A program made the position numbers and the translations under genes. From positions 248,001-312,000 of the forward strand of contig NZ_OUMZ01000006.1 of the NCBI RefSeq assembly GCF_900327775.1: a stretch of 64,000 nucleotides of DNA, written 5' to 3'. Positions 1 through 64,000 of the stretch are shown piece by piece; position 1 is the stretch's first letter; each line of letters starts with the position of its first letter. The notes beneath the pieces are model-generated. The model was given only the letters and a program-made list of their open reading frames with translations. It was not told where the DNA came from and made no database searches. Origin of the DNA: Roseovarius sp. EL26. Its GTDB lineage: Bacteria > Pseudomonadota > Alphaproteobacteria > Rhodobacterales > Rhodobacteraceae.

Positions 1-645
1 GATGTCTTTACCGGGCCTGAGTCTGGTAAATTCAAAGTGGCGGCGCGCAACTCGTTCATAATCGCAATTGTCGCAGCCACAACGGCCACGACCATCGCTA
101 CATTGGCGGCAACGGCCATGGTCCGGGGTGGCAAGTTCCGTTTGCGATCGGTCTCGTTTGGCTTAATCTCCCTGCCACTTATGGTGCCAGAAATCGTGAC
201 TGCAGTTGCCGTGTTGATCTTCTTCAATTCAATCGGGTTTGAACGTGGTCTGATGACCATCTTGGTCTCGCATATCGCCTTCTGTATTCCTTTTGCTTAC
301 CTGCCGATCTCGGCTCGGATGCAAGGGATCGAAGACACGTACGAACAGGCTGCGATGGATCTCTATGCCACCAAAAAGCAGGCTTTCACTAAGATCCTGC
401 TTCCATTGATGATGCCGGGGATTATCTCGGGCTTCCTGCTGGCCTTTATCGTCAGCTTGGATGACTTCATCATCACCAACTTTGTCAAAGGTGCAGGGGT
501 CGAAACCCTTCCGACTGCGATCTTTGGCTCGGTCAAACAGGGCCTCAAGCCCAATGTCATGGCGATTTCGACCATGCTGCTGAGCGTGTCCATTGTGATG
601 GTCACCATCAGCTATTTCGTCAGCAAATCGGACAACACCAAATAA
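1..645 (+). CDS. potC: Polyamine ABC transporter permease, PotC family (5' end outside window)
   Basis: Inner-membrane permease subunit of a spermidine/putrescine-type ABC importer. The frame is open from the first base of the window, so the start lies upstream; about 214 residues are visible. Several hydrophobic helices are seen, and an EAA-type loop ([15 protein letters not shown] followed by the LPLMMPG segment), which docks the permease on its ATPase, lies near residues 117-140 of the visible part. The solute-binding gene follows after 19 bases, so the two are surely cotranscribed. The substrate (putrescine, spermidine or a related amine) is inferred from family resemblance and from the neighbouring binding protein. 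Confidence 0.88.
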
Positions 646-664
646 CCAACAGATGGAGAGAACA

Positions 665-1702
665 ATGAAAAACCTACTGAAAACAAGCGTTGCCTCGCTT
701 GCCCTGATTACGGGCGCCAACGCTGCCGTCGCCGAAGGCCAACTGGTGATCTATCACTGGTTTGAGTACATGCCACAAGAGTTGCTGGATCAGTTCACAG
801 CCGAAACCGGCATCGAGGTGACCATGGACACCTACGATTCAAACGAGGCGATGCTGGCTTCATTGAAGGCTGGTGCTATCGGTACCTATGACGTCGCTGT
901 TCCCGGCGACTATATGGTCTCGATTATGGCGGGCGAAGGCATGCTGGACACTATCGGTGATGGCGAGCTGCAAAACAAAGGTAATATCGCCCCTGACTGG
1001 GCCGACCCCAGCTTTGACCCTGGTCGCAAGCATTCAATTCCTTATCAGTGGGGTTCCACCGCCTTTGCCGTGGACACTGCAAAATATACTGGTGACATCA
1101 ACACCACCGACATCCTGTTCAACACGCCCGAAGAGTTGTCAGGTAAGGTGAATGTTCTGGATAGTCAGGGTGAAGTGACGGCTTTGGCCTCACTGCACAT
1201 GGGCATTCCACAATGTTCCACAGACCGCGAGCAACTCAAGGCCCTGAACGAGATGTTGCAAAACGCCAAGGTGCATTGGGCTTCGTTCAACTCGGATACT
1301 GCCAAGGAGGTTTTGGTCTCGGGCGACGTGGCCGCTGGCATGATCTATGATGGCTTCGCCGCCAAGGCCCGTGCCGAGCTGGGTAGCCTGCAATATGCCT
1401 TCCCGAAAGAGGGTTATGTGGCATGGATGGACAACGTTGTCCTGCTCAAAGACGCACCAAACCGCGACAGCGCGATCAAGTTCATGGACTTCCTGCTGGA
1501 GCCTGAAAACATCGCGGCGGTTTCCAACTTTGCTCGCTATAACAATGGCCTGAACGGCGTGTCAGAATTCCTTGATGCCGACCTGTTGGCCCAGCCTGAG
1601 AACAACCCGCCAGCTGAGGCCGGTACACCAGCCTTTGTTGAAGTTTGCAATGAGGAAACGCAGGCGGTTTATGATCAGATCTGGACCAACCTGAAGAAGT
1701 AA
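665..1702 (+). CDS. potD: Periplasmic polyamine-binding protein (PotD/PotF family)
   Basis: Extracellular solute-binding protein of about 345 residues that delivers polyamines to the permease upstream. I place the start at ATG 665 because GGAGAG at 655-660 is then a correctly spaced ribosome site; an ATG at 653 in the same frame overlaps that site. The first 24 residues are a typical Sec signal peptide (MKNLL...ANAAVA). The mature start (QLVIYHWFEYMPQELL) matches the PotD/PotF family, which opens with a beta strand and a W-x-x-Y/F motif. Exact ligand cannot be read from sequence; PotF-like putrescine binding is equally possible. Confidence 0.88.
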   Translation: MKNLLKTSVASLALITGANAAVAEGQLVIYHWFEYMPQELLDQFTAETGIEVTMDTYDSNEAMLASLKAGAIGTYDVAVPGDYMVSIMAGEGMLDTIGDGELQNKGNIAPDWADPSFDPGRKHSIPYQWGSTAFAVDTAKYTGDINTTDILFNTPEELSGKVNVLDSQGEVTALASLHMGIPQCSTDREQLKALNEMLQNAKVHWASFNSDTAKEVLVSGDVAAGMIYDGFAAKARAELGSLQYAFPKEGYVAWMDNVVLLKDAPNRDSAIKFMDFLLEPENIAAVSNFARYNNGLNGVSEFLDADLLAQPENNPPAEAGTPAFVEVCNEETQAVYDQIWTNLKK

Positions 1703-1710
1703 ACATTTTG

Positions 1711-1743
1711 AATGGTCGTGGGGAAACCTGCGGCCATTTTCTT
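1711..1743 (+). terminator. Rho-independent terminator after potD
   Basis: AATGGTCG (1711-1718) pairs with CGGCCATT (1731-1738) with one G-T pair and is followed by TTTTCTT. It lies nine bases past the potD stop codon. Confidence 0.7.
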
Positions 1744-1760
1744 ATCTGCCGGAGGTCGAA

Positions 1761-1920
1761 TTGGAAACGATCTACACCGAAAAGCACAAGCTGCGCGATT
1801 CCAAAACCGAACTGTTTGGCGGGCGAGTCGGCTGTGCCGCACGAACAGCTCAGCAGCGCCGATTGTGCCCTGAGCCGGGTGCAAATCAAGAACCTCGGCC
1901 CGGTGTCCACGCTTAATGTG
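1761..1920 (+). pseudogene. Remnant of an acetylpolyamine deacetylase (histone-deacetylase family) gene
   Basis: A good ribosome site (GGAGG, 1751-1755) precedes a TTG at 1761 that opens the frame LETIYTEKHKLRDSKTELFGG, which resembles the N-terminus of bacterial acetylpolyamine amidohydrolases (HDAC fold). Near 1821 the frame breaks: shifting by one base in the GCGGG run continues the similarity (GES..PHEQLSSADCALSR, then IKNLGPV) to about 1917, after which nothing recognisable remains. The rest of the roughly 340-codon gene is absent. Its place just after a polyamine importer is what one would expect for an acetylpolyamine-using operon, so I read it as a decayed last gene. Similarity is judged by eye. 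Confidence 0.55.
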
Positions 1921-1966
1921 CCGCGGCTCACGGAAAGAAGTTTATCTCTGTTCGCGAGAACGACCT

Positions 1967-1996
1967 GCCCGGGCCTAGTGGTCCGGGCTATTTTGT
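1967..1996 (+). terminator. Hairpin followed by T-rich stretch, end of the polyamine operon
   Basis: GCCCGGGCC (1967-1975) pairs with GGTCCGGGC (1980-1988) around a TAGT loop, followed by TATTTTGT. It probably served the decayed deacetylase gene; it also faces the convergent methyltransferase gene. Confidence 0.6.
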
Positions 1997-2005
1997 GATC
2001 CAAGC

Positions 2006-2644
2006 TTACTTTTGGGCTAACTTCCAGGCCTGCTCACGCGCGGGGCAGATGCCTTTTAAACCACCAGTTAAATCCTGATCTGAAAGCAAAGATATTGCGT
2101 AGTTGTCACCATAGAGCTGCGCGATATCTGCGTGAGGTACAGAAAATGGCGGTCCTTGCATTACATCCTGATCATATTCGAAAGAAATAAGAAGTTGCGG
2201 TGCTCTTTTCGTGATGCCTGCCAGATGTTGGGTGTAGCGTTGACGCATTTCTGCGGGCAAGGCAACCATCGCCGCGCGATCATATACAGCATCGACCGGC
2301 CCAATTAGACTTTGTTTCAGCTCAAAAACATCGCCAACATAGATATCCAGCTGTGGTGCGGAATAACGTTTGAGCGGTCCGATGGCGGTGATTTCAGGGG
2401 CAACGCTTGCCTCTTCAAATAGCTGTTGGATGGCAATTTCGCTCAGTTCAGCGCCGACAACCTGATAGCCTTGAGAAAGTAGCCAACCAATATCTAGAGT
2501 CTTTCCACAAAGAGGCACAAAGATGCGGGATGCCGCTCCATCTACGATCTCTTGCAGATGCGTCACCAGTAATGGGTGTGCTTTCTCTTGATGCCAGCCA
2601 AGGTGGTTGTTCTCCCATCGAGCGAGCCAGAAATTTGGATCCAT
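2006..2644 (-). CDS. tpm: Thiopurine S-methyltransferase family protein
   Basis: SAM-dependent methyltransferase of 212 residues, the usual length for bacterial Tpm. The N-terminus (FWLARWENNHLGWHQ) and the SAM-binding stretch (IFVPLCGKTLDIGWL at about residues 41-55, GAELSEIAI at about 64-72) are characteristic. Bacterial Tpm enzymes methylate tellurite and selenium oxyanions or thiopurines; the natural substrate is not settled. It is divergent from a MerR-type regulator with a 19-bp-spacer promoter in between, so it is probably induced by that regulator. Confidence 0.88.
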   Translation of the reverse strand: MDPNFWLARWENNHLGWHQEKAHPLLVTHLQEIVDGAASRIFVPLCGKTLDIGWLLSQGYQVVGAELSEIAIQQLFEEASVAPEITAIGPLKRYSAPQLDIYVGDVFELKQSLIGPVDAVYDRAAMVALPAEMRQRYTQHLAGITKRAPQLLISFEYDQDVMQGPPFSVPHADIAQLYGDNYAISLLSDQDLTGGLKGICPAREQAWKLAQK

Positions 2645-2684
2645 TGTGAAATCTTTCTGATTGGATTGTGTCGTTGATTCTGTG

Positions 2685-2715
2685 AGACTACCATTTCAAG
2701 TCAACTTGAGGTCAA
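2685..2715 (-). promoter_or_regulatory. MerR-type promoter/operator for tpm
   Basis: On the minus strand TTGACC (2715-2710) is a -35 element and TAGTCT (2690-2685) a -10 element separated by 19 bases, the overlong spacer typical of promoters activated by MerR proteins. The spacer contains the dyad TTCAAGTCAACTTGAGG (plus strand 2695-2711; core CAAGT/ACTTG), close to the known SoxR/MerR-type arrangement. It drives tpm and overlaps the region upstream of the regulator, so autoregulation is likely. Confidence 0.7.
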
Positions 2716-2722
2716 GGCATTC

Positions 2723-3127
2723 ATGTTACAAGATATGGATATAGTTGAGGTGGCAAGGCGTTCCGGATTCTCGGCATCAACTCTGCGCTATTACGAGGAA
2801 ATCGGCCTGATTACATCAATTGGGCGCAATGGGTTGCGCCGGGTGTTCGATGGCGATGTGTTAAGCCGTCTCGCGTTAATTGCGCTCGGACGTAACGCTG
2901 GGTTTTCTTTAACAGAAATCGCAGGTGTGTTTCGATCCGGTGGTCCTGAGATTGATCGGCAACAGTTGCAGACGAAAGCTAATGAGTTGGATCAGAAAAT
3001 CAGGCAGCTGACCGCAATTCGAGATGGCCTTTTGCATGCCGCACGTTGTCCGGCGGAAAATCATCTTGAATGTGAAACATTCCAGCGGTTTCTGAAACTT
3101 GCCGTCAAAGATCAGCAGAAAAGATAA
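2723..3127 (+). CDS. MerR family transcriptional regulator
   Basis: DNA-binding regulator of 134 residues. The N-terminal winged helix (VARRSGFSASTLRYYEEIGL, about residues 10-29) is the standard MerR DNA-binding motif, followed by a coiled-coil dimer helix (about 77-105). Two cysteines, C109 and C117, are spaced C-x7-C as in the metal-binding loop of CueR-class sensors, so a metal, metalloid or thiol-reactive ligand is plausible. There is no SoxR-type four-cysteine iron-sulfur cluster. Starts at ATG 2723 or at ATG 2735; the second would shorten only the first four residues. The likely target is the divergent tpm promoter. Confidence 0.88.
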   Translation: MLQDMDIVEVARRSGFSASTLRYYEEIGLITSIGRNGLRRVFDGDVLSRLALIALGRNAGFSLTEIAGVFRSGGPEIDRQQLQTKANELDQKIRQLTAIRDGLLHAARCPAENHLECETFQRFLKLAVKDQQKR

Positions 3128-3316
3128 TTAAAAACTATCAAAACCGTAAAATATTACAATTTTAATAAATCATATACTTTTGCTATTCCTTCCTTGCAAG
3201 CAGCGTCGGATCAGGCGAGCATCCGCATGCAATTCAATTTCAGTATCCAAATATTATACGGGTACATCGAAACAGCACCCGGGCCGTTTGGCCCCGGTAC
3301 CCACTGCAGCCAATAG

Positions 3317-5494
<2,178 letters not shown>

Positions 5495-5518
5495 ATTCAT
5501 CTGAAACAGACACTAAAA

Positions 5519-5549
5519 CAGGCGTAGAGAATTCTGCGCCTGTTTTTTT
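5519..5549 (+). terminator. katG: katG terminator
   Basis: CAGGCGTAGA (5519-5528) pairs with TCTGCGCCTG (5533-5542) with one G-T pair, followed by seven T. A strong intrinsic terminator 24 bases after the katG stop. Confidence 0.9.
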
Positions 5550-5554
5550 CGGAA

Positions 5555-5580
5555 CGAAAAAGGGCGCCAGATGGCGCCCT
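5555..5580 (-). terminator. argG: argG terminator
   Basis: AGGGCGCC/GGCGCCCT (5561-5568, 5573-5580) forms a perfect 8-bp hairpin. Read on the minus strand it is followed by TTTTT (5561-5557), so it terminates argG transcription; with the katG hairpin it makes a back-to-back terminator pair. Confidence 0.82.
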
Positions 5581-5604
5581 TTGGAAAATGTAGATAAGTT
5601 AAAT

Positions 5605-6831
5605 TTAACTTTTCAGGCGTTTGTCGCGCGCCGCCAGAAGTTTCAGGCGCAGGGCATTCAACTGAATGAAGCCAGCGGCATCTTTCTGATCGTACGCACC
5701 AGCGTCGTCTTCAAAGGTCACGTGCGCCTCGGAATAGAGCGAATGATCTGACCAGCGGCCAACTGTCGATGCAGAACCTTTGTACAGTTTCAGGCGCACG
5801 GTACCGGTAACGTGGGTTTGCGAGGCGTCAATGGCGGCCTGTAACATCTCACGCTCTGGGCTGTACCAGAAACCGTTGTAGATCAGCTCAGCATAACGCG
5901 GCATCAGCTCGTCTTTCAGGTGCGCGGCACCCCGATCGAGTGTGATTTGTTCAATGCCGCGGTGCGCTTCCAACAGGATGGTGCCGCCCGGTGTCTCATA
6001 GACCCCACGGGATTTCATGCCGACAAAGCGACCTTCGACCAGATCCAACCGGCCAATGCCGTGCTTGCCACCCAGCTCATTGAGCTTAGTCAGTACGCTA
6101 GCCGGGCTCAGCGCCTCGCCATTGATGCTGACAGCGTCGCCTTTTTCAAAGCCGATCTCGATGAACTCAGGCGTGTCTGGTGCAGATTCGGGGCTAACCG
6201 TGCGCTGATAAACGTAATCTGGCGCCATCACTGCCGGATCTTCCAGAACCTTACCCTCGGACGAGGTGTGCAGCAGGTTGGCATCAACAGAAAACGGCGC
6301 TTCGCCGCGTTTGTCTTTGGCGATCGGAATTTGGTTCTTTTCAGCAAAATCCAGAAGCTTTGTCCGGCTGCTCAGGTCCCACTCACGCCATGGTGCGATG
6401 ACTTTGATGTCCGGGTTCAGGGCATAGGCGGCCAGTTCGAACCGAACCTGATCGTTGCCTTTGCCAGTCGCACCGTGTGCAACGGCATCCGCGCCGGTTT
6501 GTTCAGCGATTTCAACCAGACGTTTGGAAATTAGCGGGCGCGCAATGGATGTGCCCAGCAGATAGAGCCCCTCATAAACGGCATTGGCGCGGAACATTGG
6601 AAAAACGAAGTCACGCACGAACTCTTCTCGGACATCTTCGATGAAGATGTTATCTGGATTGATTCCAAGAAGTTCCGCTTTTTCACGGGCTGGATCCAGC
6701 TCTTCACCCTGTCCCAGATCGGCGGTGAATGTCACCACTTCGCAACCGTATTCGGTTTGCAGCCACTTCAGGATGATCGAGGTATCAAGCCCACCGGAAT
6801 AAGCCAGTACAACTTTCTTAGGCGCAGACAT
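5605..6831 (-). CDS. argG: Argininosuccinate synthase
   Basis: Cytoplasmic enzyme joining citrulline and aspartate with ATP to form argininosuccinate, the penultimate step of arginine synthesis. 408 residues, normal for the family. The ATP-pyrophosphatase loop AYSGGLDTS is at residues 10-18, and further family signatures ([13 protein letters not shown] near 120; [23 protein letters not shown]) are present. It is a single gene between katG (convergent) and a divergent membrane-protein gene; no other arg gene is adjacent. Confidence 0.97.
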
Positions 6832-6961
6832 CGGTTTTCCCCTTATTTCAACACGTCCGCGCGCTTATCGGGTTTTGCCGTGTAGGGCAAGCGATTGCGC
6901 TTTCCTTGATCATAATTCCGGCGTAGGGCTAAATCTGTGATGAACAAGACTTGAGGGTGTC

Positions 6962-7687
6962 ATGAAGGGCTTAAAAATTGTGATGCACGCCTTTCAGATG
7001 GTTTGGAACAACCTAAAAGAAGCGCTTCAAATCAGTACGGTACCACTTGTAGTTGTTGGGTTCGCGGCGTATGCACTTCTTCCGTCCTTTAGTCTGGATT
7101 TTTCCGACCCTGAATTGGTGGGGCAAGCATGGCAGCCTTTCCTGTTGGTTTGGGTTGGCTGGCTTGCTGCCACGACTTGGATATTTGTCGCTTGGCACCG
7201 CTATGTTCTATTGGAGGAATACCCAAAGGGTTGGATTCCAACCTTTCGCCTCGTGCAAGTTTTATCTTATCTGGGATACGGGATCGTGATTGGATGCATT
7301 GCTGGCTTGGCATTGTTGCCGGGGCTGATCTTTGCTCTTGTGTCGCCAGCATTGGGAAGTCTTTTTATATTCATAGGTGTCGTTGCTGCAATTCTTATCT
7401 TTTATCGGCTGGTGCCTATGCTACCTGCCGTCGCCATCGGTCGCCGTATGACATTGTCTGAGGCGTGGGGCGCCACGGAGGGTGCAAATACGACGATTGT
7501 GTCCATTGTACTGATCCTTTTTGCGATTCAGCTTGTGCTACAACTTGCGTTTGAAACACTGGCTGCGATTGCCCCAGTTCTGGAGTTTCTGGCCAGCCTT
7601 GGGTTCACCCTTTTCCTAGGGTTGGTGAATGTCAGTATCTTGACCACCTTTTATGGCCATTATGTTGAAGGGCGCAGCATTGACTGA
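6962..7687 (+). CDS. Multispanning membrane protein of unknown function
   Basis: 241 residues with about six hydrophobic segments (roughly residues 25-45, 62-80, 98-120, 122-148, 175-200, 205-228) and no catalytic motif that I recognise. The stretch AIGRRMTLSEAWGATEGAN lies in a loop before the last two helices and resembles glycerophosphoryl/DUF-type membrane proteins common in Rhodobacterales. The start has a GAGGG ribosome site at 6952-6956. It lies 53 bases before ilvA on the same strand; cotranscription is possible but nothing else ties the two together. Confidence 0.8.
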   Translation: MKGLKIVMHAFQMVWNNLKEALQISTVPLVVVGFAAYALLPSFSLDFSDPELVGQAWQPFLLVWVGWLAATTWIFVAWHRYVLLEEYPKGWIPTFRLVQVLSYLGYGIVIGCIAGLALLPGLIFALVSPALGSLFIFIGVVAAILIFYRLVPMLPAVAIGRRMTLSEAWGATEGANTTIVSIVLILFAIQLVLQLAFETLAAIAPVLEFLASLGFTLFLGLVNVSILTTFYGHYVEGRSID

Positions 7688-7740
7688 CTGGGTTGGTTCC
7701 GGGCTTGCCTTTCATGCGGTGATGGCGCAGTCAGGCTGAC

Positions 7741-8979
7741 ATGACTGATTTTAAATCCCTTGCCCGTCTTGCAGCCAGTGAAATGCGCGGTGTTTTTGAC
7801 GAAACACCACTGCAACGCAACGCCCATCTTTCCAATCTTTATGGCGCTGAGATCTATCTCAAGCGCGAGGACCTGACACCGGTTCGATCCTATAAGCTGC
7901 GCGGTGCTTTCAACGCCATGCGCAAGGTTTTGGCGGATGATGCAGAGGTTGGGAATTTTGTCTGCGCTAGCGCTGGAAATCACGCGCAGGGCGTGGCCTA
8001 TATGTGCCAGCATTTTGGTGTTCACGGCACGATCTTCATGCCGGTGACCACGCCGCAGCAAAAGATCGACAAAACAGAAAAGTTTGGCGCTGATAATGTA
8101 ACGATTCGCCTGATCGGTGACTATTTTGACGAAACACTAAGCGCAGCGCAGGCTTATTGCGAAGAGGTTAAAGGGTATTTTCTGTCCCCCTTTGATGATG
8201 AGGATGTCATCGAGGGTCAGGCGTCGGTCGCAGCAGAAATCGAAGCGCAGCTTGGAATGGTGCCGGATCAAATCATTATGCCGGTGGGTGGCGGTGGCCT
8301 GTCCTCTGGGGTCAAAAGTTACTTTGGCAACGCCTGCACCTATACGCTGGTTGAACCACAAGGTGGTGCCTGTCTGAAAGCCGCGCTGGAGGCGGGGCAA
8401 CCTGTACGTCTGGCGCAGGTCGACAATTTTGCAGATGGCGCGGCTGTAGCGTTAATCGGGGCGAAAACCTTTGCCCGATTACGCGATATTGATCCCTCAC
8501 AGGTGCTTGCGATCAATGAAAACCGTCTCTGTGTGACAATGATGGACTTCCTGAATATCGAGGGAATCGTTCTAGAGCCTGCTGGCGCACTGGCGCTGGA
8601 TGCGCTGAAAGATGTCGCTGATGACATTCGGGGCAAGACCGTGGTCTGTGTCACGTCTGGTGGTAATTTTGATTTCGCGCGCTTTGCCGAAGTCAAAGAA
8701 CGGGCCCGTAGGTCGTCTGGTTTGAAAAAATATTTCATTTTGCGCATGCCACAACGGCCGGGCGCATTGAAAGAGTTTCTGCAAATCCTTGGCCCCGAAG
8801 ATGACATTGCCCGATTTGAGTATCTCAAAAAGTCAGCTCGCAACTTTGGCTCGGTTCTGATCGGGGTTGAGACAGCCCGTGCGGAAAATTTTGAACGTAT
8901 TCAAAATGAACTGACGCAGGCGGGATTTGACTACCGTGACATCACTAACGATGAAGTTCTTTCAGAATTTTTGATCTAA
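7741..8979 (+). CDS. ilvA: Threonine ammonia-lyase (threonine dehydratase)
   Basis: PLP enzyme converting threonine to 2-oxobutanoate, first step of isoleucine synthesis. The PLP lysine is K52 in SYKLRGAFNA; the phosphate-binding glycine loop PVGGGGLSSG begins at residue 181. 412 residues: this is the short form, with a single C-terminal ACT-like regulatory domain (YFILRMPQRPGALKEF onward, about residue 330). It could be biosynthetic (isoleucine-inhibited) or catabolic; the C-terminal ACT-like domain favours a regulated biosynthetic enzyme. The ribosome site upstream is weak. Confidence 0.94.
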   Translation: MTDFKSLARLAASEMRGVFDETPLQRNAHLSNLYGAEIYLKREDLTPVRSYKLRGAFNAMRKVLADDAEVGNFVCASAGNHAQGVAYMCQHFGVHGTIFMPVTTPQQKIDKTEKFGADNVTIRLIGDYFDETLSAAQAYCEEVKGYFLSPFDDEDVIEGQASVAAEIEAQLGMVPDQIIMPVGGGGLSSGVKSYFGNACTYTLVEPQGGACLKAALEAGQPVRLAQVDNFADGAAVALIGAKTFARLRDIDPSQVLAINENRLCVTMMDFLNIEGIVLEPAGALALDALKDVADDIRGKTVVCVTSGGNFDFARFAEVKERARRSSGLKKYFILRMPQRPGALKEFLQILGPEDDIARFEYLKKSARNFGSVLIGVETARAENFERIQNELTQAGFDYRDITNDEVLSEFLI

Positions 8980-9000
8980 CTGTGGTCGTCGTGGTTTTTG

Positions 9001-9333
9001 TTAGGTGGGTAATCTGTTTTCGAGACCACCGAGGAACAGCGTTTTTGAAGTGAAATAGCTTTGAACGACCAGTTCTGGATCAATTTTGTCGTGGTCCCCC
9101 CGATCTGCAGCATCTTCGCCCTGCTGACATAATTGGGCAAACCCCTCAAACCCCAAATTCAGAGCGCTGCCTTTGAGAAAGTGAAGTTTTTCTCCAAGCT
9201 CCATATAGGTTTCCAGCTGTTTGATACCGGTAATTTCAGTTTCGACTTCATCCAAGAAAAGGCTGACAATTTCGTCAAAATCTTCAATGCCAATTTCATC
9301 GCGCAGTTCGTTCACCCGGTTCCAGTCGATCAT
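9001..9333 (-). CDS. Histidine phosphotransfer (Hpt) domain protein
   Basis: Single-domain Hpt protein of 110 residues. The phospho-accepting histidine is H51 in the HFLKGSALNLGF motif within a helical bundle. Such proteins relay phosphate between a hybrid kinase and a response regulator. The gene is divergent from a receiver-phosphatase gene 136 bases away, a likely partner. A hybrid kinase with two receiver domains lies at 42429-44693, but a link to it is only a guess. Confidence 0.9.
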   Translation of the reverse strand: MIDWNRVNELRDEIGIEDFDEIVSLFLDEVETEITGIKQLETYMELGEKLHFLKGSALNLGFEGFAQLCQQGEDAADRGDHDKIDPELVVQSYFTSKTLFLGGLENRLPT

Positions 9334-9468
9334 GTGATAGCCTTTTGGGCAATCATTCCTTCTGCAATGTTAATAATTTCTGAATGTCAGGCGAAATATC
9401 CGGTAAATTTTAACGTTCATACGCTCTTAATGATCTGTGTCTAAAAACAAGGACCGATTTGTGAGGGT

Positions 9469-10734
9469 ATGTGTGTGGTTTGCCAAGATTATAAAAATGA
9501 CAAGGCTCTTGAAGAGGCGGCAATTCGTAGTGTGCTGGTTGTTGATGACAGTCGCTTGCAACGCCGCATTTTGACAGCTTCGTTAAAAAGGTGGGGCTAT
9601 GTCATACATGAGGCCAAAACCGGGGCCGAGGCGTTGGAATTCTGTAAAACGTCAAGCCCCGATCTAATCATTAGTGATTGGATCATGCCGGGCATTGACG
9701 GGTTGGAATTTTGCCGTGAATTTCGCAGCTTACAGAGAGAGAGTTATGGGTATTTCATCCTTTTGACCTCAAAAAGCGATAAGGCTGATATCGCCAGTGG
9801 ATTGGATGCCGGTGCGGATGACTTTTTAACTAAGCCTGTAAACTCAGCAGAATTGCGTGCGCGCATCAGTGCAGGGGACCGCATTTTGCGGATGGAGCGT
9901 GAGCTGAATGAGAAAAACCGCCTGATCAAGTCAACGCTGGATGAGCTGCAAACCCTCTATGATGCGTTGGACAGTGACTTGCTTGAAGCGCGCAAATTAC
10001 AGCAATCATTGGTCAGTGAACGTTATCGAGACTTTGGTCCGGCAGAGGTATCACTGATCTTACGGTCAAGTGGGCATGTCGGCGGTGATTTGGTTGGAAC
10101 TTATCCGATTAGCGATAATCGCATTGGTCTGTATGGTATTGATGTTTCGGGCCATGGTATCAGTTCTGCACTGATGACGGCACGTTTGGCAGGGTACCTT
10201 TCGCCGTCGCCGGAACAGAATATTGCCATGCGAAAAACGGAAGATGGGCTATTTGTACCACGCCGGCCCTGTGAAACAATTGCGGCTCTAAATCAGCTGA
10301 TTTTGAATGAATTGGAAACGGAGCACTATTTTACGCTGCTGTTGGCGGATGTGGACCTGAGCACAGGCCGGGTTGTATTTGCACAGGCTGGTCATCCGTG
10401 CCCAGCTTTGCAAACGGCGAACGGCCAGGTCGAAATGAAAGGAACGGGTGGACTGCCCGTCGGTTTGATTGATGGAGCTGAGTATGAGGATACCGAACTT
10501 ATCATGTCTGCCGGTGATCGGCTGATGATTCATTCAGATGGCGTGACTGAATGTGCTGACCCTAAGGGTAAAATATTGGATGATGCGGGGTTGTCCGAAA
10601 TGCTGATCGCTTTACGACAAGCCAAGGGCGTATCTTGTCTGGAATCACTGATTTGGCGCATGTCAGACTACGCTGGAGGGAAAAACTTTGCGGACGATGT
10701 GTCTGCGATTTTGCTAGAATTCAAAACAGCTTAG
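9469..10734 (+). CDS. Response regulator with PP2C-type phosphatase output (RsbU/HsbR-like)
   Basis: N-terminal receiver domain (about residues 20-140) with the acidic pair D26-D27, phospho-acceptor D70 (ISDWIMPG) and K122 (TKPV); a coiled-coil linker (about 135-180, ELNEKNRLIKSTLDEL); then a SpoIIE/PP2C serine phosphatase domain (about 190-420) with GGDLVG, the metal-binding GIDVSGHG motif and HSDGVTE. Such proteins dephosphorylate anti-sigma-factor antagonists in partner-switching control of the general stress response. ATG 9469 sits almost on the GAGGG ribosome site, so GTG 9475 may be the true start. The end overlaps the convergent Nudix gene by 14 bases. Confidence 0.92.
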   Translation: MCVVCQDYKNDKALEEAAIRSVLVVDDSRLQRRILTASLKRWGYVIHEAKTGAEALEFCKTSSPDLIISDWIMPGIDGLEFCREFRSLQRESYGYFILLTSKSDKADIASGLDAGADDFLTKPVNSAELRARISAGDRILRMERELNEKNRLIKSTLDELQTLYDALDSDLLEARKLQQSLVSERYRDFGPAEVSLILRSSGHVGGDLVGTYPISDNRIGLYGIDVSGHGISSALMTARLAGYLSPSPEQNIAMRKTEDGLFVPRRPCETIAALNQLILNELETEHYFTLLLADVDLSTGRVVFAQAGHPCPALQTANGQVEMKGTGGLPVGLIDGAEYEDTELIMSAGDRLMIHSDGVTECADPKGKILDDAGLSEMLIALRQAKGVSCLESLIWRMSDYAGGKNFADDVSAILLEFKTA

Positions 10735-11164
10735 AAAACAGGCTGACAAAGTGACGATCCCCGTCATTTCCCAGCTCGCGCGCAGCGACCTCTGGGGCGA
10801 GCCAAAGCGGAATGTGTCCGGCTTCGCGGGGTGGCGCAATTTGACGGGCGGGTCGCGCCATATAAATCATGCAAATTTTTTCAGCCCACATATCGTATTC
10901 AGGCATATATACAAAACGCCGAAAGGCCCCCAACCGACGCGGGTGTGCGATGCTCCAACCGGTTTCTTCATGCACTTCTCGGTGCAGAGCTTCAATCGGG
11001 GATTCACCGGGGTCGATACCACCGCCGGGCAGTTGTAATTCGGGCTCAGGTTCTTTTTGTAAGGTGACCAGTAATTGCCCATCGCGTGGCAGGATCGCGT
11101 AGACACCGGGGCGCGGTGTGTACCTTTTTTCTGGATTAGGTTGCTCTCCAAAACGTCGAATCAT
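10721..11164 (-). CDS. Nudix hydrolase
   Basis: 147 residues from ATG 11164 (a longer in-frame extension to 11278 has no family resemblance and would overlap the hslO leader). The Nudix box is GGGIDPGESPIEALHREVHE followed by ETGW, with the REVHEE core. It hydrolyses a nucleoside diphosphate linked to another group; the substrate is unknown. The N-terminal RYTPRPGVYAIL strand and the late tryptophan-rich tail fit general MutT-like housekeeping enzymes. Divergent from hslO with an 79-base gap; the stop overlaps the convergent response regulator gene. Confidence 0.88.
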   Translation of the reverse strand: MIRRFGEQPNPEKRYTPRPGVYAILPRDGQLLVTLQKEPEPELQLPGGGIDPGESPIEALHREVHEETGWSIAHPRRLGAFRRFVYMPEYDMWAEKICMIYMARPARQIAPPREAGHIPLWLAPEVAARELGNDGDRHFVSLFSKLF

Positions 11165-11243
11165 GTAATAGGCTCTTGGTCTGTGGCTTGCCGAACTTAT
11201 ATAGTCGCGATATGCCAAGTTTTGGCGCTTAAGGATACCCCCG

Positions 11244-12236
11244 ATGACACTTGGACAAAAAATTACCTGGGACGACACGGTACTTCCGTTTCAGTTGGAT
11301 AAATCAGACACCCGTGGCCGGGTTGCCCGTCTCGATGGCGTGTTGGATGGTATTTTAAGGCAACATAACTATCCGGAACAGGTTGAGGCGTTGGTTGCCG
11401 AAATGGCGTTGCTGACGGCATTGATCGGGCAGGCCATCAAGTTGCGCTGGAAACTTTCGCTGCAAGTGCAGACCAAAGGTGCCGTGCGGATGATCGCGAC
11501 GGATTACTACGCCCCTGCGAAAGAGGGCGATGCCGCCCGAATCCGGGCCTATGCAAGTTATGATCCAGACAGGATCACCGATGCGCTGCCGTTTGAGCAG
11601 TTGGGTGAAGGGTATTTTGCAGTTTTGATCGACCAGGGCGAAGGCACTGAACCCTATCAGGGGATCACGCCAATTGCTGGATCGAGCCTTAGCGAATGCG
11701 CCGAGGCGTATTTTGCGCAATCTGAGCAGTTGCCGACCAGTTTTGCGTTGAGTTTTGGTAAATCAACCGAAGGCGATAGCGCCGAACATTGGCGCGCGGG
11801 CGGTATCATGCTGCAGCACATGCCAAAGGCATCGCCGTTTGCCACAGATGGTGGTTCTGGCGAGGGCGGCCTGCTGTCGGCAGAGGATATCATTGATGAT
11901 GAAGGTGGGGAAAACTGGACCCGGGCGAATACGCTGCTCAGCACGGTTGAAGAGCTCGAACTGATTGGCCCATTGGTTTCGCCGTCCGAGTTGTTGGTCC
12001 GCTTGTTCCATGAGGAAGGCCCGCGGGTCTTTGATCCACAAGCGGTGCGCTTTGGCTGTACTTGTTCCGAGGATCGGGTGCGTAGCAGCCTGTCGATTTA
12101 TTCGGCGAAGGACATTGCAACGATGACAACGCCCGAGGGGCTGGTTACGGCGGATTGTCAGTTCTGCAGTGCGCATTACATACTTGACCCCAAAACGGTG
12201 GGTTTTGAGGCGGAAGAGCCATCAAGTGACAGCTGA
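11244..12236 (+). CDS. hslO: Redox-regulated chaperone Hsp33
   Basis: Cytoplasmic holdase of 330 residues that becomes active when its zinc site is oxidised. The four zinc-binding cysteines are C272, C274 (FGCTCSEDR) and C305, C308 (DCQFCSAHY), giving the CxC...CxxC pattern. The N-terminal substrate-binding domain (LIGQAIKLRWKLSLQVQTKG) is typical. The start at 11244 has an AAGGA site. The gene overlaps the following Nudix gene by 11 bases, so the two are translated in sequence. Confidence 0.96.
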   Translation: MTLGQKITWDDTVLPFQLDKSDTRGRVARLDGVLDGILRQHNYPEQVEALVAEMALLTALIGQAIKLRWKLSLQVQTKGAVRMIATDYYAPAKEGDAARIRAYASYDPDRITDALPFEQLGEGYFAVLIDQGEGTEPYQGITPIAGSSLSECAEAYFAQSEQLPTSFALSFGKSTEGDSAEHWRAGGIMLQHMPKASPFATDGGSGEGGLLSAEDIIDDEGGENWTRANTLLSTVEELELIGPLVSPSELLVRLFHEEGPRVFDPQAVRFGCTCSEDRVRSSLSIYSAKDIATMTTPEGLVTADCQFCSAHYILDPKTVGFEAEEPSSDS

Positions 12237-12834
12237 TGTACTTCAGCCAATCCTGAAAGCTATCCGCCATGGCGGAAATCTGTCGTCTGATTATGATCTT
12301 AATCCAGATGTGAAACTTCCGGCTGGCCGCAAATTGCGACCGGCGGCTGTGCTTGTACCGATCTACATGGATGGGTCGAAAGCCCAGTTAATCCTGACCA
12401 AGCGATCATCGGCATTGAAGCATCACCCCGGGCAAATTGCCTTTCCGGGTGGCAAACAGGACCCCGACGATGCAGACTTGATTGCCACGGCGCTGCGTGA
12501 ATCTTGGGAAGAGATTGGATTGAGCCAGGATACTGTTGAGGTTCTGGGCAGCCTGCAGCCACATGAAACTGTCACCAGCTTTACCGTGACCCCGATTGTG
12601 GGGTTGATTAAGGGTGATTTTACCCCTGTGGCTGAACCCGGTGAAGTGGATGAAGTGTTTTCAGTGCCGCTTAATCATGCGCTCAACCCGGACAATTTCA
12701 TCGTTGAAGGGCGCTATTGGCAGGGGACGTTGCGTCGTTATTATACCGTGCCTTATGGGCCGTATTACATTTGGGGTGCGACGGCCCGGATGCTGAGAAC
12801 ATTGGCAGAACTTGCGGTGAACCATGAAGATTGA
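12226..12834 (+). CDS. CoA pyrophosphatase-type Nudix hydrolase (NudL/YeaB-like)
   Basis: 202 residues from GTG 12226, which overlaps the hslO stop; an ATG at 12169 in the same frame would lie deep inside hslO and add residues without family similarity. The domain shows the NudL-type UPF0035 signature (LTKRSSALKHHPGQIAFPGG) directly followed by the Nudix box (GKQDPDDADLIATALRESWEEIG). Family members cleave CoA and its derivatives. The stop overlaps the start of the CCA-adding enzyme gene by 11 bases. Confidence 0.9.
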   Translation: MTADVLQPILKAIRHGGNLSSDYDLNPDVKLPAGRKLRPAAVLVPIYMDGSKAQLILTKRSSALKHHPGQIAFPGGKQDPDDADLIATALRESWEEIGLSQDTVEVLGSLQPHETVTSFTVTPIVGLIKGDFTPVAEPGEVDEVFSVPLNHALNPDNFIVEGRYWQGTLRRYYTVPYGPYYIWGATARMLRTLAELAVNHED

Positions 12835-13978
12835 AGCCGACTGGATCAAATCACATGCGTCGCAAGTGGTTTGCCAAATGCTGGCGTCCAATCAGCACCA
12901 GGTTTTTTTCGTGGGTGGCTGCGTGCGCAACGCGCTGTTTGGGGCGCCGGTCAATGACCTAGATATTTCAACAGATGCACGTCCGGAAACCGTTTTGTTC
13001 TTGGCCAAAAGCGCTGGCTTGAAAGCTATCCCAACGGGGATTGAACATGGCACAGTGACCGTCATCAGCGATGGCGTGCCCTATGAAATCACGACTTTTC
13101 GCAAAGATGTTCGAACCAATGGTCGCCATGCTGAGGTGACGTTTTCCAACAGCATGGTCGAGGATGCTGTGCGGCGCGATTTTACCATGAATGCGCTTTA
13201 TGCCGATCCGGAGGGTACTGTTGTTGATCCACTTGATGGTTTACCTGACCTTCAGGCGCGCCGGGTCCGTTTTATTCATGACCCTGAGAAACGCATTCAG
13301 GAAGATTACCTGCGGATCTTGCGGCTTTTCCGGTTTCATGCCTGGTATGGCGACCCGGCCGAAGGGTTAGATGCTGATGGGTTGGCTGCCGTGGCAGGTA
13401 ATGTCGAAGGTCTGATGCAAGTTTCAAAAGAGCGTATCGGCAGTGAGATGCTCAAGCTGCTGTCTGCGGATAATCCGGCGCCATCTGTGGCGGCGATGCA
13501 GATCACCGGTGTATTGCAAGCGATCCTGTCAGGCGCGCAATGTGATGCGCTTTCGGTTCTAATCAAATTGGAAGAGGATCTGGGTATCGGCCCCGATCCA
13601 ATTCGCCGCTTGGCCTACATCGGTGGTCAAAACGTTCAGGAACAGCTGCGGATTAGCAAAACACAGGTGCGCGAGCTGCAAGTATTGACAAAGGTCAGTC
13701 GAGATAGTGTTGGTTTTGCGGAAGCCGGATACCGTTACGGGCACAAATCGGGCGCTGATATTCTGTTGTTACGCAGTGCCTTGCTACAACAACCGGTGGA
13801 AACCAGTCAGCTGAAAATGATCAAGGATGCGGCGGAACAAAAGTTTCCAATCTCAGCTGTTGATTTGATGCCAGAATATTCCGGGGCGGCGTTGGGGGCA
13901 AAGCTGGACGCGTTAGAGCACCTCTGGATCGGGTCCGGCTTTACACTGTCCAAGCGGGATCTACTGGCGCGGTTATGA
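12824..13978 (+). CDS. CCA tRNA nucleotidyltransferase / poly(A) polymerase family
   Basis: Class II nucleotidyltransferase of 384 residues. GGCVRNALFG (31-40) and the metal-binding DLD (D45, D47) form the catalytic centre; RRDFTMNALYAD and RFIHDPEKRIQEDYLRILRLFRFHA are the neck motifs of CCA-adding enzymes. It completes or repairs tRNA 3' ends. Third gene of the hslO-Nudix-cca overlap string. Its last six bases overlap the stop of the convergent LysR gene. Whether it adds the whole CCA or only part cannot be read here. Confidence 0.93.
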   Translation: MKIEADWIKSHASQVVCQMLASNQHQVFFVGGCVRNALFGAPVNDLDISTDARPETVLFLAKSAGLKAIPTGIEHGTVTVISDGVPYEITTFRKDVRTNGRHAEVTFSNSMVEDAVRRDFTMNALYADPEGTVVDPLDGLPDLQARRVRFIHDPEKRIQEDYLRILRLFRFHAWYGDPAEGLDADGLAAVAGNVEGLMQVSKERIGSEMLKLLSADNPAPSVAAMQITGVLQAILSGAQCDALSVLIKLEEDLGIGPDPIRRLAYIGGQNVQEQLRISKTQVRELQVLTKVSRDSVGFAEAGYRYGHKSGADILLLRSALLQQPVETSQLKMIKDAAEQKFPISAVDLMPEYSGAALGAKLDALEHLWIGSGFTLSKRDLLARL

Positions 13979-14860
13979 GGCGTGGCCCGAGGCTTTTAGG
14001 TTTTTGATAATCAAGTCGCACAGTTCTTCCGCCAATCTGATGTCACGGGATTGCTCGCGAACATAGAGGTATACATGTCGTTTGTCGGGCAGATCCGAGA
14101 TGGCGCGGAAGGCCAAGGCATCTGGCATGAACTGAACCACGGTTTGCGGCAGGATCGTCACCCAGTTGCCACTTCGTACCATTGCAATCAACGAGTGGGT
14201 GTTGTGCACAGTGATTTCGGCGCCGGCTACAGCCGCTTGGAAAGCCGGTGTTTTAATCAGACCACATAGGTTGTTATGTACAAAGCGGTTTGAGGTCACG
14301 TCGGCAATGGTTGGTGGTTCAGGGGCGCTGATCATAGGGTGATCGGCGGCACAGACCAGGCCGAATCGATCCTCAAACAGGGGGATGGAGCGCACGCCGT
14401 TAAGAACAAAATGACCAGAGGCAATGCCAATATCGGCATGACCCTGCACCATGGCGTCCATCACCTGATGTGTGTCTGTATCGCGCAGTTCGATCATCAC
14501 GCCGGGATGGTTGCGGCTGATGGTTTCAATTGCTGTTGGAAAGACATGTGCTGCGATCGAAGGGACAGATACAATGCGGATTAACCCATGTGGCGAGGCT
14601 GCAGAAGTTTCAATGGCATGGACTGTGTGATCAAACTGCTGAAGCTGTTTTTGCGCCAGATCAAAGACTTGCTCTCCAAATGGCGACAGGCGGTTTTTCC
14701 GTTCAGTTTCAAATAGGCGTTCGCCCAGATGGTCTTGTAGTTGCTTTAGGGTCATCGATACCGCAGACTGGGTGCGACCCAGACGGTTTGCCGCTTCGGA
14801 CAGGTTCCCGGCCTGCACCACGGTGCAGAAACATCTCAGCATTTCGATCTTGATTGTCAT
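13973..14860 (-). CDS. LysR family transcriptional regulator
   Basis: 295 residues. N-terminal winged helix-turn-helix (EMLRCFCTVVQAGNLSEAANRLGRTQSAVSMTLKQLQ, about residues 5-41; read as successive helices) and a periplasmic-binding-protein-like effector domain (from about 90). It is divergent from the aldehyde dehydrogenase operon, and a perfect dyad abuts its start codon, so it most likely controls the 14960-20736 operon and itself. The effector is unknown; it should be an intermediate of that pathway. Confidence 0.93.
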   Translation of the reverse strand: MTIKIEMLRCFCTVVQAGNLSEAANRLGRTQSAVSMTLKQLQDHLGERLFETERKNRLSPFGEQVFDLAQKQLQQFDHTVHAIETSAASPHGLIRIVSVPSIAAHVFPTAIETISRNHPGVMIELRDTDTHQVMDAMVQGHADIGIASGHFVLNGVRSIPLFEDRFGLVCAADHPMISAPEPPTIADVTSNRFVHNNLCGLIKTPAFQAAVAGAEITVHNTHSLIAMVRSGNWVTILPQTVVQFMPDALAFRAISDLPDKRHVYLYVREQSRDIRLAEELCDLIIKNLKASGHAS

Positions 14861-14879
14861 ATTTCAGTTTTATTGAAAT
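14861..14879. promoter_or_regulatory. LysR operator (T-N11-A dyad)
   Basis: ATTTCA and TGAAAT form a perfect inverted repeat with a 7-base spacer, matching the T-N11-A pattern of LysR sites. It lies directly against the regulator's start codon and about 80 bases before the dehydrogenase start. Confidence 0.7.
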
Positions 14880-14959
14880 TCCATTCAGCAGTTTGAATTT
14901 GACTGATGGTAGCTTCAGAGTCCATCTATTTTTCAAATCCTAAATTTCCGGAGTCGACG

Positions 14960-16411
14960 ATGTCTGCAACGCAACTGAACCTTATTGCTGGCGAATGGGC
15001 CGCTGGCGAGAGCGAAATCGAAAACCGTAACCCATCGGACCTCAGCGATCTGGTTGGCATGTTTGCACAGGCCAGCACTGATCAGTTGGAGCAAACTTTG
15101 GATCAAGCCCAAGTTGCGCAACGTGAATGGGCGGCCTACGGCCTTGAGCGCAAGCAAAATGTTCTGATGAACATCGGTAACGAGCTGATGGCACGCGCCG
15201 AAGAGCTGGGCACATTGCTGAGCCGCGAAGAAGGTAAGCCAATTGCAGAAGGCAAAGGCGAAGTTTTCCGCGCTGGTCAGTTCTTTACATATTACGCTGC
15301 TGAAGTTCTGCGTCAGCTTGGCGAAAACGCCGATTCCGTGCGCCCAGACATCGAAGTTGATGTGCGCCGCGAAGCTGTTGGCGTAGTTGCCATCATCAGC
15401 CCATGGAACTTTCCAACTGCGACAGCGTCGTGGAAAATCGCACCTGCGCTTTGCTATGGTAACGCGGTTGTTTGGAAACCCGCAAACATCACACCGGCGT
15501 CTGCCGTTGCTCTGACAGAGATCATCAATCGTCAGGACATCCCTAAAGGATTGTTCAGCTTGGTTGTGGGCGCCGGTCGGTCGATCGGTCAACGTCTGGT
15601 CGAAAGCCCAAAGGTCAACGCGATTTCCTTCACAGGTTCTGTACCTGTGGGCAAAGGGATTGCGACAGCTGCGATCCAGAACTTGACCAAAGTTCAGATG
15701 GAAATGGGTTCCAAGAACGCTCTGGCCGTTATGGATGACGCCGATATCGATCTGGCTGTTTCCGTGGCTTTGGGTGGCGCGTTTGGTTCAACTGGTCAAA
15801 AATGTACCGCGTCTTCACGTCTGGTTGTTCATGCCGCTGTGCATGATGCCTTTGTTGAGAAACTGGTTGCCGGCGCACAGGCGATGAAAGTTGGCCACGC
15901 ACAGGAAGCCGGAATTCAGATGGGTCCGGTTGTCAGCGAGCAACAGCTGAACGAAAACCTTGCCTACGTTGATCTGGGTAAATCCGAAGGCGCTGAGTTG
16001 GCCTGTGGTGGTGTACGTCTCGATATGCCGCACGAAGGGTACTACATGTCGCCTGGCGTGTTCCTGAACACCAACAACAACATGCGTATCAACCGCGAAG
16101 AAATGTTTGCGCCGCTGACATCTGTCATCAAAGTGGGCAGCTATGACGAAGCGCTGAGCGTTGTGAACGATACAAACTTCGGCCTCACATCGGGCATCGT
16201 GACGCAAAGCTTGGCACGTGCTACGCACTTCCGTCGCAATGCACGGACCGGCGTTGTGACCGTGAACCTGCCAACAGCCGGTACAGACTATCACGTGCCA
16301 TTCGGTGGTCGCGGCGACAGCTCTTACGGGCCACGCGAACAGGGTAAAGCAGCGGCTGAATTCTACACCACTGTAAAAACCGCATATATTGCAGCCGGAA
16401 AGCCAGCATAA
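14960..16411 (+). CDS. Aldehyde dehydrogenase, alpha-ketoglutaric-semialdehyde dehydrogenase type
   Basis: NAD(P)-dependent aldehyde dehydrogenase of 483 residues. I use ATG 14960, which has a ribosome site (CGGAG), rather than ATG 14906, which lies over the promoter region. Catalytic C282 (TGQKCTASS) and E248 (MEMGSKNAL) are present, with SPWNFP and WKPAN for cofactor binding. The C-terminal TDYHVPFGGRGDSSYG stretch resembles ketoglutaric semialdehyde dehydrogenases of sugar-acid and hydroxyproline catabolism; this substrate is an inference. First gene of a five-gene operon whose next gene starts inside its stop codon (TAATG). Confidence 0.88.
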   Translation: MSATQLNLIAGEWAAGESEIENRNPSDLSDLVGMFAQASTDQLEQTLDQAQVAQREWAAYGLERKQNVLMNIGNELMARAEELGTLLSREEGKPIAEGKGEVFRAGQFFTYYAAEVLRQLGENADSVRPDIEVDVRREAVGVVAIISPWNFPTATASWKIAPALCYGNAVVWKPANITPASAVALTEIINRQDIPKGLFSLVVGAGRSIGQRLVESPKVNAISFTGSVPVGKGIATAAIQNLTKVQMEMGSKNALAVMDDADIDLAVSVALGGAFGSTGQKCTASSRLVVHAAVHDAFVEKLVAGAQAMKVGHAQEAGIQMGPVVSEQQLNENLAYVDLGKSEGAELACGGVRLDMPHEGYYMSPGVFLNTNNNMRINREEMFAPLTSVIKVGSYDEALSVVNDTNFGLTSGIVTQSLARATHFRRNARTGVVTVNLPTAGTDYHVPFGGRGDSSYGPREQGKAAAEFYTTVKTAYIAAGKPA

Positions 16412-17385
16412 TGCGGATCGATGGCCTGCAATATGTCAACTGGTCGGAAAAGGTTTTCCGCCAACTTCGTGAAGGTGATGTGGATGCAATCCACGTCACC
16501 ATCTCTTATCATGAGAATTTTCGTGAAACGGTTCTGAACTTTGAAAAGTGGAACCGTTGGTTTGAACAGTTCCCTGATCTGATCATGAAGGGGCAGTGGG
16601 CCAGCGATATCGATAAAGCCAGGGAAACCGGCCGCACGGCTGTTTTCTTTGGCTTTCAAAACCCCAGCCCGATCGAAGACGACATTGGGCTGGTGGAAAT
16701 CGTGCATACCCTCGGCGCACGTTTCATGCAGCTGACCTATAACAACCAATCGCTGCTAGCGACCGGCTGTTATGAGGCCGAAGACATGGGCATCACCCGT
16801 ATGGGCAAGCAGGTCATCAAAGAGATGAACCGTGTTGGTCTGGTGGTCGACATGAGCCATTCGGCGGACCGTTCTACAATTGAGGCGGCGGACCTGTCTG
16901 AGCGCCCGATTGCCATCACTCATGCGAACCCACATGAATGGTCGCCCGCGCTGCGCAACAAAAAAGACGACGTCATCTGTGCAGTTACTGAAAACGGTGG
17001 CATGTTCGGCTTTTCGGTCTACCCTCATCACCTCAAGGGTAAAGGCGACTGCACTTTGGAAAGCTTCTGCCAGATGATTGCGGACACCGCTGAGAAATAC
17101 GGCGCAGAGCATCTGGGGATTGGCACAGATCTGTGTCAGGATCAGCCCGACAGTATTGTTGAGTGGATGCGCGTTGGTCGTTGGACCAAAGAAATCGACT
17201 ACGGCGAAGGTTCGGCAAGTAATGCAGGCTTTCCGCCAATGCCAAGTTGGTTTGAAGACAACCGCCACTTTGGCAACATTGAGCAAGGGCTGCGCGATGT
17301 CGGTATGAACGACGCCGAGGTCGCAGGCATTATGGGTAAGAACTGGTATCGGTTCTTCGCAGAAAACTTCGGACCGCAAGGGTAA
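16411..17385 (+). CDS. M19 (renal dipeptidase)-like protein with altered metal site
   Basis: 324 residues with the TIM-barrel layout of membrane dipeptidase family M19. Canonical members carry H-x-D near the N-terminus and a bridging glutamate; here the N-terminal motif reads DGLQYVNW (L6 and Y8 in place of the metal-binding H and D) and the usual E-G-G segment reads GFQNPSP. The second-site histidines H150 (DMSHS) and H171 (ITHANPH) and the late aspartate (GIGTDLCQD) remain. It may bind one metal and act on something other than dipeptides. Start codon overlaps the dehydrogenase stop. Family assignment is confident, function not. Confidence 0.82.
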   Translation: MRIDGLQYVNWSEKVFRQLREGDVDAIHVTISYHENFRETVLNFEKWNRWFEQFPDLIMKGQWASDIDKARETGRTAVFFGFQNPSPIEDDIGLVEIVHTLGARFMQLTYNNQSLLATGCYEAEDMGITRMGKQVIKEMNRVGLVVDMSHSADRSTIEAADLSERPIAITHANPHEWSPALRNKKDDVICAVTENGGMFGFSVYPHHLKGKGDCTLESFCQMIADTAEKYGAEHLGIGTDLCQDQPDSIVEWMRVGRWTKEIDYGEGSASNAGFPPMPSWFEDNRHFGNIEQGLRDVGMNDAEVAGIMGKNWYRFFAENFGPQG

Positions 17386-17392
17386 TACTTAT

Positions 17393-19081
17393 ATGGAAGC
17401 AATCGCTCAGACACACATTGCCAGACGTGACCCTGAAACCATGATGCGCTTGTCACGGTTAGGGTCGCTGCATCAATGTCGCTTAAGCTTCATGCGGCAG
17501 CTGACGCGCCGTTTGGCGCGGGAGAACTGGTCTTTTTCACGATCTGTTTTTGATATTGATGAAAATGGTGTCGGTCGTGCGGTGTACACCGCGCAAGGGC
17601 CAGAGCGTGCGTATTCCTTGGTTGCTTTCGCCCATGATTTGCCACCCGAAATGCGCTCAGACCGTGTGATTGCTACGGCATGGGATGCTACATTCACGTT
17701 GTTTGATGGCATTCCTACCGCTGAAGACGTTGAACGCCTGTCGCATAATGTTCCGTTACAAGAAGCGGGCCGTGTCAGCGAAAACGAAATCTCTGTTTCA
17801 CGCGCTAACCGCTCTGTTCGTCTTTGGGCGCATGTGGTGGACGCGCTTGCTAGCGGTAAACAGCCGGATCTGGAACAGATCCATAGCGTTGGCTATCTGA
17901 TGCGGACCAGTGCGGTTTACGGATCGGGAAAACTGGGTGCCGCTGATCGCGAGGTTATCGCAGAGCGCGAAGAAATGCATTCGCCGTTTCAGGCAGAAAT
18001 GCTGTCGGTCTATCTGACCCGCGGATTTATTCGTGATCTGGTACAGCATATGGCCCAGGTGAAAGGTGGCAAACAAACTGTCGATCTTGACCCGGATATT
18101 GCCCGCTGGCTGGGCATTGGTAACTCTACCGGTCTTGGCATGGCACCCTATCTGGTGAACCATCCGGTTCTGTTAAACAACTGGATCATGGCGCGCGAAG
18201 ATGCGATTTCACGTGTGCGGTCCCTTGAAGTTGCCTCATCAGAAGAGAGCGATCATTTCCGTAGTATCTATGAACGCAGTAAGCTTTCTATTTCATGGTG
18301 GCACTCTAAACACCCGACACAGCTGGAAAAACTGGCGGCGCTGCGGGCTGATCTGGATAAGGTTACTGGTCATCTGGCAGCAGTTGATTTGACCAATGAC
18401 CATCCATGGAATCGTTTGATCGAATGGTCTGAAGAGACACTCAGCGAAGAAGGGCAAGAACTTGTCGCCTCGCTTATGCTGGAGCCTTACGGACATATTG
18501 TTGATGATCTGGGCCGTAGCATGGCCAATCAGAATATGGATGTTTTCTATATTGATGGATCAATGAGCGTCGACGATCTGCGATCAATGCTGGTTGAACA
18601 ATTTGGCTGGGCCTTGGACAAAGATTGGGATGCGCAAGAACACTGTGCCCGCGCATGGTACGTGTCCGAAGAAAAGCTGGAACCACGTCTGGGTGAACGC
18701 TTTGATGAGCCGATCCAAGAATATGAGCAGCCTCTGGCGCCGGCGCGCGATGCGGCTCGTGCCCATGCGGCGCTTTCTCATTGGGATGGAAAAAAACGCG
18801 TCGCAGATTTCTTGCTGCAGCACCCTGAACATCGTCATACTGTGCGCCGCGTCCAGATCCGCCCAATCGCGCCTTATGGTGAAATTCAGGATAATACGAT
18901 TAGCTGTGATATCATGCCGATTGATATGCTGCGCTGTAAATTGTCGTTCTTTGGTGCCACTCATTTTGATCCGCGCTCGGATCGCTGGCTGCGTATCTGC
19001 ATGTATGCTGGTGCGCCTTATCCTGATGAATTGACTGTCGAAAACGCCGATCTGTGGGTCTACCCGGAGATGCCAACATGA
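17393..19081 (+). CDS. Conserved protein of unknown function in the LysR-controlled operon
   Basis: 562 residues, soluble by sequence (no signal peptide or membrane helix). I recognise no domain. It is rich in acidic and aromatic residues, has tryptophan-containing segments (ISWWHSKHPTQLEKL, FGWALDKDWDAQEHCARAWY) and a C-terminal YGEIQDNTISCDIMPIDMLRC stretch that looks like a beta-rich end domain. It starts eight bases after the M19-like gene and its stop overlaps the next start (ATGA), so it is a tightly coupled part of the operon. Plausibly an enzyme subunit or processing partner of the DUF3726-like protein; that is inference from coupling only. Confidence 0.8.
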   Translation: MEAIAQTHIARRDPETMMRLSRLGSLHQCRLSFMRQLTRRLARENWSFSRSVFDIDENGVGRAVYTAQGPERAYSLVAFAHDLPPEMRSDRVIATAWDATFTLFDGIPTAEDVERLSHNVPLQEAGRVSENEISVSRANRSVRLWAHVVDALASGKQPDLEQIHSVGYLMRTSAVYGSGKLGAADREVIAEREEMHSPFQAEMLSVYLTRGFIRDLVQHMAQVKGGKQTVDLDPDIARWLGIGNSTGLGMAPYLVNHPVLLNNWIMAREDAISRVRSLEVASSEESDHFRSIYERSKLSISWWHSKHPTQLEKLAALRADLDKVTGHLAAVDLTNDHPWNRLIEWSEETLSEEGQELVASLMLEPYGHIVDDLGRSMANQNMDVFYIDGSMSVDDLRSMLVEQFGWALDKDWDAQEHCARAWYVSEEKLEPRLGERFDEPIQEYEQPLAPARDAARAHAALSHWDGKKRVADFLLQHPEHRHTVRRVQIRPIAPYGEIQDNTISCDIMPIDMLRCKLSFFGATHFDPRSDRWLRICMYAGAPYPDELTVENADLWVYPEMPT

Positions 19082-19707
19082 ACTATTCCCTGAACGAGAT
19101 TGAAGCCACGTCCAAAAAAGCGGCGCGTGGTGCCGGTTATAGCTGGGGCATGGCTGAAGAGGCCGGAAAAGCGGCGCGTTGGTTGTGCATTCAAGGGCAA
19201 GATGGTTGTGCTGCTTTGGCTGGGTTTCTTGGTCAAATCGATGGAAAAACCTTGGCAGACCACCGACCGCAGGACCTGTCTGGGCAATGGAGCGCCAAGT
19301 CGACCCTTTGCCCATTGACAGCTGGGGCGGCCTTATCTGACTGCGCGCATGATTTGACCACAGATGAGATTATCTTAAGCGAAGTTGCCTATCCTGCGCT
19401 GCTTTTGCCATTTGCCTCTCGTGTGGCCATTCGCCTTGGTCGGTTTGTTGAATTAGAGTGTGACGAGGTTTTTGCCACGACAAACGGCCCAGAGCTATAT
19501 CTTGATGAACCCTTGCCGAGGCATGGCACCAAGGTGACGGTGCGATTGCAAACCAAGATGGATTTGGCCCTGCCAAGACATACGCGTGGTGTCCCGACAC
19601 AGGATGTTTGGGCGACATTGAACAAATTTGCCCACCGCACCTATGCCCCTGCCACTGAAGAGTCGCGCCTGCTGGGTGCCGGTGCTGGCCTATCTGACAA
19701 CGATTGA
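19078..19707 (+). CDS. DUF3726-like protein
   Basis: 209 residues from ATG 19078, which overlaps the previous stop; an upstream ATG at 19054 is inside the preceding gene. The N-terminus (SLNEIEATSKKAARGAGYSWGMAEEAGKAARWL) matches what I recall of DUF3726 proteins, small soluble proteins found beside Ldh-family oxidoreductases. No catalytic motif is evident. Its fixed place between the 562-residue unknown and the oxidoreductase suggests a shared pathway. DUF assignment is from memory and should be confirmed. Confidence 0.75.
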   Translation: MNYSLNEIEATSKKAARGAGYSWGMAEEAGKAARWLCIQGQDGCAALAGFLGQIDGKTLADHRPQDLSGQWSAKSTLCPLTAGAALSDCAHDLTTDEIILSEVAYPALLLPFASRVAIRLGRFVELECDEVFATTNGPELYLDEPLPRHGTKVTVRLQTKMDLALPRHTRGVPTQDVWATLNKFAHRTYAPATEESRLLGAGAGLSDND

Positions 19708-19719
19708 TCCGAGGAAAAT

Positions 19720-20736
19720 ATGACTGATACACAAACACTTAGCTTGGCTGAGATCGAGGCGCTTTCACTGAAGGCTCTGATGGTTGCCGGCACGTCCGAG
19801 GAAAACGCGAAACCCTTGGCCGTGGCCACCGCAGCGACCGAAGCGGACGGTGTGGCCAGCCACGGTCTGGCCTATATCCCGATCTATTGCGAGCATGTTC
19901 AATGCGGTAAAGTGGATGGTCAAGCCAAGCCTGTGATGGCGCAACCCCGTCCGGGTGTGGTGACAGTTGATGCCGCCACCGGTTTTGCCCATTCGGCAAT
20001 TGATATGGGATTTCAAAAGCTTATCGATGCTGCGAAAGAGCAAGGTATCGCTGCGCTGGCAATCAACAACAGCTATAACTGCGGCGTTCTGGGCTATCAT
20101 ACCTACCGTCTGGCGCAGGCTGGCATGGTCGGTTTGGGGTTCACTAACGCGCCGGCATCCATCGCACCATCAGGCGGGTCAAAACCTGTGGTTGGTACCA
20201 ACCCGTTTTCACTGGCTGTGCCGGGCGGTGACGGCGAACCTGCGCTGCTGATCGACCAAAGTGCCAGCACGATTGCCAAGTCCGAGGTGATGAAACACGC
20301 CCGCGAGGGTAAGGCTATTCCTGTTGGTTGGGCACTAGATATGGACGGAAACCCAACAACAGACCCAAATGTTGGGTTGAAAGGGTCAATGGCACCGTCC
20401 GGTGGATACAAGGGTGTTGGGGTTGCACTGGTGACTGAGGTGATGGCGGCGGCATTGGCCGGGGCCACATTGGGTATTCATGCGTCACCATTTTCCGGCA
20501 CCGCAGGCGGGCCGCCAAAAACTGGGCAATTCTTTATGGCGATTGATCCGGGTGCCACGTCAGGTGGGTTCTTTGCTGAGCGAATTCAAGACCTTATCGG
20601 TGCGATCCGTGCGCAAGACGGCGCGCATATTCCGGGTGATGGCCGCACAGGTAAACGTAAGGTCAACCGCGAGGCGGGTGTGGCCGTGAACGTGGCCACA
20701 TTGGACAAGATCAACGCCATCATCGCGGCGGGATAA
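19720..20736 (+). CDS. Ldh-family (malate/L-lactate-type) NAD(P)-dependent oxidoreductase
   Basis: 338 residues of the YlbC/Ldh family, unrelated to Rossmann lactate dehydrogenases; members reduce 2-oxo acids or cyclic imines such as delta1-pyrroline-2-carboxylate. Signatures: EADGVASHGLAYIPIYCEHV (about residues 41-60), the NNSYNCGVLGYH catalytic-histidine region, and GTNPFSLAVPG. A GAGGA ribosome site precedes the ATG. Last gene of the LysR-controlled operon; with a ketoglutarate-semialdehyde-type dehydrogenase upstream, a cyclic imino acid or hydroxyproline-like substrate is possible but unproven. Confidence 0.9.
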   Translation: MTDTQTLSLAEIEALSLKALMVAGTSEENAKPLAVATAATEADGVASHGLAYIPIYCEHVQCGKVDGQAKPVMAQPRPGVVTVDAATGFAHSAIDMGFQKLIDAAKEQGIAALAINNSYNCGVLGYHTYRLAQAGMVGLGFTNAPASIAPSGGSKPVVGTNPFSLAVPGGDGEPALLIDQSASTIAKSEVMKHAREGKAIPVGWALDMDGNPTTDPNVGLKGSMAPSGGYKGVGVALVTEVMAAALAGATLGIHASPFSGTAGGPPKTGQFFMAIDPGATSGGFFAERIQDLIGAIRAQDGAHIPGDGRTGKRKVNREAGVAVNVATLDKINAIIAAG

Positions 20737-20776
20737 ACGTACAGGCTGTACAGGTTGTACGCGGGTTATGTACGTA
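20735..20776. repeat. GTAC-rich palindromic repeat, copy 1
   Basis: AAACGTACAGGCTGTAC (20735-20751) is followed by further GTAC units (GGTTGTAC, ATGTACGT). The same 17 bases recur at 57596-57612. Both copies sit at gene ends, suggesting a small dispersed intergenic element. Confidence 0.6.
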
Positions 20777-20792
20777 AATCGTGAAATTGGAA

Positions 20793-20819
20793 GGGTGGGC
20801 ACCGTGCCCGCCCTTTTTT
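20793..20819 (+). terminator. Terminator of the LysR-controlled operon
   Basis: GGGTGGGCA (20793-20801) pairs with TGCCCGCCC (20805-20813) with one G-T pair, followed by six T. Confidence 0.88.
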
Positions 20820-20911
20820 GTTGCGATCACTCCAGAAATGCGATTGCGACGCTGATGATTCACCCATAGGGAGAGGTGGGGCTAAGAAAACACTCAGACG
20901 GAGTACCACTA

Positions 20912-21292
20912 ATGATTAAACAATTTACCCTTATGTGCTGTGCCGCCGTTATGTTGAGCGCTTGCGGTTCAACATGGTCGCATTCGAATGTTGATACGCA
21001 GCAATTGGTCGATCCCGGCGCCCCAACCAAGGCCGAAGACGTGCTGGTCACCACCAGCAATTCGCCCGGCCGCCCCTATACCAAGATCACTGACCTGAAG
21101 GTTGCGGTGAACAAAACAACCGCCTTTCACCCCAGCCCGACACCTGAACTGGTGACCGCGAAACTGAAACAAGAAGCAGCCAAGATCGGCGCGGATGCGG
21201 TGATTAACACCAAGATCAGCAAAGTCCATGTTGGCGCGCTAAGCTGGGGTGTGCGTAATGGTTCTGGCGAAGCGGTTAAATACAACGATTGA
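20912..21292 (+). CDS. Small lipoprotein
   Basis: 126 residues from ATG 20912 (GGAG site at 20900-20903; the upstream ATG 20876 is less well placed). Lipobox LSAC puts the lipidated cysteine at residue 20, followed by G. The C-terminal KLKQEAAKIGADAVINTKI stretch resembles YbjQ/DUF-type lipoproteins in which a helix precedes an ADAV strand. Probably outer-membrane anchored; function unknown. A strong terminator follows it. Confidence 0.85.
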   Translation: MIKQFTLMCCAAVMLSACGSTWSHSNVDTQQLVDPGAPTKAEDVLVTTSNSPGRPYTKITDLKVAVNKTTAFHPSPTPELVTAKLKQEAAKIGADAVINTKISKVHVGALSWGVRNGSGEAVKYND

Positions 21293-21320
21293 GTTTAAGC
21301 TTTGATCGGATGATACGTAG

Positions 21321-21345
21321 GGTGGGCAGTTTGCCCACCTTTTTT
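21321..21345 (+). terminator. Terminator of the lipoprotein gene
   Basis: Perfect GGTGGGCA/TGCCCACC hairpin (21321-21339) with a GTT loop and a T6 tail. The outer GTAGGGTGG (21318-21326) also pairs with CCACCCTAC (21370-21378), so the hairpin is part of a larger inverted repeat. Confidence 0.87.
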
Positions 21346-21410
21346 GTTTGTGGGTGGCGGGATGAAAATCCACCCTACGAAAACTCCAGCCGTGGCGCTT
21401 GCGGCACGGC

Positions 21411-21464
21411 CAGCGCCCGACCGCCGCCATGGGCGGGTGTTTCGCCTCCGCCCGCGGTCGTGCT
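21411..21464. repeat. REP-like imperfect palindrome
   Basis: CAGCGCCCGACCGCCGCC and CCGCCCGCGGTCGTGCT face each other around GGGCGGGTGTTTCGC, giving a GC-rich imperfect inverted repeat of about 54 bases in the 215-base gap between the lipoprotein and the AT-rich genes. No coding frame is convincing here. Confidence 0.5.
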
Positions 21465-21507
21465 ATGAGGGAAATTGTTTGAAGTTTACACCGCGAAAGC
21501 CAACCAT

Positions 21508-21906
21508 TTACTCATTTGGTGAGGGTAACGCATTTTGATACATTTCATTTGGCAACCCCACGCGTGGAGCATTGATAAGATAGGGAAAAATTTCCGGGGA
21601 TTGAAAAAGAACTCTATCTCGCTTCCAGTAGAATGTATAAATCTTGTTCGTTTGACTGGGGATATCTGTCGTCGTTGGCTGTCCCCATCCCGTGTACAAG
21701 AAAATCCAATCGCCGGGTTGAATGAGACCTTTACCTAACCAAAACAAATTATCATTGATTGGGAAAACAGAATTTTGCGATTGTCGCATGCCTAACCCAA
21801 TCCAATAGTGTCCTAAGTCACAGTAGGTTTGTGCTCGCATCACAACACGTTCTGAGTTTCCTATCCCTCTATCTGTGACGCCTTCAATTTTTATAGGGTC
21901 AATCAT
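21508..21906 (-). CDS. Orphan protein, second gene of the AT-rich pair after parE
   Basis: 132 residues, not recognised. No signal peptide. It is rich in aromatic residues and reads as a small beta-rich domain: DLGHYWIGLGMRQ, then GDWIFLYTGWG and NKIYTFYWKRDRVLF. Its ATG overlaps the end of the preceding gene by eight bases, so the two are coupled. Base composition is clearly lower in GC than the parE and lipoprotein genes at either side, a sign of separate origin. A toxin, immunity or phage-type role would be speculation. Confidence 0.65.
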   Translation of the reverse strand: MIDPIKIEGVTDRGIGNSERVVMRAQTYCDLGHYWIGLGMRQSQNSVFPINDNLFWLGKGLIQPGDWIFLYTGWGQPTTTDIPSQTNKIYTFYWKRDRVLFQSPEIFPYLINAPRVGLPNEMYQNALPSPNE

Positions 21907-22438
21907 TGTTGGAGCCCCGCGAGTGAATTAATGGGGTGGCGAAGCCGATTAAAAAAAGCAAACAGCCCACAATTAGAATAACCTTCCCTTGGTCATTTTC
22001 GAAATCCGACGATCCAATACTAATTAGCAACGTTGCTAGTGCATAAATTGCAGTGCAGATCCAGTTAACTTTCCCTAATGATTGAGTTTCGCTTTGCTTT
22101 TTAGCCAAGGCGATTTTCAATTCTGTTTTTTGGTCGATTAAGTCGTGGATATCATTTCTATTATCCGTTATTTCGGCCTTTCTTTCAGCCAACTCTCTTT
22201 CAAGTTGGAGATATGCCGCGACGGTTATCTGCGTTGAAACCCGGCCGCCAAAAGTTCCAGAATTTCTGTCGCCTAGTTCACTTAATTTAAGGGCAAGGGG
22301 CCTATCTGAAAACGGGCCTTCAGTGAAATTGTCTAATATTTCCACCTCACTACTCTGCTTTTCAGCGGCAACGCCGCTTTGTGCCGGTGTTAGGTCAGGA
22401 GGAGTATAATTTTGGAAACTAGTTGTCTTATCACTCAA
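21899..22438 (-). CDS. Coiled-coil, two-helix membrane protein, first gene of the AT-rich pair
   Basis: 179 residues. A disordered N-terminus (about 1-75) leads to a charged coiled coil (about 75-118, LERELAERKAEITDNRNDIHDL) and two C-terminal membrane helices (about 125-142 and 150-170), with a short tail. It starts at TTG 22438, directly overlapping the parE stop (TTTGAGTG), so it may be translated by termination-reinitiation; a later start at a GTG near residue 31 is also possible. Function unknown; low-GC relative to neighbours. Confidence 0.65.
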   Translation of the reverse strand: MSDKTTSFQNYTPPDLTPAQSGVAAEKQSSEVEILDNFTEGPFSDRPLALKLSELGDRNSGTFGGRVSTQITVAAYLQLERELAERKAEITDNRNDIHDLIDQKTELKIALAKKQSETQSLGKVNWICTAIYALATLLISIGSSDFENDQGKVILIVGCLLFLIGFATPLIHSRGSNND

Positions 22439-24390
22439 ACATCCAACTCCTCCACAAAACGGGCGTTCTCCTGAATGTATTCAAACCGCAGTTCGGGTTT
22501 TTTGCCCATCAGGCGTTCGACCAGATCGGCGGTTTCGCCCGGTTCATCCTCATCAATAGTGACGCGGATCAGCTTGCGGGTTGCGGGGTCCATGGTGGTT
22601 TCTTTGAGGTCTTTGGCGTCCATTTCACCAAGACCCTTAAAGCGCTGCATGTCGATCTTGCCCTTGCCGCCCAGACCCTTTTCCATCAGCGCGTCTTTTT
22701 CCGCGTCATTGGCCACGTAGACCCGTTTCGCCCCTTGGGTCAGACGGTAGAGCGGGGGACAGGCCAGATACAAATGCCCGGCATCGATGAGCGGGCGCAT
22801 CTGGGTGAAGAAGAAGGTCATCAGCAATGATGCGATATGCGCGCCATCGACGTCGGCGTCGGTCATGATGATGATCTTTTCATAGCGCAGATCGTCGATG
22901 TTGAACTTGGTGCCCATGCCGCAACCAAGGCTTTCACACAGGTCGGAAATTTCCGCATTGGTGCCCAGTTTTGAGCTGGCCGCACCCAACACGTTGAGGA
23001 TCTTACCCTTGAGCGGCAGTAGTGCCTGCGTTTTACGGTTGCGCGCGCCTTTGCCAGAGCCACCGGCGCTGTCGCCCTCCACAATAAACAGCTCGGTGCC
23101 TTCGCGGTCTTTTGACGAACAATCGGTCAGCTTGCCGGGCAGGCGCAGTTTTTTGGTGGCAGACTTGCGCTGGGTTTCTTTTTCTTGGCGGCGGCGCAGG
23201 CGTTCCTCGGCCCGCAGGACCAGAAAATCAAGGATGGCCCCGGCTGATTTGGTGTCAGAGGCGAGCCAGTTGTCAAAGTGGTCGCGAACCGAGTTTTCAA
23301 CCAGTCGCTGTGCTTCGACCGTGGCAAGGCGGTCTTTGGTCTGGCCGACGAATTCTGGCTCGCTGATGAAGCAGCTGACCAATGCGCAGCCGCCGGTCAT
23401 CAGGTCATCGCGGGTGATCTGCGCGGCCTTTTTGTTGGAGACTAGCTCGCCATACGCCTTGATGCCCTTGAGGATGGCAGCCCAGAAGCCAGCGACATGC
23501 GTGCCGCCCTCGGGCGTGGGGACGGTGTTACAGTAGGATTGGATGAAGCCGTCGCGTGCGGGTGTCCAGTTGATCGCCCATTCGACCTTGCCGGGGGTGT
23601 TGAATTTCTCGTTGAAATCAACGGTGCCCGCAAACGGCGCGTCGGCATAGGTTGAGGCGGAACCAAGGGTTTCCTTAAGGTAGTCGCTGAGGCCGCCGGG
23701 GAAGTGGAATGTCGCCTCTTGCGGGGTGTCGCCGTCGGCAATGGCGGATTTCCAACGAATTTCGACGCCTGAGAAGAGGTAGGCCTTGGAGCGGATCGAT
23801 TTGAACAGGCGGGCGGGTTTGAACCGGTGATGGCCAAAGATTTGTTCATCGGCGTGGAAGGTTACCGTGGTGCCGCGGCGGTTGGGGGCGGCGCCGACTT
23901 TTTCCACCGGGCCCTGCGGGATGCCGCGTGAAAAGCGTTGCTCATAGAGTTCCTTGTTGCGGGCGACTTGGACGACCATGGAATCCGAGAGCGCGTTCAC
24001 GACCGAGGCCCCGACCCCGTGCAGACCGCCCGAGGTTTGGTAGGCCTTGCCGCTGAATTTTCCGCCTGCGTGCAGGGTGCACAGGATCACCTCTAGCGCG
24101 GATTTGTCGGGGAACTTGGGATGGGGATCAACCGGGATGCCGCGGCCGTTGTCGCGGATGGTGACGGAGTAATCCTCGTGCAGCTCTACCTCAATCCGGT
24201 TGGCGTGACCGGCGACCGCCTCGTCCATCGAGTTATCGAGAACCTCAGCCACCAGATGGTGTAACGCGCGCTCATCCGTGCCGCCGATGTACATGCCGGG
24301 GCGTTTGCGAACGGGTTCCAGCCCCTCCAGCACTTCAATGGAAGAGGCGTCGTAGGTCTCGGGCGCGGTGCCCTCGAGGAGGTCGGTCAT
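22435..24390 (-). CDS. parE: DNA topoisomerase IV subunit B
   Basis: 651 residues from ATG 24390 (the open frame runs further upstream to 24615 without similarity). GHKL ATPase elements DNSMDEAVAG, DNGRGIPVD and QTSGGLHGVGASVVNALS fall in the first 150 residues; the TOPRIM metal site is EGDSAGGSGKGARNRKTQAL and DADVDGAH. With ParC it decatenates replicated chromosomes. GyrB is the alternative, but the short length without the GyrB insert and QTSGGLHGVGASVV fit ParE. Its stop overlaps the start of an AT-rich gene, an unusual follower. Confidence 0.93.
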   Translation of the reverse strand: MTDLLEGTAPETYDASSIEVLEGLEPVRKRPGMYIGGTDERALHHLVAEVLDNSMDEAVAGHANRIEVELHEDYSVTIRDNGRGIPVDPHPKFPDKSALEVILCTLHAGGKFSGKAYQTSGGLHGVGASVVNALSDSMVVQVARNKELYEQRFSRGIPQGPVEKVGAAPNRRGTTVTFHADEQIFGHHRFKPARLFKSIRSKAYLFSGVEIRWKSAIADGDTPQEATFHFPGGLSDYLKETLGSASTYADAPFAGTVDFNEKFNTPGKVEWAINWTPARDGFIQSYCNTVPTPEGGTHVAGFWAAILKGIKAYGELVSNKKAAQITRDDLMTGGCALVSCFISEPEFVGQTKDRLATVEAQRLVENSVRDHFDNWLASDTKSAGAILDFLVLRAEERLRRRQEKETQRKSATKKLRLPGKLTDCSSKDREGTELFIVEGDSAGGSGKGARNRKTQALLPLKGKILNVLGAASSKLGTNAEISDLCESLGCGMGTKFNIDDLRYEKIIIMTDADVDGAHIASLLMTFFFTQMRPLIDAGHLYLACPPLYRLTQGAKRVYVANDAEKDALMEKGLGGKGKIDMQRFKGLGEMDAKDLKETTMDPATRKLIRVTIDEDEPGETADLVERLMGKKPELRFEYIQENARFVEELDV

Positions 24391-24563
24391 GGGCTGCTCA
24401 TTTTGCTTTTGCTTGGTGGCATTAGACCATTGTGGGCCGGGTTGGGCAAGCGGGAGATCGCCAATGAGATCAGAAGAATAATTGGAGAATGTTTGACCCT
24501 GATCAATGTGGGCTGACCGAAAGCGAATTATAGTTGCGAAGAAATGAAGCGACAGGAGTGAAC

Positions 24564-24800
24564 ATGTCTCATACCCCTCATGAGTTAGCTGAAGAATTTC
24601 CGGAACTTGCGGCAAAGATTGCTGATCTGAAACAGAGTGATACGCATTTTGCGCGTTTGACGGAGGAGTATCACGAGATCAATCGTGCCGTGCACCGGGC
24701 CGAGACGAATGTGGAGCCGGTGGAGGAGTTGACCGAGGTTGATATGCGCAAGAAGCGTGGCGCGCTCAAAGATGAGATCTATCGCCTGCTGTCTGCTTGA
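24564..24800 (+). CDS. YdcH family protein (DUF465)
   Basis: 78-residue helical protein from ATG 24564 (AGGAG site at 24554). SHTPHELAEEFPELAAKI and the charged AHFARLTEEYHEINRAVHRAE-like second helix are typical of the small YdcH/DUF465 family, of unknown function, common in alphaproteobacteria. It precedes ppk2 with a 99-base gap containing a stable hairpin. Confidence 0.85.
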   Translation: MSHTPHELAEEFPELAAKIADLKQSDTHFARLTEEYHEINRAVHRAETNVEPVEELTEVDMRKKRGALKDEIYRLLSA

Positions 24801-24819
24801 AGAGGACGAGATTTGGAAT

Positions 24820-24854
24820 GGACGCGTTGACGGGGAACATTGGTCAACGTGTCC
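24820..24854. repeat. Inverted repeat between ydcH-like gene and ppk2
   Basis: GGACGCGTTGAC (24820-24831) pairs with GTCAACGTGTCC (24843-24854) with one G-T pair and an 11-base loop. No real T-tract follows, so it may be a weak terminator or a ppk2 leader structure. Confidence 0.6.
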
Positions 24855-24899
24855 GCACCATATTTGCATGAATTGATTTGAGGATGTGAGGAGACGATT

Positions 24900-25841
24900 A
24901 TGACAGCGACAGTGAAGACAAAAGCAGTAAAACCGCAACCGCAGGGAAGCACCACGAAACCCGCCAATCAGGAGCCAATTCAGGTTAAGCCTGAGGAGGT
25001 GCGGCATGCCTTTGAAAATGGCGTCTATCCCTACACAACCAAGATGTCGCGTAAGGAATATGAGGAACTGAAGGCCGCTTTGCAGGCCGAATTGTTGAAA
25101 GTACAACATTGGGCGCAGGAAACTGGGCAGAAGTTTGTATTGTTGTTTGAAGGGCGCGATGCCGCTGGCAAGGGTGGCGCAATCAAACGGTTCATGGAGC
25201 ATCTGAATCCGCGTCTGGCGCGGGTGGTGGCATTGAATAAACCCACCGATAAAGAGCGTGGGCAGTGGTACTTTCAGCGCTATATTCAGCATTTGCCAAC
25301 CACAGGTGAGATGGTTTTGTATGACCGGTCTTGGTACAATCGTGCGGGTGTTGAGCGGGTAATGGGATTTTGCCAGCCTAACGAATACCTGGAGTTCATG
25401 CGCCAGACGCCAGAGATGGAGCGGATGATGGTGCGGTCGGGTATTCAGCTTTATAAATATTGGTTTTCGGTCACGCAAGATGAACAGAAATGTCGGTTTG
25501 ACGCTCGCGAAACTGATCCGCTGAAACGGTGGAAGCTGTCGCCCATCGATAAGGCCAGCCTGAACAAGTGGTCAGATTATACCGAAGCAAAGGAGGCGAT
25601 GTTTTTCTATACTGACACCGCCGATGCCCCTTGGACGGTGATCAAATCCAACGACAAAAAGCGTGCGCGGATCAATTGCATGATGCATTTTCTGAACTCG
25701 TTGGATTATCCGGGCAAAGATACCAAACTTGTGTCAGAACCAGACCCGTTGATCGTTGGACAGGCGCATCATGTCATTCACCGGGCGGATCACATTCTGG
25801 GCACGGCTTTGCACCCGGACACGCGTGTGAAGCAGGCCTGA
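24900..25841 (+). CDS. ppk2: Polyphosphate kinase 2 family protein
   Basis: 313 residues. Walker A is GRDAAGKG (85-92) and the Walker B/lid region is LYDRSWYNRAGVERVMGF; HLNPRLARVVALNKPT and TDPLKRWKLSPIDKASL are PPK2 signatures. PPK2 enzymes transfer phosphate between polyphosphate and nucleotides, usually making GTP or ATP from the diphosphate. A single PPK2 domain with an N-terminal basic extension suggests the class I nucleoside-diphosphate-phosphorylating type; class is inferred. The genes after it are unrelated. Confidence 0.94.
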   Translation: MTATVKTKAVKPQPQGSTTKPANQEPIQVKPEEVRHAFENGVYPYTTKMSRKEYEELKAALQAELLKVQHWAQETGQKFVLLFEGRDAAGKGGAIKRFMEHLNPRLARVVALNKPTDKERGQWYFQRYIQHLPTTGEMVLYDRSWYNRAGVERVMGFCQPNEYLEFMRQTPEMERMMVRSGIQLYKYWFSVTQDEQKCRFDARETDPLKRWKLSPIDKASLNKWSDYTEAKEAMFFYTDTADAPWTVIKSNDKKRARINCMMHFLNSLDYPGKDTKLVSEPDPLIVGQAHHVIHRADHILGTALHPDTRVKQA

Positions 25842-25903
25842 AGTGCGTATTCAGATCCATTAATTTTTCTTGAACTTTGTAATCTAGCCGTTGCTATTGA
25901 TTG

Positions 25904-25942
25904 GGCTTTGTGGCGATACCAGATTGTGATCGCCACAAAGCC
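25904..25942 (+). promoter_or_regulatory. Perfect 14-bp hairpin in the leader of the peptide-binding-protein gene
   Basis: GGCTTTGTGGCGAT (25904-25917) pairs exactly with ATCGCCACAAAGCC (25929-25942), loop 11 bases, and ends just before the AAAGG ribosome site (25946-25950) of the ATG at 25960. No T-run follows, so it looks like an RNA-stability or translation-control element, or an operator, rather than a ppk2 terminator. Confidence 0.6.
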
Positions 25943-25959
25943 AACAAAGGACAATAGCC

Positions 25960-27624
25960 ATGGCCCGCAAAACGACCCAACTCAGTCAGCAGCACCCTGC
26001 GGCAGTGCGTTATGCGGGAGAGTATAAGTCCAAGCAGTTGAGCCGGCGGGAATTTCTGGCACGAGCAACTGCGTTGGGTGTGAGCAGTGCGGCGGCTTAT
26101 GGGTTGGTTGGTTTAGTTGCACCGTCTCAGGCACAGGCGGCCCCCCAGCAAGGTGGTACGTTGCGTTGTCAGATGGAGGTTCGGGCGCTCAAGGACACCC
26201 GCACCTTTGATTGGCCTGAGATCGCCAATGTCACCCGCGGCACGCTGGAATATCTGGTCGAATACAACAGCGACGGGTCATTCCGGGGGATGTTGCTGGA
26301 GCGCTGGGCGGCCAATGCGGATGCGACCGAGTTCACGCTTTACCTGCGTAAGGGTATCAAGTGGAACAACGGCGATGATTTCACCGCCGAGGATGTTGTT
26401 CGTAACTTTGCGCGCTGGGCTGATAAGACGGTTGAGGGCAATTCGATGGCCGGGCGCATGGCTACGTTGATCGACCCTGAGACGCAAATGCTGATCGATG
26501 GGTCCGTGACGGCGGTGGATGATCATACTGTGTTGGTCAGCATGCCCAGGCCGGATATTACAATCATTCCTAGCATTGCCGACTATCCGGCAGCCGTAGT
26601 GCACAGCAGTTATGACCCCAATCAGATGATCGACCTGGTGGGAACCGGCCCTTATGTGGTTGAACGCAATGAGCCCGGCGTGGGCGCCACACTGGCGCGC
26701 AATGAGGCGCACGAGTGGTGGGGTACTGAAATTTACGGCGGGCCTTATCTGGACCGGATCGAATATGTCGATGCTGGCAGTGACCCTGCTAATTGGCTTG
26801 CTGCCGCGCAGGCAGATGAGGTGGACATGGTGCATCGCTCAGAAGGGGTTCTGGCGGAACAGCTCTCTGAGTTGGGTTGGACCCTGTCTGAGGTGGCGAC
26901 GGCGGCCACGGTTGTGGTGCGCGCCAATCAGCGGGCGGAAGTGGTCGGCGTGCGCCCCTATGCGGAAAAACGCGTGCGCCGTGCTTTACAAATGGCCGTG
27001 GATAATGTGCGGGTTCTAGATGAGGCGGCAGACGGCAAAGGTGTGGTGGGTGAAAACCACCATGTCGCCCCGGTGCATCCGGAATATGCCAAACTGCCGG
27101 CCATGTCCTATGATCCCGATACTGCCCGGGCCTTCATGGAACAGACTGGCATGAAGGATTTTGAGCACGAGCTGATTTCGAGCGAAGAAAGCTGGGTCAA
27201 AAATACGGCTGACGCGGTGGCGGCGCAGTTGAATGAGGCGGGGATCAAAGTGAAACGCTCGGTTTTGCCGGGCGATGAGTTCCGCGACAACTGGATGAAC
27301 TATCCATTCAGTGCGACCAGCTGGAACCACCGTCCTTTGGGCGTACAGATCCATGCGCTGGCCTATCGATCAGGTGAGGCGTGGAACGAATTTGGCTGGT
27401 CGAACAAAGAGTTTGACGACCTGTTGGCCGAAGCACTGTCGCTGGCCGATGCTTATCAGCGCCGTAAGGTGATGAAGCAGATGGAGAAGCTGATTCAGAA
27501 CGATGGCGTGACGATCCAACCGATCTGGAGCAAGATCTTTCGCAACGCCAAACCGGGGCTGAGTGGTGTGGGTCAGCAGATCTCGTTCGAGCATCATCAC
27601 TATAAATTTGGTTGGGAAAGCTGA
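25960..27624 (+). CDS. Peptide/opine-type ABC transporter substrate-binding protein (family 5)
   Basis: 554 residues with a Tat signal peptide: the twin arginine motif SRREFLAR (28-35), a hydrophobic segment and a predicted cleavage after AQA (about residue 61). The mature protein has the family 5 fold ([29 protein letters not shown] segments). It imports peptides or related ligands. No permease or ATPase is adjacent, so it must use a transporter elsewhere or act in sensing. It ends 100 bases before the DUF547 gene. Confidence 0.88.
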
Positions 27625-27724
27625 TCACGATTTCGAACACGTCAGATCACTGAAAAGATATTGGTCTGTGGGGTGGGTGAGCCGGTAAAATCCTGAATGA
27701 CGCAGGATTGCGAAAGGTTACCCC

Positions 27725-28549
27725 ATGCTCCGGTTTGTTTTGATTGCTTTATCGATGTTAGCTCTGTCAGCCTGCGCTTCGCTTGAGAGATTGGCGATCC
27801 CTGACAACAGCCTGACTCGTCCCGATGTGCGTGGTAGCGGTACTGTGGCGCGGTTGGACCATAGAGTTTGGGACAGTTTTTTGCAGGACCATACGCGCAA
27901 GGATCCGGCGGGTGTGGTGCGGGTTGGATATGCAAAGGTTTCAGACTCTGATCATGCTGAATTAAAGCAATATTTGCGAATGTTGATAGCCGTTGATGTA
28001 GCCATGCTGACCAAAGAAGCGCAGCTGGCGTATTGGGTGAATCTTTATAATGCGCTGACGGTGGATGTGATTTTGGATCACTATCCGGTGGCGTCGATCC
28101 GTAACATCAAGGGCAAAGGGTTTGACTTGGGGCCGTGGGAAGACAAGCGCCTGCTGGTGAATGGTGTCGAAACCAGCCTGCATGATATCGAGCATGGGAT
28201 CATCCGTCCGCTGTGGCCGGATATGCCGGAAATTCATTATGTGTTGAATTGCGCTGCCGTAGGGTGCCCTAACCTGGGACAGCGGGCTTACACGGCGAAG
28301 AACATCACCGACGCTTTAGGGGTGGCAGCGCGGTCTTATGTGAATGATCCGCGTGGGATTCGGGTAAGCGAGAGCGGGCAGATCACTGCCTCAAAGATTT
28401 ATAGCTGGTATCTGGATGATTTTGGCGGATCAGAGGTAGCTGTGCTGGACCATATCCGGGGTTACGCCGCGCCAGAGCTGCGGGCGAAACTTGCGGGCAA
28501 GACGCGCATCCAACGCTATGAATACGATTGGGCGCTTAATGGGTTCTGA
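27725..28549 (+). CDS. DUF547 lipoprotein
   Basis: 274 residues with lipobox LSAC (about residues 15-18) in a short signal peptide. DUF547 signatures are clear: YWVNLYNALTVDVIL, FDLGPWEDKRL and YVLNCAAVGCPNLG. DUF547 proteins are widespread and of unknown function, some with a cysteine/histidine-containing fold. Its stop is one base from the stop of the convergent radical SAM gene, so no terminator separates them. Whether the two act together is open. Confidence 0.9.
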   Translation: MLRFVLIALSMLALSACASLERLAIPDNSLTRPDVRGSGTVARLDHRVWDSFLQDHTRKDPAGVVRVGYAKVSDSDHAELKQYLRMLIAVDVAMLTKEAQLAYWVNLYNALTVDVILDHYPVASIRNIKGKGFDLGPWEDKRLLVNGVETSLHDIEHGIIRPLWPDMPEIHYVLNCAAVGCPNLGQRAYTAKNITDALGVAARSYVNDPRGIRVSESGQITASKIYSWYLDDFGGSEVAVLDHIRGYAAPELRAKLAGKTRIQRYEYDWALNGF

Positions 28550-29890
28550 TCAGGCGGATTTGCGAGCTTCGGCTTGTTGTGCGCGCAATCGGCCTTTGAG
28601 TTTCTTGTAAGGCAGGCCGGCGGTGGGGATCTCGGCCTCGATCGGGTTCCAGGCTTGCTGGCCGGGTTTGCTGGGCACAGCTTCGGCGATCATGGTGTCG
28701 CGTTTGGCATTGTGGACGCACATCGACAGTGGCCCGCGCGCGGTGGCCACCATGAAGACACAGGAGTTGCAGCGGTCTCCCTCAAGCTTTTCTGCATCCA
28801 TGAAATTATGGATAAAAAAACTGATCTTTTTCGGTGTTTTGTGCAGAAATAGACTCGATTTGAATTCCCAAATCTTGCGCAAGACATAGGCCATCCCGAG
28901 CCAGGCTATACGGGGTGAGCGGGCAGCAGTCCGTAGGGCGCGGGGCAACACTTTGTGCTCAACTGACCAATCACCCTCTTGTTGCGCCATGGCTTGGAAT
29001 AGGGTGGTGAAAAAGGGTGCGTCATCATAGAGGGGCACGGTGGTTTTGCCGTTCGTCAGTACGGCGGTGTATTTGTTGCAATCGGGGTGACCGATCATTG
29101 GTAAGTCAAACGGGAGCGAGGTGCCTGCACCTTCTTCGATCAGTTCGATCACCGACTGTTGGTTGATCACGGTTGCATCGCGTTCTCTTAGAACCCCGCG
29201 TCCGGTGTCGGCTTGCATCTGGAAAGAGGCGAGGGAAATCGGGCCAGCGTGTTGAATGAAGAACTGCACCAGATCGGGGATCTCGTGTACGTTGTCGGCA
29301 CAAACAGTCGTATTGAACAAGACCCGAAGCGGCAGCCCTGCGGCGCGTTCCAAATACTGCAAACGGATCGCATTGAGGGCAGCTTCGCTCTCATAGCTTT
29401 TACGTTCCTGGGTGACATCGACGTGAAACGCCACATCATCCAGACCAGCTTCGGCCAGCCTTTCCAGCATGTACCGACTGGCTTTGATCCCGTTGGTAAA
29501 GAGAGCCGAGCGCATGTTGTGGGCTTTGATCTCACGCACGATCTCCTCAAGGTCGGGCACGGTGCGCAGGGTCGGATCACCGCCAGTGATCTGGACATTG
29601 GTGTGGTCGCCATAGTGATCATGGATCATCTTGATCCGACGCTTGAGTTCAAACAAGGGTACGTCACGCACGGTTTCGGCAAGGTCAGAGAGATAACACA
29701 GCGTACAGTCGAGGTTGCAGCGCTGGGTGATCTCAAGCGCGACACAGGCCATTGGAAAGGTGCGTCCAGCCAATTGCGCAGGTCCGAAATGCCCCGCCTG
29801 CTGCAGCCCCTCGCGTAATGGGGCGGTTGGGTCATTCGGATGCGGGCGAGATGGCTGAAAATGATGAATGTCCTGCTTTGTCAAAAACAC
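28550..29890 (-). CDS. Radical SAM enzyme, MJ0619/Tes-like
   Basis: 446 residues. The iron-sulfur-binding CxxxCxxC motif is C58, C62, C65 (RCNLDCTLCYL), followed by a GGDPTLR region typical of the radical SAM barrel. The C-terminal third (FFIHNFMDAEKLEGDRCNSC then SMCVHNAKRD) resembles the C-terminal cysteine-rich region of the archaeal MJ0619 and tetraether-lipid-synthase-type enzymes, which act on pterins or lipids. Substrate here is unknown. Convergent with the DUF547 gene. The assignment to this subfamily rests on the C-terminal pattern and should be tested. Confidence 0.8.
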   Translation of the reverse strand: MFLTKQDIHHFQPSRPHPNDPTAPLREGLQQAGHFGPAQLAGRTFPMACVALEITQRCNLDCTLCYLSDLAETVRDVPLFELKRRIKMIHDHYGDHTNVQITGGDPTLRTVPDLEEIVREIKAHNMRSALFTNGIKASRYMLERLAEAGLDDVAFHVDVTQERKSYESEAALNAIRLQYLERAAGLPLRVLFNTTVCADNVHEIPDLVQFFIQHAGPISLASFQMQADTGRGVLRERDATVINQQSVIELIEEGAGTSLPFDLPMIGHPDCNKYTAVLTNGKTTVPLYDDAPFFTTLFQAMAQQEGDWSVEHKVLPRALRTAARSPRIAWLGMAYVLRKIWEFKSSLFLHKTPKKISFFIHNFMDAEKLEGDRCNSCVFMVATARGPLSMCVHNAKRDTMIAEAVPSKPGQQAWNPIEAEIPTAGLPYKKLKGRLRAQQAEARKSA

Positions 29891-30079
29891 GTGCTGTACC
29901 TTGCTGCAACTGTCTCAACTGCAGCTAAGCCTTTGATCTGTGAGTGCCATTAACATTCAATCGCGCTGGGACAAGTTGCCGTGAATGGGGCTGAGTCCCT
30001 TGCAAGGCTGTGGTATCGGAAGGCAATGTGAGTGTACGCTACGATCTGCAATAGCCAATCCGCTGGAGGAGCCACGGTC

Positions 30080-31585
30080 ATGACACAAGTATCCGATTTC
30101 GTTTTGGGATTGCTGCAACTGCTGTCCTATCTGTTTGTCTTGGCGGTGGGGCTCGCTGTGTTGTGGGTTGTTGTACTTTATGTGCGCGACAAGACCCAAA
30201 CCGAAAGCACGTTGCGGCGCAACTATCCGGTGATCGCGCGGTTTCGCTATCTGTTCGAACATATGGGTGAATTTCTGCGGCAGTATTTCTTTGCGCTGGA
30301 TCGCGAGGAGATGCCGTTTAACCGGGCGGAACGGTCTTGGGTGTATCGCGCCGCAAAGAATGTGGATTCGACCGTGGCGTTTGGGTCGACGCGGGATTTG
30401 CGGCCAACCGGCACGGTTTATTTCGTCAATTGCCCGTTTCCGGAGCTGACCGAAGATCAAACCGAGCCCACGGCTGTGACCGTGGGGCCCTATGCGCGAA
30501 AGCCCTATACCACGGATTCCTATTTCAACATTTCGGCGATGAGTTTTGGCGCCTTGTCGGTTCCGGCGGTGCGGGCGCTGTCACATGGGGCGAAGAAGGC
30601 GGGTATTTGGCTCAATACAGGCGAAGGCGGGTTGTCGCCATATCATCTGGAAGGCGGCGCTGACATCGTGTTTCAAATTGGCACCGGCAAGTTTGGTGTG
30701 CGTAAGCCCGAGGGCGGGTTTGATGACGATAAGCTGCGCGCGGTGGCCGAACATGATGCGGTCAAGATGTTTGAGCTGAAGCTCAGCCAGGGGGCCAAGC
30801 CGGGTAAGGGCGGCATCCTGCCAGGTGAGAAAGTGACCGAAGAGATCGCAGCCATTCGCGGGATTGAAGTGGGCAAAGCTGCCATCAGCCCGAACCGCCA
30901 TCCCGAGGTGGATTGTGTTGATGATCTGCTGGATATGCTCAATCACATTCGCGATCTGACGGGCAAGCCGGTTGGGTTTAAGGCGGTGGTTGGGGCGTAT
31001 GGGTTTTTCGATGATCTATGTGAAGCGATCCTGAAGCGCGGGATTGAAAGCGCGCCGGATTTCATCACCATCGACAGCGCCGATGGTGGCACCGGGGCGG
31101 CGCCGATGAGCCTGATCGATAATATGGGTGTGCCGGTGCGTGAAAGCCTGCCTTTGGTGGTGAATGTTCTGATCCGTCACGGGCTGCGGGACCGGATCAA
31201 AGTCTGTGCCAGTGGCAAGATGATTAACCCGTCCGAGGTGGCCTGGGCGTTTTGTGCGGGTGCGGATTTTGTCAATTCGGCACGCGGATTCATGTTTGCC
31301 CTGGGCTGCATTCAGGCGCTGCAGTGCAATAAGAACACCTGCCCAACCGGCATCACCACCCATGATGCCAAGCTGCAATATGGTCTGGACCCGACAAACA
31401 AGGCCGAGCGGGTCGCCTATTACGCCAAGAACATGCGCAAGGAAGTAGGCACCATTGCGCACAGCTGTGGCGCATCGGAGCCGCGCAAACTGCAACGTTA
31501 CCACGCGCGGACCGTGTTGGATAACGGGCGATCGGTATCGTTGAGTGAGTTGTTCCCTGAGCCGGAGGTCCGGGGAGAGGCGTAG
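30080..31585 (+). CDS. Membrane-anchored glutamate-synthase-like FMN protein
   Basis: 501 residues from ATG 30080 (GGAGGAG site at 30064; an upstream ATG 30032 is out of the family alignment). An N-terminal membrane helix (about residues 9-35) precedes a GltB-like FMN domain: NISAMSFGALSVPAVRALSHG, NTGEGGLSPYH, and the iron-sulfur cysteines CIQALQCNKNTC. Stand-alone forms of this domain lack the glutaminase and may be 2-oxoglutarate aminotransferases or lipid-linked redox enzymes; the ligand is unclear. Single gene by position. Confidence 0.87.
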   Translation: MTQVSDFVLGLLQLLSYLFVLAVGLAVLWVVVLYVRDKTQTESTLRRNYPVIARFRYLFEHMGEFLRQYFFALDREEMPFNRAERSWVYRAAKNVDSTVAFGSTRDLRPTGTVYFVNCPFPELTEDQTEPTAVTVGPYARKPYTTDSYFNISAMSFGALSVPAVRALSHGAKKAGIWLNTGEGGLSPYHLEGGADIVFQIGTGKFGVRKPEGGFDDDKLRAVAEHDAVKMFELKLSQGAKPGKGGILPGEKVTEEIAAIRGIEVGKAAISPNRHPEVDCVDDLLDMLNHIRDLTGKPVGFKAVVGAYGFFDDLCEAILKRGIESAPDFITIDSADGGTGAAPMSLIDNMGVPVRESLPLVVNVLIRHGLRDRIKVCASGKMINPSEVAWAFCAGADFVNSARGFMFALGCIQALQCNKNTCPTGITTHDAKLQYGLDPTNKAERVAYYAKNMRKEVGTIAHSCGASEPRKLQRYHARTVLDNGRSVSLSELFPEPEVRGEA

Positions 31586-31604
31586 CATTCCCCGGGATTG
31601 GTGC

Positions 31605-31892
31605 CTAAATCCCTTCGACAAGAATGGCGTCACCATCGGAAATTCTTTGACGTAGGGATTTTGCTGCGGCGTAGTCGTCTGAGCTATGCCAGGCGCGCGC
31701 TGCATCTGCGGTTGGGAACGCGATGATCACGACGCGTTCGTGCGGCATCGCACCTTCAAGAACGTCTATTTTTCCCCCGCGCACAATGAAGCGGCCGCCA
31801 AATGCGTCTATCGATTTGGGTGACAGTTTCTTGTATTCCTCAAATGCACTCTGATCAAAAATGCTCTCTTGAAATATTATGTATGCCGTCAT
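31605..31892 (-). CDS. DUF1330 family protein
   Basis: 95 residues, the usual size for this ferredoxin-like dimeric family of unknown function. Signatures: SIFDQSAFEEYKKL near the N-terminus, FGGRFIVRGGKIDVLEG in the middle and SDDYAAAKSLRQR at the end. Nine bases separate it from the upstream EamA gene, so the two likely form an operon. Confidence 0.87.
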   Translation of the reverse strand: MTAYIIFQESIFDQSAFEEYKKLSPKSIDAFGGRFIVRGGKIDVLEGAMPHERVVIIAFPTADAARAWHSSDDYAAAKSLRQRISDGDAILVEGI

Positions 31893-31901
31893 GGATTTAT
31901 C

Positions 31902-32819
31902 TCATGCTTTTTGAATGACCATTATGCCAGCGCTGGCGATTAGGGTGATGCCAAGTATGGTTACGGCGTCTGGCACTTCCCCAAACAAGATGGCCCCCCA
32001 CATCACGACAAACACGAGATAGCAAAAGTCGAACGACGATACGGTCGATGATGGCCCAAGTTGATAGGCGATGGTTGCAAGCTGGCTGCCGGTTGTGATC
32101 AAGATTGCGAGGATAGCTATGACCAGCCAGCCCTGAAGGTCCAAGACCACCCAATCGCTGAGTAGGAATGAATTGGCAGCGGGTGTCGTGGGGATTGATA
32201 TTGCGACGAACAGTGACCCCAACGCCCCCACGATGGCAAATGCCATGTTCAGGCTAAGCGACAACACCAGCGCGGATTCGTCCCTTATTTTTGAGCGCGT
32301 CAGTATCATTGCTATGGCATAAAAGATGGCCGAGGCGAGGGGTAACAAGGCGTAAGGGTTAAAATCGGCAGCGTTTGGTCTAAGGATCAACAGCACCCCT
32401 GAGAAACCAATCACAACCGCGAGCCAGCCTTTGGCCCCAACTTTTTCGCCGGTAAAAATTGCAGCAAACAACGTGATGAAAAGGGGCAATGTGTAGTAGG
32501 CGGCACCGGCAACGGACAGCTTCACCATTGGTAGCGCGGCGTATAAGGCAACCCACATGAAGACGAGCAGAAGGCTCCGCAGTGCGGTCCAGGCAATTTC
32601 ACGTGGGAAAATTGATGCATGTGGTGAGCGGATTTTTATGACTAGGATCAGCGCGGGTATTGTGAGCAAAGACCGCAGGAGGAATATCTGCCAAAGCTGA
32701 ATGTTTGCGCTGACCAGTTTGATGAAGGCATCACTGAGAGAGGCCACAAATACACCCGACAAGATTGCCAGAACCGCGATCCCAAGCGCTTTGTCGTCCG
32801 TTTCGATGTTCTGGGTCAC
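31902..32819 (-). CDS. EamA/RhaT-family drug/metabolite transporter (DMT)
   Basis: 305 residues with about ten hydrophobic helices in two EamA repeats; the WxSLLRSLLTIPALILV and YTLPLFITLFAAIFTGEKV helices are typical. Members export amino acids, nucleosides or metabolites across the inner membrane. It is divergent from an ArsR-type regulator and precedes a DUF1330 gene. Substrate unknown. Confidence 0.88.
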   Translation of the reverse strand: MTQNIETDDKALGIAVLAILSGVFVASLSDAFIKLVSANIQLWQIFLLRSLLTIPALILVIKIRSPHASIFPREIAWTALRSLLLVFMWVALYAALPMVKLSVAGAAYYTLPLFITLFAAIFTGEKVGAKGWLAVVIGFSGVLLILRPNAADFNPYALLPLASAIFYAIAMILTRSKIRDESALVLSLSLNMAFAIVGALGSLFVAISIPTTPAANSFLLSDWVVLDLQGWLVIAILAILITTGSQLATIAYQLGPSSTVSSFDFCYLVFVVMWGAILFGEVPDAVTILGITLIASAGIMVIQKA

Positions 32820-32886
32820 GGTCCTAAGTGCTCCGTCTGGAGGCTTTCAAGTTTCGCCTCGCCATGTTACTTCTGCATAGAAGATA

Positions 32887-32913
32887 ATCAATATAGATAA
32901 ACATCAATATAGA
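32887..32913. promoter_or_regulatory. Tandem 11-bp repeat in the EamA-ArsR divergent promoter
   Basis: ATCAATATAGA occurs at 32887-32897 and again at 32903-32913 (16-base period) just before the ArsR-type regulator start at 32922. It is a likely operator for a winged-helix dimer and also lies over the promoter of the divergent transporter gene. Confidence 0.45.
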
Positions 32914-32921
32914 ATCGTAAA

Positions 32922-33230
32922 ATGTCAACCCTTCCAGCCCTTAAAGCGCTTTCGAACGAAAAACGTCTCCAGATTATGCGGTGGATTGCAGCGCCTGTTG
33001 ACCACTTTCCCGCCCAAACTGACGGCGACCTTGTCGAGGACGGGGTCTGTGTCCAATCCATCACCGAAAAGATTGGCCTGACGCAACCAACAGTCACGTC
33101 TCATATGAGGGTTCTTGAAAAAGCAGGGCTTGTGACATCGAGGCAGATCAAAAACTGGGTCTTTTACAAGCCAAACCGGACTGCAATCGCCGCTGCTCTT
33201 GATGATTTGTCCATGACGTTACTGCGCTAG
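32922..33230 (+). CDS. ArsR/SmtB-type transcriptional regulator
   Basis: 102 residues. A winged-helix domain (about residues 5-90): ALKALSNEKRLQIMRWI, then the recognition helix ITEKIGLTQPTVTSHMRVLE and the wing GLVTSRQIKNWVFYKP. It lacks the metal-binding ELCVCDL motif of ArsR, so it probably senses a small molecule or another signal. Divergent from the EamA gene; likely controls it. Confidence 0.86.
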   Translation: MSTLPALKALSNEKRLQIMRWIAAPVDHFPAQTDGDLVEDGVCVQSITEKIGLTQPTVTSHMRVLEKAGLVTSRQIKNWVFYKPNRTAIAAALDDLSMTLLR

Positions 33231-33415
33231 GTTTTTCCGGAACTGCCGCCCATCATCCTTTGTCATCATGAAGAGTTTGGGTAGCCCACGCATACGTCGC
33301 GCCCTTGAACGAATGGGCGTTTGGTTTCTAGTCAAATCGTTAATGGGCCCTGTTGTTCTTCCTGAGAAACATTGTAGGTTGATTAAATCTGCGTGTTTAA
33401 GAAGGAAAAATCTGT

Positions 33416-34393
33416 ATGACGCCATTCGCGGTTGCCGGAGTGCAAATGTATGTGAACGCATTGCATCCAAATGTCGATGGAATGATCCAAAGGCTGGATA
33501 TCCTGATGGCGCGCTTCCCGTGGACGCAGATGGTTCTATTCAGTGAATTGGCCCCTTATGGCCCGTTGTCGAAGTTTGCTCTGCCGCTGCAGAATGAGGC
33601 GATTGACCAATTTTGCGCAGCGGCGAAAAAGCACAATGTTTGGCTGATACCGGGATCGATGTTTGAAAAGACACCCGAAGGCAAGATTTACAACACCGCC
33701 ACCGTTATCAACCCCCAAGGCGAGGTGATCTCGACCTATCGCAAGATGTTTCCGTTCCGTCCCTACGAGGCGGGCGTAGAGGCAGGCACAGGATTTTGCG
33801 TCTTTGATGTGCCGGATGTGGGCCGGTTTGGCCTGTCGATCTGCTATGATATCTGGTTCCCGGAAACCACGCGCGAGTTGACCAGTCAGGGGGTCGAGGT
33901 GCTGTTGCATCCGGTTTTGACTGGCACCACTGACCGCGAGGCCGAACTGGCTATCGCCCGTGCAACAGCGGCGCAATTCCAGTGCTATGTGTTTGATGTC
34001 AACGGTTTGGGTGCGGGCGGCGTTGGCCGGTCTTGTGTGATCGACCCGACCGCGACCGTGTTACATCAATCCGCTGGGCAAGAGGATATGTTCCCGATTG
34101 AGTTGGATCTTGATATGGTTCGCCGCCAACGCGAGACGGGCATGAAAGGCTTGGGACAGGTGCTTAAGAGTTTCCGTGATCGGTCTGCTGATTTCTCGGT
34201 TTATGATCGTAATAGCGGCACAGATGCTTATCTGAAAACGCTTGGCCCACTTGAGACCCCACAGCAGGGTTCACGCGCTGGTATTCACGTTGATGTGCCA
34301 GCCGAGGCGGCCTCAACAGAAAGTTCACCAAATGACACCGCGGCAGCACCTGAAGGGGCGCTACCCTTTGCAGTTGATACCGTGAGTGGATGA
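33416..34393 (+). CDS. Carbon-nitrogen hydrolase (nitrilase superfamily)
   Basis: 325 residues with catalytic triad E44 (LFSELAPYG), K110 (YRKMFPF) and C143 (LSICYDIWFPE). It hydrolyses an amide or nitrile-type C-N bond. A tail of about 50 residues beyond the domain (TPQQGSRAGIHVDVPAEA...) is disordered and unlike most family members. It precedes the Orn/Lys/Arg decarboxylase gene by 57 bases on the same strand; a polyamine step such as N-carbamoylputrescine hydrolysis would fit but is an inference. Confidence 0.9.
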   Translation: MTPFAVAGVQMYVNALHPNVDGMIQRLDILMARFPWTQMVLFSELAPYGPLSKFALPLQNEAIDQFCAAAKKHNVWLIPGSMFEKTPEGKIYNTATVINPQGEVISTYRKMFPFRPYEAGVEAGTGFCVFDVPDVGRFGLSICYDIWFPETTRELTSQGVEVLLHPVLTGTTDREAELAIARATAAQFQCYVFDVNGLGAGGVGRSCVIDPTATVLHQSAGQEDMFPIELDLDMVRRQRETGMKGLGQVLKSFRDRSADFSVYDRNSGTDAYLKTLGPLETPQQGSRAGIHVDVPAEAASTESSPNDTAAAPEGALPFAVDTVSG

Positions 34394-34450
34394 CCATGCA
34401 GGGAGCATGACCAATTAAGCAAATAATTAATAGAGATAGGGACTGATCAT

Positions 34451-37213
34451 ATGCAATCGATGGACGACTATTATTCGGCAGTTCAATTACGCAATGATCA
34501 TTGGAGTACTTTAAAAGAAGCGACTGCAGCACTGGCGCGCGACCCCAAGGGCAAGAACGCTGCAGCGCTGGCAGAAAAGATTGAAGACATTTTCGATTCA
34601 CTGGCGCTGGTAGAAGGGTATTGGGCCTTTCCGGGTGTGCAGGTCTTTGACCGGGTACGGCGACAGTACAACCACAAAAGCTATGACGACCTGGCCTTTA
34701 CGGTGCAACGCATTCTGCGGGCCTTGACCACAGGGGCTTATCGCCGCCGTCTGATCCCGCTTGAGCGTGACAGCGTTGACGTCGAAGAACACGAAGACGA
34801 AGCAACGCAATCTTTGGAAGCACGGTCGCTGGCCAAGCCCTATTTTGAGGTGATGGTGGTTGATGATCTTAATGAGCATCAAGAACATTGGCTGAAAAGC
34901 AACTTTGCCAAAATGCGCCGCCCGGAAGATCCGTTTCACTATGAGATGGTCACTGTGCCGAGCCTGCAGGATGCGCTGATTGGCATTCTGTTCAATCACA
35001 ACATTCAGGCCATCATTGTACGTCCCGGTCTGGTGCTGGAATCGCAGGTTCAGCTTAAATTGCTGACGCGTTATCTCAATCAGGCCAGCAGCGTTGAGGA
35101 CCTTGATGCGTTGGCGCCAGAGGATTATGGCCCAGAGCTGTGTCGCCTCATTGGACAGGTGCGGCCTGAGTTGGACGCCTATCTGGTGACAGAGCGTTCG
35201 GTTGAAGAGATTGCCGGCATGGATTTGGGGATCTGCCGGCGGGTGTTCTACAATCAAGAAGATTTCTCGGAACTGCACCTGAATATTTTGCGCGGGGTAC
35301 AGGCGCGTTTTAAAACGCCGTTTTTCACCGCGCTTGTCGAATATTCCAAGCAGCCAACCGGTGTGTTTCACGCGATGCCGATCAGTCGCGGAAAATCGAT
35401 TACGCGCAGCCATTGGATTCAAGATATGGGTGCGTTTTATGGCCCTAATATTTTTATGGCGGAAACCTCGGCCACGTCGGGGGGGCTTGATAGCCTGCTG
35501 GAACCGCACGGGCCGATCAAGGAAGCGCAGGAGTTGGCAAGCCGGGCATTTGGTTCAAAGCAAACGTTCTTTGCCACCAACGGTACATCGACCTGTAACA
35601 AGATCGTGGTGCAGGCGCTGGTGCGCCCTGGTGACATTGTCCTGGTAGACCGTGATTGTCACAAGTCGCACCACTACGGCATGGTTCTAGCCGGGGCGCA
35701 GGTGGTGTATCTGGATAGCTATCCGTTGAATGAATATTCGATGTATGGCGCGGTGCCTTTGCGTGAGATCAAGCATCAGCTTTTGCGGCTTAAGGCCGAG
35801 GGAAAGCTGGATCGGGTGCGGATGCTGTTGCTGACCAACTGTACTTTTGATGGGATCGTCTACAATGTTGAACGGATGATGGAAGAATGTCTCGCCATCA
35901 AATCTGATCTGGTCTTCTTGTGGGATGAGGCTTGGTTTGCCTTTGCACGCTTTGGCCCGATCTACCGACAACGTACGGCGATGAATGCGGCCAATAACCT
36001 GCGCGCTAAATTCAAAACCGATGCCTATGCAGCGGCTTACGAGGCGCAGCAAAAAGAGCTGGAAGGTGCGGACGAAGAGACGTTGTTGAACACGCGATTG
36101 CTGCCATCACCCAAGTCTCGAGTACGGGCATATGCTACACAATCGACGCATAAAACGCTGACATCTTTGCGGCAGGGATCGATGATTCATGTCAATGATC
36201 AGGACTTCAAAGGAGAAGTCGAGGCGAGTTTTCACGAGGCGTATATGACGCATACGTCGACCTCGCCTAATTATCAGATCATCGCGTCATTGGATGTTGG
36301 GCGACGTCAGGTTGAATTGGAAGGCTTTGAATTTGTCCAACGACAAGTCGAGGCGGCGATGTCGATGCGGCGCGCAATCTCGACCCATCCGAAGCTTAAG
36401 AAGTACTTCAAGGTCCTGACCTCGGGCGATATGATCCCCGAGGAGCATCGCGAAAGCGGCGTCACCAGCCATTATGACCCCGAGCAGGGTTGGACGGATA
36501 TCTGGGATTGCTGGCAAAACGATGAATTTGCCCTAGATGCCACACGTGTCACGCTGGCTGTCGGTGGCACAGGTTGGGACGGGGATACGTTTAAGACCAA
36601 GATTTTGATGGACAAATACGGCATCCAAATTAACAAAACCTCACGCAATACTGTATTATTCATGACCAACATCGGCACAACGCGATCTTCGGTCGCTTAT
36701 CTGATCGAGGTGCTGGTCGAGATCGCCAATGATCTGGATGATCTGTTGGATGATGCGTCAATGATGGAGCGGCGCGGGTTCGAAAAACGTGTTTCTAATC
36801 TGATGCATGATTTGCCGCCATTGCCGGATTTCAGCCGGTTCCATGATGGGTTCAGAACAGATCAGGCGACATCAGAAGGTGACATTCGATCTGCGTTCTT
36901 CCTGTCTTATGATGAGCAGAATTGTGATTATCTGGAGCTTGACGGTTCGGTCAAAGCGGCGATGGAAAGTGGTGATGAGGTGGTCTCAGCCTCGTTCATT
37001 ATCCCCTATCCACCCGGTTTCCCGATTCTTGTACCGGGTCAGGTTGTGAGCAAAGAAATCCTTGAATTTATGCGCGCGCTGGATGTGAGCGAAATTCATG
37101 GCTATCGCCCTGACCTAGGCCTGCGGGTATTTACGCAAGAGGCGCTCAAACAGCAGGTCAAAGCTAACGCTGCCCGGCTTAAATTGAATGCCGAACGTTA
37201 CAAAATCCAGTAA
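34451..37213 (+). CDS. Orn/Lys/Arg decarboxylase-family PLP enzyme (fold I)
   Basis: 920 residues. The PLP lysine is K568 in QSTHKTLTSLRQGSMI; HKSHHYGM and the WDEAWFAFARF Asp region are further signatures. A 300-residue N-terminal part (about 1-300) includes a CheY-like wing seen in large basic amino acid decarboxylases. It should decarboxylate ornithine, lysine or arginine, giving a polyamine; substrate unresolved. The total is longer than E. coli SpeC-type (about 720) and close to large variants. Cotranscription with the nitrilase is likely. Confidence 0.9.
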   Translation: MQSMDDYYSAVQLRNDHWSTLKEATAALARDPKGKNAAALAEKIEDIFDSLALVEGYWAFPGVQVFDRVRRQYNHKSYDDLAFTVQRILRALTTGAYRRRLIPLERDSVDVEEHEDEATQSLEARSLAKPYFEVMVVDDLNEHQEHWLKSNFAKMRRPEDPFHYEMVTVPSLQDALIGILFNHNIQAIIVRPGLVLESQVQLKLLTRYLNQASSVEDLDALAPEDYGPELCRLIGQVRPELDAYLVTERSVEEIAGMDLGICRRVFYNQEDFSELHLNILRGVQARFKTPFFTALVEYSKQPTGVFHAMPISRGKSITRSHWIQDMGAFYGPNIFMAETSATSGGLDSLLEPHGPIKEAQELASRAFGSKQTFFATNGTSTCNKIVVQALVRPGDIVLVDRDCHKSHHYGMVLAGAQVVYLDSYPLNEYSMYGAVPLREIKHQLLRLKAEGKLDRVRMLLLTNCTFDGIVYNVERMMEECLAIKSDLVFLWDEAWFAFARFGPIYRQRTAMNAANNLRAKFKTDAYAAAYEAQQKELEGADEETLLNTRLLPSPKSRVRAYATQSTHKTLTSLRQGSMIHVNDQDFKGEVEASFHEAYMTHTSTSPNYQIIASLDVGRRQVELEGFEFVQRQVEAAMSMRRAISTHPKLKKYFKVLTSGDMIPEEHRESGVTSHYDPEQGWTDIWDCWQNDEFALDATRVTLAVGGTGWDGDTFKTKILMDKYGIQINKTSRNTVLFMTNIGTTRSSVAYLIEVLVEIANDLDDLLDDASMMERRGFEKRVSNLMHDLPPLPDFSRFHDGFRTDQATSEGDIRSAFFLSYDEQNCDYLELDGSVKAAMESGDEVVSASFIIPYPPGFPILVPGQVVSKEILEFMRALDVSEIHGYRPDLGLRVFTQEALKQQVKANAARLKLNAERYKIQ

Positions 37214-37242
37214 TATCTGGCCCGAACTATCAACCTGTGCGC

Positions 37243-40200
37243 TCAAGGGCGCGAGCGCACAGACGCGGGAACGGGGCGAGCCAACGAGACAGGAGCGTCT
37301 TCGGCCGTGATGCTGCCATCAAGTTCGACCTGAACGATCATGCCGCTGTGCAATTGATCCATATGGGTGCAGCCCACCAGCATCAGAATGTCACGTTCGC
37401 GCGCAACGATTGCCATATGGCTGAGCCAGCCGCCAATTTCACTGAGCACACCACCGGCCCGCTGAACCCATGGCAACCATGCGGGATTGACCATCCGACA
37501 GACAATGATGTCGCCGTCTTCAAATCCGTCAAAAACACTGGCATCTATGCGTGTCTCATCGGTGATGTGAAAAACGCGGGCCTTGATCGCTTGGCTGCCA
37601 GCCACACAGGTGCCGCCCATGCCCTCTTGATCATGATCACAGCCTGCAAGCGATGGGGCAGAAAGCCGCTCGCAATCTTGCAGGGTCAGGCTGATTTGAC
37701 TTGGGGCATGTTGGCGTAGCAATGCGGCCTGATCTTTGCGGTGCTGTGTCTTTGACCGAATGATTGCAGGATCAATGTCATCAAGCGTTTCTAGTTCATC
37801 CATCTCAAGCTGAAAAATCAGGTCGGACAAATCCGCCTTATCTGACAGTGCTACAATTGCACGACGCAACTGAGCAAATGTTTTAAGGGCCTCGTGCTTG
37901 GCCTGTTCCTTGAGGTCCTGATATGCAACCGCCAGATCCACTGGATTGTCCGGGTTCAGGACAGGGGCCCCGGCTTCGTTGGCAGCCAATGGCATTGCGC
38001 TGTCCAGCAAAGGCCAGAGCAGCGCAGGCGTTTCATTGTAACGGGGAATGCTCAGCTCATAATCAAAGATCGCCCGGTGTCCCATCTGCGCCAGTAAGGC
38101 GGGTTTTTGTTCTGCCGGTGGTAACGCCGCGCAAGCATCTATCAGACGGATCGGGGTATGATGAAGAACTGGATGTTGCAGGCGTTCATGTATCTCTGCA
38201 TCATGAATGGCCAGTGTCTCGGCCTCATTAAGGGTAAAGCCTGCGATGATATTGATTTTTTCAGCCTCGACGTAGACCTCGGTGACCAGCTTGTCTTGCA
38301 AGGCGGTGATCGTTTCAATCAGTTGCTTTTGCGGCAAAGCTGCAAAGTCCAACGCCTGCCAATATGCCAAATCATTGGCCAATTTCGGGATGAATTTGGT
38401 GCGAAATTCTGTGATGATCTGCGGGGCCATCTTGCGTAGCTGCCGCGCTTTGGGCTTGCTCAGTCGTAGGGTCAGGCCGGTTTTTAACTGCTGATCGACA
38501 TAGGTACGACCAAAGAGATTGACCAAATACTCTGGCGGTCCTTCGGGCAGGTTATACCCTACACCAAGGGCCCGGCAGGCGAGATCAACACTACCGCCGG
38601 GGGACCAGATCCGCGACATGAGGGAAAATGATAACGGCGTTGGCTGTGGAAGAACCTCTGACATCTCATCTTGTTCCAGAATGACCGCATCTGCAGGGGC
38701 GTCTTTATAGGTGGCCAATATGCGTTGCCATTCTGCATTGCGCGCCAATTGGGCCGGATCACGCGCTGCCAGCGTTGTGATATCACGGCTTTGCACGATG
38801 TGGAATGTGCCATTTGCATAAGCCCATTCGATGTCTTGCGGACATCCGATCAGCGTTTCGATTTGGTGACCCAGCATAATCAGAGGAGTCAGATCCATCG
38901 GCGTTAGTTTAGTGTCTATTGCAGCCAAACTATGCCGCCCAAACCGCAGGCTTTGCGGTGTGACGCGCCCGGAAACCAGATCATCACCGTTGCCCTTGAC
39001 CAGTTCGATCATCATCAGGCCGGGCGCGGTTGGGTCTTGGGTAAACATGACGCCAGCATAATCCGGGCTGATCATGCGCTGCACCAGAATATTGCCGTCA
39101 TGTACCACCGGGCCATTATTGTCGTAACTGGCCGCGCGTTGGGATGAAAACGAGGCAATCACCGTATCAAGTGCGGCACGTAAGCTGTGTTCGGTGACAT
39201 CCAGCACGCTGTCAAACACGCCAGCGTAGCTATTGTCAGCACCATCTTCGCTTGCGGCGGAACTGCGCACGGCGCAGGGGTTTGGGCCGACCTGTCGCCA
39301 GATTTTGCTTGCAAAAGCTGTTTTATCAGCGTCCGACATCGCGCCAAATTGGGCAATGGCACTGGACCTGATGACTAGCCCATCGGGCACTGGCAGGCCC
39401 GCATTTTTCAGCAATGACAAGCGATAAGATTTGTTACCACTACCCTGAAGTGACGCGCTTAAGCGCAGGGGAATAACTCCCTTGGGTAATCTAGAGTCGA
39501 CTCTATATTGGCTGAATTCCTCAAATTTTCGAGACATCCTACCCGGAAATCCAGTTACATAGGCGCGTTGGATGAGCAACAGTATCAGGCTGATACACAG
39601 GTAGATATTGCCAGCCGCGCTTAGGCCACATGTCAGAGCAAACAAAAGCGGCGTGCCAATGGCCCACCAGATCATTGCCTGACGTCTCGTTTTGGCGACG
39701 GCCCAGTGCAAATAAACCCCGCCCAAAGCCGAAAACAAGATGGGCAAGGCATATGTGCTGTCAGGCAGACCAAGCTGCTGTATCCAAAGAAAATGATCTG
39801 TGGTGTTTTTCCCGGCCTGCCCAGTGGCGCTGAGCCCCAGCATCATGATCGGTAGAAACAATAACGCGGTCAGATTGCGCATCGGGGTCAGGCCGTTGTC
39901 GGTATAAAATTGCTGCACTGCACGGGCCTTGCGCACCGGATCGTGTCTTAGTTTCTGTTTCAGTGTGGTGAATTCATTGGCATGTTGTGCTGTGGTGATT
40001 TGATCGCGTTCAGATTTAAGCGCGATTGGCAAAACGAGCAGGCGCGACAGCAGCGATAACATCAACAGCCCAACGACAAAATGAGAGTGCTTGCCAACCC
40101 ATGTCAGGGCACTGGCAAGCGCGCCAACAGCTTTGTCCCACAGGGTGGCTTGTTGGGCTGCCAACCAGGCCTCAACATGAGGTTTGGGCTTGGGGGGGAT

Positions 40201-41313
40201 AAAAAACTCCCAAGGTGTTGTGTAGCGGCCTTGAAAATCGATGCCTGCCTCGCTCATCTCTAACCCCAGTACCTGCGCCATGAAACAGCTGCGCCGGTCG
40301 TAGCAGGCGGCAATCGTTGGCTTGTCTTGTAGCTGCGCGATGCGTTTTTTCAGCTCATCCGTCGGCAGGGCGCGGATCGGTATGTTGATCGCACCAGGCA
40401 AATGTCCGGTGGCAAAATCACCTGGATAACGTGTGTCGACGATCTGCAAATCTGACTTTGTTGTTAGCTCTTTGAACTGTTTGGTTCCGATCAGGACGTT
40501 CTTGTTGGGATAGTTGGGGATTGCGCGCAGATCGGACAGGGTTTTGACGGCCTTGTCGCTAAAGGGTTTGCCCTCAACAATCCATTTTTCGATGCCACCA
40601 GCGATGAAGCGGCAATCAATCCCGCGCGCTGCCAGTTCAGCGCAGGTTTCACTGCTTCTGTTGCCGTTGTGGCAAAACAGGACGACCTGCTTACCTTCAA
40701 ACGCCAGATCGGATTGCAGGAAATCGGGAAATCGCACGTGTTGCGCCCCGGGCAAAGTGCCCATCCGATGTTCGCCCGCTTCACGTACGTCGAAAAAAGC
40801 GGTGGTCGTTGTGCTGTCTTGTGTCAGCAAGCGCTGGGCGACTTGTGTGGTGATGGCCAGAGGGCTTGTTGATTGTTTACTAAAATTGGTTTCCTTAAGA
40901 TTTTTATCTTTTATGGCTTGCCCGTCAAACTGCGCCGGGCGCACTAAAGTGGCCTGAAGGCGTGTCTGGTTTTCTGACTTTTGCGTCTGGTGTTGCCACA
41001 TATTGAGGGCACCTAACGCAACAACAATGCCAACGAGGCTGAGGATCAACCGAATAGGATAGCGCCGCGTTCCACCCTTGGAGGCGGGCGTGTATCCAAA
41101 CCGCCTCGCGAAAAGGGTCGCTGTCCCTGTCAGGGTTGCAAAAGCAACGGCAAAGACTTGAGATAATGAAGAAACAGAACCGATCACAAGCTCCGGAGAA
41201 GGGATGGCAAATGCGGGTTTTGGCGTCAGCATAACCATGCAAACTAGCGCGATCAGGCCTAGATGATTTAACAAATGAAAAGCAGAATGGTCCCCTGTTT
41301 TTGGGTTGGTCAT
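37243..41313 (-). CDS. Fusion: double rhodanese, YidC/Oxa1-like membrane domain and PEP-synthase-like phosphotransferase
   Basis: 1356 residues on one uninterrupted frame. N-terminal signal-like and membrane helices (about 13-105). Rhodanese 1 (about 150-255) with active C214 in CHNGNRS. Rhodanese 2 (about 265-365) with C337 and C343 in CYDRRSC. A YidC/Oxa1-like domain (about 385-610) with R424 at the start of the groove helix (LLSRLLVLPIALKS). A PPDK N-terminal ATP-grasp (about 625-865: RLSLLKNAGLPVPDGLVIRS, AVRSSAASEDG). A helical mid-domain (about 870-1235) and a C-terminal phosphohistidine domain with H1299 in GGWLSHMAIVARERD. The catalytic residues I can see are intact. There is no PEP-binding barrel, so the architecture resembles rifampin phosphotransferase more than PEP synthase. 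Substrate unknown; fusion of all these parts is not a family I know. Confidence 0.85.
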   Translation of the reverse strand: MTNPKTGDHSAFHLLNHLGLIALVCMVMLTPKPAFAIPSPELVIGSVSSLSQVFAVAFATLTGTATLFARRFGYTPASKGGTRRYPIRLILSLVGIVVALGALNMWQHQTQKSENQTRLQATLVRPAQFDGQAIKDKNLKETNFSKQSTSPLAITTQVAQRLLTQDSTTTTAFFDVREAGEHRMGTLPGAQHVRFPDFLQSDLAFEGKQVVLFCHNGNRSSETCAELAARGIDCRFIAGGIEKWIVEGKPFSDKAVKTLSDLRAIPNYPNKNVLIGTKQFKELTTKSDLQIVDTRYPGDFATGHLPGAINIPIRALPTDELKKRIAQLQDKPTIAACYDRRSCFMAQVLGLEMSEAGIDFQGRYTTPWEFFIPPKPKPHVEAWLAAQQATLWDKAVGALASALTWVGKHSHFVVGLLMLSLLSRLLVLPIALKSERDQITTAQHANEFTTLKQKLRHDPVRKARAVQQFYTDNGLTPMRNLTALLFLPIMMLGLSATGQAGKNTTDHFLWIQQLGLPDSTYALPILFSALGGVYLHWAVAKTRRQAMIWWAIGTPLLFALTCGLSAAGNIYLCISLILLLIQRAYVTGFPGRMSRKFEEFSQYRVDSRLPKGVIPLRLSASLQGSGNKSYRLSLLKNAGLPVPDGLVIRSSAIAQFGAMSDADKTAFASKIWRQVGPNPCAVRSSAASEDGADNSYAGVFDSVLDVTEHSLRAALDTVIASFSSQRAASYDNNGPVVHDGNILVQRMISPDYAGVMFTQDPTAPGLMMIELVKGNGDDLVSGRVTPQSLRFGRHSLAAIDTKLTPMDLTPLIMLGHQIETLIGCPQDIEWAYANGTFHIVQSRDITTLAARDPAQLARNAEWQRILATYKDAPADAVILEQDEMSEVLPQPTPLSFSLMSRIWSPGGSVDLACRALGVGYNLPEGPPEYLVNLFGRTYVDQQLKTGLTLRLSKPKARQLRKMAPQIITEFRTKFIPKLANDLAYWQALDFAALPQKQLIETITALQDKLVTEVYVEAEKINIIAGFTLNEAETLAIHDAEIHERLQHPVLHHTPIRLIDACAALPPAEQKPALLAQMGHRAIFDYELSIPRYNETPALLWPLLDSAMPLAANEAGAPVLNPDNPVDLAVAYQDLKEQAKHEALKTFAQLRRAIVALSDKADLSDLIFQLEMDELETLDDIDPAIIRSKTQHRKDQAALLRQHAPSQISLTLQDCERLSAPSLAGCDHDQEGMGGTCVAGSQAIKARVFHITDETRIDASVFDGFEDGDIIVCRMVNPAWLPWVQRAGGVLSEIGGWLSHMAIVARERDILMLVGCTHMDQLHSGMIVQVELDGSITAEDAPVSLARPVPASVRSRP

Positions 41314-41550
41314 GGCGAGCCGCCTTGTTTGATTAATGTAAAATTCAACTATTAAGAGATGAAATTTGTTAATAAATCATTTATGAAATAATTGGTTAAC
41401 GGATGGCGCGATCTGTTGGAGAAAATCAGATGCACCCAGGCGTTGTGAAATCACATTAACGAAGTCTTTTGATTTATCGGGACATAATCGGCGAAAGAAT
41501 CCCTTTTGGTGCTTTGACTTGCGCCTCTTTTAAAGACCGAGGACTGCCCA

Positions 41551-42429
41551 ATGAATCGCTTGTATGGAATGCTGGCCAAGCAACTGAAAATGGCTGCTCT
41601 ACCACTCTTTATCCTGATTTTATCACTGCTGGTGACTGCGCTTCCCGCGCGTGCTGAGATCACGCTTATCTTTGGAACTTACACTGCGGATAAGCCAACG
41701 ACGACTGTTCGGAAATACAAGCCGTTCCTGAATTATCTTGAGCGAGAGATGACCACCATCCTTGGCGAGCAGGTTACGATCAAAATGAAGATCGCCAGTG
41801 ACTATGAAACAGGTATTGACCAACTTGTTAATGGCGAGGTCGATTTCGCCCGCTTTGGCCCGGCTTCCTATGTGACCGCCTATCAGCGCAACAATGGGAT
41901 AGATATCGTCGCGATGGAGGCGAAAAAGGGTAAGAAACGGTTCAAAGGCATCGTTGCGGTGCATGCTGATAACGAAATGCAGAACCTGTCAGAGTTGTCT
42001 CAGCATAGTTTTGCGTTTGGGAATGAACTTTCAACAATTGGCCGGTATCTCGCGCAAAGTCATCTGATTCAGGCGGGCATCACAAGTCATGAACTGAGCA
42101 GCTACGATTACCTTGGACGACATGATCGCGTCGGTATGGCCGTCGGCACGGGAAAATACACGGCCGGCGCGCTTAAGGAAAGCACGTTCAAAAAACTTGT
42201 CGAAAAGGGAGTTCCGATTCGCGCACTTTTTGAATTTGATAATGTGACAAAACCTTGGATTTCAGCGGCTGATCTTGATCCTGATGTTATGATTGCAATG
42301 CGTCAGGTGATGTTGGGTGCGGCAGATCAAGCGGCATTGAAAAGCGTCAGCAAAGGTGGCTTTTTGGCCGGAACAGATACTGATTATGACCTGATACGTG
42401 ATGCAATTCAGCACAGCTACATGTTCTGA
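41551..42429 (+). CDS. PhnD-type periplasmic solute-binding protein
   Basis: 292 residues with a signal peptide (hydrophobic stretch about 15-33, ending ARA). The phosphonate-binding-like domain has [23 protein letters not shown] and [15 protein letters not shown], typical of PhnD. The following kinase gene begins inside its stop codon (TGATG), so it is likely the sensory partner rather than part of an importer, as in TorT/TorS-type systems. The ligand is not predictable. The 237-base upstream gap is AT-rich and holds the promoter. Confidence 0.88.
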
Positions 42430-44693
42430 TGATGGAGAGGATCAAGGTTTTGAAAAACATGGGCATCAATGCGCAGTTCATCCTGTCGATGACCGTCGCC
42501 GCTGCGTTGGTAACGTTTCTGATCGGTGAATATGAACGGCGCTCTGAAACGCAACGCATGAACGCTGAATTGTTGTCCCAAGCGAATTTGACAGTTTCAT
42601 TGCTGAGCGGTCTGTTGGTGGAGCCGATCATCATTCAGGACACACCTGTTCTTGAGAGCGCATTGCACGAAGCTCTTCAGCGCAATTCAAAGCTGCGGGC
42701 GATTTCTATCAAGGATGAATATGGCACGGTCATTGCCAAAACCGATTGGGCAGACACACAGGGCAACGAAGAAATTCGCCAGTTCACAAATGACATCATT
42801 GTCGAAGGCGAGCCATTCGGAATGATGGAGGTCGATTGGTCAACGGCAGAAGGACAGGCGCAAATAGCGCAAAATGTAATGCATCTCCGGATTGTGACGG
42901 CAATTACAGTGATTGCTTTGTCGGTGCTGTTTTTGGTGCAAACAAACTTTCTGGCAATGCGTCCGTTGCGAAATATCCATGAACGAATGTCGGCGGTGAT
43001 ATTGGGCCAAAATTACAAGCGAAAATATCTATCTTCTTTTGTCAGCAAGGAATTCAAGGCGTTGGATTTTTCCGTCACTGTTTTGCAGGATACCTTTGAA
43101 GAGCGTGATGAACGGGAGTTTGCCCTGGGGCACGCCAAGGAGGAAGCGGACAAGGCGAGCCGTGCGAAATCTGATTTTCTGGCAAATATGAGCCATGAGA
43201 TACGTACCCCGATGAATGGGGTGATCGGTATGGCGGAACTGATGTTGGAGACGGACCTAGACGATGATCAGATAATGTATGCCGATACAATTGCGAAATC
43301 GGGCGCGGCACTATTGGCGATTATCAACGATATCCTGAATTTTTCCAAAATCGAAGCGGGGAAGATGGAGCTTGAACTTGCACCCTTTGATTTGCAGTCC
43401 GCCATGGAAGATGTCGTGACTTTGCTATCGGCCAAAGCGGGCGAAAAGTCTGTGGAAATAACCCTGCGCTACGACCCTGAATTACCCCGGTGTTATGAAG
43501 GGGATGTTGGCCGGTTGCGTCAGGTCATTACGAACATTGCCGGTAACGCCATAAAGTTCACGTTGGAAGGCTATGTGTATATCGATGTGTCCGGGGTAAA
43601 ACAGGGGGATGACTATCTTCTGACGCTTACCATCACCGATACCGGTATTGGGATCCCTCCAGATCAACTGGACAAGATTTTTAATGAATTTGAACAAGTG
43701 GATAGTGCGCGCAACCGGCAATTTGAGGGCACAGGTTTAGGGCTGGCAATTTCAACGCGCTTGATAGGCCTTATGGGGGGCAGAATTTCCGCTGTATCCA
43801 AGCTTGAGCAAGGTTCGACGTTCACCATCGAATTGCCATTGGTCAGTGCGCCCGAAACATTTGAAGAAACTCCGGCAAGTACGCTTAATATGGTAGGTCT
43901 GAATGTTCTTGTGGTGGATGATCTTGAGTTGAACCGCAGGATTTTATCTGAACGCCTTGGAACCTGGGGTATCAAGGTTGTTCTGGCCTCTTCTGGTGAT
44001 GAGGCATTGGATATTCTTCAGGCAAATCACGAGGTATTTGACCTGATAATTCAGGACTATCAAATGCCAAAAATGGATGGGGAGGAATTGGCCAAGACAA
44101 TCAGGTCAATGGATAGCCATAAAAACCTGCCACTGATTATTCTGTCATCTGTTGATCAGTCTCTTAGCGTGGCAACCCGTGAGGAAATCGGCTGTTGTGA
44201 GCTGCTTCTCAAACCGGTGCGTTCGGAGCAGTTGCGCAATACGATTGCGCGATCGTTACAAATGCAATCGCGAGCTGCCACCCCTGTTGAAAACCGACGT
44301 GAACCTGCAAAGGATATGGATCAATCGGTGAGTATTTTGGTTGCAGAGGATAACAAGACCAATCAATTCGTTGTCAAAAAAATGCTTAAAGATGCCCCTG
44401 TTGCTTTGACATTTGCCAATGACGGTTGTGAAGCGGTGGATCATTATAAAAACGCCCGGCCGGATATCATCTTGATGGATATGTCGATGCCACGAATGGA
44501 TGGATTGGAGGCAACCAGAGCTATCCGGCAGTTGGAGCATGAAAAAACGGCGCAGAACTGTCCAATTATTGCTCTGACAGCGAATGCCATGCGCGAAGAT
44601 CGTGACCGTTGCCTGCAGGCGGGAATGAATGATTTTCTGAGCAAGCCGATCAACAAGAAAGCACTACTGGAGGCTATTCAGAATTGGCAGTAA
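42429..44693 (+). CDS. Hybrid sensor histidine kinase
   Basis: 754 residues. Two membrane helices (about 13-32 and 158-178) flank a periplasmic domain of about 125 residues. A HAMP-like linker and coiled coil follow, then the HisKA domain with phospho-accepting H256 ([10 protein letters not shown]), the HATPase domain ([23 protein letters not shown]), and two receiver domains: REC1 with D543 (LIIQDYQMP) and REC2 with D684 (LMDMSMP). No DNA-binding regulator is adjacent; REC-domain phosphate would go to an Hpt protein and regulator elsewhere. The first receiver's lysine is present (LKPVRSE). Confidence 0.93.
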
Positions 44694-44725
44694 GTCATAT
44701 CTTGTGCGGTGGGTCGCGCCTGCAC

Positions 44726-46008
44726 TTAGCCTGCGGTTTTGATCATGTCGGCGGCCTATTCTGCAATCATAATTGTGGGTGCGTTGGTATTTTCAGATAT
44801 CAACCGGGGCACCACCGAAGCATCAATAAAACGTAATCCATCGATCCCGTACGGGTTGAGCTCAGGTGTCACAACAGCCATTTCATCGTGCCCCATTTTG
44901 CAGTCCCAACGGGATGATAGATCGTGTCTGCCCGTCTGCGAATATGATGCTCCCAATCTGCGTTTGAATTGGCGGTGTCTGTACCAAAACGTCCCTTGTA
45001 TCGGTATCGCCCCATTGCGGGAGCTTCTAGAATGGTGCGGGTCATTTTTGCCCCTTCGATCATATCTTCAAGATCACGCGGGTCAGAAAGAAGCTGAGGG
45101 TCGATGCCGGGAGGCGCATAGGGATCGCCGCTTTGTAAAAAACTTCACCACGATTTTCTGGGCGTAATTTGCACATATGGCAGGTAAACTCATATCCAGG
45201 GCGAATCTTACGGGCGTGATCCTCGACCATGGCGATGACGAAATGCAGTTGAATGTCAGGGCGCTCTAATCCGGCATTGGTTTTCAGGAAGGCTCACCTT
45301 CGGCAAAGGGAGTGGCACACATCGATTTGCCATCACGTGCCCACCTTACAAGATGGCCAATCATTCGAGCGGCGCCAATAGGCCCAACCCAAATGTGTCT
45401 GTATCTTTGGTTTTGTAGGCGAGAATGAAATCCAGATGATCTTGTAGGCTCTTGCTAACGCCGGGCAAATCTTGACGCACATCGATCCCTTACTGATTGA
45501 GTGCCTCACCGTCTTCGATGCCGGACAGTTGCAGCAATTGCGGAGACTGAAATGCGCCAGCACACAGCAGTACCTCTTGTTTTACACTTACAGAAAGAAC
45601 CTGGCCTTCATGTTGATAAATTACGCCTGTCGCGCGCCGGTCGTCAAAGGTCAGTTGGGTTGCTTGGGCTTGCGTAATTCCAGTCAGATTAGGACGAGAC
45701 AGGGCCGGAAACAGAAAGCCCGCCGCGCTGGAACAGCGTACGCCATTTTTGGCTGGATCGTGAAATTGCGTAACTTGATAGAGTTCAACACCCTCGTAGT
45801 CACCAGTGTTGAATTCATCCGTCAATTTGTGCCCGCATAGTTGGGTTGCGGCCATAAAAGCATGGGAAATGGGGTGGGCCGCCCCGGCTCCATGGCAACC
45901 CCGCCTGCCTCGAGCAGGCAGACAATTTTGCTTGGATCTTTACTTAGTCGGTTGGCTAGAACGCAGCCTGCAGACCCCACCTCTGGTAATGCTATAATCG
46001 AAGGTCAT
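44726..46008 (-). pseudogene. Degenerate GMC-family (choline-dehydrogenase-like) oxidoreductase gene
   Basis: Reading on the minus strand from ATG 46008, MTFDYSIT then, after a one-base shift, [16 protein letters not shown] resembles the FAD-binding N-terminus of GMC alcohol dehydrogenases. Later pieces in other frames match the middle (GAFQSPQLLQLSGI) and C-terminus ([34 protein letters not shown]). There are several frame breaks, a stop (AEK to AE-stop) near the end and a total length of 1.28 kb against about 1.6 kb for intact genes, so part is deleted. It follows an intact aldehyde dehydrogenase gene, and an alcohol-aldehyde pathway is the likely ancestral setting. Region 44694-46053 holds nothing else. 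Confidence 0.85.
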
Positions 46009-46053
46009 GAGCATCTAACCGGATGTCTTATGTGTTCCAAATTGCGGTGCTTT

Positions 46054-47502
46054 TTAACGCCGACGGTGGCGTAGTTTCTGAAACTTTTTCAAACTGCGGT
46101 ACATCAGGTTATCCCATGGTGGTCCGACAAAACGGGTGGTGTTTACCCGGCCTTTGCGCAATACGCCTTTGGCTTTGGAGAAGGTCAAAAACCCCTCTTT
46201 GCCATGATAGTGCCCGATACCAGACGAACCGATTCCACCAAAGGGGATGTCATCGGCTGCGACATGGCTGAGTGTATCATTGATGCCGACCCCACCAGAA
46301 TGAGTGCGGGTCAGAATATCGTTGGCGCGACTTTTGTTCCAATCAAAGTAATACAGAGCCAGTGGCCGCGGGCGATTGTTCACGAATTCGATCGCTTGCT
46401 CCAAGCTGTCATAGGGTATTATCGGCAAGATCGGGCCAAAGATTTCCTCGCGCATCACCAGCATGTCATCGCGGGCGCCTCGTATCAGCGTAATCGGCAT
46501 TTTACGACTGTTGTCAAATGCCTCGTTGGTGGGGTTGATCGGGAGCAGTTCGGCTCCTTTTTCCTGTGCGTCCCTAAGGTAGATTTCAAGCCGGGCTTTT
46601 TGTCGATCTGTGATGATCGCGGTAAAATCATTATTGTCGCGCAAGCTGGGATAGCTTTTGCTGACGATTTCGACAAAGGCTGTGCAAAAGGCATCAAGTT
46701 TGTTTTTGGGGCACAGAATGTAATCTGGTGCCACACAGGTTTGCCCGGCATTTATGCATTTACCAAAAGCCAACCGTTTGGCGGCCTCTTGGATGGGGAA
46801 ATCTTCGTGAATGATGGCTGGGGACTTGCCGCCCAATTCCAATGTTACAGGGGTGAGGTTTTCAGCGGCAGCCCGCATGACAATTTTACCCACCTGGGTC
46901 GATCCGGTGAACACTAGGTGGTCAAATGGCAACGCGGTGAACGCAGTGGCCACATCGACATCACCGGTTACAACACTCACTTCGTCTTGCGTGTAGATTT
47001 TGCCAAGTATGGTTTGAAGCAATGCGCCGGTCGCGGGTGCAAATTCGGACATTTTCAACATCACCCGATTACCGGCTGCGATCGCGCCAATCATTGGGGA
47101 CAACGCCAGAAAAATGGGAAAATTCCATGGAACCACAATGCCAACAACGCCCAATGGCTGATAAAATACATGCGTCGAGGCAGGCTGCAATAACAAAGGG
47201 GCGTGGCGGCGCTGTGGTTTCATAAAACGCTTGAGCCGTTTTCGGTAATAGGCGATGCCGTCCAGCAACGGAGCGATTTCAGTCAGATAGGTTTCAGCCG
47301 CAGCGCGGTTGCTGAAATCCTGACTGACGGCGGTGATCAATTGGTCGGAATGGTCAAGCAACGCATTGTGAAGTGTATCCAGTCGGCGGATACGGGTTGC
47401 GCGGTTTGGCATCGGATCGGCTCGATAGGCGGACCTTTGTGCCAAAAGCATGGCTTCCAACTCGGGCGTGATTTGGTTTTCACTTTTTAAGGCCGATAGA
47501 GG
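46054..47502 (-). CDS. calB: Coniferyl-aldehyde-dehydrogenase-type aldehyde dehydrogenase
   Basis: 482 residues from ATG 47502 (the frame extends to 47568 without similarity). Catalytic cysteine in NAGQTCVAPDYI and glutamate in LELGGKSP; NAD site in PWNFPIFLA. The length, the AGNRVMLKMSEFAPATGALL segment and the YYFDWNKSRA motif are like coniferyl and related aromatic or fatty aldehyde dehydrogenases. It is upstream of the wrecked GMC dehydrogenase, which would have supplied its aldehyde. Substrate assignment is a family inference. Confidence 0.88.
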   Translation of the reverse strand, partial: PLSALKSENQITPELEAMLLAQRSAYRADPMPNRATRIRRLDTLHNALLDHSDQLITAVSQDFSNRAAAETYLTEIAPLLDGIAYYRKRLKRFMKPQRRHAPLLLQPASTHVFYQPLGVVGIVVPWNFPIFLALSPMIGAIAAGNRVMLKMSEFAPATGALLQTILGKIYTQDEVSVVTGDVDVATAFTALPFDHLVFTGSTQVGKIVMRAAAENLTPVTLELGGKSPAIIHEDFPIQEAAKRLAFGKCINAGQTCVAPDYILCPKNKLDAFCTAFVEIVSKSYPSLRDNNDFTAIITDRQKARLEIYLRDAQEKGAELLPINPTNEAFDNSRKMPITLIRGARDDMLVMREEIFGPILPIIPYDSLEQAIEFVNNRPRPLALYYFDWNKSRANDILTRTHSGGVGINDTLSHVAADDIPFGGIGSSGIGHYHGKEGFLTFSKAKGVLRKGRVNTTRFVGPPWDNLMYRSLKKFQKLRHRRR

Positions 47503-47672
47503 CATGAACAGGATCCGCAAATTTACAACGTCCCTCTCACTAAAAGGTGGAGCAAGGTGTTGGATCAAGCGTACCGTTGCGTAAATCGCTTCAAGTCGAC
47601 GGGTTCGGTGGGCTTAGCCATATAGGGAAGTTGTCAAATAATCTGATCTAGAGCGGAGAGCTTGCATGGCAA

Positions 47673-48935
47673 TCAGGCGGTCACATCCAGTTGCGAGTGA
47701 TGCGCCGGTTTATTGACATGTTGGTTGCGGTCTTCATCCATCAACGCATCGACTAATATGCAGGCCTCATAATGTTTTAGGCGAAGATGGGAGGTTTTCG
47801 CTTTTGATTTGTTCTGTGCCAAGACCTCGTGCATTTGATTTCGAGTACTTTCGAGAGACAAAAGCGCAAGATCGCCAGCAAAGAAGCTTTCAGATGGATG
47901 TTCGTTGGAATAGACCGCCTGATGGTCGTCCAATAGCAGATGATAATACGTCACCTGCTGCGGCTTGGTAATTTTGTGAACACCGGGCAGACCGAGCAGA
48001 TCTTTGGCCGCAACAAATACCTCGTATTCGCCAAAAAGCAGCTCACAAACGGGGTGGGCAATCAAAACATGATGCAGTTGCGAGACGAAAAGGTCTTTGG
48101 TGTTATTGAGTGCGTTTTCCTCGATTCGGATGGGAAGCGCGTCTTCATAGGCAAAATAACGTGAGCGAAGAACCTGGATCAGTGGCTGAAAGCCATTTCC
48201 GAGGGTTGCAATCATGTCTCCTTTGCGCAGCCATTGAACTGGCTTTTGTCCTAGATCCGTCTCAATTAGGGTGTGTTCAAGGAAACACACGACCTCTGTG
48301 CCTTTTACGAATATGTCCCAGATTCCATCCGGGCTATCAGGGTCAAGGTCTGTGGTCGGAAGGTTCAAAAGGTCACTGGCATTGCCTGATCCTGGGGCAA
48401 TAAGATCATTGCTGCCTCCGTCGGTGACGCCAACTTGTGCCTGAGCTCCGAAGCCATTTGAGAATTCGATATTTTCATAGATGAATTCAATGCCAACCGT
48501 GCCGTCGCCCAAACTGGAAAGTACAACCTGAAACGTGTTGTTGCCCGTACTACTGAAGGCTTCAACGTCGAACCAAGTTATCGTGACCTTGCCGTTGATT
48601 GGATCGATATCCCAGTAAATATTATTGCTGCCAGTTGCACTGCCACCGCTGACGTTAACATCCGTCCAGAACGGGGCTATAGCGGGTTCAGTCAAGGTGG
48701 AAAGATCTGGTGCGTTAAAGGTGGTATTCGGGCCGGTAAAAGTGATCAGGCCGTTACTGTTAATGTATATGCTGTTGTACGTCGTGCCGAAGAAATTCAA
48801 GCCGCCTGAAAAAACAGAGGTAATGTCTACTTCAACAGATCCGTCATCCAGATTTCCCGCGTCAAGAGACGATCCGATGAAGCTGTTTTCACCGTGTCCT
48901 GTTGGGCCACCTAGGCCTGTGTTTACAGGAGCCAT
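47673..48935 (-). CDS. NIDO and Hint (hedgehog/intein-like) domain secreted protein
   Basis: 420 residues. N-terminal part is a nidogen-like (NIDO) beta domain (about 20-205: SIYINSNGLITFTG, FWTDVNVSGGS). The Hint domain starts at C217 (VVCFLEHTLIET) and carries the HHVLI motif (LFVSQLHHVLIAHP), characteristic of the Hint_2 proteins common in Rhodobacterales. No clear signal peptide; export by a type I system or other route is possible. Whether it self-cleaves is not evident: the expected residue before the C is V. Function unknown. Confidence 0.85.
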   Translation of the reverse strand: MAPVNTGLGGPTGHGENSFIGSSLDAGNLDDGSVEVDITSVFSGGLNFFGTTYNSIYINSNGLITFTGPNTTFNAPDLSTLTEPAIAPFWTDVNVSGGSATGSNNIYWDIDPINGKVTITWFDVEAFSSTGNNTFQVVLSSLGDGTVGIEFIYENIEFSNGFGAQAQVGVTDGGSNDLIAPGSGNASDLLNLPTTDLDPDSPDGIWDIFVKGTEVVCFLEHTLIETDLGQKPVQWLRKGDMIATLGNGFQPLIQVLRSRYFAYEDALPIRIEENALNNTKDLFVSQLHHVLIAHPVCELLFGEYEVFVAAKDLLGLPGVHKITKPQQVTYYHLLLDDHQAVYSNEHPSESFFAGDLALLSLESTRNQMHEVLAQNKSKAKTSHLRLKHYEACILVDALMDEDRNQHVNKPAHHSQLDVTA

Positions 48936-49112
48936 ACCAAAGCCTCTATTATAGAACGACGGGCGGATAGTTAACGAGATAATCCTACTTACCCAGTGTG
49001 TTTCTGGCGAACAAAGGCCAAAGTAACATTGCAGTTTGTGTGGATCAAGTGAAGGGCTCAGATCTGCGCCATGTATGGTGCAGCTAGGCCACGGTGGCTA
49101 TTTCTAGTAATC

Positions 49113-49493
49113 TTAAGATCTTGCGAGCATCGCCCCCAAAGCGTGGCCACCTAAAATGTGAATATGGAAATGGGGTACTTCCTGTCCGCCATCAGTGCCG
49201 CAATTTGCAATCGCGCGATATCCGTTACCGCCTGCGTTAGGGGCAACACCTGTCATTTGGCAGATTTTGGCAATGGACCGGTTTAAATCTGCTATTTCCG
49301 CATCGCTGGCCTCTGCCGAGAAATGATCGAAACTGACATAAGGACCTTTGGGTATGATCAACACATGCACAGGGGCTTGAGGGCCAATATCGTTGAACGC
49401 AAGAGTATGTTCGGTTTCAAGAACCGTGTCATTTGGAATTTCGCCGCGTAGGATTTTGGCAAAGATATTTTGATTGTCGTAATCATATGGCAT
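49113..49493 (-). CDS. HIT family nucleotide-binding protein
   Basis: 126 residues with the histidine triad PHFHIHILGG near residues 108-117. Hydrolyses nucleoside phosphoramidates or related nucleotides (HINT/PKCI-type). Signature FAKILRGEIPNDTV near the N-terminus is typical. The glycosyltransferase gene stops 11 bases upstream on the same strand. Confidence 0.95.
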   Translation of the reverse strand: MPYDYDNQNIFAKILRGEIPNDTVLETEHTLAFNDIGPQAPVHVLIIPKGPYVSFDHFSAEASDAEIADLNRSIAKICQMTGVAPNAGGNGYRAIANCGTDGGQEVPHFHIHILGGHALGAMLARS

Positions 49494-49504
49494 GGGCAGT
49501 GGTC

Positions 49505-51082
49505 CTAATCGGCAAAAAGGTGATCGGGTTGTGTAATGTCTAACGCAGTATCGTGCGGCACTGCAAGAAAACGAGAGATCTGCTGTGCCATATGTTCAGC
49601 TGTATCAGACTGGCGCAGGATCAGGTGATTTTCAAATTCTGCATCCCGTATTTGATCGCTTTCGAAATTGATGTCCCGGCGAATGGTCGGCAGCAGCCGG
49701 GATAGATTGCCTTCAGGGGTTTGTTCCCCTGCCAATCCAACACGTTTGGCATGGCCTTTCAGGTAGTCATCGTTGAAATCACATTGTATCTCAAGCAGCC
49801 TGGTGATGCAGCGATCGCCGCAGAAATCCTGTAACAATTCAATGTTGGCGGGATCAACACAAATCAGCAACCTGTCGTTTCCGTGATACTCAAACAACAT
49901 GCGCAGCAGCGCCCGGCGATGGCGCATGCGTTTGTGTAAACGGGCCTGGATCCCGCCGAGATCCGGCAAGTCTGTGCTGTCTTCGTTGAACAGGTAATCG
50001 ATCGCGGGCACATCAGTATGTTGGCGGATGCGCGCGTTCAGCCGCTTGGCAACGTGCCATTTTTTACACACGACGATCATCAATTCGCGGTCTCGGCCCA
50101 GAGTGCTTTCGGTTTCCCAGAACCGGCTGGCAAATCGACGGCCAATGCGCCCGCGACCGGTAAGAAATTTGAATAAGTTGCGCCCTTCGTTCGAAATTTG
50201 GAATTGCATATCGCTTGCGGCGTACATTTTGCCCAGCCGTTCTTTCAGCTCGTGTGCTTCTGGGCTGATTTTGCGGGCAAACAGGTAATTTTGTGACAGC
50301 AATAGATCATAGTGATCATTGTAGAAGGTGACAGGCATGCCATAGTCGCTGAACATCAAAAAGGTCAGGGTGCGCGCATGAATCTCGGTTTCTGGAATTA
50401 GATGGCGCACCAAGGTTTGAAAGAAAGTTTCATCTGGAATCCAGGTGGAACGGAAAAACTTCATCACGTCCCGTCTCTGGCGTGTAAACTCCAGTATAGC
50501 CTCGATTGTTCGACGTCGCAGACACCACCATTGGCTGCCGATCTGAATCTGCAAATCCTCGGGGATTTTCCGGGTTAAGCCAAGTTTCTCTTGGATGGCC
50601 ATGCTGGCATAAAATGCGCGTTTGTGTTTGCGCTCGTTCAGAAAGTGGCGGTAGATTAGGCGTTCTTCCTTGATGCCGGTTTTGATCCAGTTGCTGTCGA
50701 AGAAATCAAAACTTTCTATGTAATCGGCGTCTTCTGCATCCAGAAAATCATGTGCATAGTTAGCAGATTTTATGGCAGCGCAATCGCCGGACAGCATGTA
50801 AAAATGCGTCGCGCGAGGAAACGCTTCGCAGGCAGCCTCGACCGCATGAAGTGTGGCTTGCACCAATGACCATTCGCCCCAGCCGCATTTGACCCTTTTC
50901 TTGGCAAAGGTCACATTAGGATTGTCTGACAATGCGGTTTTGATTTTCTGGAAATGCGCGGGCTTTGCGCGGGCGTCAAAATGGATCGCTATGCAATCCC
51001 CTTTTGTCGTCAGCATATTGGCCTGTTCAATGATCGCGTCCGGATCTTTGTGGCATAAAAGGATAAAAGCGATTTTCGCCAT
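49505..51082 (-). CDS. GT14-like glycosyltransferase (core-2/I-branching type)
   Basis: 525 residues. The N-terminal domain matches GT14 (core-2/I-branching, xylosyltransferase-type) enzymes: IAFILLCHKDPDAI, IHFDARAKP, SGDCAAIKS, WWCLRRRTI, WIPDETFFQTLVR. The C-terminal 200 residues (from about 320) have no domain that I recognise. It would add sugar to a polysaccharide or glycoconjugate. It diverges from a sulfotransferase gene with 90 bases between; together they suggest a sulfated surface glycan, an inference. Confidence 0.85.
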   Translation of the reverse strand: MAKIAFILLCHKDPDAIIEQANMLTTKGDCIAIHFDARAKPAHFQKIKTALSDNPNVTFAKKRVKCGWGEWSLVQATLHAVEAACEAFPRATHFYMLSGDCAAIKSANYAHDFLDAEDADYIESFDFFDSNWIKTGIKEERLIYRHFLNERKHKRAFYASMAIQEKLGLTRKIPEDLQIQIGSQWWCLRRRTIEAILEFTRQRRDVMKFFRSTWIPDETFFQTLVRHLIPETEIHARTLTFLMFSDYGMPVTFYNDHYDLLLSQNYLFARKISPEAHELKERLGKMYAASDMQFQISNEGRNLFKFLTGRGRIGRRFASRFWETESTLGRDRELMIVVCKKWHVAKRLNARIRQHTDVPAIDYLFNEDSTDLPDLGGIQARLHKRMRHRRALLRMLFEYHGNDRLLICVDPANIELLQDFCGDRCITRLLEIQCDFNDDYLKGHAKRVGLAGEQTPEGNLSRLLPTIRRDINFESDQIRDAEFENHLILRQSDTAEHMAQQISRFLAVPHDTALDITQPDHLFAD

Positions 51083-51172
51083 GTCAGAAACGGTTTGTCC
51101 TGCTGTTCACTCGATGTCTATAGTGATAGCGACGAATGTCCGGTGAATAAACAGGGCTTTCTCGTGTTTTAA

Positions 51173-52045
51173 ATGATTAGAAAATTTAAAGCCGCACGAA
51201 CGGCTAAAAGTACGGAGGCAGCAGTCATGGGATTCCCTGGAACATGGATGACTGAAAGTGAAAGCATGGTGTACCGGGTTGTACCGAAGTGCGCTTGTTC
51301 GACCATTGGTCAGATCATGTATTATTCTGACCATGGAGAGTTTTTTGACGGCGATATTCATGATGCGACCGGAAAACTGCACAAATGGGCGCTTGACCAC
51401 AGTCAGCCGTTGATCCAAGCGAATGTCACAGCGCATAAATCCTATGCCTTTACCTGCGTGCGCAATCCTTACACGCGCATTCTGTCCAGCTTTTTTGATA
51501 AAATCTGTGGCATTCAGCGCAACGGCAATCGGTATCGTGGGAAAATGGTTCCGTTGTTGATGCAGAAATACGGGATCGAAGTGGGCGGCGATGATGGCAA
51601 GCAAGAGTTTGACCAGATCAAAAGCTTCCGCCGTTTCTTGCTGTTTGCCCGAGACACCATTCGTTGGCGCCGGCCCATGGACCCGGATATTCACTGGTCT
51701 GCGCAGGCCGGGCATGTTGCAACCTTTGTCTTAAATGGTGGGACCTACGATAAGATTTTCTGGACCGAGCAATTCAATGACGGCATGGATCAGGTGCTAA
51801 GTTCAATTGATACGCCGCATAAGGTCGACATCAACGCCATTCCGCGGTTCAACGAATCTGAGGGTCACGGCCCCAAGCGCGCCCATCCGGTCGAAGATTA
51901 TTTCGACGATCTGTCGATGCATCTGGTCTATGAGATGTACAAACGCGATTTCGACCTGTTCAAATATGATTTCTTTGACCCATCCAACAAAATGCCAGTG
52001 GGTGAGATCGATCTGAACGAGGTGCACGCCAAGCTGGGTGAATAG
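51173..52045 (+). CDS. Sulfotransferase family 2 protein
   Basis: 290 residues. PAPS-binding 5'-phosphosulfate motif is likely VPKCACSTI (about residues 40-48) and the 3'-phosphate segment FTCVRNPYTRILSSFFDKI. The family includes carbohydrate sulfotransferases. The gene diverges from a GT14-like glycosyltransferase; a shared surface glycan is plausible. ATG 51173 has a weak ribosome site; ATG 51227 (MGFPGTWM) is an alternative. Confidence 0.85.
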   Translation: MIRKFKAARTAKSTEAAVMGFPGTWMTESESMVYRVVPKCACSTIGQIMYYSDHGEFFDGDIHDATGKLHKWALDHSQPLIQANVTAHKSYAFTCVRNPYTRILSSFFDKICGIQRNGNRYRGKMVPLLMQKYGIEVGGDDGKQEFDQIKSFRRFLLFARDTIRWRRPMDPDIHWSAQAGHVATFVLNGGTYDKIFWTEQFNDGMDQVLSSIDTPHKVDINAIPRFNESEGHGPKRAHPVEDYFDDLSMHLVYEMYKRDFDLFKYDFFDPSNKMPVGEIDLNEVHAKLGE

Positions 52046-52121
52046 CACCTTGCGATAAAATTCACGGTTCCCTTCCAGTACAAATTCCCGTTTAGTTACG
52101 GGCAACAAGAGGGGGACCAAG

Positions 52122-52358
52122 ATGCGTTGTGTTTTTGTCAATATCCGCTGTCGTCCGGGCACGTCTTACACCGTGGCCGAAAATATCGCGCTGCGTGAAA
52201 TTCATTCCGAGCTTTATTCGACTTCGGGACCCTTTGACCTATTGCTCAAGCTCTACATCCCCGAGGGCGAGGATGTGGGCAAATACATCAACGATAATCT
52301 GCTCGACATCGACGGGATCGAGCGTACCGAGACAACGCTGACCTTCAAAGCGTTCTGA
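52122..52358 (+). CDS. Stand-alone Lrp/AsnC effector-binding (RAM) domain protein
   Basis: 78 residues forming only the alpha-beta ligand-binding half of Lrp/AsnC regulators (YTVAENIALREIHSELYST, FDLLLKLYIPEGEDVGKYI); the helix-turn-helix is absent. Good ribosome site (AGGGGG). It heads the branched-chain-type transporter operon with 18 bases to the next gene. Such proteins may bind amino acids and modulate another regulator. Confidence 0.85.
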   Translation: MRCVFVNIRCRPGTSYTVAENIALREIHSELYSTSGPFDLLLKLYIPEGEDVGKYINDNLLDIDGIERTETTLTFKAF

Positions 52359-52376
52359 AGTCATAGGGAGAGGGAC

Positions 52377-53519
52377 ATGAAACTGAAATCACTTATTGCA
52401 GCTGCTTGCATGGGGCTGATCGGATCGGCCGCGCTGGCCGAAGACGGCAAGGTCAAGGTCGGCATGATCACCACGCTGTCAGGCGGTGGTGCGGGTCTTG
52501 GCATTGATGTACGCGATGGATTCCTGCTGGCGGCTAAGATGGCTGGGAATGATAATCTGGAAATCGTGGTCGAAGACGACCAGCGTAAGCCTGACATTGC
52601 CGTGCAACTGGCTGACAAGATGATCCAATCTGAGAAGGTCGATGTGCTGACCGGCATCATCTGGTCTAATCTGGCCATGGCCGTGGTGCCCACCGCTACT
52701 GCGCAGGGTAAGTTTTACCTATCACCTAACGCTGGCCCTTCTGCACTGGCGGGCAAAGGCTGTCATCCAAACTATTTCAACGTGGCATGGCAGAACGACA
52801 ACCTGCACGAGGCGGCAGGCGGTTATGCCAATGACGCGGGCTTCAAGAAAACCTTCATTCTGGCCCCGAATTACCCTGCTGGTCAGGACGCGTTGACCGG
52901 ATACAAACGCGTGTACGGAGGTGAGCTGGCCGGAGAGCTATTCACCAAATTGGGACAAAAGGATTACGCTGCGGAATTGGCGCAGATCCGCGCCTCGGAT
53001 GCTGACAGCATCTTCTTCTTCCTGCCCGGCGGTATGGGGATCTCTTTCCTCAAGCAGTACGCTGACAGCGGCATTGATCTGCCGGTGGTCGGGCCTGCGT
53101 TCAGCTTTGATCAGGGTATCTTGCAGGCCGTGGGTGACGCAGCGCTTGGCGTGAAAAACACAAGCCAATGGAACAAAGACATCGACAACGCTGCGAACGC
53201 GGCCTTTGTCGACGCATTCCAAGCCGAATATGGTCGCTTGCCGTCGCTCTATGCGTCCCAAGGTTATGACACTGCGAACCTGTTGCTTTCGGCAATGGCC
53301 AAGGCAGACGTGAGCGATGCTGATGCGTTCCGTACGGCACTGGAAGCGGCGGAGTTTGCATCGGTTCGTGGCGATTTCGAATTTGCTGCCAACCACCACC
53401 CGGTGCAGGACATCTATGTGCGCGAAGTGATCAAAGAGGGTGACGTGTTCACTAACAAGATCATCGGCACCGCGCTGAGCGATCACAGCAACGTCTATGT
53501 GGATGACTGCAAAATGTAA
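52377..53519 (+). CDS. Branched-chain-type ABC transporter substrate-binding protein
   Basis: 380 residues with signal peptide (cleavage after ALA at about 21). LivK-fold (Leu/Ile/Val-binding type): KVKVGMITTLSGGGAGLG, DDQRKPDIAVQLADKMI. Members bind amino acids, aromatics or amides; the ligand here is not set by the motifs. The gene opens the LivHMGF operon with an embedded LysE gene. Confidence 0.9.
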   Translation: MKLKSLIAAACMGLIGSAALAEDGKVKVGMITTLSGGGAGLGIDVRDGFLLAAKMAGNDNLEIVVEDDQRKPDIAVQLADKMIQSEKVDVLTGIIWSNLAMAVVPTATAQGKFYLSPNAGPSALAGKGCHPNYFNVAWQNDNLHEAAGGYANDAGFKKTFILAPNYPAGQDALTGYKRVYGGELAGELFTKLGQKDYAAELAQIRASDADSIFFFLPGGMGISFLKQYADSGIDLPVVGPAFSFDQGILQAVGDAALGVKNTSQWNKDIDNAANAAFVDAFQAEYGRLPSLYASQGYDTANLLLSAMAKADVSDADAFRTALEAAEFASVRGDFEFAANHHPVQDIYVREVIKEGDVFTNKIIGTALSDHSNVYVDDCKM

Positions 53520-53525
53520 TCTACC

Positions 53526-53551
53526 TGGCTGGGCGTAATGTCGCCCAGCCA
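53526..53551 (+). promoter_or_regulatory. Hairpin between binding-protein gene and the rest of the transporter operon
   Basis: TGGCTGGGCG (53526-53535) pairs exactly with CGCCCAGCCA (53542-53551). No T-run follows. Such a stem commonly protects the 3' end of the binding-protein message so that more of it accumulates than permease message. Confidence 0.6.
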
Positions 53552-53577
53552 AATCCTCCCCAATACAAACTAGTTTG

Positions 53578-54213
53578 ATGCCAGATTTCTCTTTGCTTCC
53601 CATGATTTTGCTTGCCGCATTGGTGGCCTCGGCCAGCCCCGGCCCGGCAACGATTGCCATTGCAACCACCGCAGCTGAACATGGGCGTCGCCCGGCTCTG
53701 GCTTTGGCAAGTGGCATCTTGTGCGGCTCATTTACATGGTCGATTGCGGCGGCCTGTGGATTGGCAGCAATTATGGTAACACATGGTTGGCTGGTCGAAG
53801 CAATCCGGTATGCGGGGGCGGGGTATCTTGCGTGGCTGGCATGGAAATCTGCAAGTGCTGCTTGGCGCAATGACGCGGCATTTGCCGATAGCTCTGTGAC
53901 GCCAGCCTCTTTACGGACCTTTTGGGTGCGGGGATTGTTGCTCCATCTGACAAACCCAAAGGCGATATTCTTTTTCGGCGCGCTTTACTCGATTGCGCTT
54001 TCACCCGGGCAATCGTCGGCGACGCTTGTGATGATCGTGATGGCCGTGGGATTACAAAGTGCCGCGGTTTTTCTGGGTTATGCCGTGTTGTTCTCAAAGG
54101 CGGGGTTTCGTCGGGGCTATGCCCGCGCGGCAAGAGGTATTCGCGCCACTTGCGCGGTTCTGTTCGGCGGCTTTGCCTATAAGCTTCTGACCCTTCGGCT
54201 AACCTCTGCATGA
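53578..54213 (+). CDS. LysE-family amino acid exporter
   Basis: 211 residues from ATG 53578. Six helices; the LASASPGPATIAIATTAAEHGRR segment is the LysE-family signature. It is an exporter of amino acids or homoserine lactones by family, yet sits inside an importer operon and overlaps livH by ATGA. It may prevent overaccumulation of the imported substrate. Confidence 0.88.
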   Translation: MPDFSLLPMILLAALVASASPGPATIAIATTAAEHGRRPALALASGILCGSFTWSIAAACGLAAIMVTHGWLVEAIRYAGAGYLAWLAWKSASAAWRNDAAFADSSVTPASLRTFWVRGLLLHLTNPKAIFFFGALYSIALSPGQSSATLVMIVMAVGLQSAAVFLGYAVLFSKAGFRRGYARAARGIRATCAVLFGGFAYKLLTLRLTSA

Positions 54214-55130
54214 CGACACTTCTCTTCATCGAGCAGGTCCTCAACGGTTTGCAGTTCGGGATCATGTTGTTTTTGATGGCGGCCGGGCTAACGCTGGTGT
54301 TTGGCGTCATGGGGTTGATCAATCTCGCACACGGATCGCTTTATATGGTCGGGGCTTTTGCGGCTGCCGCTGTCGCCGGTGCGACGGGGTCGTTCTTGCT
54401 GGCTTTGATGGCAGCACTCACCGCCGCCGCCGCTGCGGGTGCGTTAATGGAGCTGCTGGTCATTCGCCGGCTGTATGACCGCGATCACCTTGATCAGGTG
54501 TTGGCGACCTTTGCGTTGATCTTGATTTTTTCCGAAGGGACGCGCTGGCTTTTTGGATCATTCCCGCTTTATCTCGATATTCCTGATGCCTTGTCCGGCC
54601 CGGTCACCTTACCCGGTGGCATTGAATACCCTGTCTACCGTTTGACGATCATTGTCATCGGGTTGGTTATTGCTGCCGGCCTGTTCTGGTTGATCGCCCA
54701 CACCCGGCTGGGCATTCGTATCCGCGCGGGCGAATCTGATCGGGAGATGATCGCGGCGCTGGGCGTTGATATCTCCAAGCTGTACACCATCGTTTTTGCG
54801 CTGGGCGCGGCCTTGGCCGGGCTGGCTGGCGCATTGGTGGGCGCGATCCAGTCGGTGCAGGTCGGCATGGGGGAGCCCGTATTGATTCTGGCCTTTGTAG
54901 TGATCGTCATCGGCGGCATCGGTTCGATCAAGGGCGCGTTGATCGGGGCTATCCTTGTTGGGCTTACCGACACATTGGGCGGCATTGCCCTGCCTGCGAT
55001 CTTGCGTCTTTTCACCGATAACGCCAGCGCTTCCTCAACCGGTGCGGCACTGTCATCGATGCTGATCTATATCCTGATGGCCGGGGTTCTGATCTGGCGG
55101 CCACAGGGTTTGTTCGGAGCACAGGCATGA
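54210..55130 (+). CDS. livH: Branched-chain-type ABC permease LivH
   Basis: 306 residues with about eight helices; FGVMGLINLAHGSLYMVGAF is the LivH motif. Start ATGA overlaps the LysE stop, and it overlaps the next gene likewise. Forms the inner-membrane channel with LivM. Confidence 0.92.
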   Translation: MTTLLFIEQVLNGLQFGIMLFLMAAGLTLVFGVMGLINLAHGSLYMVGAFAAAAVAGATGSFLLALMAALTAAAAAGALMELLVIRRLYDRDHLDQVLATFALILIFSEGTRWLFGSFPLYLDIPDALSGPVTLPGGIEYPVYRLTIIVIGLVIAAGLFWLIAHTRLGIRIRAGESDREMIAALGVDISKLYTIVFALGAALAGLAGALVGAIQSVQVGMGEPVLILAFVVIVIGGIGSIKGALIGAILVGLTDTLGGIALPAILRLFTDNASASSTGAALSSMLIYILMAGVLIWRPQGLFGAQA

Positions 55131-56122
55131 TATCTGGCATGAAGCGCGAGCCTCTCATAAACGCGGCCCTTCTGTTGGGTCTGCTGCTGATCCCGCTTTG
55201 GGCCTATGTTACGGATGAGCCCTTTACCATCACGCTTGCTACCAAGGTGGCAATTCTTGCGCTGGCCGGGGTCGGTCTTAATATCGCGCTGGGCTTGGGC
55301 GGGCTGGTCAGTCTTGGCCATGCCGCATTTTTCGGCATCGGCGGCTATACCATGGGTATTCTCGCCAGCCATGCCCAAAGCTACACCCCCTTGATGGAAA
55401 CGCCTTTCCTGCTTGAGGGTACCAAATCCATGCCCGTGATCTGGATCACGGCGATCTTGGCGTCAGGCTTGGGTGCGCTGATCATAGGGGCGCTGTCGCT
55501 GCGCACTTCGGGTGTCTATTTCATCATGATCACACTGGCCTTTGGTCAGATGCTGTTCTTCTTCACCATAAGTTGGCCCGCTTACGGTGGCGAAGATGGT
55601 CTGTCGATCTATGTGCGCAACGGCTTTCCGGGGATGAACACCTTGGATCCGATCCAGTTTTTCGCCTTGTGTTTTGCCCTGTTGCTGGCCGCCTTGTGGT
55701 TCAGTTACCGCTTGGCTAATGCCCCCTTTGGTCTGGCGCTCAATGCCGCGCGCCAGTCGCCCGGGCGGGTCGAAACTGTCGGCCTCAGCCCGTTTCATCT
55801 GCGCCTGATTGCCTTTGTCATATCGGGCGCAATCACGGGCCTTGCGGGGGCGCTTTTCGCTGACCTTAACCGCTTTGTCAGCCCGAACATGTTCAGCTGG
55901 CAAACCAGTGGCGAGATTATGATTTTTATCATCCTTGGCGGTGTCGGGCGGCTCTGTGGCCCAGTGGCAGGGGCGGCACTTTTTATCATGCTTGAGCATT
56001 TTCTTGGCGGTTTGTCCGAGTTTTGGCACATCTGGCTGGGGCTGTTGTTGTTGTTGGTTGTGCTTTTTGCCCGTGGGGGATTGATCGGCGTTTTGGCTGG
56101 CAGGCAGGTGGCGCATGACTGA
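55127..56122 (+). CDS. livM: Branched-chain-type ABC permease LivM
   Basis: 331 residues, about ten helices. Signatures VGLNIALGLGGLVSLGHAAF and SGVYFIMITLAFGQML. Second permease subunit; overlaps both neighbours by ATGA or similar. The last helices end in a basic tail. Confidence 0.92.
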   Translation: MISGMKREPLINAALLLGLLLIPLWAYVTDEPFTITLATKVAILALAGVGLNIALGLGGLVSLGHAAFFGIGGYTMGILASHAQSYTPLMETPFLLEGTKSMPVIWITAILASGLGALIIGALSLRTSGVYFIMITLAFGQMLFFFTISWPAYGGEDGLSIYVRNGFPGMNTLDPIQFFALCFALLLAALWFSYRLANAPFGLALNAARQSPGRVETVGLSPFHLRLIAFVISGAITGLAGALFADLNRFVSPNMFSWQTSGEIMIFIILGGVGRLCGPVAGAALFIMLEHFLGGLSEFWHIWLGLLLLLVVLFARGGLIGVLAGRQVAHD

Positions 56123-56864
56123 TCCGGTTCTGGCCACACATAACATCAGCAAACAGTTTGGTGCACTGAAGGCGAGTGACAATATCAGCCTGACCCTGAA
56201 ACCGGGCGAGATTCACGCCATCATCGGTCCAAATGGCGCGGGAAAATCAACGTTGATCGCCCAGATCTGCGGCGGCCTGACCCCCGACAGTGGCCGGGTG
56301 GAAATGATGGGCCAAGATGTGACCTCGCTGACCACCCGTGCCCGTGCAAAGGCCGGTTTGGGACGCACCTTCCAAATCTCCGCCCTAGCGATGGAGGACA
56401 CGGTTTTACAAAACGCAGTGCTGGGCGCACTGGGCGCCCGTGGCGGAGCTTTTGCCATGTTCCGTCGCGCCCTATCCGACACAAACCTGCGTGAGGTAGC
56501 AATGACTGCACTAGAGCGTGTCGGGCTGGCAGATCAAGCCAGCATGCGCACCGCAGACCTCAGCCATGGCCAGCGTCGCCAGTTGGAAGTGGCGATTGCA
56601 CTGACATTGAACCCCAAGGCCTTTGTCATGGATGAACCGATGGCCGGCATGGGGGCTGAAGGCTCCGCAAAGATGACCACTTTGCTGGATGAGCTGCGGC
56701 AAGAGGCACCCATTCTGTTGGTGGAACATGATATGGATGCCGTCTTTGCCTTGGCGGACCGGCTTAGCGTGTTGGTTTATGGTAAAATCATCGCCACAGG
56801 ATCTGTGTCTGAGATCCGCGCCAACAAAGCGGTGCAAACGGCCTATTTGGGGGAAGACGCATGA
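56115..56864 (+). CDS. livG: Branched-chain-type ABC ATPase LivG
   Basis: 249 residues. Walker A GPNGAGKST, signature LSHGQRRQLEVAIAL, Walker B FVMDEPMAGMG and the H-loop VEHDMDAVF are all intact. Cytoplasmic ATPase of the transporter; overlaps LivM and LivF. Confidence 0.94.
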   Translation: MTDPVLATHNISKQFGALKASDNISLTLKPGEIHAIIGPNGAGKSTLIAQICGGLTPDSGRVEMMGQDVTSLTTRARAKAGLGRTFQISALAMEDTVLQNAVLGALGARGGAFAMFRRALSDTNLREVAMTALERVGLADQASMRTADLSHGQRRQLEVAIALTLNPKAFVMDEPMAGMGAEGSAKMTTLLDELRQEAPILLVEHDMDAVFALADRLSVLVYGKIIATGSVSEIRANKAVQTAYLGEDA

Positions 56865-57550
56865 GCCTGTTGTCTCTGTCCTCCATCTCTGCCTTTTACG
56901 GTGCATCTCAGGCTCTATTCGATGTGTCCTTTGATCTGGCCGAGGGCGAGGTTCTTGCACTGTTGGGTCGCAATGGCATGGGCAAATCCACCACAATCAA
57001 ATCGATCTGCCGGATGATGCCAGTGGCGGCGGGGCAATTGGTGTTTGATGGCCACGACCTGACTCGCTTGCCAGCACACAAGGCCGCACGATTGGGTATC
57101 GGGTTGGTCCCCGAAGGGCGGCGCATCTTTCCCAATCTCAATGTCTTTGAAAACCTCATCGCCGCCGCTCGCCCGGGTCATTGGGATTTCGCCCGGGTCA
57201 GTGCGTTGTTTCCGCGCCTGAACGAACGCCGCGATCAAAGTGCGGCGACATTATCCGGCGGCGAGCAGCAGATGCTGGCCATTGGACGTGCCCTGATGAC
57301 CAATCCTCGCCTGCTGATTTTGGATGAAGCCACCGAAGGTTTGGCCCCTATTGTACGACAAGAAATTTGGTCCGCCATCCGCACCCTGAAAGGGGAAACC
57401 GGCATGGCAATTCTTCTGGTCGACAAATCCTTGTCAGAGCTGTCACAGGTCGCTGACCGCGCCACCATCTTGCAACGCGGGGCCGATGTTTGGTCGGGGC
57501 CATTTTGTGATCTGACATCTGACGTCTCAAGCCGCTACATCGGAGTGTGA
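56861..57550 (+). CDS. livF: Branched-chain-type ABC ATPase LivF
   Basis: 229 residues. Walker A GRNGMGKSTTIKSI, signature LSGGEQQMLAIGRAL and Walker B LLILDEATEGLAP are present. The H-loop histidine is replaced: the motif reads LVDKSLSEL where LivF often has E-Q/H. Last gene of the operon; convergent with the FAD oxidoreductase gene. Confidence 0.93.
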   Translation: MSLLSLSSISAFYGASQALFDVSFDLAEGEVLALLGRNGMGKSTTIKSICRMMPVAAGQLVFDGHDLTRLPAHKAARLGIGLVPEGRRIFPNLNVFENLIAAARPGHWDFARVSALFPRLNERRDQSAATLSGGEQQMLAIGRALMTNPRLLILDEATEGLAPIVRQEIWSAIRTLKGETGMAILLVDKSLSELSQVADRATILQRGADVWSGPFCDLTSDVSSRYIGV

Positions 57551-57576
57551 GGCAGTCAATCCCGATGGTGGATTTG

Positions 57577-57612
57577 TGTACGTTTTAAGGGGGTAAAACG
57601 TACAGGCTGTAC
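57577..57612. terminator. Convergent-end hairpin with copy 2 of the GTAC repeat
   Basis: TGTACGTTTTA (57577-57587) pairs exactly with TAAAACGTACA (57594-57604). Overlapping it, AAACGTACAGGCTGTAC (57596-57612) repeats the 17 bases at 20735. The hairpin carries T/A tracts within the stem and could end transcription from either side. Confidence 0.6.
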
Positions 57613-57613
57613 G

Positions 57614-58990
57614 TTAATCGATCCGCACGCCTTGCCGTTTCAGTTCAGACCGGACAGCGCTCAGGTCAACATTGCGCTGACTGCGATTTGATTTGACCGA
57701 CAGCGCCGCAGCCACACCTGCGCCCTGTCCGGTGACCGCACAGCAGGCCATGTTGCGTGTGCCTGCATGGGCCACTTTGGATCCGCCAATTGCGCGGCCC
57801 GGAACCAGTAGGTTTTCAATATTTTGTGGCAACATACAGCTGTACGGCACCTGCATATAGCGCCCGGTGGTGGGCAAGATTAAGATACCGTAACCATCTA
57901 TGAATTCTGGATAAATTCCGATGCTATCATCAAAGCGCCCCTGATGGCGCATATCTTCATCAGTCAAGTTGTACACCGCATCGATCTTGCGGGTATCGCG
58001 CACACCCAGCGACATGCCAAAGTTCCGCAACCGGACGCCTTCGCAGCCGGGCGTGTAGTGGCGCAGGGCTTCAATCGCATGCATCGCTTGCTTGCGGCCT
58101 TCAATTTCGAATTTGGTCAGACTGTCTGGGTCGGTGCCATCACAGCCCGCCAGATGCACAAGGTTCATATAGGTCATCTCGCCACTGTCGTGCACCGCAC
58201 CCCAAGTCCCACCAATGGTATTCAGGTGTGGCGGGATCACGCCATCTTTAATGGCTTGTTCAAAAGGTTTGGCGAGAAACGGGGAAAACATCGTGTCTTC
58301 TTTACCATCTGTCTCGACCTCCCACTCGCCGGTAGACCAGTCCTTGTAGGTTTGTGGGTTGGCTTTGACGCCATCCATAAAGGCCTTTTTATCAACGCCA
58401 GCCACGTGGAACATCACCGATGCAGCTTGCATTTCCTCGATGGGTGTCATGTAGGTCAATGCACCTGCGCGTTCGGCGACATCGGCATCACCGGTGGCAT
58501 CAATCACACGTTTTGCCAGGATCGCCTCGCGCCCTGCCTTGGATTCGACGATGATCCCTCTAATTTCATTACCATCCATGATGGGGGCGACGAACTGGCG
58601 ATGCAGCATGGGGTGAATGCCAGCCTCTTCCACCAACCGGTCGGCGACCAGTTTGAAGCCTTCGCTGTCCAGCTCATAGCTGAGCGACTGGCTTTCTGGC
58701 ACAGCGGCACCTGCGGCTTTGGCGCGTTGTTCGAACTCCCAGCCAATTCCACCGGCCTCAACTGTGTCTTCGTGACGATACCAAGCGAAGCCTTCAACGC
58801 CGACAACCGTGATGTTGCCACCAAAGCAACCGAACCGCTCCACAAGGGCCACCTCAACCCCGCAACGCGCAGCGGCTAATGCAGCGGCCAGACCCGCCGG
58901 GCCAGAGCCGACCACCAAAACATCGGTGTCATGAATCACGGGCGTTTCGCGTGGGGCCTCGGAAATGGTGCGGGGGGAAAGATCTTCCAT
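57614..58990 (-). CDS. FAD-dependent oxidoreductase
   Basis: 458 residues. The dinucleotide-binding motif VGSGPAGLAAALAAARCG (about residues 27-44) with ERFGCFGG and the late ATGDADVAERAGAL motif mark the FAD_oxidored family; NIENLLVPGRAIGG is near the end. Substrate unknown; relatives act on small organic acids. Not part of a clear operon: a 92-base gap separates it from copA upstream on the same strand, and livF converges on it. Confidence 0.86.
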   Translation of the reverse strand: MEDLSPRTISEAPRETPVIHDTDVLVVGSGPAGLAAALAAARCGVEVALVERFGCFGGNITVVGVEGFAWYRHEDTVEAGGIGWEFEQRAKAAGAAVPESQSLSYELDSEGFKLVADRLVEEAGIHPMLHRQFVAPIMDGNEIRGIIVESKAGREAILAKRVIDATGDADVAERAGALTYMTPIEEMQAASVMFHVAGVDKKAFMDGVKANPQTYKDWSTGEWEVETDGKEDTMFSPFLAKPFEQAIKDGVIPPHLNTIGGTWGAVHDSGEMTYMNLVHLAGCDGTDPDSLTKFEIEGRKQAMHAIEALRHYTPGCEGVRLRNFGMSLGVRDTRKIDAVYNLTDEDMRHQGRFDDSIGIYPEFIDGYGILILPTTGRYMQVPYSCMLPQNIENLLVPGRAIGGSKVAHAGTRNMACCAVTGQGAGVAAALSVKSNRSQRNVDLSAVRSELKRQGVRID

Positions 58991-59082
58991 GCGGACCTCG
59001 TCATGGGATGCCAGATAGGGGTGAATTTGTGCCTGTTAAAGCGCAGATTGAACGGCACCTTAGCCAGCTTGTGTGAGGGTGC

Positions 59083-61332
59083 CTAGTGGTTTTTTGAAGC
59101 TGCCAGCGCAGGCTGTACACGACGCAAGCGCAAGGCGTTGCTGACCACACAAACCGACGACAATGCCATTGCCCCGGCGGCCAGCATCGGGGACAGCAAC
59201 AGACCTGTTGCTGGATACAGAACGCCAGCGGCTACTGGCAATAATGCAGCGTTGTAGGCAAAAGCCCAAAACAGGTTTTGCCGGATGTTCCGCATGGTCT
59301 GTTGCGACAGATGTCGCGCGTTAATCACCCCTGAAAGGTCGCTAGAAACCAACACAACATCTGCGGTTTCCATCGCAATGTCGGTGCCGGTGCCAAGCGC
59401 AATGGCAACATCTGCCTTGGCCAAAGCCGGGGCATCGTTGATTCCGTCACCGACAAAGGCCACGGGGCCGGATTTGCGCAGCTCATCAATTGCAGCGAGC
59501 TTTTCTTCTGGTCGAAGGCTGGCGCGAACATGATCGATACCCAATTGTGCGGCGATGGCTTGGGCTGTCTCAGGGCGGTCGCCCGTCAGCATGGCAACCG
59601 AAATTCCGTTTTTGTGCAGGGTCTCAATCGCTTGCTTGCTTTCCGGACGCAGTGGGTCGGCAATGCCCATCACGCCAGCGAATGCACCATCAATGCCGAT
59701 CAAAATTGGGGTTTGACCTTGTTGACCAAGCGTTGCGATCTGTTTTTGATCGGGCAGATCAGAGATGCTGTTTTGTGCAAGGTGTTCTATGTTGCCGATG
59801 TGAACGCGTTGTCCGGACACAGCCCCGGCGACGCCAAACCCGGTGGTAGATGTGAAATCCAAGACTTCGGGCAAGGGTTGGTCTGCTACCTCAACCACCG
59901 CGCGGGCGATTGGGTGTTCTGATTTCGCCTCAACCGCAGCGGCCATGCGCAGTACCTCAGCCTGATCAAACCCATCGATGATCTGAGTTGTGACGACGGC
60001 GGGGCGACCTTCGGTCAGAGTGCCAGTTTTGTCAAAGGCGATCGTGCGGATTTCATCCAGCCGCTGAAGCGCTTCGCCCTTGCGAAAGAACACACCCATT
60101 TCTGCGGCACGGCCAGTGCCCACCATGATCGAGGTCGGTGTCGCAAGCCCCATGGCACAAGGGCAGGCGATGATCAGAACGGACACGGCAGCAACCAAGG
60201 CATGAATCAAGGCAGGTTGCGGCCCTAAGATGAGCCATGCGATTAAAGTCAGAAGGGCAATTGCAATCACTGCGGGTACGAAGATCCTGATAACCTGATC
60301 TGCCAGTGCTTGAATCGGCAATTTGGCATCCTGCGCCTGTGTGACCATACGAATGATCCCGGCCAATGTGGTGCCGTCACCTATACGAGTGGCTTTGAAC
60401 TGGAACGCGCCTGCTGCGTTGATCGTGCCGCCGATGACCTCATCGCCGGAGATCTTCGCCACGGCTTCTGGCTCGCCGGTGATCATGCTTTCGTCAACGT
60501 AAGATTGGCCCGAGGCAACTGTGCCATCGACTGGTAACCGCTCACCTGGTTTGATCTGGATGACGTCACCGATTTTCAGTTCGTCCACCGCAATGGCGAT
60601 CCAATTTTTCCCACGTTTTACCAATGCTGTTTCGGGTTGCAGGCCTATCAAAGCCTCAATCGCGGCACCGGTTCTGCCGCGTGCGCGGGCCTCTAACCAA
60701 CGGCCGGTCAGGATCAGTGTGACAATAACCGCGGCGGCCTCAAAGTACACAACCCGTGCCGTTTCGGGGAAAAGCCCGGGTGCCAGCAGGACGAGGGTGG
60801 AATAGGCCCATGCTGCACCACTGCCGAGAGCCACAAGGCTATTCATTTCTGGCGCACGTTTGGTCAAAGCGGGAATGCCGATGCTGAAAAATATGCGACC
60901 CGGCCAGAACAGCACCACCGTGGTGAGTAAAAATTGCAGAACCCAAAGTTGACGCACACCAATGGTTTGATGCAGCCAATGATGAAAGCTTGGGAACAGA
61001 TGCCCACCCATTTCCGTGACAAACACCGGTAGGGTCAGTATGGCGGCGGTCATCATTCTGCGCTGCGCCTGTGCGATCTGGGCAGTATGGTTTTGCGCGC
61101 TTTTCGCGATGCCACCTTCGGTATTGAGCCACGCCTGATAACCGGCCTCTTCGACGGCGTTGATTAAAGATTTTTGAAGGACTTGATCTTTTGGAAATTC
61201 GATCACTGCAGTGGAGTTGGCAAAATTAACAGTGGCGGTTTCAACGCCGGGTACAGCGTTTAGCGCGCGTTCGGTACGGCCTGCGCAGCCCGCGCAGCTT
61301 AACCCGCCGATATCTAGTCTGACCGTTTGCAT
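59083..61332 (-). CDS. copA: Copper-translocating P1B-type ATPase
   Basis: 749 residues. One N-terminal heavy-metal domain with C13 and C16 (GLSCAGCAGR); eight predicted helices; the ion site C390-P-C392 (ACPCAMGLATP); phosphorylated D434 (FDKTGTLTEGRP); actuator TITGEPE-type loop; VGDGINDAPALAKADVAIA. Pumps Cu(I) out of the cytoplasm. Silver is the other possible ion. No CueR gene is adjacent, but a MerR-type promoter may be present. Confidence 0.95.
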   Translation of the reverse strand: MQTVRLDIGGLSCAGCAGRTERALNAVPGVETATVNFANSTAVIEFPKDQVLQKSLINAVEEAGYQAWLNTEGGIAKSAQNHTAQIAQAQRRMMTAAILTLPVFVTEMGGHLFPSFHHWLHQTIGVRQLWVLQFLLTTVVLFWPGRIFFSIGIPALTKRAPEMNSLVALGSGAAWAYSTLVLLAPGLFPETARVVYFEAAAVIVTLILTGRWLEARARGRTGAAIEALIGLQPETALVKRGKNWIAIAVDELKIGDVIQIKPGERLPVDGTVASGQSYVDESMITGEPEAVAKISGDEVIGGTINAAGAFQFKATRIGDGTTLAGIIRMVTQAQDAKLPIQALADQVIRIFVPAVIAIALLTLIAWLILGPQPALIHALVAAVSVLIIACPCAMGLATPTSIMVGTGRAAEMGVFFRKGEALQRLDEIRTIAFDKTGTLTEGRPAVVTTQIIDGFDQAEVLRMAAAVEAKSEHPIARAVVEVADQPLPEVLDFTSTTGFGVAGAVSGQRVHIGNIEHLAQNSISDLPDQKQIATLGQQGQTPILIGIDGAFAGVMGIADPLRPESKQAIETLHKNGISVAMLTGDRPETAQAIAAQLGIDHVRASLRPEEKLAAIDELRKSGPVAFVGDGINDAPALAKADVAIALGTGTDIAMETADVVLVSSDLSGVINARHLSQQTMRNIRQNLFWAFAYNAALLPVAAGVLYPATGLLLSPMLAAGAMALSSVCVVSNALRLRRVQPALAASKNH

Positions 61333-61363
61333 AACTTGCGCTCATCCGCTTTGTCTTCATGAT

Positions 61364-61394
61364 TAGATAGAGGGACGCTGCGACCGAAGGTCAA
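61364..61394 (-). promoter_or_regulatory. copA: Candidate MerR/CueR-type promoter of copA
   Basis: Minus strand TTGACC (61394-61389) and TATCTA (61369-61364) are 19 bases apart, the spacing used by CueR-type activators. The dyad in the spacer is poor, so this is tentative. Confidence 0.45.
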
Positions 61395-61496
61395 GGGGGT
61401 GGGTGAAATCGTGTTCAGGCGGTGCCGGGGGTTGACCTGAGGGGCGCGACGGCTCATGAGCAAGGCATGTCAGGCTTACCCACCCGGAGACACCCC

Positions 61497-62186
61497 ATGA
61501 CCTTTGATCGTTCTATCAAAATCGCCCCATCCATTTTGTCAGCGGACTTTGCCAATTTTGGGCAGGAAATTCAATGTGTCGAAGCGCAGGGCGCGGACTG
61601 GATCCATGTGGATGTGATGGACGGGCATTTCGTGCCGAACCTGACCTTTGGTCCGCCGCTGTGCGCTGCCATTCGCCCACACATCAAAACGGTGATGGAT
61701 ATCCACCTGATGATTTCGCCGGTTGATCAATACCTTGGTGCATTTGCTGATGCTGGTGCCGATATTATTACCGCACATCTTGAAGCGGGTCCTCATATTC
61801 ACCGTACATTGCAAGCCATTCGTGGGCTTGGTTGCAAGGCGGGTCTTGCGTTGAACCCGGGCACTGGCATCGAAGACATTGATTACCTGCTGGATATGGT
61901 GGATCTGATCTGTGTGATGACCGTTAACCCCGGCTTTGGTGGGCAAAAGTTCATCCACAGCCAGATCGAAAAGGTTAAAAACCTGCGCGCCAAAATTGGT
62001 GACCGCCCGATCCATATTGAAATTGATGGTGGCATCACGCCCGAAACCGCTCCGCTAATGGCGGCGGCGGGTGCCGATGTACTTGTGGCGGGTTCCGCTG
62101 TGTTTAAAGGCGGATCGGTCGACAATCCTGCACCATATGGTGAAAATATCCGCGCGGTTCGTGCTGCGGCAGAGGCTGCGCTGTAA
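61497..62186 (+). CDS. rpe: Ribulose-phosphate 3-epimerase
   Basis: 229 residues from ATG 61497 (GGAGA site; ATG 61422 gives a longer, unrelated N-terminus). IAPSILSADFANFGQEI, HVDVMDGHFVPNLTFGP, DIHLMI, NPGFGGQKF and EIDGGI are all diagnostic. Interconverts ribulose- and xylulose-5-phosphate in pentose phosphate and related pathways. Confidence 0.96.
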   Translation: MTFDRSIKIAPSILSADFANFGQEIQCVEAQGADWIHVDVMDGHFVPNLTFGPPLCAAIRPHIKTVMDIHLMISPVDQYLGAFADAGADIITAHLEAGPHIHRTLQAIRGLGCKAGLALNPGTGIEDIDYLLDMVDLICVMTVNPGFGGQKFIHSQIEKVKNLRAKIGDRPIHIEIDGGITPETAPLMAAAGADVLVAGSAVFKGGSVDNPAPYGENIRAVRAAAEAAL

Positions 62187-62237
62187 TCTCCGACGGATTG
62201 GCTTGCTTGAGGTGCAGAGGCACCGCATAGTCTGGCC

Positions 62238-63518
62238 ATGACCGTTGCACATAAGCTTAGAACAGAGATTGAAAACCGGCGCGATGATCTGATTGCGCTG
62301 ACGCAGGATCTGATCCGCATTCCGACTTTGAATCCGCCGGGCGCGAATTATCACGAGATTTGTGACTATCTGGACCGCCGTTTGTTGCATTCGGGGTTTG
62401 AGACCGAACTGGTGCGGGCCGAGGGGGCGATTGGGGATAGCGACAAATATCCGCGCTGGAACATTGTTGCGCGCAAGTCGGGCAAGCACCCCGGCGAATG
62501 TGTGCATTTCAACAGTCATATTGATGTGGTTGAGGTCGGGCATGGCTGGACGACCGATCCTTTTGGCGGTGCGGTGATAGATGGCAAGATCTATGGTCGT
62601 GGAGCTTGCGATATGAAAGGCGGATTGGCAGCCAGTATCATTGCGGCCGAGGCGTTTATTGCGATTTGCCCTGATTTTGCAGGTGCGATTGAGATCAGCG
62701 GAACTGCGGACGAGGAATCAGGTGGATTCGGTGGCGTCGCCTATCTGGCGGAAAAGGGGTATTTCTGCCCCGACCGCGTGCAGCATGTGATTATTCCGGA
62801 GCCATTGAACAAAGACCGCATCTGTTTGGGGCATCGTGGTGTCTGGTGGGCCGAGATCGAAACCAAGGGTGAGATTGCCCACGGATCCATGCCATTTTTG
62901 GGTGATTGTGCCGTACGCCATATGGGGGCGGTTGTGCAAGAAATGGAACAGAGCCTGTTTCCAGCCCTTGCGCAGAAACGCACCGAGATGCCGGTGGTTC
63001 CCGATGGCGCAAAACAATCGACTTTGAATATCAACTCGATCCATGGGGGCGAACCGGAACAAGAGGCTGATTACACTGGATTGCCTTCGGCCTGTGTGCC
63101 TGATCGTTGCCGGATGGTGATCGACCGGCGGTTCCTGATCGAGGAAAATATCGAAGATGTCGAAGATGAGCTTCGCACGGTTTTGGAGCGTGTACGGGAG
63201 GAACGACCCGGGTTCGACTATGACATTCGCGAGCTGCACCGGGTTTTGCCGACAATGACCGAACAGGATGCGCCAGTGGTGTCATCAGTGGCCAAGGCGG
63301 TGAGTGAAGTCTTTGGTCGCGAGGCGGAGTATGTCGTTAGCCCCGGCACGTATGATCAGAAACACATCGATCGAATTGGGCGCTTAAGCAACTGTATCGC
63401 TTATGGCCCGGGGATTTTGGATTTGGCGCATAAACCCGACGAATACGTCGGCATCGATGACATGATCGAATCCACGCAAGTGATGGCGCTGGCGCTGCAA
63501 GATCTGCTTGGCAATTAG
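62238..63518 (+). CDS. M20-family deacylase (ArgE/DapE-type)
   Basis: 426 residues. Two-metal site: HFNSHIDVVEVGHGW, GRGACDMKGGLAASI and GTADEESGGFG. Acts on N-acyl amino acids: acetylornithine deacetylase or succinyl-diaminopimelate desuccinylase-like; ArgE/DapE cannot be separated by eye. Fifty-one bases after rpe. Confidence 0.9.
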   Translation: MTVAHKLRTEIENRRDDLIALTQDLIRIPTLNPPGANYHEICDYLDRRLLHSGFETELVRAEGAIGDSDKYPRWNIVARKSGKHPGECVHFNSHIDVVEVGHGWTTDPFGGAVIDGKIYGRGACDMKGGLAASIIAAEAFIAICPDFAGAIEISGTADEESGGFGGVAYLAEKGYFCPDRVQHVIIPEPLNKDRICLGHRGVWWAEIETKGEIAHGSMPFLGDCAVRHMGAVVQEMEQSLFPALAQKRTEMPVVPDGAKQSTLNINSIHGGEPEQEADYTGLPSACVPDRCRMVIDRRFLIEENIEDVEDELRTVLERVREERPGFDYDIRELHRVLPTMTEQDAPVVSSVAKAVSEVFGREAEYVVSPGTYDQKHIDRIGRLSNCIAYGPGILDLAHKPDEYVGIDDMIESTQVMALALQDLLGN

Positions 63519-63519
63519 T

Positions 63520-64000
63520 TTACAGCAAGGCCATGAACTTGGGCCACGCCTTGGGGTCGACGACAGTTTTGTTGCGGCAAAAGGCGTTGCAGAATCCGAA
63601 GATGCGGTCATCCATCTCTAAAAAATGTGTGACTATATCGCCTGAATATGGGCAAAATTCATTCTCTGATGGACCTGAGTCAACGGGCTTGGCCGCAAGG
63701 GGGGCGGGGCCGGGCCATGGGGCGGTGTCATAGGTTTGTGCATAGCGATTGAGTGTATCGCCATGCACGAGGCCCATGGCACGCCACTGGCGGAAGGATG
63801 TCTCATTCAAGTGGGCGTTAACGTAGACCTGAGCCGATTCCGAAACAGGCAAGCCGTACCCTGCGATGCGAGCCGCAATTGGCGCATAGAAGGCGTCGAC
63901 TATGCCGTAGTCGCCACATAGCCAGGGCCCATCAGATTGACAGGTGGTGCGGGCGTGGTCCCAGATTAGCTCAATACGTTTTAAGTCTTCCATTAGGCTT
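63520..64000 (-). CDS. Glutathione S-transferase-like protein with YHS-like C-terminal domain (5' end outside window)
   Basis: The frame continues past 63993 to the window edge (codons for S and L precede the M), so the N-terminal thioredoxin half is missing here. The visible 160 residues show the GST C-terminal helical domain (LKRIELIWDHART, CGDYGIVDAFYAPIAARI, about 5-85) then a linker and a cysteine-rich tail: FCPYSG, ITHFLE-type strand, FGFCNAFCRNKTVVDP. That tail resembles a YHS/TRASH-like metal-binding module. Stop one base after the M20 gene stop (convergent). Family by eye. Confidence 0.75.
   Translation of the reverse strand, partial: SLMEDLKRIELIWDHARTTCQSDGPWLCGDYGIVDAFYAPIAARIAGYGLPVSESAQVYVNAHLNETSFRQWRAMGLVHGDTLNRYAQTYDTAPWPGPAPLAAKPVDSGPSENEFCPYSGDIVTHFLEMDDRIFGFCNAFCRNKTVVDPKAWPKFMALL

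Follow-up and report, generated by a model that had tools for sequence, protein, structure and literature searches.

A fusion of tandem rhodaneses, an Oxa1/YidC-fold membrane core and an RPH-like dikinase, associated with a PhnD-type binding protein and a membrane receptor

Proteins of the Oxa1/YidC type are known as insertases. In PTS group translocation, swivelling histidine domains pass phosphate between proteins. The rifampin phosphotransferase RPH and the two-part dikinase HpeHI are small-molecule kinases (PMC4844700 and PMC12167813, respectively), and in RPH Lys22, Arg117 and the swivelling His825 have catalytic roles (PMC4844700). The second phosphotransfer of RPH involves the pair Arg666-Glu667. 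In the AioX-AioS, ArxX and ArrX oxyanion sensors, a binding protein of the PhnD family sits next to a membrane sensor kinase, and the AioX pocket comprises Tyr88, Cys106, Tyr131, Ser161, Ser163, His192 and Asp210 (PMC5908839).

In a 64 000-nucleotide stretch of Roseovarius sp. EL26 (the window), one gene encodes two rhodaneses, an Oxa1 core and a dikinase (Table 1). In a literature search covering few subscription papers, no paper was found on rhodanese together with YidC/Oxa1 and a dikinase, PEP synthase or PPDK, nor on PhnD together with a histidine kinase and a rhodanese. In distant bacteria, an Oxa1 fold that has kept its groove charge is flanked by rhodaneses on one side and a dikinase on the other, and is linked to a single type of sensor.

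Table 1. Features of the fusion locus (positions in the window; residues are those of the fusion protein)
Feature	Position	Strand	Description and basis
Fusion gene	37243..41313	-	Tandem rhodanese, Oxa1/YidC core, RPH-like dikinase; 1356 aa; ORF and Pfam
Signal-like hydrophobic start and two further hydrophobic segments	40984..41313	-	Residues 1-110; hydropathy and charge, 26 rows
Rhodanese 1	40549..40866	-	Residues about 150-255; loop C214-H-N-G-N-R219; predicted periplasmic; Pfam
Rhodanese 2	40180..40506	-	Residues about 270-378; loop C337-Y-D-[RK]-R-[SG]; predicted periplasmic; Pfam
Oxa1/YidC-fold membrane core	39544..40116	-	Residues about 400-590; five hydrophobic helices; Pfam, structure comparison, alignment
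ATP-grasp half	38764..39501	-	Residues about 605-850; predicted cytoplasmic; PPDK_N
RPH-like substrate-binding domain	37624..38751	-	Residues about 855-1230; structure comparison, profiles, alignment
Swivel phosphohistidine domain	37309..37611	-	Residues about 1235-1335, with H1299; PEP-utilizers
Divergent intergenic region	41314..41550	.	237 bases, between the fusion and binding-protein genes; ORF limits; compared with 10 others
PhnD/PtxB-type periplasmic binding protein	41551..42429	+	292 aa; PF12974, 1.8e-43
Membrane hybrid histidine kinase (receptor partner)	42429..44693	+	754 aa; HisKA-HATPase-REC-REC; domain search
Decarboxylase	34451-37213		Adjoins the fusion in the window and in R. albus (L002)
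Nitrilase-type gene	33416-34393		Adjoins the fusion in the window and in R. albus (L002)

Architecture and conservation of the fusion protein

The frame starts with ATG and has zero internal stops, whereas the plus strand over the same positions holds 38; the uninterrupted frame noted in a preliminary description therefore stands, and the strand missing from it is the minus strand. The combination of two rhodaneses, a YidC/Oxa1-like part and a kinase proposed there was borne out by a Pfam domain search, i.e. by Rhodanese in two stretches (4.9e-23), 60KD_IMP at residues 413-586 (1.4e-10; 41.9 bits, where the gathering score is 35), PPDK_N at 675-803 (5.9e-34) and PEP-utilizers at 1264-1329 (1.7e-16). 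The key residues that it named, i.e. C214, C337, C343, R424 and H1299, are at their given positions, but conservation as a catalytic residue does not extend to C343, whose column holds Cys in 18 and Ser in 8 of the 26 aligned fusions. The fusion is one unbroken protein with a conserved architecture and retained catalytic and groove residues.

Membrane attachment, also proposed earlier, is supported as a prediction from hydropathy: the signal-like start ends near a conserved A-I-P-S-P motif (residues 36-40, with I37, P38 and P40 in 26/26 rows), and the hydrophobic segments at about 42-68 and 87-105 enclose a positive loop. Like the tandem sulfurtransferases of PF00581, the fusion has two rhodanese domains, the first with the active-site Cys in a canonical six-residue loop with Arg (C214...R219 in 26/26). 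The second loop departs from the rhodanese standard, with Y338, D339 and R341 in all 26 rows and C337 as Cys in 25 and Gly in one. Unlike other tandem rhodaneses, this pair belongs to a kinase protein and is predicted to be periplasmic; the structure model of this part was weak (pLDDT 54), and its VIA list was filled by the first rhodanese.

The membrane core shares with YidC/Oxa1 insertases (PF02096; 6al2, 3wo7) the fold, the five-helix core and a positively charged C1 hairpin, most of which is missing from one relative (L122). In its predicted structure it superposes on YidC, so that the YidC-like segment is an Oxa1 fold by sequence and structure, not an unrelated helix bundle. Across distant groups, the groove residue R424 pointed out earlier proved invariant (26/26 rows), as did P429 and Y571, the last also in the groove. 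In an alignment of four YidC loci, from which the L102 row was left out, R424 falls on the groove Lys of the YidC encoded by the same genome, which is the place of the conserved groove charge of YidC (PMC8920935). In contrast to the insertases, no YidC P1 domain was found in the fusion, where the rhodaneses occupy that place; the core misses the NCBIfam yidC_oxa1_cterm cut-off (41.1 vs 84.3 bits), and the same genome has a separate gene for a normal YidC of 613 aa.

The kinase half follows the domain order of RPH-Lm (5hv1/5hv3/5fbs) and HpeHI, i.e. ATP-grasp, substrate domain and C-terminal swivel His, but is joined to a membrane core and rhodaneses. Both the RPH layout and Pfam agree with the earlier statement that this RPH-like kinase has no PEP barrel, since the PEP/pyruvate barrel and the central His of PEP synthase/PPDK are absent and no Pfam match follows the C-terminal His domain. 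The fusion matched 5fbs in a single-sequence phmmer search (E 6.4e-25), and a profile that combined 5 fused with 52 unfused kinases matched 5hv1 end to end (E 3.6e-257). It is not a rifampin phosphotransferase proper, scoring 124.4 bits against the NCBIfam equivalog cut-off of 999. The equivalents of RPH Lys22, Arg117 and His825 are kept as K628 (26/26), R683 (26/26) and H1299 (24/24 rows reaching that position), and E829, Q841 and R843 of the ATP-grasp half are likewise invariant (each 26/26). The substrate-binding domain carries the motifs GHR (1078-1080) and K1135-E1136-x-x-K1139-H. The pair aligned with RPH Arg666-Glu667 is Lys-Glu (K1135 in 24/24; E1136 as Glu in 22 and Asp in 2 of 24); 48/52 unfused relatives have Arg in this R-E-x-x-K stretch, an Arg equated with RPH Arg666 from that spacing, vs Lys throughout the fusion clade.

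All 26 aligned proteins, two of them cut by contig ends, have the parts in a single frame, including those from distant genomes. The fusion is thus a protein family found whole in distant bacteria. Relatives keep it in 10 of 295 sampled genomes of the family, the window's own included; the contig scan for relatives covered the best 80 matches, and a scan of viral contigs with the N-terminal half of L004 found none. Compared with R. albus as well as with Pseudophaeobacter, every part varied most at codon position 3. Synonymous exceeded non-synonymous change in six of seven parts when R. albus was the reference, the exception being the N-terminal 110 residues; with Pseudophaeobacter, which is more distant, this applied to the two rhodanese parts only. 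The second rhodanese is the most constrained part, since no other part changes so little at codon positions 1 and 2.

Binding-protein and receptor partners

Together with a membrane receptor and a binding protein of the PhnD type, the fusion makes up a triad; neither this membership nor the existence of a family was part of the preliminary description. The closest structures to the binding protein are phosphonate-, phosphite- or phosphate-binding proteins, including PtxB 5o2j (3.5e-22), and ArrX by name. R101, STIGR 161-165 and RHD 190-192 are invariant in 12/12 rows and conserved in at least 95% of 20 rows. When the pocket was compared through an alignment with the PhnD/PtxB-type 5jvb rather than with AioX itself, the protein had Arg at 101, 165 and 190 in place of the Tyr, His and Ala of 5jvb; Ile replaced the third Ser, and a His was kept. 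It further differs from the oxyanion sensors in that its partner is a fusion enzyme.

The binding protein co-occurs near-completely with the fusion, even where the genes are unlinked; among 229 sampled genomes from the class to which L004 belongs, four had the binding protein and two of these also the fusion. The receptor adjoins the fusion in 18 of 24 genomes, and its input region is common to 20 of the 21 receptors read. In the laboratory strain Phaeobacter inhibens DSM 17395, the fusion is PGA1_RS19240, the binding protein PGA1_RS19235 and the kinase PGA1_RS19230. In most loci read a histidine kinase, mostly hybrid, is adjacent to the fusion, while the L129 receptor is a GGDEF-EAL protein in which no kinase or REC domain was found.

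Possible functions of the triad

Our preferred reading, held tentatively and at somewhat less than even confidence, is that the three proteins form a sensory unit in which the fusion is the enzyme that handles the ligand, with periplasmic rhodaneses and a cytoplasmic kinase by prediction. The binding protein would capture a small anion carrying several charges, plausibly an oxyanion of sulfur or phosphorus, given that its closest solved relatives bind phosphonate or phosphite and the added arginines lie at or beside the aligned pocket motifs; the preliminary description had suggested that a sulfur-containing or lipid substrate may be modified. The tandem rhodanese would read or transfer sulfur on the captured compound or its carrier. 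The hydrated groove of the core would be the entry path, and H1299, charged from ATP, would swivel and phosphorylate the arriving molecule, thereby trapping or inactivating it. The receptor would report the same ligand to the output of each lineage, i.e. a two-component kinase or a c-di-GMP enzyme. As lineages can exchange this output yet retain both the input and the fusion, the fusion most likely has its role on the side of the ligand and is not itself a regulated target. If it does handle and phosphorylate a small molecule at the membrane, as predicted, this would put the insertase fold to a new use.

It is tempting, though unlikely to be right, to go further and regard the core as an Oxa1-superfamily small-molecule entry path instead of an insertase. 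The rhodaneses would then prepare or recognize a sulfur or phosphorus compound that the groove admits, the phosphohistidine phosphorylates, and the binding protein and receptor report, amounting to ATP-driven group translocation by a single chain. The likeness to the PTS would be a functional analogy only, in that a membrane part with a swivelling phosphohistidine kinase could couple entry to phosphorylation; the systems are not homologous, the fusion being an ATP dikinase with an Oxa1 fold.

A somewhat unlikely alternative is that the core is only an anchor, and that a membrane-tethered RPH-like enzyme, induced through the sensor pair, phosphorylates a toxic small molecule and thereby inactivates it or initiates its degradation. 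RPH and HpeHI are indeed the nearest kinases of known function, and a sensor next to a detoxifying gene is a common arrangement. However, an anchor does not call for invariant R424, P429 and Y571, the rhodaneses, the second of which is the most constrained part, would be unneeded, and the binding protein is retained even when unlinked.

That the core still inserts proteins appears improbable; the fusion would then serve the receptor or some other partner as a dedicated insertase, with gating by the periplasmic redox or sulfur state through the rhodaneses and by ATP through the kinase. The Pfam score of the core, its superposition on YidC, the alignment of R424 and the frequent adjacency of a membrane receptor all fit this idea, but the separate YidC, the missed NCBIfam cut-off and the reduced C1 hairpin of L122 do not, and a full small-molecule kinase is hard to account for. 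More improbable still is a signalling relay in which phosphate on H1299 passes to the receptor histidine or REC domains, with the ATP-grasp and rhodanese parts setting the signal: adjacent histidine kinases and the PTS precedent speak for it, while the L129 receptor and the retained RPH-type substrate domain speak against it. That separate genes were joined by accident or error, such as the sequencing error considered earlier, has a negligible probability and is refuted by the 26 single-frame rows, by the grouping of the kinase parts of 25 fused proteins apart from 66 unfused kinases (SH-aLRT 100) and by five annotated plasmid regions that give the fusion as one protein, with nothing found in its favour. 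Through its co-inherited binding protein, the family offers a genetic handle for finding a substrate.

Genomic neighbourhood

Of the 11 intergenic regions compared, 8 contain the CtrA-like site TTAA-N7-[GT]TA[AG], where 0.65 would be expected; we claim no regulation of the fusion gene because the site is absent from the intergenic regions of the window and L002. The decarboxylase and nitrilase-type genes were not found in six other long loci (L003-L005, L081-L083). No gene for arsenic or for tropodithietic acid, which is associated with this Phaeobacter plasmid type, was named in the five annotated plasmid regions, and a link to either was set aside. These regions have zinc-uptake genes beside the kinase; we place such genes outside the unit and reject a zinc link because none is among the ORFs adjoining the kinase in the window or L002. 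The plasmid rows examined annotate the fusion as 'PEP/pyruvate-binding domain-containing protein', a name that conceals it.

A fused gene family with patchy distribution

The gene encodes a tandem rhodanese, an Oxa1/YidC core and a rifampin phosphotransferase (RPH)-like dikinase in one frame, whose coordinates in the preliminary description proved right; it lies on the minus strand (41313 to 37243), with a putative ribosome site, AAGGCGG, a few bases 5' of the ATG start and 1356 open codons. Pfam recovers the architecture claimed there: two rhodanese stretches come first, followed by 60KD_IMP, which is the Oxa1/YidC core, then PPDK_N and lastly PEP-utilizers. Among the best 25 of 50 NCBIfam matches, the top ones belong to the PEP-synthase/RPH/prodigiosin-ligase kinases, none of them coming near its cut-off. 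As a whole, the protein also stays below the thresholds that define RPH and YidC as named types; its kinase is a member of the RPH-like dikinases and its core of the Oxa1 superfamily. Each domain is already known. Searches of an open-licence library turned up no description of a protein or system that combines them, and the triad of fusion, binding protein and receptor, taken whole, resembles no system found there or otherwise known to us.

The fusion is a family, not an accident. In a scan of one genome per species, at least four relatives aligned over most of its length, with best-segment identities of 74 % (Roseovarius albus), 58 % (Pseudophaeobacter), 34 % (a Granulosicoccaceae MAG) and 36 % (a Planctomycetota MAG, cut by the contig end). 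It is a single frame in the loci read, two of the 26 aligned rows stopping at a contig end. With a profile built from the N-terminal half (E 1e-30 or better, centre genome counted), it was detected in 4/397 genomes of the phylum sample, 10/295 of the family sample, 8/294 of the phylum of locus L005 and 3/274 of the class of locus L004; these sets overlap, and 24 genomes were taken further. Within the genus, a DNA search matched 3 of 60, own genome included, and the distribution is therefore patchy. At least 80 % of the N-terminal 619 residues was covered in 82 of 94 matching plasmid records (59 Phaeobacter, 17 Leisingera, 3 Tritonibacter, 2 Parasedimentitalea and 1 Ruegeria), all 20 rows listed being annotated as 'PEP/pyruvate-binding domain-containing protein'.

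In a quick midpoint-rooted tree without mixture model, which drew long-branch warnings and omitted the too short L128 protein, 25 fused proteins compared by their kinase halves grouped together (SH-aLRT 100) against 66 unfused kinases. This fits a single origin by one fusion event.

Binding protein and receptor

Two genes, for a binding protein of PhnD type and for a membrane receptor, lie next to the fusion, divergently or in tandem, and both are adjacent in 18/24 fusion genomes. The binding protein lies elsewhere in five, i.e. beside a histidine kinase in G251, G780 and G931, and seen only as pieces at contig ends in G474 and G733; the remaining genome, G1221, lacks it, and a kinase and a LuxR-type regulator adjoin the fusion. 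Among 295 family genomes, 11 carried the binding protein and 10 the fusion, all 10 having both (p 9e-18, related genomes not being independent, though the sample holds about one per genus). Searching plasmids with the binding protein yielded 83 records, whose genus counts equal those of the fusion plus one Pseudorhodobacter, as totals rather than record by record. Counter-examples to the pairing are G535, G1061, G1115 and the Pseudorhodobacter plasmid, which carry the binding protein but in which no fusion was found.

The receptor N-terminal region is recognisably common to 20 of 21 receptors read (only its second half in L128) and absent in L130, which represents the one fusion genome without binding protein. 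The outputs differ: HK-REC-REC (window, L004), HK-REC-HK (L125), HK-REC (L122), HK alone (L124) and GGDEF-EAL (L129). Since the output varies while the other parts stay, the constant set is binding protein, receptor input and fusion. In L129 (3603-6128, minus strand), the GGDEF-EAL protein bearing the input region lies next to binding protein and fusion, and this sensor input is therefore common to two-component and c-di-GMP outputs.

The nearest solved structures to the binding protein are 5jvb, named phosphonate-binding (3e-25), and the phosphite-binding PtxB 5o2j (3.5e-22), with HtxB and ArrX lower among the matches. Compared with 5jvb, a Tyr, the third Ser, a His and an Ala are replaced by Arg101, Ile163, Arg165 and Arg190, whereas Ser161, Thr162 and His191 are retained; all seven are invariant in 12/12 rows. 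Because the pocket is basic, its sequence suggests a multiply charged anion as ligand, and the presence of the rhodaneses suggests sulfur in it. Such binding proteins, i.e. AioX, ArxX and ArrX, are described as able to start oxyanion signalling (PMC5908839).

Conserved residues, topology and possible mechanism

Of the residues previously described as intact, C214 and R424 are present in 26/26 aligned rows, C337 in 25/26 and H1299, the swivel His, in all 24 rows extending that far, while C343 is found in only 18/26. Equally invariant (26/26) are R219 in rhodanese 1, Y338, D339 and R341 in rhodanese 2, P429 and Y571 in the Oxa1 core, and K628, R683, E829, Q841 and R843 in the ATP-grasp. Among the fusion parts, rhodanese 2 is the least changed from R. 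albus at codon positions 1 and 2. In one relative (L128:1-2796, minus strand) Gly replaces C337, and the second rhodanese may therefore bind rather than react. Another, from a Planctomycetota-group sample (L122:6624-10730, minus strand), has an Oxa1 core with most of the C1 hairpin missing but with R424 and the conserved Tyr kept.

The catalytic Lys22, Arg117 and His825 reported for Listeria RPH correspond to K628, R683 and H1299 here, while the Arg666-Glu667 pair described as making the second transfer (PMC4844700) aligns with Lys-Glu. Arg occupies this Lys position in 48/52 unfused relatives, and the Lys-Glu pair is, judging from the alignment, a mark of the fusion clade.

Net charge is positive in 26/26 rows for the C1 hairpin, for loop 538-551 and for the loop that joins the two N-terminal hydrophobic segments; it averages -7.9 over the rhodanese stretch and -2.0 over loop 499-519. 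The positive-inside rule thus predicts a cytoplasmic kinase and periplasmic rhodaneses, the latter at the position that a periplasmic domain occupies in YidC, although stretch 108-126, net positive in 25/26 rows, is mildly contrary.

Beyond the parts, their predicted folds, residues and co-occurrence, we infer a chain in which a ligand would pass from the binding protein to the rhodaneses, the Oxa1 groove and the kinase. The YidC groove is described as hydrophilic, with a conserved charge helping to keep it hydrated (PMC8920935), and this makes it physically plausible that R424 serves a polar substrate; RPH (PMC4844700) and HpeHI (PMC12167813) are described as phosphorylating small molecules via a swivelling His. 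Substrate entry with phosphorylation is the likeliest single reading, at somewhat less than even chances. In its main rivals, the Oxa1 core does no more than anchor an enzyme, or the fusion is a dedicated insertase or acts in a phosphorelay.

Neighbouring genes and upstream site

Genes around the fusion in the window
Feature	Position	Strand	Remark
920-aa Orn/Lys/Arg decarboxylase	34451-37213	+	93% identical in R. albus, also beside the fusion there
420-aa protein, nidogen-like stretch then Hint domain	47673-48935	-	
Branch-type glycosyltransferase with DUF5928	49505-51082	-	near sulfotransferase-family gene
Sulfotransferase-family gene	51173-52045	+	near Branch-type glycosyltransferase

A TTAA-N7-GTA[AG] site, which we take to be CtrA-like, lies 5' of the fusion start in 8/11 intergenic regions (L003, L081, L082, L112, L116, L117, L118 and L121), at 69-75 bases from the start in six of the eight.
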